DNA of 64,000 nt from Cyprinodon diabolis (lineage: Eukaryota > Chordata > Actinopteri > Cyprinodontiformes > Cyprinodontidae): contig CM060062.1 in the NCBI GenBank assembly GCA_030533445.1, positions 21,954,329 through 22,018,328 on the forward strand, written 5' to 3'. A program made the translations under genes and the position numbers. The first letter of the stretch is position 1; every line of letters begins with the position of its first letter. Below are positions 1-64,000 of this stretch, piece by piece. Under the pieces are notes generated by a model. The model was not told where the DNA came from and did not search any database. It saw only the letters and a list, made by a program, of their open reading frames with translations.

Positions 1-1016
1 ATTACCTCCAGCATCCAACTCAAGAAGGAAATAAATGAAAATAAGAATGAAGATTACTAAAATCTTCACTGGAACCATAAACATACATTTTTTTGTTTTG
101 CCTTTTAACCAAAAAATGTTTTTTATGTTTTAAATGCCATTTGCTCACTGTTTAATTAACCAGTTCAGATTTGATCCAGTGGTTAGAGGTAGACTCATCC
201 ATGGCTCATTTATGTGCTACATTCAAATGAATCAACTATACTCCTTTTAAAATGTGTTATAAACCAAACGTTTATGTTTATTAAAATTATAGGAATATCT
301 GTAGATTAACTAAAGGACTAACTGGCCTTTTAGTGTTTTGGATTTCATGTCTGCATACCACTCAGTGAGAGACTCCATTGTTTAAATGCCTTTCTCTAAT
401 GGGGGTCTTAATGTGACTTCCTAAAGCTGCTCCAGTCGCTCAAGTCTCTCCTCTTATCAAAGAACATTAGGGTAGCTAATGGACCACAATTCTTACTTTC
501 CATTTCTTCCTTGGTCAACAATGTAATGCTGCGTGAAGCCTCCAACCATAACTCTGGCCACTACAGATAATGTTCTCACTGATCTGATTACTTTTACTGT
601 TGAGGTAGACGCAAGAAGGCTTGCATGATAAAGACCAAACATAGGAATGTACTGAGTGCCTTTAACAGTCGTGGGACACTTTAAGTGTTCTTTGGCTGCA
701 GGAATCCCTGGGTTTGCTGATGCTGGATGGGGATCAGGGGCTGCACCAGTTTCTTTTGAATTATGTCCTGTTATTGTTAACTGTGCGTAACTCGACTGTA
801 CTCTGTGTTCTTTTTGTCCTTTCAGTGCCATCCAGTGCTAATAACTATAACCGGTGTGCCCTTGACCTCCATCCCTGTTTTCTTGTGTGTGGTTCATGTG
901 ACTGTGGCTCTCCTCTTTGAATTTAAATGCTGTTTGACAAGTTTATTTGATGTCTGAGGAGAAAAAAATGACTATTTTACACTCTTGTACATGTTCACCT
1001 GTATTCTTTCTCTTAG

Positions 1017-1099
1017 GTTCCATTAGTTTCTCTGTCTTAAATTATATGGGAATTTATGCCTGAAGAGCGACAAGGAGAGACATTGTTAGAGGGGCAAGG
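1017..1099 (+). CDS. scn8a: Candidate alternative 'poison' exon of scn8a (exon 18N-like)
   Basis: An 83-bp exon-like segment lies 509 bp upstream of the normal domain III S3-S4 exon. It has a strong acceptor (pyrimidine run ending cttag at 1016) and a donor (gtaagg from 1100). Read in the phase of the normal exon it gives VPLVSLS and then TAA, against VSIVSLVA at the start of the downstream exon. Mammalian SCN8A is known to carry mutually exclusive exons 18N and 18A at this point; 18N has an in-frame stop and gives a truncated two-domain protein in non-neuronal and fetal tissue. The placement, shared start and early stop fit 18N. The short match could be chance, so this remains a candidate. 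Confidence 0.5.
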
Positions 1100-1608
1100 G
1101 TAAGGCTCTCAAGTCTGTTGGGTTTTTATCAGCTTCCACAGGGCAATCTCTCTACCTAACCCCCCTCCCCAAACCCTACCTCTCTGCTCTTCCAGTCCTT
1201 TACTTGTGTCTTAACCATGTAGCACTCTTCTCTTTCCTAATTTGCCCTCTGTTTAAGTTTTGTGTTCTTACTCCTCTTTATCTCTCTCTGTTTCTCAATC
1301 ACAAATTTCTTTGCAGGTACACAGGACTTTTCACTTCCGTCAACAGCCCCCAAATAACATCCAAATCCCCCTAATGGCCTACTGCAACAAAAAAAAAAAA
1401 TCACACACACAAAACCTATACTAAAAATGACCTTCTCTCTCAGTGTATATACATGTATAAATGTAATATTATACATGCATATACATGCATAGATTTATGT
1501 GTGTGTGTCAAGCAAGTCTCCGCCTACACCAGGGCCGGCTCTCTTTCTTAGTGGATATTCTCACTTCTAACAGTTTGGAACCTCTTTTGCTTCTCTGTTT
1601 TTGTGTAG

Positions 1609-1782
<174 letters not shown>

Positions 1783-4700
1783 TAAAGCATGCTAGAACTG
1801 ATCTAAAAGCAAACTACGAGAACAACAGAAAAAAAAAAGAAATCTGAAAATTTGGGGGACTGACTTTAAAAGCTAGGAAATGGAAGCCAAAAAGTCACCT
1901 TTCAATGCGCAGTCTTGTACCATGCCTTTGTTAGAGAGAAAGAATAAGTCATGATGCAGCTGGGAGTAAAGTAACAGGACGATCACATTTGTTTGGATTG
2001 GATTTCTTTAAAAATCTAACATTTCAAAAAGCCTGCAGAAAATTTATTTGTTTGAAAATCAAAAATCTAAATTTGTCACAAAGCTGCCTCATCACATAAA
2101 AGACAAACTAAAAGTTCAGATTATCTCATATTACTTTGTTTCACACTGATTGGCCACAGTGAATGTGAAATTGGTTAAAGCTAAACTAATTTACATCTCA
2201 TCCCATAGAACATTCAAATCAATTCAATCAACCACTGCTTTCAATTGAGATCCCCTTGCCCTCCACACATTCCCTCCTTCTCCTCTTCTTCTTCCTGCTC
2301 CCATAATCTTCTCCTTCTCAGTTCACATCATTCCCTAATGGCTTGAGAACAACCAGCGGGAACCAGGGGGGAGCTGCAGGACAAAAAACCTCTGTCCAAA
2401 ACCAAAACCATACAGAATACAGAATCTATAGCTATATACAATATAGGAAGATGCACTAAGTCAGTAGAATACTCGCACCCAACTAACAATCTAACATGGT
2501 TCTTTTTTCCCCCATGCATTTTCTGAATTGGAATAAACATTTCATTCATTTGACAATGCAATAAAAAATCTAATTTAGAATAATACAGCTCAAGTTTTGT
2601 TTATGTATTTTAGATTTTTTTTGTGAGCCAGGAAACCTCCAATTAATGAAGGAAAAAATTTAAATCTATTAAAATTACAAACACTATATATAATTAATTA
2701 TATAGATATAATTGCATTATTTGTATAATGTAGAGCTTATCTCTGGAAATTTAGAATATTCTTTTTATTTTTTCAATAATCTCAATATATAAATATATAT
2801 ATAAATGAGTGGGCTGCACTTTGGACTCTCCCTGCTGCCACTAATGTGCATAACCCTAAAAGACTGCCACTACCCTAATGGCAAATCAGCAATTCAGGCT
2901 TTTATGTAACAGATAGCTTGTTCAGAAAAGAAGATGTCTAGAGCTGAGGCCTTAACTGTGCTACCCTGGGTAATGAGCCATATCTCCCACATCTAAAAGC
3001 ACCACTTGGTTATTCAAAAAACGATGCAGAACTGACTGTCCGATTGGTCCTCCCTGTGACTGGTCTTACCAGTAGGTTGCACCTGGTTGTTTTCACACAA
3101 AGTCCACTCTTTGTTTTTCGGAATCTCTTAATGTCTTGGTTCAAGGCTTCTCTAATTCTCCCTATTCTCATCCTTTTGTTTAAGACTCTCCTTCTTATCT
3201 CAAACTTTCCCCACATGCTCCTCTTCATCCCTTGCTTCCTCTCCATCATCTCCTTACTTCCCTTTTACCCCTTCACCTCGACCCAGTGTGGCTGAGCCGG
3301 CCAATGAAGGGTCAATACCCCCTTTCCTGCTTATGTCCAAGATCTTTATGCATTACAAATGGAGACATAAACCACACACTCACAGAGCTGTGGCTGGGAA
3401 GAAAGCATTTGTTAAACTTCTGCCGACTTCAGAATAAAACTATCTGACTTAGTGATCTGCCATTAGTACATTCAGTAGGCAGATTCTTTTTACTTTTGTT
3501 TCCCCTGAATTTTCAATAATGCACTCTTAAAAACAATTTTGAAGCATTTTATGTTTGAGGCAGAAGCTTAGCAAATATGCTAGGCAGCCATTTCACTGAC
3601 AACATTTCTGCTCTCATGTCATAACACCCGACACTTTAGCCCATACAGTAGTCAATGGGATCCTGTTGCCTTCCTCTCCCATGGAAAATGAAACTGGGAG
3701 GCAACAGTGGGCCCAGTTAAACTCTGACTTTTCAGTGCTGGGTTGATGGTGGCCCGTAATTTGATTCTTACTACAAAACCCTTAACTACACATATACTTT
3801 CCTGTATCTCCTCTGACCCAAAAATGACAGAGAATTAGGAGGGGAAGGCCTTTGAAATGAACTAGAATCCTGGTACCTTCAAATTTTACTGATTCATGGT
3901 AGATATCCAGCGACTAAAATGTGATGCCAATGCACATGAGCAGACATCAACTCCTTTAGGCCCTGGATAAGCTTTCCGTATGCTGTCATGACTGGTTCAC
4001 TGTAAATGAATTGGTTTTAACTAAAGATTTTGTCATTTTTGGTGTTAAGAAACATTGCACATTTGCTTTAATTAAATACGAGTAGCAAAAGTGTCTCTGT
4101 GAATTAGCGCAAAGGTGAGGGCGGCCCAGTGATGTAATAATGAAACGAAATGAAATCATAAAATTTGACTTTGCTGTATCAGTTTCTTTTAATTTTTCTA
4201 ACAATTTCTATGTTCATTAATTGAGTTACTGATTCATTTGATATGACAATGGGAAATATGAGGTCAAAGCAATAAATAAATGAGTGGGGAAGTACATGAA
4301 TGGAGAGATGACATAGTAGGAAAGAGGTTTATAGAGACTGAAACTGATGTGAAAAAAATATGAATCTTTGCTGCTGTGTTTTGTCACAACTACAACAACC
4401 GCACATATATATATATATATATGGGGACAGGGGTGGCAGACAAACATAAAGTATTGCATAATTGCAAAGTGGAATGAAAATGGAACAGCTTCTAAAATGT
4501 ATTTCACAAATGAGAATCTGAAAGGTGTGTGCCATGGTAACCCTGTAGAAACTACAGAGATTTTTGGTTAGAGAATCTGTTCATTGGCCAAGTAGTCAAT
4601 ACAGAGCCTGAAGTAAAACTTTTATAATCAATTTCAACCTTTGGCACCTGATTAGTTGTAAAATGTATAAACAAGTTTTGGGAAATGAGGAGCACCTACT

Positions 4701-4799
4701 GCTATGTTTTTTTCTTTTTTTGTTGATTTCGGTGACAGTTCTATGATTATTATTAAACCAATACAAAAGCTAAAACCTAAATGTTTTTTTATTTTTTTC

Positions 4800-4893
4800 C
4801 CCCAGCATTTTATTGTCATTACACTGTCACAAATACAGAGCTACGAAATGAACTCTGCATTTAACCCATCCCATTGGGGAGCAGTGGGCTGCC
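4800..4893 (-). repeat. Truncated SINE tail
   Basis: On the minus strand this matches the 3' part of the SINE at 41951-42180. Shared landmarks are ggcagcccactgctcccc, gggatgggttaaatgcagag and tgtgacaatgtaatgacaat. Only the tail remains; the tRNA-like head is absent. It is intronic and antisense to scn8a. Confidence 0.75.
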
Positions 4894-7140
4894 TTTAAAT
4901 GTTATTTGAAGGTAATTGGGAGTTCTGACGAGCAGAAAACAAGTGCAACTGTCTCTAAAGCAGTTTTTTAAATGTATTTTACCAGATCTGTGGGAAGATG
5001 GAGGAATGCAGCTCTGTTGTAGTACTTAAAATGCTAATGGGGTTTCATTTGATCTCTCTTGTACATTGTTTTAAACTGTTGACCCTAAATAGTATGCTAA
5101 TGCAAAATCTGTTTCCAAACAGTACCGACTTTGCGGTCTAATATACAAAGACGGCACACTTTTCAGCTTTTTATTTGTTGAATATTTTGGATGACTTCTT
5201 CCACCTTATAGTTACAAACTAATTGTTAATCCGTTACTTATAATACCACTAACATTTTATGAAATCTATTGTTGTAATGTGGCAAAATGTCAAAAAGTGA
5301 GCAATGCGGTTTCAGTCTGACACATTGCTTCAGAAGAGATGTTTAACAATATTATTTCTCTTGATGCTACTTTCGTTTTTTTGTTTTTTTGGGGGCAGTG
5401 TGAAGACAAAGTTGTAAAAGGTTAAAAAAAAAAAAAGCCTACCTAAGAAAAGCAACACCCAATTAATTCTCATTTAAAGCACCCTGACCGTTATGCTTTT
5501 TTTTATTTTTAGGAACACTAAAATATTGATCAATTGGATGTGGACACAAAAAGCATTATGGGTTAAAATGTGTTAAAAAATGTCCCATAAAATCTTATTT
5601 TTTTATTAACATTTGTAGGCTAGCAAATTTTAGCAATGATCTCTCTATCCACACATTTCTCTATTTATTTATGTATTGATTTGAGCGGATTCTTGAGATT
5701 GCACTATGCCATGTAACACGCATGTGTAATAACTGCCGATGCACATTCTGCATTTTTGAAAGCCATTTTCCCTCTTTCTGAGAATGCTTTCTACACAGCA
5801 TGGCCTTTGTTAGTAAACACAGAAGTTTTTGTCTTGAAAGCATTAAGACTGTAACTCAAATCAAGCAAAGAGTCATTCTCTCAGTGAGTGTGCCTGGCAC
5901 CACTGTGGAAAATTATTCCGCAGTCTGTTGTTTAGTAATTTAGTCTTCGACATTTGATGAGTTTCCCAAGTCTGTGCTACATATCCCACATGGGAATTTT
6001 GTTCTGCGCTCAGCGCTGAGAGAATCACACTCTTAGAGCTCCTCCCTGTCTGTTTGCTAAGAGGAGGGAATATGGCTCAACAAAATGAGTCTGCCAAAGA
6101 AATGCATGCTCAGCTGTGTGCCTGAGAGCTGCTGGTTTGCCTGCCTAATACCGGTAATAGGCGGTTCAACACGTGCTGAGCTTCTAAATCTGCAGTAGAA
6201 AACAATAATTTAATTGAAATGTTTGACAGGATGAGAAATTAAAGTTTTTTGGGAATTTTCCCCTCCAAATTCTTCTATTTTGTTTGAGTTCAGCTTGTTA
6301 TGGAGTAAAGCTGTATTAGAAAGATGGACTGTATAAAGTTGGGGTGGTTAAGGACACTTCATAGTGATATGGCAAACACTATTTTTACAGATACTCTAAA
6401 CATGCTAGTTATATTACCTCCGGATTACAGAAAAATATCTGCTTACACATTTATGAGTATGTGTATATTTGATGTTGGAACAGTAATAACTAATCAGCAA
6501 TTCCATTAGAAAACCGAAGCCAAAGGAAAAAAAAAAACACTGAGTAGTGAGTGCATGTATGTTTCATTTATTACTTTGTCATTTTTGAGAAATATTACAT
6601 AAATGGCCCAATTTAAAGTACTCTTGTTTTCTATAATTTTCATTACAATTATAACCAAAAACAATGCTTACACTTGATAACACTGCAGCCAAAAATACAC
6701 ATGCATCCTGATCATTTAGAGTAGCAGTAAACTGATTAGTGTAATGGAATTCATTAGTGTAATGAATATCTAGTATGGATTTATCTTAAGAGTGGTATAT
6801 TTCAAGCCCTTGTTATTGTTTTAGTTTTTAGGAGTATGGTTTAGATGTAATAAAAGATTAAGCATTCAGCCACCCTTTTAGTTTAACAGCTCGTTTAGCT
6901 TAGTTTATCCTTCCAATTAACTTTCCCTTCATATCCTGTGAAACAAAATCTATGAAAAGCCAGCTTCTGTTGCCATGTTCTGGATTACTCTTATATTACA
7001 GGATTTTACTGAAAGTGGGGGGCAACTTTCAAGTCAGCGTACTTAAGAATTTCTGTTTTAAAATATTTATTTAATTCATTTTATATCCACATTCTCAGAG
7101 GAAGTTGTTTTTGGCTTTTGATTAGTTTGAAAGCAATAAT

Positions 7141-7222
7141 AATAAAAAATAAATAAATAAAAAAAATAAAAAAAAAATAAAAATATATATATATATTTAT
7201 TTATATGTAAATATATATATAT
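7141..7222. repeat. A/T-rich low-complexity tract
   Basis: An A-rich stretch with interspersed T (aataaataaa-type) passes into a short TA run. It lies inside the large scn8a intron. No function is apparent. Confidence 0.8.
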
Positions 7223-7613
7223 AGTTTGAATAGCATAAGAAATAACCAAATATATAATATAATAACGGTAAAGGTCTGGGAGCTGCTTTAATCTTATCTC
7301 TATTGCTTTTTTCTTTTATGAGATCATTTGTTTGTGAGCGTGAGAGTATTTGAGTTTCCACTAATATGTTTTCATCATAATCTTTGACTTACTACTCAAT
7401 ATTTTAGAATCCAAGCTCTTTCAGTCTGCAGCTTGCACATCAGTGCTTAGTACAGGTATTATTTATATTAAGTGTTAAGAATTCCACACCAGCAAATTTT
7501 AGGACTCAGTGTAATGCCATAACAATATGTAGTGTCTTATCTGAGGGGTAAACATGAAATGAGTTGGTTCATGCTTTTCACATTTATATCCTTTCTTCCC
7601 TGGTCTGGTTTAG

Positions 7614-7898
7614 GTGGTAGTCAACGCCTTGGTGGGTGCCATCCCTTCCATTATGAATGTGTTGCTGGTTTGCCTCATCTTTTGGCTGATTTTCAGTATC
7701 ATGGGGGTCAACTTGTTTGCGGGCAAGTACTACTTCTGTTTCAATGAGACATCAGAGGAATACTTTGAAATCGATGTGGTTAACAACAAGACCCAGTGTG
7801 AGGCACTTATTCAAGAGAACCATACTGAGGTCAGGTGGAAAAACGTCAAGATCAACTTTGACAATGTGGGTGCCGGCTACCTCGCGCTGTTGCAAGTG
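7614..7898 (+). CDS. scn8a: scn8a exon: domain III S5 and extracellular pore loop
   Basis: A 285-bp exon, 95 codons in phase 0, with acceptor tttag and donor gtgaga. It encodes the S4-S5 linker and S5 of domain III, including [20 protein letters not shown] and [13 protein letters not shown]. The extracellular loop before the selectivity filter follows, with potential N-glycosylation sites NETS, NNKT and NHTE. The exon ends in YLALLQV just before the filter lysine. Loop residues such as FNETSE and [23 protein letters not shown] match SCN8A-type channels closely, while the middle of the loop has diverged, as is usual in this family. Confidence 0.95.
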
Positions 7899-8288
7899 GT
7901 GAGATCGTCACTCCTCCTCGTCTGACTTAGTTTCCTGTTTCTCGCTAACTTGTATTTCTTTTCTGCATTTTCCTGCACTTTTATGCTTTTTCTTTATACG
8001 CTTCACTTGAAGGCCCACCTATGCTTTATATGTATTTCTTTCTTTCACAGTGCCAAAATAATGCCTTTTCTTCATGTTTGTTGAGCATTTATAAGTGTGC
8101 TTCTCCATGCCTTTTTCTTTTTACATGTTTCTTTCCATGCACAAGCTGTACCACAAGACATGCATCAGTTTCGGTTTGAGTTTGAGTCTCCTTGAATGAT
8201 TATAATTTACATTTCTTTTATTTCTCCATCTGATCTTTTGTATCAGGTTCTATTAATGTATGCAAATAATGCTATCTCTCTTTTAAAG

Positions 8289-8342
8289 GCCACGTTTAAA
8301 GGTTGGATGGACATTATGTATGCTGCTGTGGATTCCAGACAG
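8289..8342 (+). CDS. scn8a: scn8a exon: domain III selectivity filter
   Basis: A 54-bp exon, 18 codons, encoding ATFKGWMDIMYAAVDSRQ. The lysine in TFKGW is the K of the DEKA sodium-selectivity ring. The methionine in GWMDI is the residue usually found in tetrodotoxin-sensitive vertebrate channels, so this domain shows no sign of toxin resistance. The 54-bp size is the standard length for this exon in vertebrate SCN genes. The donor is gtattt. Confidence 0.95.
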
Positions 8343-9165
8343 GTATTTTTACTGCTTCATTGGTACATTTAATATCCTGATCTCACTCAGTACCAGGCTG
8401 TGATAAGAAAACTAGGGCCAAAGGAATCTGTTATAGTTTCAGCCTTACAAGACCTAAAGGTCATATTTTAGTATAGAAATCCCTGAAATTATACCCACTC
8501 ACAAAAAAAGTAGAAGGCCAAATGAAATGGAAAAAATATGATTTTATTTACCATTTATTACTTACTTCCTTGTCTAAAACCCTCTGTTTTCTGTTCTTCT
8601 TGCACTCTATGTTGTATTTCTTCCTTCTTTCTTCACTTGACCAGCCTTCATGTCTTTCCTTTATCACACTTCTCTTAAATTGCTTCATTGCTTTTCTTCT
8701 CTATTTCAAACCCTTTTCATGTTTCCTTTATTCATTCCCTCTGTGTGCCTTGTCCAAATTTGACCCTTCCCACTCTTCTTCTGTCCTTTGCATGCTACCT
8801 TTCTTGTTTTGCACTTCTTTCTTTGATTGCCCCTTTCCTCTTTTTAGTTTCTTGTTTCTTTTTAGATCTTATTCTTGAACTCACCAAATTGAGAAATATT
8901 TGATATAAATTTGGTGTCTATGGTTATTTTTGTAATATAAAATGCTGCTATAAGCCTGTAAAACTGAAAGTTAAGTTGTCATTTTATTCAACAGAAATTG
9001 TTTAGGAACTAGAAACCTTTATTAAGTACATCCTACCTTCACCTCAGCTCATATTTACATATATGTTTCTGTCAGTATTATAAACTGAGCCTGGCAGGTC
9101 AGCGAATAAGCAAACAAAACTTTCATCCTTGAAAGGATTTAGACTGTTTTTAGTTGAAGTTTTAA

Positions 9166-9417
<252 letters not shown>

Positions 9418-9522
9418 TTTGGAGGTCAGGATATCTTCATGACAGAGGAGCAGAAGAAATACTACAATGCCATGAAAAAACTTGGCTCCAAAAAGCCGCA
9501 AAAGCCCATTCCTCGACCGCAA
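9418..9522 (+). CDS. scn8a: scn8a exon: domain III-IV linker with IFM inactivation gate
   Basis: A 105-bp exon, 35 codons, encoding the cytoplasmic III-IV linker. It contains the IFM triad ([18 protein letters not shown]), the hydrophobic latch that produces fast inactivation, then [14 protein letters not shown]. It begins with phenylalanine (FGGQD), as I recall for SCN8A, whereas other SCN paralogues mostly have leucine. The 105-bp length is the family standard. The donor is gtatgt. Confidence 0.95.
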
Positions 9523-9626
9523 GTATGTTTTTTCTGAGGGTGTTGTGCATGCATTATTAGCACATGAGTTAGTTGACTCTTAATACATCTCACCATTTAC
9601 CTCTGTGTTTTCCCATCTTCTTTCAG

Positions 9627-9897
9627 AACCAGATCCAAGGATTGGTGTTTGACTTTGTGACGCAGCAAGTCTTTGACATCTCCATCATGATACTGATCTG
9701 CCTAAACATGGTCACCATGATGGTGGAAACAGACGATCAGTCGGAACAAACAGAAATGGTTCTCTACTGGGTCAACTTCATCTTTATTGTGGTTTTCACC
9801 ACGGAGTTCTTGCTTAAGCTCTTCGCTCTACGTCACTATTATTTTACCAACGGATGGAATATCTTCGACGTGGTGGTTGTCATCTTGTCCATTGTTG
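9627..9897 (+). CDS. scn8a: scn8a exon: domain IV S1-S3
   Basis: A 271-bp exon (standard size) with acceptor tttcag and donor gtaagt, ending in phase 1. It encodes domain IV S1 ([20 protein letters not shown]), S2 ([20 protein letters not shown]) and most of S3 ([16 protein letters not shown]). In S2 the usual CEC of mammalian channels is replaced by TEF, and in S3 the usual IFDF is IFDV. Domain IV voltage-sensor movement triggers fast inactivation, so these changes in the sensor core are worth noting. The exon is otherwise fully open and conserved. Confidence 0.95.
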
Positions 9898-10411
9898 GTA
9901 AGTGAGGAGAATGGATAGAATGGAGCAAAAAGCAGATATCAGTAAATATGCAGTGCTTTTTCCAAAAGTGTTAAAACCTTAAGAACTTTTTATAACCATA
10001 CCCGTCTTTAACACTTAATTGTGACGTGCAACAGTATGTATAAATAATACAGTGCTGTTAAATGTTATTTTTGACACTTTTTTCTTTTAGGTAAGCAAAG
10101 ATAAGAAATAAACTCATAAGGCCAAAACATCTTTTCAAACCAACCTGGGCTTTCTGTAAAAAGTTATCGCATATTAACTTAGTAACTGGTGGTGCCACCC
10201 TTAATGGAACAACAGCCATGAAATTTTTGTAATTCCTGTCTATGAGTATTTACTTTCTGCAGTAGAATTTAGTTGACTTTTTGAAATAGAAGTGTTTTAT
10301 TTTAGCCATATTAGAGGGTCTTTTTCTGTTCTGTGTAAGATCCAGACACAGCATCTAAATCTAATTTAGACTTTGACCAGACCAATCCCATTGGGCATTG
10401 GCCCTCCGAGC

Positions 10412-10840
10412 TTTTTGGTGCCAGGGACCGGTTTAATGTCAGACAATATTTTCATGGAGAGGTCTGTCGCTGTAATACTCTGAGGTCACTATGCTAACAT
10501 TAAACATGCCTTTAAGATAAGCCAATAAAAAGGCAAAGTGAATGAAAACAGCCTACCAACTACTCACAGTAGCAGATAATCAGTGGAAGCCCTGAGCTTG
10601 TTTTGCTGTAACGAGACGGTGGAGTTTACAGTGGTAGATATCACATGAACAACAATGTTGTGGTGGACATACGCTAAGAGTGAGTCAAAGATGGACGTAT
10701 GGAGAATACTTTCATTTTCCAAAATAAAACATAATTTATACTCGGGAAAAAATCTACTGGAATTACTGGAGGTTATTTTTTCTCTTTGTGTGGCCCGGTA
10801 CCAGCCCGTGCTGTATGGGGGGTTGGGGATCACTGCTATA
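10412..10840. repeat. Interspersed non-autonomous element (hAT-like, uncertain)
   Basis: A block in the last scn8a intron bounded by a left end with ccagggaccggttt and a right end with tggcccggtaccag and ggttggggatcactgc. These ends match a widespread vertebrate short repeat as I recall it. It contains no coding capacity. The superfamily is inferred from end similarity only. Confidence 0.5.
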
Positions 10841-11341
10841 GGGTAAAGGTTAGAGTTTCAGTGAGTGAGAGGTGTTTTCGTCTATGTGCTCCTTAGTTTC
10901 TTTTATTGATTTCTTGGTATTGGGTAAAATTACTGTACAGTGTATGGTGTCTATATCCTGAAAAACAAAGTAGTCCCAGACTTTGGTCCAGGACAGATAG
11001 TGAAGAAAAAGCTCTGGTCAGGTGTTTACCTAACTGAAATTTCTGGGCAACATTTAAAATGTTATTTGTGGTAGAACACTTGCAAATCACATTGAACAAA
11101 ACCTCTCTATTAAATTGTACAGTACTGCTATTATGCTTTGTGGTGGCTTTATTCAGCACGAACCTTAGAGAGCTAAGTACAGGGCTTCACCTTTCCACAG
11201 TTTGTTAGGTCAAAACTTTGTGGCTGGAACTTGTAATATGACAAACTGTGGAAAGCTTTGTGTGGTATTTATAAGATTTGTAAATGGTTCTTTTTATTCT
11301 TGTGACTTTCTTGTACTAAGTTTTATTTTCCTTCTCCTCAG

Positions 11342-12501
11342 GTATGTTCCTGGCTGACCTCATAGAGAAGTACTTTGTGTCACCCACCTTGTTCAGGGTC
11401 ATCAGGTTGGCTCGTATCGGCCGGATCCTGCGGCTGATCAAAGGAGCTAAAGGCATCCGAACTTTGCTCTTTGCCCTGATGATGTCCTTGCCGGCCTTGT
11501 TCAACATTGGCCTGCTGCTCTTTCTGGTCATGTTTATTTTTTCCATCTTTGGTATGTCCAACTTTGGCTATGTAAAGCATGGAGCGGGCATAGACGACCT
11601 GTACAACTTTGAAACCTTCGGCAACAGTATGATCATCCTGTTTATGATCACCACATCAGCTGGTTGGGATGGCTTGTTGCTGCCGATCCTTAACTATCCA
11701 CCGGATTGTGACCCCAACTTGGAGAACCCTGGTACTTCAGTAAAGGGCGACTGTGGGAATCCCTCAGTAGGAATTTTCTTTTTTGTCATGTACATTATAA
11801 TTTCCTTCCTGATTGTGGTAAACATGTACATCGCCATCATTCTTGAGAACTTCAGCGTGGCCACAGAGGAAAGTGCAGATCCACTCAGTGAAGACGACTT
11901 TGAGACCTTCTATGAGATCTGGGAGAAGTTTGATCCCACTGCCTCCCAGTTCATTAGTTTTGCCAAGCTGCCTGACTTTGCAGACGCTTTAGAGCACCCG
12001 CTTCGTGTGCCAAAGCCCAACACTATAGAACTGATTGCCATGGACATGCCTATGGTGAGTGGCGATCGCATTCACTGCCTCGACATCCTGTTTGCCTTCA
12101 CAAAGCGTGTGCTGGGCGACAGCGGTGAACTGGACATGCTAAGGACACAGATGGAGGAGCGCTTTGTGGCAGCCAACCCGTCCAAGGTGTCGTATGAGCC
12201 CATCACCACGACGCTTCGCCGTAAACAGGAGGACGTCTCTGCCAAAATCATCCAGAATGCCTACCGCGCCCACCTCATCAGGCGTGGAATCATCTTTAAG
12301 CGCCACATTTTATCTAGTAATAAGCTCGAGAATGGTGGGACCAACCAGGAAAAGAAAGAGAGTACTCCATCCACTGCCTCTCTGCCATCTTACGACAGCG
12401 TGACCAAACCTGACAAGGAGAAGCAAGATAAAAGCAAGGAGGACTGGGCCAGAAAAGAGAAGGACAAAAACCAGAAAGATGAGTGGGAATCCAAGTGTTA
12501 G
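11342..12501 (+). CDS. scn8a: scn8a last coding exon: domain IV S4-S6 and C-terminal tail
   Basis: Starts after acceptor cctcag in phase 1 and runs 1160 bp to TAG at 12499. It encodes domain IV S4 ([20 protein letters not shown]), S5, the pore loop with the DEKA alanine (TTSAGWDG), S6 ([20 protein letters not shown]), the EF-hand-like domain, an IQ calmodulin-binding motif ([14 protein letters not shown]), and a charged tail. [27 protein letters not shown] and a terminal ESKC identify SCN8A rather than SCN1A/2A/4A. Teleosts keep two copies (scn8aa, scn8ab), and I cannot tell which this is. The pore loop reads [15 protein letters not shown] where mammals have [15 protein letters not shown]. 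Exon plan and open frame indicate a working gene. Confidence 0.97.
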
Positions 12502-15121
12502 GATCCAGTGACAAAAAAAATCTTAATTTAAATGCAACGAGAAAAGACTCTGGGCCCAAACACCCAACAAATGTAGAAAAACCATTTGCAAGTAAGATTA
12601 AAAACAAGAAAAAAAAACACAAAAATGTTTACATACTCTAATACTACTGAGGCTATGTGGTTTCCTATGTTGTCAAAGACAGCTGAACCAAACGCAATCA
12701 GTTTACTGTGGAACTTCTGCTGCACAGCGACAAGTTCATGGAAATGAGGAGTAAACACAAAAAACAAGAACTTACACATTTCTTTGGGGGACCAACTGCC
12801 ACAGAACCACAGCTCCATGTCTGGAGCACTGCAAGTATCCTGCCAACACCAAGTGTGGATTAACCCTGCTACAAAGCTCTGGCACTGTGGGTCTGAATCA
12901 CACAGATCCCAACAGAACTGTGTTAGCAGTCTAAAGGAGGGTCTGTAACTCCTGAGTTTGCCATCTTTATCAAGAAGAAAAGCAGAATCACCCCGAGGAA
13001 GTTTAGCTTTTTTGACCGATGCACTAGAACGGGCGGGGGTTAGACAAACAGTTTTATTTTTATTTTTTTTTAGCAAATGTGCATCTTTACATTATTTGAG
13101 CAGCAAAAAAAAAATACCAATAAGATAACATTTAGCTCATATCACTCATCTTTTCATCCTCTCTTTGTAATACTGACGGTGTATAAGACGTTTTATAACA
13201 TGGGTTCTCATGCTGAAATGGGTACGGGTCACTAGTCGGTGTTTTGAAAACTCGCTCAGATGGAGTTCCAGATATAAAATAGTTTTTGTGCTTGTTAAAT
13301 GCATAGAAATGACTTGCATGAAGGCATGTTTTGATCAGGAATCATGCATGAGTAATCATAGTCCACAAGACACTAATTGTCAGTCCACCACAGTGGCTGG
13401 ATTACACACTTGAGGCTGTCAGTTGAGAAAATTAGAAGATTGGTAAAAGGAAAATGGAGAAAATCATGGCATTTGTATTCCACAACCTTTTAACAAACAG
13501 CAGATTTTTTTCCTGTAATGGAGTGAACATGGAAATAATTCACAAAGGCGCTTGGAGACACAATCTTGACCAGAGTTTCTGAATGTTGATAGCTCAGAAA
13601 GCTTGTGGAGCAGGCAGAATATCCTCATGTTGAGGCTGCACAGCACTTGAAAGTACATTTATGCAGATCTTATCAAATCTGAGGATTAATGTTGAACTTA
13701 CTGTCATTTAAACTGTCTCTTTCTTCACATACCTCTGGTCCATGATACAACGATGAGACCAGGTGATGTTTCACGCCAAGGAATTGAAAATCCAGTGTGC
13801 TCAACTATCAGTTGCAGAGGGATCCAATATAGGAATAAACTTTCAGTTTGGCTGATGTTTTTCATTTTTGGGAAGAACTAAAAACTGTGTTGAGGCAAAG
13901 GCATTAGGTAGTTCTACTGAGCAGCTTCCCCTAAAGATAATCCTTCTCTTTTTTTACTGTGAGTTCAGCGTAAGATTGTTTTTGCAATGCGAGTTTCAGG
14001 TAGGGCTTTTTAGAAATTTATGTTGTTAGCTTTAGAAAAAAATAAAACAAAGCCTTTAAGTCTTTCACTGATATTTGAGTGATGCAATCTTTCCCAAAAG
14101 AAAGGCTTATGATCGGTGAAAGTGACATCTGATACAGCAGAGGTAGCAGAAATTTATTGCAGGGAAATATATTGTTGTGCTTAGAGTAAATGGAAAGGTG
14201 TGGACTGGAAGGGACTATGGGATTTCAGATAGGACCAGCTGATAATACCAGTGTTAATGTGGACCAATACGTACATCGAGGCCCTCCCTTCAGTGGTTTT
14301 GACTGACTGCCGCGAGAAGAAGAGATAAACGGGACAGCAGGAGGTGGTAAAGGAGCATTGGTCTGAGCTGGGAGTGCTGAAGGTCCCATGTTTGTCAGTG
14401 TATCATTGTGATTCTGTGGGACCTTGTTGAACACTGTGTGGTCTTGCACCATCTCTCCGCAAACCGGCAGACTTCCAAAAGCTTATCCCCTGCCTAAAAC
14501 CAGAGACAGAGGTAGAGGACAGGTAGATTATGAACAGACCTCACGTCAAAGCAGCTTTGTCGTCTAAATAAGCTTTATGGGTGTTTTTCACAATAAATTT
14601 CAAATGGAGGCTTTGCCAACTGCCTCCATAGTTGTCCTGCCACTTATTTCCTACACAGCAGAGATGGTCCTATTTCTTAGTGGATTATCGGAAACACAGT
14701 CAAACTGGCATCCAGAGTCACACCATTGCTGCCATTCGGTGTGTTTAACACTGCCTGTACCAACCTACCCCCAACGCCTATAACAGCAAATGAGGTCTGT
14801 TTACAATACGAGGTCTCTGAACCAGTTTTGCGGCTGCACACTGAAACCAAATACATTCCCGATGAAAAACCACAGGAGAAGCGAATAAGGTCATTCAAAC
14901 TTCCCCATGTTCATCTTGGATGTAATATTTTAGAGTTATATACATTCACGTTTAAAAAAAAAAATAAAAAAGCAAAAAAAAAAGATAAATAAACACATAT
15001 ATGTACAGTGCAGGCTATGATGTAAATGGCACAATCGCTGAAAAAGAACGAACTTTTTGAGAGAAGCTATAAATATTGTATTATAATGTTTTATTTTAAT
15101 GGCATGCTTCTTTGTGTTTTT

Positions 15122-15129
15122 TGTAAATA
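15122..15129 (+). promoter_or_regulatory. Pumilio response element in scn8a 3' UTR
   Basis: TGTAAATA matches the PUM-binding consensus TGTANATA. Pumilio-2 is reported to repress Nav1.6 mRNA in mammalian neurons, so the site is plausible. Four more consensus matches (TGTATATA at 15333, 15387, 15423 and 15461) arise in the adjoining microsatellite. Confidence 0.45.
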
Positions 15130-15300
15130 CAGAATTTTAAAAATGTTACCGCTAATAATCAAAAAGTGAATAATAACAATAATATAGAATGGCTTCCAGC
15201 TATGCCCTCTGTCACATTTGTTACTTTTGGATTTTTTGAGACACTTTTCACTTTGTTGACGGAAAATGAATGAAATATATAGATATTATATAATACAATA

Positions 15301-15482
<182 letters not shown>

Positions 15483-16552
15483 GGAGGACACTGTCACATT
15501 TTATTTATGTGCAACATGTTCACATGGATGTCTAAAAGAAAAAATATTAAAAACTGGTTGTTTCCAGCACTGTTTTCAATGTTGGGAGAAATGGCGAATT
15601 GTGCAATGTTACTGGATGTAGCCTGATCATGACTTAAAAGGGATATTGTTACCAGCACATTTCTCACATAACTGTTGTATCTATCACATTCAGAGTACAC
15701 ATGGCACTCCTACAGACACACTCCAAGGAAACTCTACACTGCCCACCAGATTTACAGGTGATCTTTTTTCCCAGAAGGATGTCAGCAAGTGTGACTGAGT
15801 GCTTTTTACAAACTATGATACTGCCACCATCTAAATACACACACAAACAGGAGTGCCATTGCCGCTCAACACACCTGAACCATTTTCTCATCATCACTTT
15901 TCTTTTGTTAAACAGTCGGTTTTTCGTGTTCCACTCTATGGCATGTGCCTTTTTTCTGCTTTTTCTGCTAATTTGGATATCAATGCCACTCTGAAGCAAA
16001 ATAAAGACAAACATGTAATCCAAATTGAGTGGGTTGGGAATTTGTGATGAACATTGATTAGGATTTGTGGTCAGGTGTTCAAGCGGAGTATCTTCCAGAA
16101 AGCCCAGCTCCATCTTACTATTTACCAGTGTGTGATGTTGACATAATAATAACAACAGCTAACTCAAAGAATACAAATAATAAAACAAAAAAAAAAATCT
16201 AACAAAAAATGTCCTGTTCCTAGTGCTGTGTGTCACTCTCACTTGGCTTGTGAAAAAGCAGCTTGCCTTCTGTATTTTGATTTGTTTGGTTTCTTTCGTG
16301 TTTTATGTTTCCATCTGAAATTTATTTTTGTATCAATATCTTTTTTAGCATGGTTTATTATGAGCTTTATTTCCTCCCTTTTTGCTGAAAAAAGTTATTT
16401 AAAAAGAAGTGCTTTTCAAACTGTTATCATTTGACACCTGGACAAAAGATGATCTGCAGTACAATACGCTGGTGTGTTGCACAACCACTTGGACTCTTGA
16501 TTTAGAATATATGAAAAATTGTCTTCATTTGAGCACGAACCTTTTTATTACT

Positions 16553-16558
16553 AATAAA
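16553..16558 (+). terminator. Probable distal poly(A) signal of scn8a
   Basis: AATAAA is followed about 20-35 bases later by a GT/T-rich stretch (tgtgtggctttttt). This is the last strong hexamer with a downstream element before repeat-derived sequence begins at about 16.9 kb. Confidence 0.55.
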
Positions 16559-16919
16559 GCAGCCTTCCAGTTACAACCTGTGTGGCTTTTTTGCCAAGTT
16601 GAATGTTTATAACTTTGTGGAAGAAAAACAGGAAGGGTTTGTTGTGACAACAAACACAGCATCTCACAAATGTTCTCATGGCCCATTGAGGCTTTAGACA
16701 TTTTGTACGTAAGACTGGATAAAAAGCATCTTATAACTAGTTTGGGCTTTTACTGGGCAATTCTAACCAAGGACTCTGTGCTGGTCAAATTTTTTCCTTG
16801 TATCTTTTTTATGTGTAGGGTTTCTTCTGGAAAACAACCTGACTACCTACTCTCATGTGTCTTGCGTCTAGAACAAGTTTTTCTTGTAGGCTGGTTCTTT
16901 CATCTACTCTGAACAGCTT

Positions 16920-17700
16920 CCCAGTCACAAAAAAAGCTTGCCATATAACTGTACTTCCACGTCCATGTTTCACCACTGGGATGTTGTAATTTATTTACAA
17001 CTTCATTTTGTTGTCATTTGACCAGACCACCATGGTTTGGCCAACTCAACATGTCTCCACATTTCTGGATCCTTTATATGGTTTATGGGAAACTACAAAC
17101 CGCAAATCTTCTGGTTTTCTTTCATCTGTGCCCTTCCCCTTCACATTCCTTCAGATTTTTGTAATGTAAAGCTAGTATTTTCCTGGTTAACAGTTCCTCC
17201 TTCCAGAGTTGTGAATCTCCTAAATAAACAAGGGCATCTTGGCTTCTTCTTTGGGTAATAGTCACTTTAGGTCATGGCTAAGTTTTCAGTTATGACAAAT
17301 AAGTTTTCCTTTTTTCAGATAATGCATTAATCAGTGCTCTGTGAGATGTTGAAATTGGGGTTAGGGTTATTACCTAACCTTAATAAGCCACTTTTGCTTT
17401 GAAATTCCCTGCATGTTTCTCCCTGGCCTGTCTGCTAAGTTCCTTAGTGCCTGTCATGCAGTTTTCTGTTAAATTTCTGAGCCCTTCCAAAAACAACAAT
17501 AATTCTTACAGAGGTTGAATTAAACACAGGAGGATATTCTAGAGTGTAAATATTTTTACTGGATTTTATTTATGAGTAACAGAGTAAAGTGGTGAGTACA
17601 AAAGTATGTCACACTTCTTAGACTTGTTATTGTAAAAAAAAAACATGCATTTTTTCTTTTCTATTTCACTATTATTGTCTTTTTTTGTTTGTCTATCAGA
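16920..17700 (+). repeat. Degenerate interspersed repeat (DNA-transposon-like relic)
   Basis: Landmarks such as catgtttcaccactgggatg, catttgaccagaccacc, gaggttgaattaaacacagg and actggattttattta match, with decay, a repeat very common in fish genomes. Other pieces of the same family are near 20290-20435, 23385-23460 and 57300-57660. It has no intact ORF. The class is uncertain. Confidence 0.5.
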
Positions 17701-17999
17701 TAGAGTTCTGTTATATTACACTGAATGCCAGGGTTGTATAGCTGATCATATATTAGCCGTTGTGATGCAACTCATTTTGGATTCACTGCAGGGTGGAAGA
17801 ATGCTGATTTCAACAGACCTTCTCACGTTTACATATCGGCCAGACGATGAACTCTGTTACCCTAAAGTAGATGCTACATCTTTGAAATGTAGTCAAATTT
17901 AGCACATATATCTAAGGACATATTCATAAACCTATATTTCTGATTCTGTTTTCTAGAGAAAAAGAGGCTGTTCTTTATTTCTCTGCTCTCTTCTTTTCT

Positions 18000-18800
18000 A
18001 TCTTTGAAACCAAATCATCTCCCATGCTCTGACTCTCTCTCAAGTCACGTGTACTCCTCAACTCATAGCATCCCCTCAATCCCTCCTCCCCTCCCGCTAT
18101 CAGCGTTTTTCAAGCGCTTTGCTATTTTAAAACTCCCACCCGTATATTATCTAAACATGGTGGCGAAAGGAGCGAAACCTGCAGCTTCGCTCGTGATTTA
18201 TCAACCCTGTTTTCCAAAGCGGTTTTGCTGTCACGTTTAACACCGGACAGCCGTGGAAGATTGCAGTCAGTTAGCGAAGAAGAGATGCAGAGAGAGTTCA
18301 GACTCTGAGGAGGGGGGAGGGAGAAGGGAGTTGGTTGAGCACTGCAGTGCAGATAAATTAATGCAGCAGTCGAGCCTGAGTCAGCGGCACACTCCCAGTT
18401 TGCCACTGGGCCTCAATTAGTTTTTACTGGCTGCACTGGTCGTAATTCGCGCCCAAAGAAAGACATGTCGTCCTTTGCTGAAAAAACAGAACAAATGGGG
18501 GCAGTAAATCGCCGACACCGCAGCCAAGAGAAGAGGAGCTGTCCCTGGTGCTGAAGGTTGGGCAGCAGGACTGGCGGCCTGTAGTGTTTTTTTGTTTTTT
18601 GTTTTTTTTTAGGGTGGGGCTATACCGATTCGGGACAGCTTTATGAGGAAAACATAATAAAAACAGAATGCGGAGGGAGGTGGACGGGATTCAACCGAAT
18701 TCATGCAGAGCCACACCTACACACTCCGCTATCCCTCATCCTCTATCATCTTACACCTCACCCTTCCTTCTAAAGCGCCCTGGCACTTAACATGTTGTTT
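18000..18800. promoter_or_regulatory. GC-richer promoter/enhancer-like block
   Basis: This stretch has more CpG and unique sequence than its surroundings. It contains a near-perfect RE1 site (18535-18555), a TGAGTCAGC AP-1/MAF-type motif near 18378, and GC-rich segments around 18160-18190 and 18440-18560. I find no supported coding exon. It may be a conserved enhancer/silencer, or the promoter of an unseen non-coding transcript. Confidence 0.4.
18535..18555 (-). promoter_or_regulatory. RE1/NRSE (REST binding site)
   Basis: The minus strand reads TTCAGCACCAGGGACAGCTCC. Against the RE1 consensus TTCAGCACCNNGGACAGCGCC it differs only at the third base from the 3' end (T for G). REST silences neuronal genes, including SCN-family channels, outside neurons and in neuroendocrine precursors. 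The site lies about 2 kb past the scn8a 3' end and about 3.3 kb past the 3' end of the hormone gene. Which gene it serves is unknown. Confidence 0.75.
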
Positions 18801-20289
18801 CTACGTGGGCAAACATGGGAGAGGCTACGTTTAAGGTTTTAAAGTTTCACTTACATTTTTGTTATTTTATTAAGTTGACTTTTTTTAAATCTATTTAGCT
18901 CACATATCAGGGTTGCTCGTGAAAGTACTTTCACCACTTGGAACTAAATACAAGGGGTGAGAGTACTTTTATGTCGAGATCAGGAGTTAGCAATCTAAAC
19001 AAGGGAACATCCATTCTAGCCCCGGTTTCTCCCAAATACAATGCATCTGCAGATCCTTAACAAACGCAAGAACCTTTGGAAAAACACGCTCATTCAATAA
19101 GTAGGCTACCTATACACTGTTTGTTTTCATACTTAATTTTATATATCAAAAAAGGACTCGGTTCTACATAATTGTTGGTAAAACTCACTGGGAGAGTCTC
19201 TGGGTGGTTTAAAGAGACATATGTTGCACTAGAGCTGAAGGTTAAATAGCCCTGTGACAGAGCAACAGAAAGTAGTACTAAGTTTTCAACAGAAAGCAGA
19301 CTGATGCAGGGGTTTGAAAAGATTTTATCAGCCCTCTTTATTCTGACTCCTTTGTATGAACAGCAATGCAACGAACAGGTCTCAGGGGTTTGATGGAAAT
19401 TATTTACGAATAAACTAAAGAACAAATTTATTCAAAGAACAAATTTTGTCCCAATTATAATTTCCACACTTAATATTTGTCAGTGTAGTTTTATGTTTCA
19501 TTTTTGCCAATTAAAACAAGCTGTTTTCTTTTTTCTTTGCAATAAAGTCCAAAGTATTTTAATCTAGGATTAAAGAAATATTTTAATTTCATTCACATAT
19601 TTTCCGTTGACTGAAGGTAATATTAACTCCGTATAAAGCCCTGAATTATGACTAAGTGAGTTTGTGGGAAGAGCTAAAGATTAGAGAGATCGACATGAGT
19701 CTTTCTAGTCTGATTCTTAGATTTTGAACTCAAATGATAAATTAAACTACAAGGAGAAGCAATAAGAGGCTGGTCAGCAGGGGGGAAAGCAATAATGTCA
19801 AATTTCACACATATTTAAAATAGTATGAATAAGGCATTACAAAAAGATTTGATTACTTGTTTTTTGTCTCATTCTTTATTGGTACTTTTCTCATTTCTCA
19901 TCTGAAACAAACTTTTTTCTTAGATAATGACAATGAAATAATAATGACACATAACAATAATAATATAATTCATTTAATTTGGGGCTTACATGTAAGTTTT
20001 CTCTTTGTTTTTAAGATTTCTTGCTCCAAGTTTATCAAGTCTTGTCTTTTTTGTGCAGTTTTTTTTTTTTTACATGTTGTATGCTTTTTTAAGTAAAAAT
20101 AATGTTTAACTCTGGTGATAAAATTAAAAGCTCTAGACTGCATTTTCTGACCAGCCAATCCCAATGGCAAACATTCTGGAAGGAGCAAGATATGGGGCGG
20201 TTCTGGGAAGAAACCAGAAGCTATAGAGGGCTGTCCAGGTTTATGATCGGGGAAGCAGGACAGCAACCCTAATAATACAAGTGCAACAT
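18801..20289. other. Anonymous intergenic DNA
   Basis: AT-rich sequence between the RE1 block and the next repeat fragment. I see no exon, RNA gene or recognisable repeat in it. Confidence 0.6.
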
Positions 20290-20435
20290 TTATTCTTCCA
20301 ATTCACAATTATGCACAATACTGTATTTGTCTACCACATAAAATATCAGTACTGTTCATTATAGTTTGGGGTTTTAACATCACAATATGTACAAAGTCCA
20401 GTCAATATGGATATTTTTGTGAGGCACAGTACCAA
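20290..20435 (+). repeat. 3' end fragment of the fish repeat seen at 16.9 kb
   Basis: Contains ttcacaattatgcacaatac, ctaccacataaaat and a terminal ttttgtgaggcacagtacc, which match the end of the same common repeat family. It has no coding content. Confidence 0.5.
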
Positions 20436-21737
20436 CAGGCCCTTAACCTTTAGTGATCGATCATACCTGTGGGTATTTTTCAAATTGTTATGTTGTTTCC
20501 TGCTGAATTTATTCTCACAGTCGACAAAGTGAATTGCAAATTAAAGGGGTTTTCCTACTGTCTAATCCCACGTTGAGCCATCACTGAGATCAAATGACTC
20601 CCTGTATGTACTCAGCTAAGCTCTATTCGCTTTGCCTTCCACTCTCCTTCCCTATATTCATTTTCTGCTCCAACAAAAATGACAAAGGAGGAATGACAGA
20701 ACCCAAGGAGTGGTTGTCAGGATCTTCATTGCATGAAGAGGTGCTATTTTTGAACAAAACCACCTGAGTGAGAACTAGGACCACTCCACATGTATTTGTG
20801 ATATATATAGATACAGGCAGCATAACACCTACACATTCGCCATGGAATGCATCCCACTGTTTTTCCTCCACCAAACTAAAATCCACTATCCCCTCCCTTC
20901 ACTCAGTTTTAGCATAATTTATTACATAAGATGAAAATTTGTATGGACAAAGCACAAGATGTGCACCCCTGCACTGCAAAAGAAATTTATTCAGTTTTCT
21001 TTACAATAACATAAAGCTTGTTCTGCTAAACATTTCCCAAATGGACCATTTCTCTGCATGAGAGGCACTATTTTTAAAACAACAGCACCCCCATGTGGGC
21101 AACGTGAGTACCACGAGCAGCAGCTGAAATTCTTTTTGTCAGAAACAAGTATTGCAAACATTTGGGAATCCCTGACAATAATGAACCCATTAGGTTGTAC
21201 AGGACTTCAGTCTAGATTCTCTGGAAAAAGTATAATTAATTTCCATTGTACTTAAATTGTATAATAATAATAATAATAATAAATACATTTGAGAAACTAT
21301 TCCAGTGTTTCCAGTATTGTGGTCCAAATTGATTTATGATCAAACCAGTTACTTCCATTCAGCGTGATTCAGTTTCATTCAGTCCATTTCAGTTCAATAA
21401 TAATAATACCACAGTGTTAGATTTGGTTAATCATAATATAAAAAAATCATAATATAAAATGCTATATATGCTGACCCCAATTTCGCGTTATCTTAAAATC
21501 ATGTTCAATCACCCAATAAATAAGTTACATTTCAGGGTATAAATCAACTTTTCCAAAGTGTGAGTTTGTATTAAATTTATATATCTACTGTTACAACACT
21601 CCAGTAAGAGCAATTTATTTTCAAATCATAAAAAATGTATCCTATAGATACATTTTTTAAAAGCTTTGAGACATTATTTCAAAACATATTAATCATTTTA
21701 TTTAAAAGGTCAAACCTAAATGTACAAACACCCAAAT
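20436..21737. other. Anonymous DNA downstream of the hormone gene
   Basis: Intergenic AT-rich sequence with a short AAT microsatellite (about 21258-21283). No exon is supported. Confidence 0.6.
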
Positions 21738-21743
21738 TTTATT
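21738..21743 (-). terminator. Poly(A) signal of the glucagon-family gene
   Basis: On the minus strand this reads AATAAA, about 80 bases past the stop codon of the hormone gene. It is the first hexamer after the stop and gives a short 3' UTR, as expected for a compact peptide-hormone gene. Confidence 0.65.
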
Positions 21744-21822
21744 GGACAATACATTAGCAAATTTGAAATGAACATTAATATTTTGTTAATCTACTTCAGA
21801 GGAGGAGTCTTCTTTTGTCGTC

Positions 21823-22422
21823 TCATGCTTCTGTTGGAATTTGGAGCAGGTTGTCATGACATCTGCAAAACATATAAATACCTGGTCGTTAAAGCTACAT
21901 TTGATGTGGTACTACAAATCATCACATGCTCTCCCTGTTTAATTACAGTGAAATCTTTAAACACAAAGATTATTTATGCTCACCCCGCCTCCTTGATGAT
22001 GGTCAGCCACTCCACAAAATCTTTAGCCTTCATCCTGTCAAGGTTGTTGATGAAGTCGCTGGTGAATGTTCCATCCGAATGCCTTTTTAGGTTTTGGATT
22101 ATGTTTGGACCACTTTCTCTCTTATACAAAATTCGTCTATGAAAAATTTTACATAAAACAAATTTGGCCTTTAAATTTTTTATATATTATTATAATGCAT
22201 AGCTACCGGTAAAAAAACTTTAGGTAAAAAAATTTAACAAATTATGTTTATTATGTGATTTATTTTTTCTTTGTTAGCCAAATATGTTTAACCAAATATA
22301 AAATAACCAAATGAAATGTAAGAGTTGTAAAATTACCCACGTTGTCTTGTTTTATGCATAGGCATCTCCTTCGTTTTTGAACAGAACAAAATTAACAAAA
22401 CACATAAGATCACTATCTTCAT
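21823..22422 (-). CDS. Glucagon-superfamily preprohormone (exendin/GCRP-like), three coding exons
   Basis: Coding exons are 22422-22337, 22136-21984 and 21862-21823, with introns of 200 and 121 bp, GT-AG borders and both junctions in phase 2. They encode 92 residues. The first 20 or so form a signal peptide (MKIVILCVLLILFC). A basic propeptide ends in LKR at 45-47, a dibasic cleavage site. The hormone starts at H48: HSDGTFTSD, then LD, and AKDFVEWL. By eye it shares 16 of 29 positions with human glucagon, including H1, G4, T5, F6, T7, D9, F22, W25 and L26. It ends in a short tail with one cysteine and no second dibasic site. One hormone per precursor and H1 argue against proglucagon and against fish GIP, which starts with Y. 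The best fit is the exendin/glucagon-related peptide branch, a secreted ligand of a class B receptor. The identity of the branch is inferred. Confidence 0.85.
21984..22136 (-). CDS. Exon encoding the mature hormone
   Basis: A 153-bp exon with acceptor tttttcatag and donor gtgagc. It carries the end of the propeptide (with NLKR before the cut) and hormone residues 1-32. Having one whole glucagon-like unit in one exon is the normal arrangement in the GCG/GIP family. The long plus-strand ORF over 21720-22142 is only its antisense shadow. Confidence 0.88.
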
Positions 22423-22520
22423 CCTCAGATCACCTTGTAGAAAGACAAGCACAAAGAAATACAAAAACAGTTCATCCTTTTTTTCCATCGTTTAGCTCAC
22501 ATCTGAATACTTTCTCATAC

Positions 22521-22640
22521 CTGTGGGACACGTAGCTTGTCTTCAATGAAATGTCGCTCTTGATTGTGTTGCACACATGCAGAGAATATCAGGAAAAACC
22601 AAGATAAATCCTGCAAAACCTTAGAGGGTGCTCTGTACGG
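22521..22640 (-). other. Probable 5' UTR exon of the hormone gene
   Basis: Non-coding first exon inferred from the TATA box upstream and a clear donor (CCACAG followed by gtatgag, intron starting at 22520). The acceptor of the coding exon (ctacaag before 22433) is 87 bp further on. The 5' end is placed about 30 bases below the TATA box and is approximate. Confidence 0.6.
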
Positions 22641-22665
22641 GAGCTGTACTGCAACAAATTCATCA

Positions 22666-22697
22666 CTTTATAAAGGCATCAGGCGTCACCAGGTGAC
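22666..22697 (-). promoter_or_regulatory. Core promoter of the hormone gene: TATA box and palindrome
   Basis: The minus strand has cctttataaag (TATA, 22675-22666). About 10 bases upstream lies a perfect palindrome GTCACC-A-GGTGAC (22685-22697), which overlaps a CAGGTG-like E-box and is joined to a TGACG half CRE. E-box and CRE-type sites are common in pancreatic and gut hormone promoters. Factor identity is inferred. Confidence 0.6.
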
Positions 22698-22699
22698 AC

Positions 22700-23384
22700 A
22701 TAGGTCCCACTCCACAGCTGATGACCCTCTCTCATTACAGTCCTTTGGATTGCAGCTGATCTGAACTACAGCAATATCCAAGCTCTTCAAAAGTCACAGG
22801 TTATAACCCCCTACCTCTTAGTCAGACAGTAGCAGGTGTAAAGAAACGTTGTTATGGTGTTTTGCGCCAAGAGCACGACCCCTAAACTGTATAACTCACT
22901 TCTTTAATTTTAAAAACAAAAAAACTGGCCATGTTATAAAACTGTTTAAAAGTAGCATTCCTCTGTCTTGTTTTCCATAAAACAAATTTTGGATTAACTC
23001 CTACATAAAAAAAGTTGACTTTGAAGTTAGAGGAAACCTATAGATATGAATGTTTTAAAGAATCCTAAAGAGTCTTGTGTATTTGGGTTTAATATCCTTT
23101 ATAGAAAAACAGAACTAGAACAGAATTTGCTTGTGTCGTTTATTCAGTCTTATAAAAAGAAATAATACAGCTATTCTGTGAGAAACTATGAGACTTTTTG
23201 GAGAAAAATCTGTGAAAAAAACAAAACTAGAAATCACATTTTCAAGCAAAGGGACACACAAGACATGTTAGTGTCTTAATGAATAAAGTAAGGAACAAAA
23301 TAAACAAATGGAAGAATATGTTGAAGGAGGGAGATGAACATGCAAACATGCAAAATACTTTGTGTGTCAGAGAGCTTAAATTGA
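22700..23384. other. Anonymous upstream DNA
   Basis: AT-rich sequence upstream of the hormone promoter. I see no further exon or known repeat. Confidence 0.5.
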
Positions 23385-23460
23385 AATTGAACCCTGAAAA
23401 TACCAATCCCACAGTGAAACAAGTTGGTGGCAGCATCGTGCTGAGGTAAGCATATTTACT
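23385..23460 (+). repeat. Short relic of a fish interspersed repeat
   Basis: Contains cagtgaaacaagttggtggc and agcatcgtgctgaggtaag, a recognisable decayed segment of the repeat family also seen at 16.9, 20.3 and 57.3 kb. Confidence 0.5.
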
Positions 23461-23629
23461 CAAGGGGATCAGAAAGCTTTTTTTAGTTTATATATATATT
23501 TGAAAAAAATCACTGAATGGATCAGGACCTCAATACTAAACAAACTATTGTACATGACGAATACATAACAATGCATAACAAACTTTGACAACATTCAGGT
23601 GTTCTAGTTCAGCCCTACTCTGTACATCC

Positions 23630-23775
23630 AGAACTTGAACCAAACATGGAAAAGCAGCATTTAGTTCCTATGCTCTACTTATCCGGAACAAACTTCTGGA
23701 AGACTGTAAAAGTACTGAAAGTCTGAGTTCTTTTCTTAAGTCGAAGTTAAAAACCCATTTTATTTTGAACTGCCT
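23630..23775 (+). repeat. LINE 3' coding relic (reverse transcriptase C-terminus)
   Basis: Conceptual reading gives fragments like HGKAAFSSYALLIRNKLLEDC and SFLKSKLKTHFI. These resemble the C-terminal end of fish LINE ORF2 proteins with their A-P-x-x-W-N-x-L-P and S-F-K-x-x-L-K-T signature. It is short and broken. The clade is not assigned. Confidence 0.5.
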
Positions 23776-25096
23776 TTTACTGTTGAAATTTAAATTTTAA
23801 CTGAGGTGTCATTAGGTTAAGGTTGAGGTCCAACTGTTTAATTAGTTTTATTACTTGAGTCATGCTTTGGTTTTATTTATTTTTTAGTTATGGACCAATT
23901 ACTCCCACTTCATGGTGAATTTGAGTCACTTTCCAACCACCAGTTAGCATCATAACTAGTTCCAGCTACTTCCACTAATTATCCACTTGCCTCAGTCCCT
24001 TTATATACTTGCCTCACTCTCTACTTGCTGCCAGAATGTAAACGATCACTCTGCTTGAGTGTGTTCCCAGAAGTTAGTTACTCTACCTGTTCCTGCCTTT
24101 CAGCCTTATGGAAACACAGTGGCTTCTGGCTACAACTTGTGATCACCAAATGAAGCCTCATGAAGCCTTCCAACCCAATGCTTTGCCCAAAGGTTCGTTA
24201 CTTAACGTTTCATTCATTGCTCACCAGTGTCATCTGCTGCAGCACAGACACTGTGACAGCTCTTATATCTCAAAAATTAGAAAAGATTAATATGTGCAAT
24301 ATTGTCAAAATAAAGGTTTGTTATAAAACATGGCTTACTAATTTTAGTTATAAAATGATTTATACCAAAAATATCCCTCTAATGTGTTGACTGTCTGTGG
24401 CAATTGTTTTAGTTTGTCATGGACTGATTTTTGCAAAGATGGGCTGTATGCTTTCTATTCTGATTTCCTGAAAATACTTAAATTCTAAATCATCTTTTCA
24501 CAAGACTCCTGCTTGAGGTCCTTTATAGTTAGCTGCCCAAAATAGTTCAGTCTTCCAACAGCATTCACTTCTGTTTCTTCTGTGTGAGACTTTGTCATTG
24601 CTGATGTCAAAATGTCAAATTGCTAGTGGATGAGTATTTGGGTCTTCTCTTTATTAAAGAATATGACTACAGTCCTACCCGTACATGCAGTCCTACCCCC
24701 GACATCAAACGCATAGGGTTCTCTCTCTTTCCATGCCTAGCAGATAGATGCTGCAAATTGTCCAGAGGCTAAGTTGTGATGGCTACGTAAATTACTAAAA
24801 AACAGACTGTAACATTTCTCTTCGAGTTTCAGGAACCTTCAGATGTGAGATAAAGAGAGTGGAGGAGGGGAGTCTCCCTTGACGTGTGCCTGGCTGAACA
24901 AAATAACTCGTTTGCTTTAGGCCTTCCATGTGAAGGTGTGCTATGCTAACATATCTGAGCTGTTGTTTATGAAGCTAGAAAAAGCTTTATTTCACCATTG
25001 GTGGAAACACTGATATCAAATGAATGTTTTCTCATATGCTCATTACATTTTTATTACCAAATTATGACCAAAAATAATTTAATGGAAATCTTCATG
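23776..25096. other. Anonymous intergenic DNA
   Basis: No coding exon, RNA gene or clear repeat recognised. It includes the untranslated tail of the preceding LINE fragment. Confidence 0.5.
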
Positions 25097-25101
25097 CCTG
25101 C

Positions 25102-26468
25102 TGTCATGGTTTCAAGGTGTTTGGCCCACATGCAGACACAGACAGGGGAAACAGCAGCAGTTTAAGATGTTTGACTACACAAAAATAAGGTCAGTTCAGA
25201 ACAGGAGCCGCAGACGAGGTTCGGAACGTCAGTGTTCGGAGTTTTACGGGAGGAAAGAGGAAACTCATTAGGACTAAGAAAAGCAAAAGAAACTTGCACT
25301 GTTGCTGCTCTGCTTAATGCCAGGTACGGATAACCTATCCGGGGAGGGTGAGTGGAGGAAAGCGCTCTGTAACTCAGCTTTCCATTGGGAGGAGGTGGCT
25401 GATCTACAGGTGGGACTTAAGGCGGATTTATGCTTCTGACGCATAGCCTCTGCAAACGTCAAATCTGTCTCTGTGTGTGACCACGCCCCCCGCGCAGAGG
25501 TTCTCGAAACTGTTGTTGCTCACCTCAAAAAAATCCTGAAAACATGTCGGACGGTTGCAAACCCGCGCAGACTTCAAGCGGAAGTGCACAGACAAAAAGC
25601 AGCTGTGAATGGTCCTTGGTAAGCCTTTCCAGCTGTCTGTGTGGTTGTCCTTCTTGACTCGGTGCTGGGGCGTGCCATTTTTAAAAACCGAGGAGTATTA
25701 ACAATGATGGATGACCACAATAAAAGGTTGATCGAGGAGGCTCTGAAGTACAACCACTTGTACGATGTCTCAGACATGTTATTTTGGAAACTAAACAGCG
25801 CCGCTGGCGCTGTCAAAGAAGTTCTTGTGACCATCCACTGAAGTTCTCACAAGTTCTCGAATAGGCTCCCCCTTGCGCTTTGGCAGGAAACTGCTGTACG
25901 TCCCTAGAAATTCCAGACTGATGTTGCAGAAGCATACCAGCAAAACTGGTTCACAACCAGACGCAAGCAACATTTGATGTGTCCGGTTGCAGGAGTATAA
26001 TCTGTCCTTTAGGTGGGGGCCCGAGCAGCACCGCAGCAAAGGCATGTTTGAGGAGCAGCTGAAGAAACCAGTGTGAATCAAGGAAAGGGGTCTCTTGTCT
26101 GACTCAGTAGTACCGAGGGGGCTCGAGTGGATCACCAGAGCAGAATCAGAGCAACAGGGAATCAGAGATCAGTCCTCAGAGCATGGAGACAGGCGGGTGA
26201 GCAATCCAGAGCTCAATAAACTGAGTGACACAGGAGAAAAGTTAGAATCAGGAATCCAAATCATCCGGTTTTAGAGATCTGTCAACAGGACAGAGGTCTG
26301 GGCGTACCACAACGATTTAACACTCTGCCGTCTTTCAGCTGACTGAACGCTCCTCTTAAGCTCAGTGGAGGAGCCTCAATGCGCCGCAGGTGCGGGACCA
26401 TGTCCACCTGTCAGCAATAACCACCTGTGGAAGAGAGTAAGCAGAGCAGAGAACACCGAACCCTGACA
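25102..26468 (+). mobile_element. Non-autonomous TGTCA-ended DNA element, interrupted
   Basis: Ends are TGTCATGGTT and AACCCTGACA, a 10-bp terminal inverted repeat with one mismatch. The flanking sequence is CCTGC on both sides (25097-25101 and 26469-26473), an apparent target duplication. Without the insertion at 25420-26008 the element is about 775 bp and non-coding. The superfamily is uncertain, hAT-like by its ends. It is not a gene. Confidence 0.65.
25420..26008 (+). mobile_element. Harbinger-like element with MADF-type ORF fragment, nested
   Basis: The element begins AGGCGGATTTATGCTTCTG and ends with the inverse ...GTATAATCTGTCCT. It is flanked by TTA on both sides (25417-25419 and 26009-26011), the 3-bp duplication typical of PIF/Harbinger. 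Inside, an ATG near 25704 opens a short frame with RLIEEALKYNHLYDVSDM, which resembles the start of a MADF (Myb/SANT-like) DNA-binding domain. Such proteins are the second gene of Harbinger-type transposons. The frame is cut off soon after. It is inserted inside the TGTCA-ended element. Confidence 0.65.
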
Positions 26469-26473
26469 CCTGC

Positions 26474-27256
26474 TAGCCTACGCAAAGAAGGTAAAATTAA
26501 ATGAAGGTTATTGAATTCCTGATTAACCAAATCATTTATATTTTGCCAAATCGCAGAGGAGAGGAGATTAGCCCAGAGCTGAGGTCCCCACCCCCTCCTC
26601 TGCACGCCGTTGCCTGCGCGCAGGTGATGAGCTTGTCGCAGATATTTTTGATTTATGCCCAAAATTGAAGCATGGTCTGAGCAATTTTATTCCACGCCAC
26701 AATGCAAGAGGGACAATCACAAACTAGCAACGGATGAGATGAGGGCACACATCAAATGTCGCGAACCAGTTTTGCTGATATGTTTCTGCAACGTTGGTCT
26801 GGAATTTCTAGGGCTGCACAACAGTTTCATCCCTGAGAACTTCGGTGGATGGTCACAAGAACTTCTTCGTCGGCGCTGGTGGGAGTGTTTATTTTCCAAA
26901 ACCATGTCTGAGGCATCGTACAGGTGGTTGTACTTCCGTGCGTCCTCGATCAACCTTTCGTTGTGGTTATCCATTGTTGTTATTACTTTTTAATAATGAC
27001 GCGCCCCAGCACCGAATCAAGAAGGACGACCACACAGACAGCCGCAAAGGCATACCAAGGACCAATCACAGCTTTTTTTTTGCCTGAGCAGTTTCGCTTG
27101 AGGTCCGCGCGGGTTTGCGACCTACCGACGTGTAGTCAGGATTTTTTTGAGATGCACGACGACTGTTGTAGAGCCTCTGCGTGGGGGGCGTGGTCGTGCA
27201 CAGAAACAGATTTGACGGTTGCAGAGGCTATGCGTCAGAAGTATAAATTGGCCCAG
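26474..27256 (-). mobile_element. Second Harbinger-like copy, inverted, with MADF-type ORF fragment
   Basis: On the minus strand from 27256 this repeats the nested copy almost base for base through the outer ~600 bp, including the TIR region (acttctgacgcatagcctct). It also has a frame at 26974-26717 with RLIEDARKYNHLYDASDM. Beyond that it has extra internal sequence absent from the nested copy, so it is a less deleted relative. The far end abuts the TGTCA-ended element and no matching terminus is seen. The frame is broken and no transposase is present. Confidence 0.6.
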
Positions 27257-27572
27257 AGTGGGGATCCAGGTGAAAAAAGGGTCTTAGCATTCTCCCGCAC
27301 CTCGTTCTTCTAGCTAGTCGAACTTCACAAGTCATTTTCCGCAATGGCGGTCATACAAACAAAACATGCTGGTAAGCTAGCAAACAGGAAATACGCATAG
27401 TTTAGAGCGGATGTAGATTTGACAAATCAGAGGCCTCCTGTCTGCAGCACTGTCTGCAGTCACATACAATTTGGGAGAGGTGAGGCAGAGTGCCTGCGGA
27501 GGGGGCTGGGACGTCTCTGTGTTCACAGGGACACCTACGCAGACAACCTAGTTTCGAAGTATAAATCAGCCT
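27257..27572. mobile_element. Additional Harbinger-type terminal segment
   Basis: Ends in GAAGTATAAATCAGCCT followed by TTA, a second outward terminus of the same family 316 bp beyond the first. It suggests another partial or nested copy. No ORF is recognisable. Confidence 0.45.
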
Positions 27573-27949
27573 TTAATCAGTCTTGAGTCTCTGGGCAACT
27601 ACTGCCCCCACAAGCTTTCAAACTAGTGGCCCTAAATCAAACCCTAGTTTCACACACAACTAAACACTGGTTTGTATTAAATATTATTAAGGATGAATAA
27701 CACACCCTACATAGTAATCCCACTATTATGACCCTGCCCAAATCTGTTATTATGAACCCTAACTCACACCAAGTTAAACAAAACATCAAGACCAATCACC
27801 ACTTAATGTACCACTAAGTCCCGCCCATCATTTCAATATGACAGCCCCTCTAACCCTTAAAAAAACTATTTGGACCAGAATGCATCAAAAATATAGGATA
27901 AAAAAAACCCAACCACGCAACATCAAAGGATTAGATATGGAATCCACTT

Positions 27950-28820
27950 CATTTTGACAAAGGTCACTGAGAGCTTAAATCATTCAAACTGCTTTCTCTT
28001 CTGAAGGCAAGTTCTTCAAATAGTCGTCAAAGTATACATCTGAAGAAAAGTGTGTGCAGTTGTCTTCTGCTGTCTTCCGAAGAGTGTAACTAGCACAACC
28101 TGGGTATGAGACAGCACCAAACAAATGTGTAGTAATTCTATACTCCATTGGCTCTTGGTCCACTTTACCTTCAGCCCACCACGAAAATCAGAGATAGTCT
28201 CTATCCTCTTCAGCCAAGTTCACCTGATAAAACACAAACTTAATATCTCCCATAAAAGCTACTGGCTTTTCTGAATCTGACAAGGATTCCCAAAAATGAA
28301 CTCTTCAGGTTTGGCCCTTGAAGAAGCTGTTTGTTGAGTGTAGCTCCTTTAAATACAGCTGAGCAGTCAAACAACTTGAACATTCAGAGAACCATTTCTG
28401 GGATGATGTACAGCATGATGGGGAATATACCAGATCCTTCAATTTTCTCCATTCAGTTGATGTTGAGACACTTTCTCCACATAGCCTTTACCTATTACAT
28501 ATTTGAAAAAGCTAGTATGCTCTTTGTAAAAGAATTAATCCTTTTTTTACTTCCTCTTAGATTCCAACAGCCTTTGCTTGACCATGGAAATGTAATTACC
28601 GTAGGAAGATTGATTTGTTTCTTTCTGAAGGGCATGTTTAGATTATAATGACCTTCCTGAAGAAATACTGACTCATCCATGATCTTTAAGACTTTGATGT
28701 CTTCTCTTGACATCCCTTTCTCATCTGATCACTTTTAATTGAAGTCATGTTCATATTGTCTTTTTAACATCTTTTCCAAATATCCCTTCTTCCCTCAACC
28801 AGATTTGATGGGAGGTGTTC
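27950..28820 (-). pseudogene. BEL/Pao LTR-retrotransposon pol relic
   Basis: Read on the minus strand in several frames, this gives the ordered signature of BEL/Pao polymerase. SREDIKVLKIMDE comes first, then GHYNLNMPFRKK, then WYIPHHAVY. The reverse transcriptase core FDCSAVFKGATLN and LLQGPNLKSSFLGIL follows, and finally VYFDDYLKNLPSEEKAV with the YFDD active-site box. Frameshifts and stops separate the blocks, so no product is possible. No LTR was found at either end. This is a decayed fragment of the middle of pol. Confidence 0.75.
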
Positions 28821-29289
28821 GAGAGTAATAATAAGTTAGAACTAAACCTGAGTACTACACATTATAAACTGGCATGCCAGAGTATGAGTGAGGCACCGTC
28901 TCTGTCGATTTGATATAGAAATGATACTGTGACCCTCACCTTGGGAACATGCCGTGCTGTAAACCATATTTATAACCATTAGTTCACTCTCACCTACAGA
29001 CAGCTGGGTTTCTGTCAAGGGTATTGTCAAAGTTAGTTAGTGATCTAAGGTGCTAGTAAATTCTGCTGTCTTTGTCAGGAATCTGTAAGACATTATTAAG
29101 AGGTTTCATTTTCTAATTTGCTTAGACCAGTGGTCTCAAACTAACTTTTAGACCTGTCTCTGCAACGACACACCTGACTTAAATATAAGTCAATTAGCAG
29201 AGTTTGGCTGCTGCTAGTGTGACAGTTAAGCTATTTCATTTAGTTGTTTAGGGGAAAGAATAAATGTAAAAGTAGCAGGACACACACCC
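28821..29289. other. Anonymous repeat-rich spacer
   Basis: Lies between the BEL/Pao relic and the LINE. A segment near 29128-29200 (agaccagtggtctcaaacta) looks like the edge of a short interspersed element. No gene is seen. Confidence 0.4.
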
Positions 29290-31545
29290 TCATTTTGGCT
29301 TCCAATAGAGAAAGTGATTAAGAGGACCAATTCTCTTCACTATATATATGCTCCCAATCAGCTATATCTGTCTATGAATCCAGATGAAGCTAACCCATTA
29401 CATAGATTACAGGCATGTCTTGAAGACATAAAAACCTGGATGTCTCTTAACCTTCTGCTTCTTAATGCAGAAAAAACAGAAATTATAGTCTTTGGACCAC
29501 AGTCTTTGAAAAATAAGCTGATTAGTTAGTCACTTTATTTGGATGGGATTAAACTGATTTCAGATAATAAAGTAAAAAATATCTGTGTTATTTTTGAGCA
29601 GGACCTGTCATTTAAATCCCATATTAAAGATGTTTGTAGAATTTCCTTCTTTTATCTGCAGAATATTGTAAAAGTTAGAAATATCCTGTCCAGGGGTGAA
29701 GCTGAGAAACTAGTCCATGCATTCGTTATTTTAAAGCTGGACTGTTGTAATTCTTTACTATCAGGAAGTCCCCAAAATGTAGTTAAAAGCCTTCATCTGA
29801 TTCTAAAATGCTGCAGCCAGAGTTCTGATGAAAATTAAAAAGAGAGATAATATCTCTCCTATCCTAACTTCTCTTCATTGACTTCCTGTTAAATCCAGAA
29901 TAGAATTTAAAATCCTCCTTCGGCCTTATAAAGCCTTAAATGGCCAAGCTCCACCTTACATCAGAGATATAATTGTTCCTTATGTTTCTAACAGAGAAAT
30001 TCACCCTCAATCTGCAGATTTATTAGTGGTTCATAGAATTTCTAAAAGTAGAATGGGAGGCAGATCTTTTAGTTATCAGGCTCCTCTCTTACGGAACCAA
30101 CTACCAGTTTTAATCCATGAGGTAGACACCTTGTCTACTTTTAAGGGTAGGCTTAAAACTTTCCTTTTTGACAAAACTTATAGTTAGACTGGCTCATGTT
30201 ATCGAGTGCTATCTCTATAGTTGTGCTACTATAGGCTAAGACTGCTGGAGGACATAGGGACCCCTTTTTCATTATTCTGCCTCATTCTATTTCTATTCTC
30301 CCACTCTGCAGAATTTGTCAGTTCAATCTCTAATGCCATGGTCCCTCTGATTTTTCTCATATTAGCTTCATCTGGTATGTTCTTGTTTGGCTGTGACACC
30401 ATCCTGGAGAAAAATATTAGCTGTGCTACTGCCAACAACACTTTGTTTGTAGATGATGGAGCTCGGCCTGTTTTTCAGTGTTGTCCTGTACAAAACGAAC
30501 ACGAAACGCTAATATTTTCCAGAACGTTTGTTCTAAAGATGGAGACGTAAAATAAATGTGATCGTCCACACGAATGCATGAGAACGCTGCAAAATGTATG
30601 CCAGGCCTGTAAGTGGCGCTGTGGTGCCAAAGCAAAAATAGGCGACGAAATGTTGGGCATGCGCACTAATATTTATACATGGTTGCCCTGCGGGTCCATT
30701 TTCGTGGTTCAGTCAAATTCAGGTGCTGAACTATGTCGTCGATATTGCTCTGTTCTTCCTGGAGATATTCCAGAAGAAGAAGATTCTGTTGTAAGCCCGA
30801 CAGCAGGGTGAGTAGCATGAGCAGCAACCATTCAACACAGTACGGCACCATTGTTGTTGTGATACTGTGTCGCGCATGCGTGTTTAGAGGAGACGCTATG
30901 ACGCATGCGTGTAAAAAAAAAATGCGGTTAGAGCTTAAAGATGGAAACGCGAAAACAGCGTTTCAAAATCTTCCCACTCTGAAGGCTGAATAAAAAAAAG
31001 ATTGTTTACAGACCCTCGAAACGCCGTTTTCGTATGGATGAGAGGCTGGTTTGGTGAAAAATTTGTGCGTTTAGGCCAGGGTTCGGCTTCGTGTGGACAG
31101 GGCCTGTGACTAACTGGATGTTCTCTCTTCGTCCTCTGATGTGGGAGCTGGCTTGGACCTCGTCTGTCTGGCTGTGTGTTTTTCTGGACTGGGCAGCCTG
31201 TGGAGCTGGTTTACAGTTGCCTTTTGTATCTCTGCTTCTTTCTTTTGTCTGATTCTGCCTCCTTGAACCCCAGTCAGCCTCTGCAGATAGCTGCTCACAC
31301 TGAGCCTGGTTCTGCTGGAGGTTACTTTTTGTTAAAAGTGAATTTTACTCTCCACTGTCACTACAACCATAATGGTGTGAGTGATTGCCTTCAAGTCAAT
31401 GAGTTGATGCAATCAACTGGTTTTTCTAGATAGAAAACTTTTAATCAATTTGACTGGATGATCTGGTTGAATTGTGAGTGCCTTGAGATGACATGTGTTG
31501 TGAATTGTTTTGAATTGGCACTATATAAATCAACTAAATTTAATT
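29290..31545 (+). mobile_element. Rex1/CR1-like LINE remnant with an internal insertion
   Basis: From about 29340 conceptual reading gives QLYLSMNPDE, CLEDIKTWMSLNLLLLNAEK, LVHAFVILKLDCCNSLLSG and RPYKALNGQAPPYIRDI. This is the 3' half of a non-LTR reverse transcriptase. The catalytic YADD position reads YAPN, and stops and frameshifts break the frame. The 3' tail resumes at about 31110 and ends in ccttgagatgaca and cactatataaatcaac, as in common fish LINE tails. A non-LINE block of roughly 650 bp (about 30450-31105) sits between them. The clade name is from memory. Confidence 0.65.
30450..31105. mobile_element. Non-autonomous DNA element inside the LINE
   Basis: A GC/CpG-richer block interrupts the LINE 3' region. 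Both ends carry related inverted motifs: cgtccacacgaatgc near the left, and at the right cttcgtgtggacagggcct, whose complement contains gtccacacgaag. Inner parts share aaacgccgttttcg-like sequence. Boundaries and target duplication are unclear. It is hAT-like by appearance only, with no transposase. Confidence 0.4.
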
Positions 31546-31550
31546 CCATC

Positions 31551-31795
31551 CATCCATTTCCCCTCACGCGAGGGGTGCTGGTGCTGATCTCCAGGTGTCA
31601 ATGGGCGAGAGACGGGGTACATCCTGGACAGGTCGCCAGCCTATCGCAGGGCAACACAGAGACAAACAGGACAAACAACCATTCACACTAAAACATAAGG
31701 AGAATTTAGAGAATTAACCTAACAGTTATGTTGTTGAACTGTGACAGGAAGCCAAAGTACCTGGAGAAAACCTACACATGCTCAGGGAGTTGAAT
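31551..31795 (+). repeat. Common teleost interspersed repeat, copy 1
   Basis: Contains gacggggtacatcctggaca, ggtcgccagcctatcgcagg, ggagaatttagagaattaac and gccaaagtacctggagaaaa. The same unit recurs at 55511-55776. It is non-coding, probably a retroposon 3' region. Confidence 0.65.
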
Positions 31796-35797
<4,002 letters not shown>

Positions 35798-37540
35798 TTA
35801 TTTTACTATAACTGGATGTTTCCTCTTCCCCCTTCTTCACGTCGTCATGCATTTACTGTAAATTGGGCACCACTGCAGACCTTGCTTTTGGCTAGTTTCC
35901 ATCAGTGTGTTTGCAGCTGAGCAAAGGGGGCTGTGGTTTGGACCAGAGCAAATCTGTAAAAGCTAATGGGATTGTAAGTGCTTGCTAGAGAGGAGGGGTA
36001 ATAGATAAAGGACCTGTGTTGTTAAAGCAGGAGGTATTTTCAACCATCAGCTGCCTGTGTTACAAAATACACACCATATAGTTTGCTGCAGTGCACACAT
36101 GTGAGTGTATGCATATAATGTGATCACTCTAATGTGGACACTGTGCCTTTGGATTCTTGTTGCTCCTGCTGAAGGAGAACCAGTCAGGATCCTTTGAGTT
36201 AGTGTTTGTTTACCGTCATTAGGTCTGTACATGGGTTTTTAGGTCTGCTGTGGTCAAGACAGAAGCCTTATGACGAAAACATAAATGCAGCATGTTACAG
36301 CAGGGTAAGACGTGACCTGCTGCCACATTTCTCATTCTACTGATAGTACTTATCTTTAAAGGCAGAGAAATAGGGTAATTCTGCTGCTGCAGCTGTCAAA
36401 CACACCATTCTCTGTCTGTTTAGTTGATGCATGTTTCTGGGGAATGGGGCTCAACTTTAGGTGGAGGTTAAAGGTTGACAATTTCATATTTCCTTTATTA
36501 TTAATTATTTTGGTATAAAGACATTTTAAGCAACAGTATTGAAACTAGTCAAGAAAAGTATGTTCTCTTATTTTTGCTTGATCATCCTCTCTCCAAATCC
36601 TTGCAAATTGCCCCCAGGTTATCCAATGAATTACTCACATTCTGTCAATCTTTAAAAATTGTCATATCACTGCATAAGCCTTATATGTATTCCTCTGTGA
36701 TTTGGTTGGAAGAGCAGAAATGGCAGATTAGTCTTAAATCCCCCCTCAAGTAGATTATGCCCTCATCTCTAAAGCTCATGCACTGAGGGTTCCTCATAAT
36801 TGCTGCTTGTGGCTTGGAGGAGCGGCCAGCTTACACACTCAGGAGTATGGACCCGTCTGTTCTTACAACACCATCCCAGTGTGCTTATTAAAAGTGCGGT
36901 CAACCCCGTTTTTTTTCCATGTGTGCCTCTTCCCATTGTATTCTATCTGATTGATGTTGACTGAGGTCACCTAAGCTCATGCAGGGGATCATGGCACAGT
37001 GTGCAGGGGGCTAAATGTTTACATGCATTAATTTGACTTTATTCAGGGGTCTTCTGGCTCAATCTAGCCCATCCAGGGATAGGGCAGACGAAGCCATATG
37101 TTATGCTTTTCAACACCACCATACTGAAGGTCAGACCACCAGGTTATGGAAGCTTCTTAGCAGAAATACATAATCTTTGTGGGTGGATCCCTATGCTGTG
37201 TTTTGGTTCTGATCTCTCGGGGGTGACACAAAACATGGCTGTTAACAAAAGTGGGCTTGGAAACTTCTATGACACTGATGTTTCCTCCTTGATGACATTA
37301 CCCTAACACACTTTGTCACTAGTTGAAAATATCTGGCAGAACTAAAACAGATAAAAACTCCAGATGATTTTAAGATAAGGGATTTTTCCTAAAAGGCATC
37401 CTCCAGTAGCCTCAATTGTTGGATAAAACTGTTAATGAGTTATTTCACTACTCAGTATACCAAATAATGTCTGTTAATAGAAAAGGAAATCTAAAATACT
37501 GTCTAATGTGGACAGGGGTGCATTACTGTGACTTGGGGAA
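35798..37540. other. Anonymous intergenic DNA
   Basis: No exon, RNA gene or repeat that I recognise in this stretch. Confidence 0.5.
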
Positions 37541-37745
37541 GTGGTGGCCTAATGGTTAGGGCATAGGGCTTTGAATCCTGAGATTGGGAGTTTGATCTCC
37601 CACTCCCCCAGACTGCCACTCTGGCTCCCTAAGCAAGACCCTTAACCCCACACTGCTCCCCGGGCGCCGCACAATGGCAGCCCACTGTTCCCCAACGGGA
37701 TGGGTTAAAATGCATAGATAAATTTCTCCATTGTGAGATCAATAA
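37541..37745 (+). repeat. tRNA-derived SINE, family 1
   Basis: Has an A-box-like tggcctaatgg (37545) and a B-box-like tttgatctcc (37591), the split RNA polymerase III promoter of a tRNA head. A body with gcaagacccttaacccc and ggcagcccactgttccc follows. Same family as 41951-42180 and the fragment at 4800-4893. Confidence 0.75.
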
Positions 37746-38935
37746 TGTTCAATTTATTTATTAAAACTTGTGCATTCCTTTAGCTTCAGATTAGTTATAA
37801 CAAGTGGCGGCTGGTGAAGTTTTCTTCAGGAGGGGCTAAAAATTCGAAATACACGTTTACCAAAAACCAATCACAGATATTTAATTCTTGTACATACATT
37901 TTGCCCTTCTGAGGCTTTGTGAAGGCAAATCTGTGTTTTGCATGCTCAAATATGGTGTCAGCGACCTACAAAAATAATGTACCAGTATAATAGTGAAGAA
38001 GCTATTTAGTCAGCTTTATATCTTTTTAATATATAAAAACAATTTGTTTCTGACAATGCATGTATTTAAGAGGAACTATGCAAATTAATAAATACCTAAA
38101 AAAAACTACACTAAATTATATGATTTTCCATGTGAACCCCAGTTTGTTCATTCTTCTTTGCCTTTCTAAAAAGAGCTTTAAGTCTGTCCTACCTGTGTTT
38201 ATGCATGGTGGGTCAGACGTTTGGAAAAGGGAAAATAGAAAGGCAGGGAAAGCAAAATAAAGCGATAGCCTCACTGCATGCAGTTAGCCAAGCCTTGTAC
38301 GTAGATAAACCACAACTTTCACCTCCAGCTTCTCTTGGTATTTTTTAAAGGGATTTCACTTCTGTCAATTAACTGCACTAAACTGTGATGACAGTTCGTG
38401 TCAGCAAAACTAAATTTATTACAAAAATGAAATTTCGTTTTTTGTGTACATCCTGTGTATACAAAATGACAATAAAAGTTGTCTAAGTCTAAGGTCTAAA
38501 TCAGCTCTGTGCGCTGCTGTCCTGTGCCCTGAGCTCTCCTTTCCTTTTGCATTGCAGAGGAGCTACTGCGCATGTACAGCTTTTAACGAGAGTCTATGGC
38601 AAAAGTTTTGGCGCAGACTTAATTATTTTCACTTTTTTATGGTAGATGTAGAAGAACAGTGTCTCACAGATGCAACAGTGAAACACAAGGCTTAGCATGT
38701 CTAAATATTTTTAATAAATCTGTTCAGGAACAGATAAAGTTTTAAAATAAGTATTAACTAAATAAGTTAAAAACTCATGATATGATTAATCACTTTAGTA
38801 AGAGATACAAATCCAGCAGTGTAAAAATGAGTTATTGTTGCATTTAATAACTTAAATATGGAACAAAATATTCTAGGAAAGCCTGCAGGTATTTTGACAC
38901 CTGGATAACAGTAATAAATAAAAAAATAAATAAAA
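37746..38935. other. Anonymous DNA with a retroposon-type tail
   Basis: Around 38420-38490 the segment aaatttcgttttttgtgtac and tgacaataaaagttgtctaa looks like a retroposon tail. No gene is seen. Confidence 0.4.
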
Positions 38936-39259
38936 AATGGGGCGACAGTGGCGTTAGATGTTGGAGTTTGCCCAGAAATCGAAGGGTTGACGGTTCAAGC
39001 CCCGGCTTTGACTTTCATTGTCGTTGTGTCCTTGGGCAAGACACTTCACCTGCATTGTCTACTGATGGTGGTCAGAGGGCCTGGTGGCGCCAGAGTACGG
39101 CAGCCCCGCTTCTGTCAGTGAGCCCCAGGGCAGCTGTGGCTACAATGTAGCTTGCCACCATGAGTGTGTGTGTGAATGGGTGAATGAATGTAGTGTAAAG
39201 TGCTTTGGTCAAGTCACCTGACTTGAATAAAGGTGCTATATAAGTACATGCCATTTACC
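38936..39259 (+). repeat. tRNA-derived SINE, family 2
   Basis: A perfect B-box ggttcaagccc (38992) follows an A-box-like head. The body has ttgggcaagacacttcacct, and the tail has taaagtgctttggtcaag and gctatataagtacatgccat. It is about 320 bp and differs from family 1. Confidence 0.75.
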
Positions 39260-40228
39260 AAAAAAATTATGTAATATAATAATAAAAAAATCTAATTAAG
39301 TAAACTTAAAACATTTAAACCAGCTTAGTGACTCACATGGATAATCATCCTCCGTCATTTTGTCATGGTCACTAACCTGTGTTTCTCTCTTAAACCAGAG
39401 CTTCAGTGATAGACGCCCTAGCAGCTGATACCATGGATCCACAATTAAAGCTTTCAAATATCCACACTGTCTGTCTCGCTTTGAATACTGGGTCCTTCTG
39501 TACTGATTCTGGACAGATATAAAAGTCAAAGTTTAACTTTTATGGGAGGTGTATATATAAAGGGATGCTTTACTCTGTAGGTTAGTTGTCCCCAAGTCCA
39601 TTTCTTGAGACCTTGCATCCCTAAACCTGAGTCAAATGTCTTAATTTACCTCATCAGCATTATTCAATTCTGCAGTGGAATTTGCTCTTTGTTTGAATTG
39701 GGTTTGCTGGAGAGGTGATGCTCTTTAGACAGATGACTATAAAACTGATTAGTTTACACATCAGAATGGAGAGAATGTTGGGATTGAATCAAATAAAAAG
39801 AAAGTAGGACTAGCAATTAAGGGGTATGGTTTACTTACATCTTCCCTAGGTTGAGACTTTATTTTCATTTATATATTTTGTTTCAAGGAGGAAAATGTGT
39901 ATAATATCTTTTATTTAAGTGAATTTAATATTACAATTTTTGCAATGGACAAATAAATAAGAATTTGCACAGTTGTCCTAATTTTTTCACGACTTCTAAA
40001 TGGTGTTTAGTTTGTTACCACACTGGCAAAGCTTTACATAGATATATCCTGGGTTTTACAGCAGCAGCTACATGCCTGCACTGTTATAGTTCACTAAATG
40101 ATTTAACACCCGGCCATTGATCCACCTGGTAAACATTCATTGCTTCCAAACAGATTTTCCACCCTGTTCAGAGATCTCTCTCTCTCTCTCTCTCTCTTTC
40201 TCTCACTCATGCCTATGCATTGGAATGC

Positions 40229-40274
<46 letters not shown>

Positions 40275-41950
40275 CTGTGTGTTTGAACTGAATGCTAACA
40301 GGCAGGCGGGGGTGGGGTAGCTGATCAGAGTCTGGGTGAACGATTGTTGGCAGATTGTGCTTGAGACCAAGTGAAGTATAGGACAGAGCATGCACAGTGT
40401 GGTAGTAAGACATTGAAATGAAGGATTGTCTGTGATTTCTCTCACCCATTAACCAGACAGGGCCATTGTTGTGTTCACTTCCCACTGGCACACTGTTGCT
40501 GTGAGTGACAGGCCGACAAGCCGACTCGGTGGGTCCGCCACATGGTGGGCCGATGAATAGAGAATGCAGTACTTCACTGCTTAGGAGAAACAGCTTACCT
40601 CAACTCTTTATGTTTCAAAAAGCTTTCACCTGAGCTTCTCACTATGTTAAGGCTAGAATAATTGTGAGATAAAGATGGCAGGTTTAATGTAAAATGTGTG
40701 GGGGGCTTTGTTTTGACTTTAATTTGACTTGAAAAATGGATTTCTTTATTAAAGGAAGCCGATCAAGTATAAGAAATTCCACTTCCTCTTGAGAAGTGTG
40801 GTTTGCCACCTTAAGTGTCTTGGCACACCCCACAGCGAGGCAGCACCAAAATGGCCAAGGACAGCATGCAGCGAGGGACAAGGCAAGTTGAACAGCTCCC
40901 ACAGGCAGAGGTTGTCTCATGGAATTCCAGAGTCGGAGCAGGAGGCACAGAAGAGACTGCTGGGGCAACAATGGCTGAGGACATCTGTCATGCGTGGCTG
41001 CTCTCTCCTTTGCTTACAATGGATCTGGGGGACCAGCCAGTGGTGTCTTTCTTTTGGCTCCCCTCCTTTCCGGGAACACTTCTGTCCCTTACAATGGCTC
41101 TTTTGTGCCCTCCCCGCTTTTTTTTTGCCAACGTTTAACCCTTCAAGCCTGCTCCTTTTTCTGCCTCCTCTTTCTGTTTCCACAAAAAAAAAAAAACAAA
41201 GTCGAAACCACGACTGTTCATTCACCTCTTTCTCCTGCTGTTTTTCATTATGACTTTTCGCCCTCACTCTGCCTTTGCACCCTGCACTTTGTACGAAACT
41301 CTTCATATGCAGCTTTTGTTTGTGAACAGCAAAGGAGACATTTAACAGAGGTTGGAAATAATTCCTCCACTCCTCTTCATGGTCTGCATAAGAAGTAAAG
41401 TAAAATCCAAACGGTTCACCAGAACTATGATGAATGAGAGCTCATTAGCTGTTTTTTTTTAGGTGTAGCACAGTAGATTTAAATGTAAATAAAGTTAATT
41501 TATGTTTGTAATTTAGTTTAGGAAAATGAAAACATATTATAATATACATATTAATTACAGACAGTAACACATTTTAAGCACGTATTGTGGTCTGTCTTAG
41601 ATATTTAATACTAACATCTAATGAAAATCTAAAAAAAAAAGATATCAAAAGACTAATAAAAAATTTTTTTTCTACAGAAGTTCTTTATTCCACACACCAT
41701 TTTTGCAGAAATGTTGGGATAGTTGTTTAGGAGAAAGATACTTGTAACTTCCAGAAGAAAATAAGCCACAAAATGCTATGCTCTAGAAGTTAATGTTTAA
41801 AGATCGCAGAATCCCAGCATATCAATGGAAAGTTAAGTGGAAGAATAAAGTGTGGTAAAATAATTAATTATAGTAATTATGAGTAATTATAGTCTAGAGA
41901 TGACTTTGAAACAAACCCAAATAACAAAAGAATTCGACCACCATTCTGGG
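39260..41950. other. Anonymous intergenic DNA with microsatellites
   Basis: Includes a TC run (40173-40197) and a TG run (40232-40282). The 40790-41140 segment is GC-richer and open in two frames but shows no domain, splice pattern or start context that I can support as coding. Confidence 0.5.
40173..40282. repeat. TC and TG microsatellites
   Basis: A TC tract of about 25 bp and, 35 bp further on, a TG tract of about 50 bp. Confidence 0.95.
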
Positions 41951-42180
41951 GAGTGGCGGCCTAGTGGTTAGGGCATTGCTCTTGGATCCCAGAGGTTTTG
42001 AGCTTAAGCCATACTTCAACGGACTCCCACTCTGGGTCCTTGAGCAAGACCCTTAACCCCCACACAGCTGCCCAGACACGCACAATGGCAGCCCACTGCT
42101 CCCCAAAGGGATGGGTTAAATGCAGAGAGTTAATGTCGTTGCTTTGTACTTGTGACAATGTAATGACAATAACGTTTAAT
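41951..42180 (+). repeat. tRNA-derived SINE, family 1
   Basis: A-box-like ggcctagtgg at 41958, then ttgagcaagacccttaaccc, ggcagcccactgctccccaa and the tail tgtgacaatgtaatgacaat. It is the longest copy of this family in the window. Confidence 0.8.
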
Positions 42181-44164
42181 TCTATTCTACATACAGAAAT
42201 ACTTTAATAGTGTGATGCCATTGACTATAAAGTCATATGGGTGACTTCTGACTTGACAGTTAACCAGCAGACAGTTACTGACAGATGCCACAATGGGGTC
42301 AAACCATACAAGGTTAATGCTAAAGAAACTGGGTGTTAATAGAGTGCTGAATCCCAACATATAAATAAAAGTTGCGTTGAGGGAAAATGTGTTGCAGAAC
42401 AGGATGCAAAAACAAAAGGAATGTCGGCCCTCTTTAATCGTCTTTAAACCTGCGCCATTTTACTGCAGGTATAAAGCTAAACCACTAAATAGGTGCCATA
42501 TCATAAGTACTGTCTGTTATTAAAATCCAAGCTGCTTCTCCAATATGACACCTGATAATCAAGTTCACAGTAATGCTCCCGCCTCAGCTCTGGAGTGGCT
42601 TTGCTGTAATTATGCTCAAGGTTGTCTGTTTCTTGGTGTTTTCAACACTCATCAGCTTGATGTAAATTACAAATTGATTTTTTTTTTTTCCTGCAACTGC
42701 TCATTCTTAAGGACTTAAGGGGATCAAGCTGGTCTTCAATTGATTGGTCTGATCTCAGTTTAGTAATAGGAGTTTACAAGAGGAAACTTGTCATTAATCA
42801 ATACAGCTGTACCAGCATGACAAAGCAAAAAACAAAACAAACGCAAAACTTTTTGGGTCCAAATAAACTGAGCAGTGCTGGGTTCATACAGCTCTGAATG
42901 ATTAAAGGGTTTGCTCTGTATGATTTTAGAGAAAAGACAACAATGCATATGCCTGATTTAAATCATAGTTTTATGCTTCTCACGGCCTGCAGCAAATTGC
43001 ATCGCCTGGCAGGCTGAACTGCTGTGTCCAGTCCCGGCAGCTAATTGTTGCCAGCTGCAGAGGACTAAGGAAACAAAGAGCTGTTTGAAAAGGTGATCTG
43101 TTGATTCGAGAGAGGCCGTCCACCCTGCTGTAATGAGACGTGCATCATATGGCATGTGACATTTGTGTAGTCATTCTTATTCTCAGACATGCTGTTAGCT
43201 TGAAGCACTATGAAAACACCAGTCTCTGTGCATTTGCATATTTTTGTGATTGAATAACTTAAGAGGGAACAAAATAGTTGAACAGTTAGAGAGTGAAAAA
43301 GATCCCTTGTGATTTCCCCTTTTACATCATTTTCCCACAAGTTGATTAGATGAATATTTGTAAAGTGGGATACAGGTATACATTAGGTTGTCAATTTCAA
43401 TTTCTGCCAAAACTTTTTTAACTGGCTGTCAGAGGAGGAGGGGGGGGTCACTAAGCAAATGTTTCATGTGAGTGGCTGAGTCAGTTGTTAAGAGATAACA
43501 TTCTTGTCTTTTCCTTGTCAGCATAAATATTTAAGTAAAGCTGTCAGAAGGTCTCCCTCACTCCCAGTCCCCTCTGTGAGGAAGTAGAAAACTAGAAGGG
43601 TATAAAAAGGGAAAATGGCCCCTGAATGGTTGTCTGTCAGCGAGGCTGTTCCATTTGCTTATTACCGGTCCTTTTCACATGCCATCAGGACCGGTGTGTG
43701 TGGCTAACACCTCTCAGTGCTGTCTTACTGATGAAACAACGCTCCAGGCGTCCTGTTATGACAGCTCTCTCTCCGCCTTGAGAGACCTCATCTGGGGTGT
43801 GTTCTGACAGGGCAGCTGCTTGGAATCGCTCTGATGAGAGGTAAACTCAGACCTCCATTATTCTGTTGCTGCTCAATGTCACTTTCTGTTTCTGTGCTGT
43901 TTTCTGTGCGCAAGGTTGTTGGCTCGGTGCCAGCAGGTCTACATCCTGAAAATCCCTTTATTGTACCCTGCAACCAAAAAAAATGTTCTTACAAAATACC
44001 ATTTAAAAACTGCAAAAAGCTTTTTCTTTATTTTTTTCCCATTTGAAAATGACAATTCTTCAACACTGTTTTACTATTCATTAAGAGATACCTGTCTTAT
44101 TTCCAATCAGAAGCTTATAGGTGGATACAAAAGTATTTGTAAATCTAAATGCAGCAGGATAATG
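42181..44164. other. Anonymous intergenic DNA
   Basis: No supported gene. A TATA-like gggtataaaaagg at about 43597 follows an AP-1-like site (ctgagtcag, about 43477), but no exon can be tied to it. Confidence 0.45.
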
Positions 44165-44551
44165 TGTCAGGCTCCGGAATGTAGGACCCAGAGTTAAGGT
44201 CGACAGAACTGAAGTGATTTCAAAAAAGTGTTTATTAACTACTCAATTTTCTGTGGCTTGTCAGCTGGGACAGGCTGATTGGAATCTCTGGTTTTTAAAT
44301 TCAATCTGAGCCCAGAGGAAAACGTGCAATCCAGCCTGATTATTTCTCCACAGCATGCAGAGGGAAACACACCGGCTTCGCCGGAAAATATCTCACACGT
44401 TTCATATAATCTGGCACTGATGGCTGGGAACAAGAAGTTTAAATAGTGAGTGAAACAGGTGGATCTGATGAGTGAAAATGAAAACTTGGCATTGCCAGGC
44501 AGGTGAAAGAAATAAACCAATAATCAAATCATCATTGCCAAGATCATGACA
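44165..44551. mobile_element. Short TGTCA-ended non-autonomous DNA element
   Basis: Starts TGTCAGGCTCC and ends GATCATGACA, a short terminal inverted repeat. The flanks are ggataatg and tgataaat, which share GATAA as a possible decayed 8-bp target duplication. It is 387 bp, non-coding, and similar in its ends to the element at 25102-26468. Confidence 0.5.
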
Positions 44552-45752
44552 TGATAAATAATTTATGGTTTTACTGTACTATATATGTTAATTTTATTAA
44601 ATTAACATACAGCAGAGTTTCGAAAATATTTTTCTAAATTCTCAACCGGAAATATTTTTCTAATATCTTGCCACTGACATTAGACTAGGTAGTGTAACAA
44701 ATTCAATACCAACATCTTAATAAATAGAGAAAATAATATTTAGTGCAAGCCTGCCAACCTGCTAATGACCGTTTTCCTCATATTTAGTTTTAAACAAATA
44801 ATACGGCTTTATTTTTCAGTTCATAATATATATATTTGTTGTGTTACCATACTTATCTCGCTGCAGATCGCATTTAATAAAAGAAAACAACTAAAACAAT
44901 AAGATCCTGATTGACACTGCGTGGCCATGATAAAGAAATCAAAGCAGTAAAAATGTCCTTTCCAGGATGCTGGCCAGGCTATGGTTAACAGATCAACCAG
45001 CACCATCTGTGAAAACCCCTGAGGCAATTATCTCATATCGTATCCCGGCTGACCATCTATATTAAAACCTGCTTGCAGCACCTGAGATTAACCCACACTC
45101 AATCTTATTCCTATATTATTGTGGATGTCTAGCAGCCCTCGTTCTTCTCCTGTGTGCTAATGCCTAAAACATGCGTGCTATCATCCTGCCCTTTGTTTCT
45201 AGTATACTGTTGTGCTTATCCTGCCGTTGGCCTAGTATAAAATCATAGCTGTCTCCATCATAAAATGTCCAATACCTTAAATAAGCCAGGTTATTGCACA
45301 CAAAGGGACAAAGAATAACAAGGGGGCTTGCCTGTAAAGAAACCATCATGGACATCTCTGAAAATGGCATCTGAAGGTCAGTGGTTGGACACACATTGCC
45401 AGCTGTGGTCTGACCATCTGTCTGAAAAAAAATCCTTTCTATCTGTTCTGAATTTTCTTTTTTGTATTTATTTAAAAAGAACAAATAACAATCACTGGTT
45501 CAGTCTTAAAACACTTACATTTTGCACTCTTACATCTGTCCTTATAAGATTTGAGCTTTAGAAACCTTTGGCACCATTGTTTGGATAACCTGAGAATTTT
45601 TAAAATCTGGACAGTTATCTATACTTTATTTTTAAGCTTGACCTTGATCTGATGAATTTCATTTAACATTTTGTAATGACTAAATTTAAATGGCCCTTAA
45701 GGCCCAGTGGTTTTGTGGACCTGAATTTTATTTGAAATAGAATATTTTGATA
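44552..45752. other. Anonymous intergenic DNA
   Basis: AT-rich sequence up to the provirus insertion site. Nothing recognised. Confidence 0.5.
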
Positions 45753-45757
45753 GATCT

Positions 45758-46172
45758 TGTTAGAGTGATAATTATAAAATTATTGTGTGGACATATGAAA
45801 CATTGAAAGAAAGAGGATGCTACATTTCTATCCTGTGAATCAACCAGAAGGGTCATAAACTTTTATGACCTCCAGTCAGAATCACAAGGTTGTGTGACTT
45901 CCATCCAGAGAGATGGTCAATTCACACTATCTTGTTACCTGCATCCCCCCAGATAATCATTACTGGGTCTTCTGTTTAAGGCACACCCTATGATGTTGTA
46001 AACTGTTAATAAAAGGCTTTGCTATGAAGGGATCTGTGTGAGAAGGTGCTGGTTTTCCGAGCCAGCAGCTTCTCTCCGCTCTGCAGACGCTGACGTCACA
46101 AAACCCTGTCTCTGTGTTGATTATTTCCTTTTAATCTTTTAAACTCACATTTCTCTGGATTAAAACCCAACA
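45758..46172 (+). repeat. 5' LTR of endogenous retrovirus
   Basis: A 415-bp LTR with TG...CA ends (TGTTAG...CAACA). It is preceded by GATCT (45753-45757), which is repeated after the 3' LTR as a 5-bp target duplication. It contains an AATAAA at 46008. It has a 22-bp segment that the 3' LTR lacks; otherwise the two LTRs differ at only a handful of bases, so the insertion is fairly young. Confidence 0.92.
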
Positions 46173-46176
46173 TTTT

Positions 46177-46195
46177 TGGTACTGAAACTCCGGGA
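46177..46195 (+). other. Retroviral primer binding site (tRNA-Phe-like)
   Basis: TGGTACTGAAACTCCGGGA lies 4 bases after the 5' LTR. It resembles the complement of a tRNA-Phe 3' end with a few changes. The position is diagnostic; the tRNA identity is inferred. Confidence 0.6.
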
Positions 46196-46378
46196 GTCAA
46201 GATCCAATTGTCCAGGACTGTGCGGGACCAAGGCCAAGTAACTGTCGACAGCTGTCCACCCTTTGCCGGACGGAGCCAATAGGTTGGTCCAGCCCTGCCC
46301 TGGACATCCTGGGGACGACTCAAGCTGAGGACTGATCTGCACAGAAAGGGTAGGCCTAAAGTTTTTTGATCAACAGTT

Positions 46379-46592
46379 GGTCTGGGACCATGTGAAAGCT
46401 ATAACTAGTTGTAGTCGCTAGAATATTTGACAAACAGGGTTTGTTGTAAGAGATCTGGGATCGGTATTCTGTGCGTTTTGGGTCTGGGACCCTCTGTGTG
46501 AAAGCTATAACTAGTTGTAGTCGCTAGAATATTTGACAAACAGGGTTTGTTGTGAGAGATCTGGGATCGGTATTCTGTGCGTTTGAGTCTGG
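46379..46592 (+). repeat. 106-bp tandem duplication in the provirus leader
   Basis: The unit beginning gtgaaagctataactagttg occurs at 46392 and 46498, a period of 106 bp, with nearly identical copies. It lies between the primer binding site and gag, where retroviruses carry packaging and splice signals. Confidence 0.85.
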
Positions 46593-46969
46593 GACTCTGT
46601 GTTGTACTCGAGATAGTAAGGTTTGCAGCTGCAGCAGGGATATTTGACGAAGCCAAGTTTTGTTGACAGATCTGGGATCTGGATATCCGGTAAAATAAAA
46701 AAATAAAAAATATCTTAGGCCTTAGAATAGGTGTGTGTGACTGTGTGGGAGTGTGTCAGGAAACAATCGAACCTTTCAGGTTCTGTTGTATCATATTAAA
46801 ACAGCAGGGGTTAATACAGTACAACTCTGGTGGATGCAGAGGCAAGATTTTCTCACCTGAAAAGGTAGAAGCAGAAATTACCACAACAATGTTTGGGTGC
46901 GTTCCTGCTGAATAAACATCCAGTGCGTAGAATACCCTAGGTGATTGTACTGGACTAAATTCTTTAAAA

Positions 46970-47930
46970 ATGGGACAAGGTATTAGTAAGAAGGAAATGC
47001 CAGGTGATGTTAGATGGATGGTGGCGTGTTGTGGTGGTGACCCAGAGTTTGCCAGAAAGTGGATTGAGAAGGAGGACTGGAATGGAAAGTTGAGAGTTGA
47101 GCTGCTGACAAAGATTCAGCAGAAGGTGGAGATGAAGTTAGTGTATAAATCAAAAAGAAAACAAGCTAAATACAGAAAAGAATTAGAAGAGTTAAATAAG
47201 TGGATTATGCAAGCAAAAGATAGGGAAAGCCAAATACAACAGAAGAAGGATAGAAAGACAGCTACAATTGCTGCTGTAAAAGTTAAAGCTGATGAAGAAA
47301 CTGTTGTATCCCGTATGCTTCCTCAATATCCTGATCCTAATCAAATTCAAGGGGGTGATGGGGTTCAAGCAGTGGCATCAGCTGTGCAGGAAGGTGGACA
47401 TAAACCCCATCACGGTGAATATGAACACAGCCATGCCACTGTTCCTCCTCCAGTAGCCCCACCATCGCATAATGATATTGGAGGAGCAGGAGCAAGCCCC
47501 CTGTCCATATCGTCCTCTGTGGATGGTATGGAACTCAGTGCCCCTGACCCTTGTGCGCATGAATTATGAAAATCAAAAAGGGATGTGAAGCTTAATTCAA
47601 AGTATTACAAAAATGATTATCAAATAGAGCCTTGTAAAAAAGGACCATCTGCCCCTATTTATCCAAGATTGGCTGAATTAAAAAAACAAGAACAGGACCA
47701 AGATCCTGGGGAGGGGGCATGTGCTTTTCCAATGTTAGAGGTGGCCAACCCTCAATATGGTCAACGCACGGGACCCCAAGATAATGACCCACTAGATCAT
47801 AGACCCACTATTCTTGTGTATAGGCCATGGACAGATGCAGAGATGCAGACTGCCTGTCAAGGTTTACCTCCAGCCAGACAGAACCCAGTTAAATGGTCCG
47901 AGGATGTTAAAAATAGATTGAGAAAATTCA
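46970..47930 (+). pseudogene. Endogenous retrovirus gag remnant
   Basis: Opens with an ATG whose second codon is glycine, the usual myristoylation context of retroviral matrix. It runs 199 codons to TGA at 47567-47569: a basic coiled region around residues 50-100, then a proline-rich stretch. The same frame continues beyond the stop into a capsid-type start (the PTILVYRPWTDAEM region, about 47800) and then breaks off at about 47930, where most of capsid, nucleocapsid, protease and reverse transcriptase is missing. It resembles gamma/epsilon-type fish retroviruses. It is inactive. Confidence 0.8.
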
Positions 47931-48409
47931 TGGCAGAAACAGGAAAGCCATGGCCAGAGTGTTTGCACTTGGTAAAATTACTCATGAGGATTATTCCAAC
48001 ATCTGATGGTTTGACCCCTTTTGAAATAGTGAATGGGAGACCTTTTGTTCTACCTCTATGGGAAGGACAGCCATAGGCAGAAAAAGAACAAGATGACATT
48101 GACCCACTAACTAAGCGGATGCTGAAACTTTTTAGCGACAAAACTGTTCGGAAAACATGTAATCTGCCTAGTGCTTTTGTTTCCCCACAGGAAGGCCTGA
48201 AGCCTGGAGACTGAGTGCTGATTAAAATCATCAAAAGGAAAACTTGGAAAGCTCCGAGGTGGGAAGGACCCTACATAGTGCAACTAACAACCCCCACTGC
48301 CGTGAAAATCCAGGAAAGAGACACTTGGATCCACCAGAGTCATTGTAAGCTAATTAAAAACTTTCCACAGCAAGAAGCCCAATTACCTTCACAGGAACCC
48401 CATAACTAA
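47931..48409 (+). pseudogene. Endogenous retrovirus integrase C-terminal remnant
   Basis: Joined in the same frame directly after the gag remnant. It shows the end of the integrase core (a GLTPFEIVNGRP segment) and the C-terminal domain (around KAPRWEGPY and the WIHQSHCK region). Stops at 48074 (TAG) and 48212 (TGA) interrupt it before the final TAA at 48407. The catalytic part of integrase and all of the reverse transcriptase are deleted, so no function remains. Confidence 0.8.
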
Positions 48410-48522
48410 GGTGGGGGATCTGTGGTAAAGTCCAGCTTCAAAGGGGTTTGGTTTTTTTAGGACCACTCGTCTCAATGTTGGTGAAGAAAACAACCTAACC
48501 CAGTCCTTTAGAGTCCTAGTTA

Positions 48523-48898
48523 ATGGGTGTTTCATTGGAAGAGCTTGTGAAGATGGAAAAACTAATGACGTTCTGCTGCCTGGTGGTGACCGTTGGAGTG
48601 GTGTTTCTAGGAACTCAAACTGACTGTCTGAAACAAAGGAAGAGCAGGATGATTTTTGATGGATCCACAGAAAGTCATCCATGCGGTGCCAATATGTGGT
48701 GGCAACATGCCAAACATGTTGCTGAAGATTTGAACAAAACAGACTGTTTTGTTTGTACTCATATGCCTACTTCTACCATGCCTGCAATCAATGATTCAGA
48801 AAATGATAGGAACCACTCTAATCCAATATTCAGCTATCACTTATGCTCAACTCCGCCAAGATGCTGATGAAGATAATGATGATGATGAAGCTGTGTAA
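48523..48898 (+). pseudogene. Endogenous retrovirus env remnant
   Basis: An ATG-started frame of 114 codons has a hydrophobic signal-peptide-like segment and the first part of a surface subunit with a CVCTHMP-type segment and N-linked sites. It ends at TGA 48865. Past a large deletion, an acidic tail (caagatgctgatgaag onward to TAA at 48896) looks like the cytoplasmic end of the transmembrane subunit in another frame. The receptor-binding, fusion and membrane regions are absent. It is not functional. Confidence 0.7.
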
Positions 48899-49162
48899 TC
48901 TTTTACAGGGATAATGATCGCCTCCTCGGGAGGGGTCGGGTAGGAATTTTTTTTCTCTATTGGAGAGTTTTTGCCTACTCAAGGGACAGATTATTTTTAA
49001 AGTTTTTACATTCTTTTTTACCTTTTTGCTTGAATTTTCCTTTTAATATTGTTGTGTTTTGCATATTAAACTTTGATTACTGAATTCCCTATCTGCAATG
49101 CATTCATGATGTATGTAGTGAAAATCTTTTTAGAAGTGCTATATGCTGATGTTTTTATGTAT

Positions 49163-49175
49163 AAGAGGAGGGAAA
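49163..49175 (+). other. Retroviral polypurine tract
   Basis: aagaggagggaaa lies immediately before the TG of the 3' LTR. It is the usual plus-strand primer site. Confidence 0.75.
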
Positions 49176-49565
49176 TGTTAGAGTGATAATTATAAAATTA
49201 TTGTGTGGACATATGAAACATTGAAAGAAAGAGGATGCTACATTTCTATCCTGTGAATCAACCAGAAGGGTCATAAACTTTTATGACCTCCAGTCAGAAT
49301 TTTCATGTGTGACTTCCATCCAGCCAGATGGTCAATTCACACTATCTTGTTACCTGCATCCCCCCAGATAATCATTACTGGGTCTTCTATTTAAGGCGCA
49401 CCCTATGATGTTGTAAACTGTTAATAAAAGGCTTTGCTATGAAGGGATCTGTGTGAGAAGGTGCTGGTTTTCCGAGCCAGCAGCTTCTCTCCGCTCTGCA
49501 GACGCTGACGTCACAAAACCCTGTCTCTGTGTTAAACTCACATTTCTCTGGATTAAAACCCAACA
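49176..49565 (+). repeat. 3' LTR of endogenous retrovirus
   Basis: A 390-bp LTR with TG...CA ends, followed by GATCT (49566-49570), which matches the 5' flank. It lacks the 22-bp segment found near the end of the 5' LTR, between gtgtt and aaactc. Confidence 0.92.
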
Positions 49566-49570
49566 GATCT

Positions 49571-52500
49571 GTTCTTAAAACGTCCCTAAGAATGTTTCTT
49601 CAGCCTTTACAATTTCTGAATCTCAACTCATTTTGGACTTAAAACAAGATATTTGAGTATTAGATGTGGTTCTTTGAGGCTTGTTCTTGCTTCTCTTGTG
49701 CTCTCGAGTCAAAATAGAGAAACTTTGAGCTGCTTATGTTCACTGTTGCTATGTTTGCTTGAAGTGTTGTTCAAAGAATTAAGATGGCTGAAGGCTGCGT
49801 ACATCAGAACATCTTCCCGAATGGTGCCTAAAGCTTTTCTGATTCTGCATTTTCATGAAAAGCACTCCCTTTCCAAGCTGCTGGTTCTCAGACATGTTTC
49901 TTGATTCTATATGATTCAAAGTATTTAATACCTGTATAAATCTTTGACGTACTCAAGTAGGACTTTTTTTTTGTATCAGTTTTCTTTTTTTGATTGGCTA
50001 TTGAGTAATCCATTTGTGTGAAATTTTGTTGTTTGTTTAATAACTTATTTTTGACATTTTTATATACATTTACTTTGGATTATGGAATACATATAACTTT
50101 TGAAAACAACAAGCCCCGACAAATAAAAACAATTTCTTTACATTTTACAGAAGAAAAGGTAGAATCATGTGGATGAGAACAGAAGCACATGAAAAGAATC
50201 CACTTTCAAGGTTTTTCTCTCACTGGGTGCACTATATAGAAATGAATAGAAAGAAACCAACATTGCCTTGTTTTTATCTCTTTTCCAGTATAATTTCATA
50301 TACATGAAACGTTTTCATAGAAAGTGAAGTGTTTGCCTTCCTTTGTTGTCTTGTTGCGCTTCAACCAGAGACAATGAAAAAGCCTTCAAAGTGCAGAGGG
50401 CCACAATGACAGCCTGCACAGTTTTGATGTTGTTGAAATGAAAAGTAGTGAAACACCATTGACACAGAGCAGAGCTGCCATGGCTCATTGAGAAGCAAGG
50501 TTGATCAGGGATGTGGAATTCAGTGCAGCCACATAAACATAGCTCTATTGTGTTAAATGTTTTCTCTTCACTGTTGGACAATGCCCAAAGCTGTCCTCTT
50601 CATTTGATCTGCCTTTGTATTCAGAGGCTGCATTTGGTAGAAGATGCATTAATTCAGGCCCACTGTATAATACAGGTTAGGACTTTAATAGGCAAAAACA
50701 GATTTTCTCTTTCCTTCCACATTTAAAATGTGCAGCTCACCATTGTTTGATTGCAGCAAGCAGACCTTGACGCTCCTTGTTTCACTCAGAGCATGCAATT
50801 TTCTGGAGGCCATTAAGCTATCAGATATGTGGCCTGTGAGGAAATGAAACATTGTCCAGAAAGCTGGAGAATTCCTCTGAGCTGGGGGAGGACATGGAGA
50901 GGGAACAGCGATGTGTTTTTGGAGTGGGATTACAGAAGGTTTGGAGGTGGAGGAGAGGGGAGACGATGATGATGGACAGACACGGGGGAGTTCTACCAGT
51001 ATCAAAGCAGCAGGAATGCAGAGCGGGCTGGTGGGACCTGGAACGCCCTGCTAGCCCTCTGATCTGATGTGATGTGTGAAGTGGAAGAGTGAGACAGAGC
51101 TCAGCACTGCACTAGCTCCTCAGACATAGAGCAGCACCACAGCTGGCTACCAGAGTCAATACAATATACAAATGGGTTTCAATCCATAATCACCTAATGT
51201 TTTAGAGTTTGGGGGGAAATAATCTCATGTTATTTTTGTAACTCTACAAAACTGAAATGTCTATTTAGCTTAGAAACACAACCTTTAAAATGGTGCTCTC
51301 TTTCTAAGCCAGTTGATGTATGGGCCTGGGGGATTATTTCTGTTAGGAAGTTAGTTAATAAAGTGTTTGGTGGAATCAGAGTTGCTCTCCTTAACTGACA
51401 TGGACAGCTTTCCGTCCTTGCACGGGGTCATCTGCTGGCCAGAGACTTTCTGCCTCCATGCTGTTTTATTTCTGGTTAGCCATTACAAAGAAGCTTAAAG
51501 CTTTTACTGTATCAGTCTATGCATTTACTCCTGTTTAAGTCCATTGGCTCATACTTAATGTCCAAACTATTCCCTGATGCTTTGTTCTTCACACTGAACT
51601 CGAATCTGCCTCTGTTTTTTTCCTCCCCTCCCTTTTATCTCCAGGCAGAGAGTGGCGTCTTGCTACTCCATCCACCTGCCAATAAAAGTTTAGCCTCTTA
51701 GCGCTATCTGGACGGTCCTTAACCCATCAAAAATTCTGTCTCTCATTCTCTTATTTTCGTGCCTTTGCCTGAAACAAAGAAGGAAAAAACATTCAATAGT
51801 TATTGATTTGGAGACCAACAACTTTTACTGGACATCCCATTTAATCTTAAAAGCTGATTTATTGCAGGCCCTCTGACAATCCCATTAAATTGCTGTCCAG
51901 CTAATCAAGTAAATTCTTTCTCCTTGAGGAGAACTGGTCTTTTATAGCACTAGGAAAGCAAAACCTGGCAGAAACAAGATTGGTAAAGGAACTTGGAGGT
52001 GTAAGTTGCCTCTCCTTACTATAAAATACAAATGTGTTATTTATAAATTGCTGAACGCTATTTTTAATTTGGGAAAAATATCATTAAAGTTAATCTATTA
52101 TTAATAAATCAGATTCATTTAATTGAAAATAAAGGAATATATTTATGTTTCACTTTACCATCTTCAAGTATTTGGTATCTTCATGAAGAACATTCATATT
52201 TTACTGGTGACTTTGTTGATAAATTATTAAAATAACACATAAATAGGATAAAAATATTAAACAAGAATAATAGAAATCATTTTAAATGTTGAAAATTGGG
52301 CTTGATGAAAAAAAATACATTCTCAAAGATTACTTATTTTAAAGCAGTTAAAGTTTGACAAACAATCTTCATCTTAATACAGCAATGTACTTTGTAGAAA
52401 GCTTAAGCTGATCTACAGAATTTATCTCTGCTAGTGTGTTGTTAGATGAGGTTGACTAAAACTGAAAGTCAAAAGCTAGATCTTGTGACACTTTAGTCAG

Positions 52501-55500
52501 CTAAGATAGAAACAATTAAAACTGCATTTACAGTATATTTCTTAAATCTATTTAACCCCAAACTTATTACCACACTTAGGTCAAGTACGTTTTCTGGGGA
52601 TTATATTCCTTTAGTTCCTGTATTAGACTTTATTTTATTCTTACTTTATTTCAGTCTAATAAGTGATTGTCAGATAATGCATGATTATGGTTTTTATTTA
52701 GTTTTAGAGGAATAAAATTGACCATAAACTGGTTTCATAATATATATAGAAAAATAGATTGCCTTCAAATCGCAGAATTCCCTCATATCACAGAGCAAGG
52801 AAATCTATTACAATATAGCTATATTATTATTATACTAGAAGTGATTAATAGATTATATATTCCGTTAAGAACATTGTATATGTTTTAAGCAAAACAAAGG
52901 AGGATGTTTATATATTTTTTTCTAAATGTAAATCACATAAAATCACAACAGAGCTCCAGACAAAAAATAAGCCACCTTTCCCTTTCACTTGCTGTCTTAA
53001 ATCACACGTTAGCTGCTGTACGAGTTTAAGATATCCCTTATATAGCTTGTGCATCTAGAGAGGAGCCTTTGTGACCCTCCTTAGGCAGATGGACAGGAAA
53101 GCCAAAGGATGTCAATAAGCTCTTTATACAAGCAGGGCTACAGTGTGTAGGGACTATAAAGTCCACTGGCTCTATGCTTGTGGCAAGGAATTTTAAAGAC
53201 TGACATTTTGATCCTTTGTTGGAATTTAAAATGGCCAATATTGAAATATTAATGACTTACTGATAGGCCCATTACAGCTTTGCCCACCAAAAGGTACATT
53301 TTAATAGAGGGTTGGTATGAAAGCAGATTGCTTTTTTGTGTACATGAAAAATTGAGGGAATGAAATCATCCAACTTGCAATTTACAAAATAGTCAGAACA
53401 AAATGACCAAAATTCACCTAGTACTGGTGTTAAGTAATAAAAGCAGTTAATAATGCAAAAAAACAATAAAAAAACAAGCAAATTATAAGAATATGTTATG
53501 AAAACATCACATTTCAATGTTCTTGTCGAGAAGTTAAGAAAACTGCTTTTTTTAAAGAGCAACACTGAAGATCAGATATTAGGTTGTCTTTTTTAACTGA
53601 GCCTGCTGGCTTTCATCTTAAGACAATGTGGTGCAAAATTACCAGAAATACAGGATAATAAGTTCTAAATTCTAGCACAAGTAACAAACCTATTACTGAG
53701 CTTATAAGCAGCTGTTTTTTGTATTTTTTAAGCTTATCTAACATTTGCAGGTTGAGTTGAATTGTGTTATCAGATTCATTAGATTCAGATTAGTGGTTTA
53801 CTTAAGGTTTTAAGTAAATGTTGGTAAAATATAGCAATGTAGCAAGTACAGCTGTCCCTGAAAACTTCCCCCCATTAAATCTAGTAAATCCATATAATGG
53901 CGTGTGTGTGTGTCTTTCCCATCACTTTATTAGCCACTTATCAACTGGGCCCCTGCACATCTAATATCTGAGGGAGAAACACAAAAGAAATAATGATAAA
54001 AGCCTTAGGGTGCATGGCTGAACTTTATGATGGGCTGATAACATTTCAGGAGCTGTCCATTCATCAGATTATTTAAGAATATACCTTATTATTTTCCATG
54101 TTCTTTGAATTTCATTTTTTAGACAAAAGCAACCCCTTGAGTTTGTATTCATCAATAAATAATTTGCTAGGCATTGTATAGTGGCACCTAAATACAATAT
54201 TTTTCATGTCTTGCTGCTCCAAACGCTGTTGGTTTGTCATTTTCTCTGCAAGGAAAAAGCCAGATGGAGCATTTCTATCAGATTAAATGGATGTTAGATC
54301 GGATTATATTCGATAGGAGCTGCAGTTGACTGCTGTTTGGATGTCAATAAAATCCAATAAGGTGTCATTTACTGTTAGCGAGCTAACCTTGTTACTTTTA
54401 CTTGTCATTTGTTTTAAAGCACTAACCGGGTTCATTCGTTTTGCTTTCTATTTAGTTTTCATCAGTACAATTATTCTCCTTTGGGCTAGACCAGCCAGAA
54501 TAGAGTCTGTAGGTCTCTTTGCTAAACTAATATTTAAGTCTCTCACCACTTGTATGATTTGTCATGTGAATATAGGCTTGAATCCCCTAACCATGCTCAC
54601 TGTCATACAGATACCAGTGATGTTATGTGATGTCCTGACTTATTTCTCATTTGACAATGATCCACTCTGCCACATCCTCTTGGCAAAGTAGATCAGTCCA
54701 AGAAGAGCCAAGTTTTAAATGGTGCTTGCTTCTCTTGCCTCTCATTTGCATACTAAGAGTGGTATCCCATTTAAGAGATCAAGGTAATCTATGTGTGGCC
54801 AATGCTAGGATGCAGCCAGGACGACACAGTCAATTCCATTAAAGGTAGGCCCAGATGTTTGTCATTACCTTTATTGATAACCACAGAATCAATACTGTGA
54901 TTTATTCTGCTGGGATCAGACAAAGCTGTAGTCACAAGTTTCACCATTCCCTGATCAATAGTATACAGTCGACAAGTATGAGAGCTATATGTGAACTCTG
55001 AGCAGCAGCATGAATGTAAAGTTTATGTGGGGTGAGATTAACTGTTGGGTGTGTTTTGGTTCCATTAAATAATCCATTGTTTTTTTTTGTTATGGCATCA
55101 TTTAGGCTTTTAGTTTAAAAGACAATTATCCACAGTTCATTTTTGTAAAACCTTTGACTTGAATCTATTTTACTGAGATTATATGTGACAGATCAACAAA
55201 AAGTGGAACTTCATTATATGCAAGAGACAGGTATACTATACACACTATTAAACACCACAGTGAAAAAAAAACAACTCATAAGATTTACTTAAAAAATATA
55301 TTGTAAGTATTTGCAAGAAAATGTTTTAAGTAAATTTTAATGCTGCAATATCAAGGAACACTTGTCAGTATCAAGGGAATTTTACATTTTGAAGATATTA
55401 AGTAACATTTACTTAATTAAATCCAAGTGGTAAGTTAGATTTCTTTTAAAAATGTAAGTAAAGTGTACTTGTTTTTCATAGGCACAAACAGCATTTTACT

Positions 55501-55510
55501 CAAAATTTTA
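49571..55510. other. Anonymous intergenic DNA
   Basis: About 6 kb, mostly AT-rich. The segment 50800-51080 is GC-richer, but no exon can be supported. At 54326-54691 there is a hydrophobic open frame of 121 codons with no homology that I recognise and no coding context. Around 55140-55215 the phrase atatgtgacagatcaacaaa resembles the end of the repeat family seen at 16.9 kb. Confidence 0.5.
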
Positions 55511-55776
55511 AGGCAGCACAGAGAAAAACAGGCCAAACAGCCATTCATGGACACCTAAGGAGAATTTAGAGAAGCCAATTAACCTAACAGTCATACAGTT
55601 AAAGTTTTACATACAGTTTTTGGGCTGTGGGAAGAAGCCGGAGTACCCGGAGAGAACCCATGCATGCAGAGGGAGAACATGCAAAGTCCATGCAGAAAGA
55701 CCCAACATCAGGAATTGAACCCAGAACCTTCTTGGTGCAACACAGCAGTGCTACCCACCGCTCCACTGATCAGCCC
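55511..55776 (+). repeat. Common teleost interspersed repeat, copy 2
   Basis: Matches 31551-31795 through ggagaatttagaga, caattaacctaacagtcat and gccggagtacccggagagaa. It extends further 3', with gaattgaacccagaaccttc and gcaacacagcagtgctaccc. Non-coding. Confidence 0.7.
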
Positions 55777-57299
55777 TCCAACTGGAATCATACTTTTCAA
55801 ATATGCAATAGAAAATTTGCAACCCTCTCAAACTGAGATTTTCAACATTCGTTACAGAAATATACTCATATGTAAAATCAGGAATATTTAAAGTACACAA
55901 ACATGCTCAAAACAACTTCTGGGGGATGGTCAGTACAGAAACAGCCGCTTGGACTTTGAACAGTGGTGTAGAGATTATGTATGCCTCTATTTAAATGAAA
56001 AACTCATGTACAAATGTAGCATAAATAGTAAAAGTGCATTATGTTGTGCATTATGTACTGCATTAGAATTTGTAAAGAAAAAGAGATAAGGTTGGAATGA
56101 CTTGCAAACAACTTGTAAACAATAAATACACAGTATTTCATATACACAACATCCAACACAGATCTGTTAATATAATCACTACTCAAATATGCAATAAAAA
56201 TCTTACAAACCTACACACTGAAACAGTGAAATTTCAACATTTAAACCAGTCGTCCAGACTAGTGGGCTTTTAAGAATGCAATTACAAAAATTAATGAAAC
56301 AAAATCAACACATTTAAAGATTAATGAGCAGCGAGCAGACTTTTGCAGTACTTGTTGCACCCTGTCAAAATGACTGTCGTCGGGACTACCTCTTGCTCTG
56401 TGTTTGATCCTGTAACGTTTGGACTTAGAACAGAATCAGCCCTGCTGTGAGCAACAGTGCGCATGGGCCATGTGTGCGTTTCAAAACACTACATTTTTAG
56501 AGTAAAGTTTATCTAGTATTTTAGGTTTATGTACATACAGCTATTAGACATTTAAATTGTATAAGGAAATCTAAGTAAAACTTACTCTTTCCCCAAAATT
56601 CATGTATTACATTAAGGGTTAAAGGTTAATTTTTACTTCTAGTTTTTACTGAAGCTTAAAAATACAGAGTTGAAATTATGACAAATTCTCTAATAGAGTT
56701 TACTTTACCTTTCAGAACCTGACAGGCATCCATCCTGGGCACTCAGAGCAGTCAGAACTAACACATTTCTGTTTGTTTGTACAACACATCATCTGTGGTT
56801 GTTTTAGAGAAATGTGATCACTTCACATGTCTTATGGTTCTGAATAAAGCCCATTTCAGGTAAACACATTTCATGTTTGTATTATTTGATTATGTGCCCA
56901 TATACACAGTGTAGCTTACTTAGATTACTTTTTCTTCTTTCAATGTGAACACATTAAATGTAAACAGTACTAGTTTTATTAATGAAAATGTATAAAGTCT
57001 AATGTGTATTTGCATCCAACCCCCTTGACTTTGATAACCCCATATAAAAATTAACAAAACCAATTACATTCAAAGGTCTCTGAATATAAGAATAATATCC
57101 CAAAAGTATCAAAGACAATTTTTTTACTTTATCATAATTTACAAATGAAGCATTGCACAACTACAGGTAAGGTTTAAAAAACAAACAGCTATACCTCAGA
57201 TTGAACAATCTGTCAAGTAAACAACTTCACTGAAGGAAAAAGCATTTTTATGAAGAATACCATCAAAAGTCCTGCTTGTCATTTGCCATAAGTCATGTA
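55777..57299. other. Anonymous AT-rich DNA
   Basis: No gene or clear repeat recognised. Confidence 0.5.
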
Positions 57300-57660
57300 G
57301 ATAAAACTATGTACATCACGATGAATGTCTTCCAAGCAGCGAAGCATATTGGTGGCAGAATGATGATTATTATCAGAAGTTACCCTGAAACTGGTCAGAG
57401 AAGATGGGAAGATGGCTGCAACTAAATTTAGGGAATCCTGGAAAACCTGTTGGATAGTTTAAAAGACTGGGATAGGGGGGTCGTCTTCCATCAGGGTAAC
57501 AATCTGATGCTTACAGCCAGAGTGGTCTGGAGTGATGTACGTGAAGTGTTCGTTTGGACCTGCTTAAGTACAAAAGTAAATCCAGTTGAGGCTCGGGTGA
57601 AAGAAATTGATTGTTCTCTACAGACACCCTCCTTCTAATCTGACCTTTTCAAGTTATTTA
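57300..57660 (+). repeat. Degenerate interspersed repeat fragment
   Basis: Shows gcatattggtggcagaatga, ggaaaacctgttggatagtt, ttacagccagagtgg and acaccctccttctaatctga, which are decayed matches to the widespread fish repeat also seen at 16.9 kb. The open frame in it is a remnant and not a gene. Confidence 0.5.
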
Positions 57661-58700
57661 ACTAGGAAGGACAAACATTTTCAGTTTCTAATTTTACAAA
57701 AATGTTGCTTGAAATACAGCTAAAAAGGCTTGCAGTCATTAATTCTTTGAAAAGAGGTTCTGCAAGAGGAGAGAGGAACCCTTTCGTTTTGCATGGCTCT
57801 ACATATGTTGCCTTTTTGTAAATAAGTCTTGGTCTAACCTTTGAAATCCTAATGAAATTACCTAAATTTTGTGGTTGATTAACAATTTCTAGACAAAGTA
57901 AAAACCTCTTTGGGGCTTTGAATAGACTGTACTGCAGATTGTTCAATTATCTCTGCACTATGCAAAATATAAAAAGTAGTAAGATTATTTACTCTCAATA
58001 AAGACTGGTCATGTTGTTTATGCTTTTGATGTAATACACAGACTAACCAAGCAAGATTTTCTGGACTCATTTAGCTCTTGTAGAAACATCTTAAACGGTT
58101 CTGCTGAAAATATGCTCAAATATATTTATTTAAGTCAGTGTAGTTATTTGTCTACAGCCTTATGTCCAGGGGTGGACATTCCACTGGTTATGGTATTATG
58201 TGGGAGGAAGGGGGTTCACTCACAACACCCTCTGAATAAAGACGCTGAGTTGCTGAATTGGACCAAAATGTAATTACTTCTTGCTCGCAATGTCACGCTG
58301 CAGACCTGAGCCTGACATCAGCCTCAGAGTGGAAGGCACAGGGATTGAATTAACCTCCAGCTGGGATGTGTGTTCTTGTGTATGGTGGTGTGAACCAGTC
58401 CTGTGTCGTTTCCATGACTAAAACTCACAGAGTTGTCCTGAACTTGAGCTGTCATGCTATTATGCTGCCCAGAACGTGTTTGCCGAAAATGCTTGACCAA
58501 GCAGCACTGTTAGGCTTTGACTTTTAGCCCAATCTTCCAACTGCAAACATCAGCTCAGACCACCAGATGAAAATGAAATAAAGTTAAGCCCAAAATTATT
58601 CATAGTCCATCGAGATTAAAGTATAAAGCAGCATTTGAATTTACTAACCCGTCATTTGATTGAAAATAATATTAATGTTTTGAAGCGGTTAAGATTCTCA
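57661..58700. other. Anonymous intergenic DNA
   Basis: Nothing recognised. Confidence 0.5.
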
Positions 58701-59450
58701 GAAAATCCTAGATTGACAGGTGGGTCTGGATTCAGATCGCGGTCCGCTAATCCGTACGAGGAGACTTCTCCGCGCAAAGCATTCTGGGATATATCTGCCT
58801 CTTCTGACGCCTATCATTTCTTCTTATACACTTCGTAGACTCTTTTTCTCTTATGACCCTCAGCCATTTTCAAAGAACTGCGGTGGGAAAGGTGATGTTT
58901 AAAGACTGTCTGAAACCGTAGCTCACCACAGATATGCAGCTAAAAATGTGCATACGCCGAAGAAAAAGACAACTAATGGGACAAACACATTGGACAGACT
59001 TACGTAAACATATAACCAGAATAATTAACAATTAGGAGGCCCACTTATTTAGATGATCCACCCGGAAATAAAAGATCGTCCTCCAAACCTTTAAGAGTAA
59101 ATTGAATCTGGAAGACTCTTATTAGCTTCACCACCTGCGATCTCCCTCGTTCAGCTCCAGCCAATCAACTTGGGGCTACACCTTCTCCGAAGCCAAACAT
59201 CTTGCAAGATCCCCTTCATTTAGCTCCTGGCATAGCTTCTCTCTCCTGCACGCAAGCAAACTATCAGCCACCACCACCCCATCTCATCCCGTATTCTCAG
59301 ACTGTTCTCAGTCCCACACACCCTCTGGCTTATTCAACAACTAGTGTCTGGACACCAGGGGAAGACCACTCCAATCCGTTTCTAGGTTTGGCGCCCGAGC
59401 GCCAAAGATCTTATTTTGTTTATGTCTTTATCTGCTTCTTTATCTGATTA
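58700..59450. promoter_or_regulatory. CpG-richer promoter-like block
   Basis: Contains several CpGs (atcgcggtccgc, tccgcgc), a gcattctggga motif, an agccattttc YY1-like motif, and paired E2F-type sites TTTGGCGC/GCGCCAAA at 59387-59406. No transcript or exon is supported. It could equally be an old mobile-element remnant. Confidence 0.3.
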
Positions 59451-62400
59451 TGTCACCTGTATAAATAAATTGAATATTTTCTAATTGCAACTTTTCTATA
59501 TGTGAGTCTCTCCAGGTTGAAAGGATTTTTTGGGGGGCTTAATTTTAGCCCTACCTCTTTGTGTACAGTGTTTAAAAAGAGATGCACTGCTTGTTCTACT
59601 TTTAGGCAATTTTGTTTCCATGTTTACCAACAATATTTTTTAATATCCTATATAATATAAGTTAAAAGGAATATTTACACATATCGTGTTATTTTTTCCT
59701 TATTCAATAAAAACCTTTATTGAAGCTTTTAATCTCTGACAGATTACAAACAGTCCCTCATTGATGGTGATTAATGCTTCAAAGATGTGATCTATTTTCT
59801 GGGGAGTGCACAGTATCCACTGGTTGAACAGGCTATTATAATGTAATGGTGACTTAAATGAGCTATTAATCTGGAAGTACCAAGGGTAAAGGGACAGCAC
59901 TAAGGGATCCAACCAGCATGATGTAACCAAGATGTGGGGAGCAGTAGATCATCATGAGTTATTTGGGATTTCATACCCTTAGAGGAATAGATAATTTAAA
60001 GAAATTACCATTTTTATTATACCAAGCATTCCATCAAAGCACTACATCCATCTCAAGTCTAATAACACATACATTTTATTATTTATGAATTTAGATAACA
60101 CTGTTAAGGAAGAATGTGGTAATTTACAATAAACTATGAGAGACATTTAACAAGGCTTTATAAATGAACCTGTAAAACTATCAGAAGCATTAACATTTAA
60201 CCTAAGTGGACCATGGTTTCTAAGTTGGCATACTAGGAACATGTGAAGGTTGTGTTTATGGAAATTAAATCTTTACATTTTTAGAGGTGTTTCTATGTTT
60301 TCTGTTTTTGTTTTTAGACATTTTATAAGAATATTTATAAAAACAGTACGGACTTCATTATTATTATTTTGTATTCAGAGCTTTTTTCCGTGCAAGCCAT
60401 CATTCATCTTCATGCTGGCTGTTGCACTTAACCAGAACTGTCTTCTTCCTCCATGTGGTAGCCTGGAGTAAAGTTATCTTCTTTTCACTCGTGGAAGCAG
60501 ATGCATTATTGATAGATAGCTGATTGGGAACTCAATTACACAGAGACTACTGTGATGGCAGACACTGAGACACCACTACTCCTGTCAGAACTATTGAATT
60601 AGAGCAGAGGAGGGGAGGGAAGTGTCCTTCAGAGCCTGTCTTCCCTGAAGACCTCTTGGGGATGCCTAACGGAGACAGCCTTGTTCATACTTTGACAGGT
60701 GACCTTCCAAACAAATGTACCTTCAGCTGGGCAGCCAGCTGGCTAAACACTGCCGCAGTATGCTGCCTCTTATTCTGCTTTATATTTAGAAGGGAAAAAA
60801 ACTCATTAAATGTAATTTGTCTTTTGAAAGGATAGAATGGAAAAGGAAAAGAAAGGAAATATATTTACTTGTCTCATAAAATATTTCATTTTTGGGATAT
60901 TTTAGCTGAATTGGCCTCTCTTTTATTGTTGATCGAAAATGGTGTGTGGTCTATAAGTAATGCTTTTAAGCATGATAAATTGTTACTGTGGTACAAAAAT
61001 ACAGTTTAACAATTATATTTAACAAAATGTGGAAACTTTTTAATGTTTAAAATGTTATCAGTTAAATTTATCCTTACACTTAAAGGTATATTGGAGGATG
61101 TTATTTTTCCAGGTGGATCATCAAAATAAGTGGTCGTCCTAATTGTCAATCATTCTGGTGATATGTGTACGTAAGGCCATCCTACGTGCTTGTCCCCATT
61201 TTCACTTACTGTTGGTGAGTCTGACAAAAAAATTTAAATCTTTGTTTGAAAGTAAGCTTGTATGAGCGATGCAAACAGCAACTTTTAAACAGAGCGTGCA
61301 CAAAGAGAAATGTGCTTGTGCATTCTTTTGCACGCATTTAATAGATGTATCCTGTCGGGAGTCATATAAAAGTTGTAGTATGCATTGTAGCATGGCTAAA
61401 ATAATGGAAACAGTATTATATGTTGGTATTCATTTGAGAATGCAAATTAAACTGAAATTTCTATGAGAGGTGATCTTTAAATATTCAATTTTTTTTTTAG
61501 AGCAGAAGCCTTCAACATCCCTTGCCTTATCACTCTGTAGCAACATGTAGAAAATGCAGTTTCTGGCTGGCTTGTCAGGTAGACAATCATCCCAATCTGG
61601 TTATCAGCTGATTTCTCAGTGCATAACTCATAAGATGTGATGATTTGATGATTTTTAATTTAAAACTTGGAGATTACTACTAAACACAATGTAAGTTTAA
61701 TATGCAAAAATTTGGTTTGTCAGATTTATATTATTTAAATGCAGTCTGTTTGTAATTTTTTATATTGTGAGTCACTTTTATTTTATTTTTAAATAATAAA
61801 ACCTAAATAATCATTAAAAACTAAAGCTCTCGTATCTGCTTTACATGAAACAGTTACAATAACGCCTTTGGCTTTATTATTTGTGATAAGTAGCTGAAGG
61901 ATCAATTTAATCATTGGGCGTGTGCTTCTTTTAGCAATTGCTTAGGCAGAAATGCTTTATGGTGTAATTCTAGCTTGAATGGAGTCATTGCAATGCGTCG
62001 GTATGCATTCTGGTTATGGTTAGGACTGCTTCCACATGGCAGCATTTGTGTATACCTCAATATAATTTGATTTATCAAAAGACAGCTGCTCGTCTCTTTG
62101 CGCTAAAATAGATGAAATGATGAGAAGTGCTTGGAATGGGAATGTATGTGCATAAATATTGGAATTTCACCAAACTCATTCATATAACATGGCCCACCTG
62201 AATGAGAATTGTGCCTTGCAGGGTTGTATGCTATTACAAGTTTAATGCAATATCTGGATTGAAGAAGATGAGAGAAAAGATTGAGGGTGGGGGGGGGGGG
62301 TCATTGGCACCTGAAATAGAGGCATTCATATTTATTTTCTGTTGGTCAGCAACTATATTCAGAGGAAGAGTAAAAGCGAGGTGAGAAAAGCTGAACTTAA

Positions 62401-64000
62401 GGAAGACAAAACAGTATTTTTATTTGAGCTCACACTGAGAACCGTTTTTAATTTTGGTCTAATAGAATTTCTTATTCAGAGCCCCTGCTCACTGCATTCA
62501 TTAAAATTTTAGCAAATCTTAATTTTGTTTTATTTCTTTTTTACACATAGCTGTGTCATTTAGGATAGTAACTTATATCAGTCAAGAAGTAACGGTTTCT
62601 TCCTGTAGCATTTATTTAATTCCTCAAGTGTCTTCTTCAGTGTGTTCATGAAGAGACCTAGACTTAAAATAGACCTTTGTTTAAATTTTGTGCTGTCAAA
62701 GGAGCTGGGAACATAGCTTGGATTAGGTGGACAACAGGCAGCTTTAACAGGACTCCTTCTTTATCCAGGTCTTCTCCTGCAGGCTGGACGGTTCAGAAAA
62801 AGACACCCTGGTGAGCCATGCCCCGCTCCATTGCCCCCGTTTCCCCAAACACTGGGCACGAGTGAGCCCCTGGAGAAAAGGTTTAATAAGTAGTAGAGAA
62901 TAGCCATTAGCTCCCTCCCAACCTCTGTTGATGGAGGAGAAAATAGAGGGAGCAATGGACCAACAAGAACCATTGGAGTCTGTGACAATCACATCACGGG
63001 GAAACTAATTCCTGTTCCTATTGGGCTGCTGCTGTCAGCTAGATCTTAGTAGAAAAAGACTCATTACAAAACTAAAATAGCAAGAGCTTATAGAAAATCG
63101 AGTTACCTTCTGTCTGTTTCGAACCATATAATTTCAACGACAGTTCCTCTCTCTTTGGAAGTTGTGTGCGTTTGTGTGCAATTCAACTCTTTGTAGGGGA
63201 GACGCCTTACCTTTCTTCCTATTCTAGCGCTTAGTTTTATTCAATCAAACATCTCAACTAGGATCAGGAAAAATGGATGTTAACTTTTATCCCAATATTT
63301 TCTGGTATGATTATTGTATAAGGTAATATAAATGAAGGACTATAAGGTACTTAAAAAATTAATCAGGCTTCTTGGTTGTAAATCTATACCACCACATTGC
63401 TGGATACTTAATATCCTGCTCTAAAAATAAAACGTACTCTTTAGCAAACAGGCTTCTTCATTAAACCAGCCATGTTAATTAGCACATTTGTACTTCTTAG
63501 TAGCATGCAATCTTTAAAATAATGTTTAAAAACGTTTTGATATTTATTGACGCTCTTGCGGTATCACCGGTTTAACAGATAAACGACTTAAAAATAAAAG
63601 TGTTTTTTATATTTTATTATTCCTAAGTTTTTCTGTAATGTTGAAGTCAAGACTTTGTGCAAGCCAGCCAAGTTTCTTCACACCAAACTATATACACATG
63701 CAGCCATGGAAGCCACACATTTCCAGCTAATTCAATCCAGTTTATGTATGTAGTGCCAATTTATAACATGTTACCGCAAGGCACCTTACAGAATGTGGAA
63801 TGAGTCTAGGATAGTGAGGGGAACTCTAGCAGCATAATTAGAGCTGAATAATAAAAATATAACAGTACAGTATGATATCTGATCAATAGCAAAAGAAAAC
63901 ACATCTGATAAAACGTTCTATGATTTCATTGAATTCAACAACCATTATATCATGTAACATTTTTCAGCAAAATCGTACAGCTATATGCACAATTTACCAG
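59451..64000. other. Anonymous intergenic DNA to the window end
   Basis: AT-rich sequence with a G run at about 62289. No coding exon, RNA gene or well-defined repeat found. Stretches around 60470-60770 and 62700-63010 are less AT-rich and may be conserved non-coding DNA. Confidence 0.45.

Follow-up and report, generated by a model that had tools for sequence, protein, structure and literature searches.

GCGL, GCRP and exendin-like are names for a single kind of gene (2021 review, PMC8312260), which a survey of cichlids named GCG2 (PMC4992253). According to earlier descriptions, which date from 2012–2013, this kind occurs in fish, frogs and birds; the accessible text of Park 2013 (PMC3679108) and of the 2021 review (PMC8312260) gives it as absent from mammals, and that of the former describes zebrafish as without a GCRP gene. 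Medaka GCRP activates its receptor, GCRPR, via Gs and Gq/11, and the motif at positions 16–18 of the hormone was published as KM/IK (PMC3679108). The GCRP locus was placed in a HOXC-linked block (PDE1B, HOXC13, ERBB3, IGFBP6, SLC4A8 and others), and a 2R origin of GCRP was argued from those genes, which are other than the neighbours described below (PMC3679108, section 5). The gene that we describe here is one more copy of this known kind, published by 2013, and is almost certainly the GCRP (GCGL, exendin-like) orthologue of a cyprinodontiform fish.

The window, i.e. the whole 64,000-nt stretch of Cyprinodon diabolis DNA that was analysed, carries a minus-strand gene at 22660-21720, in which exon joining gave four exons, three of them coding. 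Its features and the neighbouring exon are as follows:

22684..22688, minus strand: TGACG, half-CRE-like, just upstream of TATAAA (motif match only)
22667..22672, minus strand: TATAAA promoter motif (motif match only)
22521..22660, minus strand: exon 1, 5′ UTR; 5′ end inferred from the TATA box, donor at 22520
22434..22520, minus strand: intron 1, GT-AG; contains an alternative in-frame ATG at 22488
22337..22433, minus strand: exon 2, ATG at 22422, signal-peptide-like precursor start
22137..22336, minus strand: intron 2, GT-AG
21984..22136, minus strand: exon 3, encoding the KR pairs 34-35 and 46-47 and hormone residues 1-33
22004..22081, minus strand: core hormone, equal to the Hormone_2 match, precursor residues 48-73, HSDGTFTSDFINNLDRMKAKDFVEWL
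21863..21983, minus strand: intron 3, GT-AG
21720..21862, minus strand: exon 4, last 13 residues including hormone Cys34, stop ending at 21823, 3′ UTR (end inferred)
21738..21743, minus strand: AATAAA, first polyadenylation motif
21697..21702, minus strand: AATAAA, second polyadenylation motif
11320..12501, plus strand: SCN8A, last coding exon, convergent with the hormone gene (tail to tail)

The TGACG motif resembles half of a cAMP-response element. Each of the three introns opens with GT and closes with AG, both coding introns are in phase 2, and translation of the intron intervals (22520-22434, 22336-22137 and 21983-21863) gave stops in all three frames; the spliced frame runs for 92 codons without a break, from the ATG at 22422-22420 to the stop codon ending at 21823. 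Splicing is predicted on the basis of sequence and homology. In the MKIV frame, exon 1 ends in RQATCPT/GDLRM, downstream of a stop, and the exon 1/exon 2 junction is supported by the Sebastes and Melanotaenia models, since these read through it with similar residues (RQAST..FPE/GDLRM and REAST..FPT/GELRM, respectively). The upstream ATG at 22488 would add 22 residues and corresponds to the start of the Cyprinodon tularosa model; the start codon of the hormone gene may therefore be either the ATG at 22422 or the upstream ATG, as in that model.

The precursor has a strongly hydrophobic N-terminus (9-residue Kyte-Doolittle means of 2.8–4.0 for windows starting at residues 1–7) and carries one glucagon-type peptide, with LKR immediately preceding HSDGTFTSD; this hydrophobic start together with the KR site indicates a secreted prohormone. 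Pfam family PF00123 (Hormone_2) matches residues 48-73 (28.6 bits, cut-off 21.2, E 1.4e-6), and twenty solved-structure sequences match at E <= 0.001, by name glucagon, oxyntomodulin, exendin-4 and designed agonists. The initial annotation, which was made from the DNA alone, had put forward three coding exons with GT-AG borders and matching phases, a predicted signal peptide, the LKR site, a TATA box, a 5′ UTR exon and AATAAA, and had named as targets for spliced reads the intervals that prove to be the three introns; all of these agree with the structure described here. The segment ESGPNIIQNL (window 22113-22088, precursor residues 36-45) sits between the two KR sites, and the NII.N[LF]KR end recurs across several fish rows, so that this stretch might yield a second, small peptide.

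A protein search with the precursor gave 58 matches among 59 candidates at E <= 1. By visible name, 28 of these homologues are from fish and 23 from birds, caecilians and other tetrapods, seven being nameless, and no mammal is among the visible names. The closest is a C. tularosa protein named 'pro-glucagon-like' (P0001), which is identical at 85 of 92 residues; over hormone residues 1-26, the window peptide shows no difference from rows P0001, P0011, P0013 and P0017 (C. tularosa and Poecilia). The dibasic pair before the hormone is KR in 57/58 homologues and RR in the other. Positions 16–18 of the window peptide read RMK, with R16 where the published KM/IK motif has K; across the 58 homologues, these positions read RMK (27), KIK (24), KMK (4), RFK (2) and KKK (1). 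Since RMK is the commonest form, the published motif appears to be too narrow.

We compared the peptide with those in Table 1 of Park 2013 (PMC3679108; Exe-4 omitted) over 28 positions, and the top matches were the GCRPs of chicken (20), medaka (19) and Xenopus (18), followed at 16/28 by chicken GLP-2, human glucagon and chicken glucagon; GIP rows matched at 11–12 positions. An earlier count by eye of 16 of 29 positions equal to human glucagon was reproduced with the Table 1 sequence. In a tree of 36 peptides (27 columns), ten fish GCRPs, those of medaka and the window included, formed a clade with support of 97/85. All 15 GCRP rows came together with support of 52/20, in 50% of bootstrap trees, on these 27 columns of little resolution, and the GCRP, GCG and GIP groups formed one open fork.

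Downstream of the hormone gene, the exon assigned to SCN8A scored 754.8 bits against the human Nav1.6/SCN8A chain, well above the 632.2 bits of SCN2A, and ends 9.2 kb from the polyadenylation motif of the hormone gene. Some 66 kb separate the coding sequence of the hormone gene from the start of FIGNL2; a further gene between the two is possible, as this stretch was seen in the form of ORF lists. The FIGNL2 protein, equal to that of C. variegatus at 667 of 674 residues, places the genome within or near Cyprinodon. Presumably, SCN8A and FIGNL2 belong to the HOXC-linked block introduced above, and we take it that the human GCG, SCN2A-type and FIGN genes lie close together, which would fit an origin of this gene order by whole-genome duplication. 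A literature search on SCN8A with exendin returned no title concerning synteny. Elsewhere in the window, two adjacent plus-strand ORFs (46931-47569 and 47570-48076) resemble retroelement gag and pol pieces, and three consecutive plus-strand ORFs at 29230-30187 resemble, by eye, the terminal part of a LINE-type reverse transcriptase; neither set returned a Pfam match at E 0.01. In the flanks, Pfam coverage comprised selected ORFs and three loci.

A Hormone_2 scan of the whole 1.22-Gb assembly returned 13 exons above the cut-off and 13 more matches below it. The window gene provides the only exon above the cut-off on C1 and is present as a single genomic copy, and the two proglucagon genes are separate from it: a gcga-type gene with GCG, GLP-1 and GLP-2 exons on C24, and a gcgb-type gene with GCG and GLP-1 exons on C7. 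Other exons above the cut-off that were read are presumably VIP/PACAP/GHRH-like, among them L018 (G000:C20:21121030-21121113, HADAIFTNSYRKVLGQ..), which we take to be a GHRH-like peptide exon. No GIP-like exon was seen in the 12 of 13 exons above the cut-off that were read (L021 on C6 excepted), although a diverged GIP could escape such a scan. A tandem array on C653 (G000:C653 2327-61957, L026-L035), which repeats every 6,621 bases and has an open frame of 746 residues, gave a weak Hormone_2 match (18.7 bits, below the cut-off), which is probably due to chance.

Three other explanations of the locus were weighed. A chance similarity to a glucagon-type hormone has practically no probability: a profile built from 57 homologues, with the window and C. 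tularosa rows excluded, scored 78.2 bits at the hormone exon, the next best score in the window being 11.5 bits, whereas its best score on 50 shuffled windows (shuffled in two-base blocks) was 13.6 bits. These scores and the full-length orthologue found in the protein search refute it, and no point in its favour was found. It is very improbable that the gene is a third proglucagon or GIP gene that has grown GCRP-like. The 16 of 28 positions shared with human glucagon, the names glucagon-like and pro-glucagon-like given to models from other fish and the open fork of GCRP, GCG and GIP on 27 columns would fit such an origin, but both proglucagon genes are accounted for elsewhere, each with GCG and GLP-1 exons and one also with GLP-2, while the profile scan of the window found a single hormone exon here and not a GCG-then-GLP-1 layout. 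Moreover, the best matches, by the 28-position count and in the tree, are GCRPs, and the peptide begins with His1, unlike the Tyr1 of the human and chicken GIP rows in the accessible Table 1 of PMC3679108.

An intact-looking but silent gene, i.e. a young pseudogene, is also very improbable. In its favour, the precursor and its C. tularosa counterpart differ at seven of 92 positions, whereas FIGNL2 differs from that of C. variegatus at seven of 674, and the dibasic K30-R31 site behind the hormone is absent. However, these two protein comparisons use different species, the reading frame is open, the splice borders and the motifs for promoter and polyadenylation are intact, and hormone residues 1-26 are unchanged in the C. 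tularosa and Poecilia rows. The identification as a GCRP orthologue accords with the GCRP/exendin-like branch to which the gene had been assigned at the outset, now seen in the RMK at positions 16–18 and the fish clade with medaka GCRP.

For a functional GCRP gene, we infer transcription, precursor processing, receptor and physiology as follows. The 92-residue precursor would be sent to secretion by its hydrophobic start, as judged by hydrophobicity; cleavage by a prohormone convertase behind K46-R47 would then free a glucagon-like helical peptide beginning at H48. By analogy with medaka GCRP, the target of the released peptide would be GCRPR, a class B1 receptor, with a rise in cAMP via Gs, and the Gq/11 coupling known besides Gs for the medaka peptide might likewise apply. 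A genome search for receptors gave at least 139 7tm_2 matches from the 150 of 222 candidates that were scored, and a TM3-type stretch was read by eye in 40 loci (L048-L067 and L068-L087). Three glucagon-receptor-like genes were found: L078/L088 on C5, L070 on C16 and L084/L089 on C10. Against solved structures, the L078 exon alone scored best with VIPR1 (58.2) and GCGR (56.9), the joined L088 pieces with GCGR (138.4), GIPR (132.4) and GLP-1R (123.4), L070 with GCGR (59.9) and L089 with an unnamed chain (87.6), VIPR2 (86.1) and GCGR (83.5); as these pieces are too short to tell GCRPR apart, none of the three genes is assignable to it.

The C-terminus of the precursor differs between lineages. 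At hormone positions 30-31, the window gene has K30-E31 and thus no K30-R31 pair; the 28 named-fish rows have KR (12), KQ (12), KE, KP, TN and EQ (one each), so that K30-R31 is missing from 16/28 named-fish models vs 1/23 tetrapod models, and KR is present in 4/7 unnamed rows. Position 34 is Cys in ten of the named-fish rows, another residue in five and without a letter in 13; these counts draw on many models without the last exon and on rows from related species. One tentative and rather doubtful reading of these residues is that several fish lineages, this fish included, have lost the K30-R31 cut and would secrete a GCRP of ~45 residues with a conserved free Cys34, through which two hormone molecules might pair or the peptide be tethered. 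The tail might still be trimmed at other sites, by convertases or carboxypeptidases. If the reading is true, the 29–33-residue forms assayed so far are not the natural GCRP ligand.

Several further points of the initial annotation stand: the gene adjoins SCN8A, the proposed search with the 92-residue translation found orthologues in related fish, and the loss of this branch in mammals is in keeping with the absence given in the accessible text of PMC3679108 and PMC8312260 and with the visible homologue names. Its description of the gene as unflagged, with the novelty that this implied, is not borne out, because orthologues from other fish are annotated (e.g. 'glucagon-1-like'), models of the same gene stand in the 28 fish-named rows, and the kind had been described in 2012–2013. 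The existence of those models likewise speaks, for the species concerned, against the expectation that ORF-based annotation would miss the gene. Fish and bird entries of the gene are named inconsistently, as pro-glucagon-like, glucagon-1-like, glucagon-2-like or exendin-3-like, and neither GCRP nor GCGL occurs in any visible name among the 58 homologues. The locus is thus a further, well-placed copy of a hormone gene absent from mammals, whose entries are spread through fish databases under varied names; correct naming would help work on fish glucagon signalling.

Compared with known systems, the window gene shares with medaka GCRP a single glucagon-type peptide, 19/28 positions, MK at 17-18, an AAK/AK core and the lack of a dibasic pair at 30-31 (medaka K-Q, window K-E). 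It differs in having R16 and HSDGTF where medaka has K16 and HTDGMF (Table 1 of PMC3679108), and its predicted product would have 45 residues if uncut behind the hormone, against the 33 listed for medaka GCRP. The C. tularosa protein P0001 shares 85/92 residues and the tail with Cys34, but its database model begins 22 residues earlier, at an ATG inside intron 1 of the window gene. Chicken and Xenopus GCRP share 20 and 18 of 28 positions, respectively, and MK at 17-18, but have K16, and the tetrapod GCRP rows have kept K30-R31 in 22/23 cases. Proglucagon (GCG, GLP-1 and GLP-2) shares the superfamily, His1, a dibasic site and the exon-per-hormone layout, but has two or three hormones per gene, lies at other loci and carries other residues at positions 16–18.
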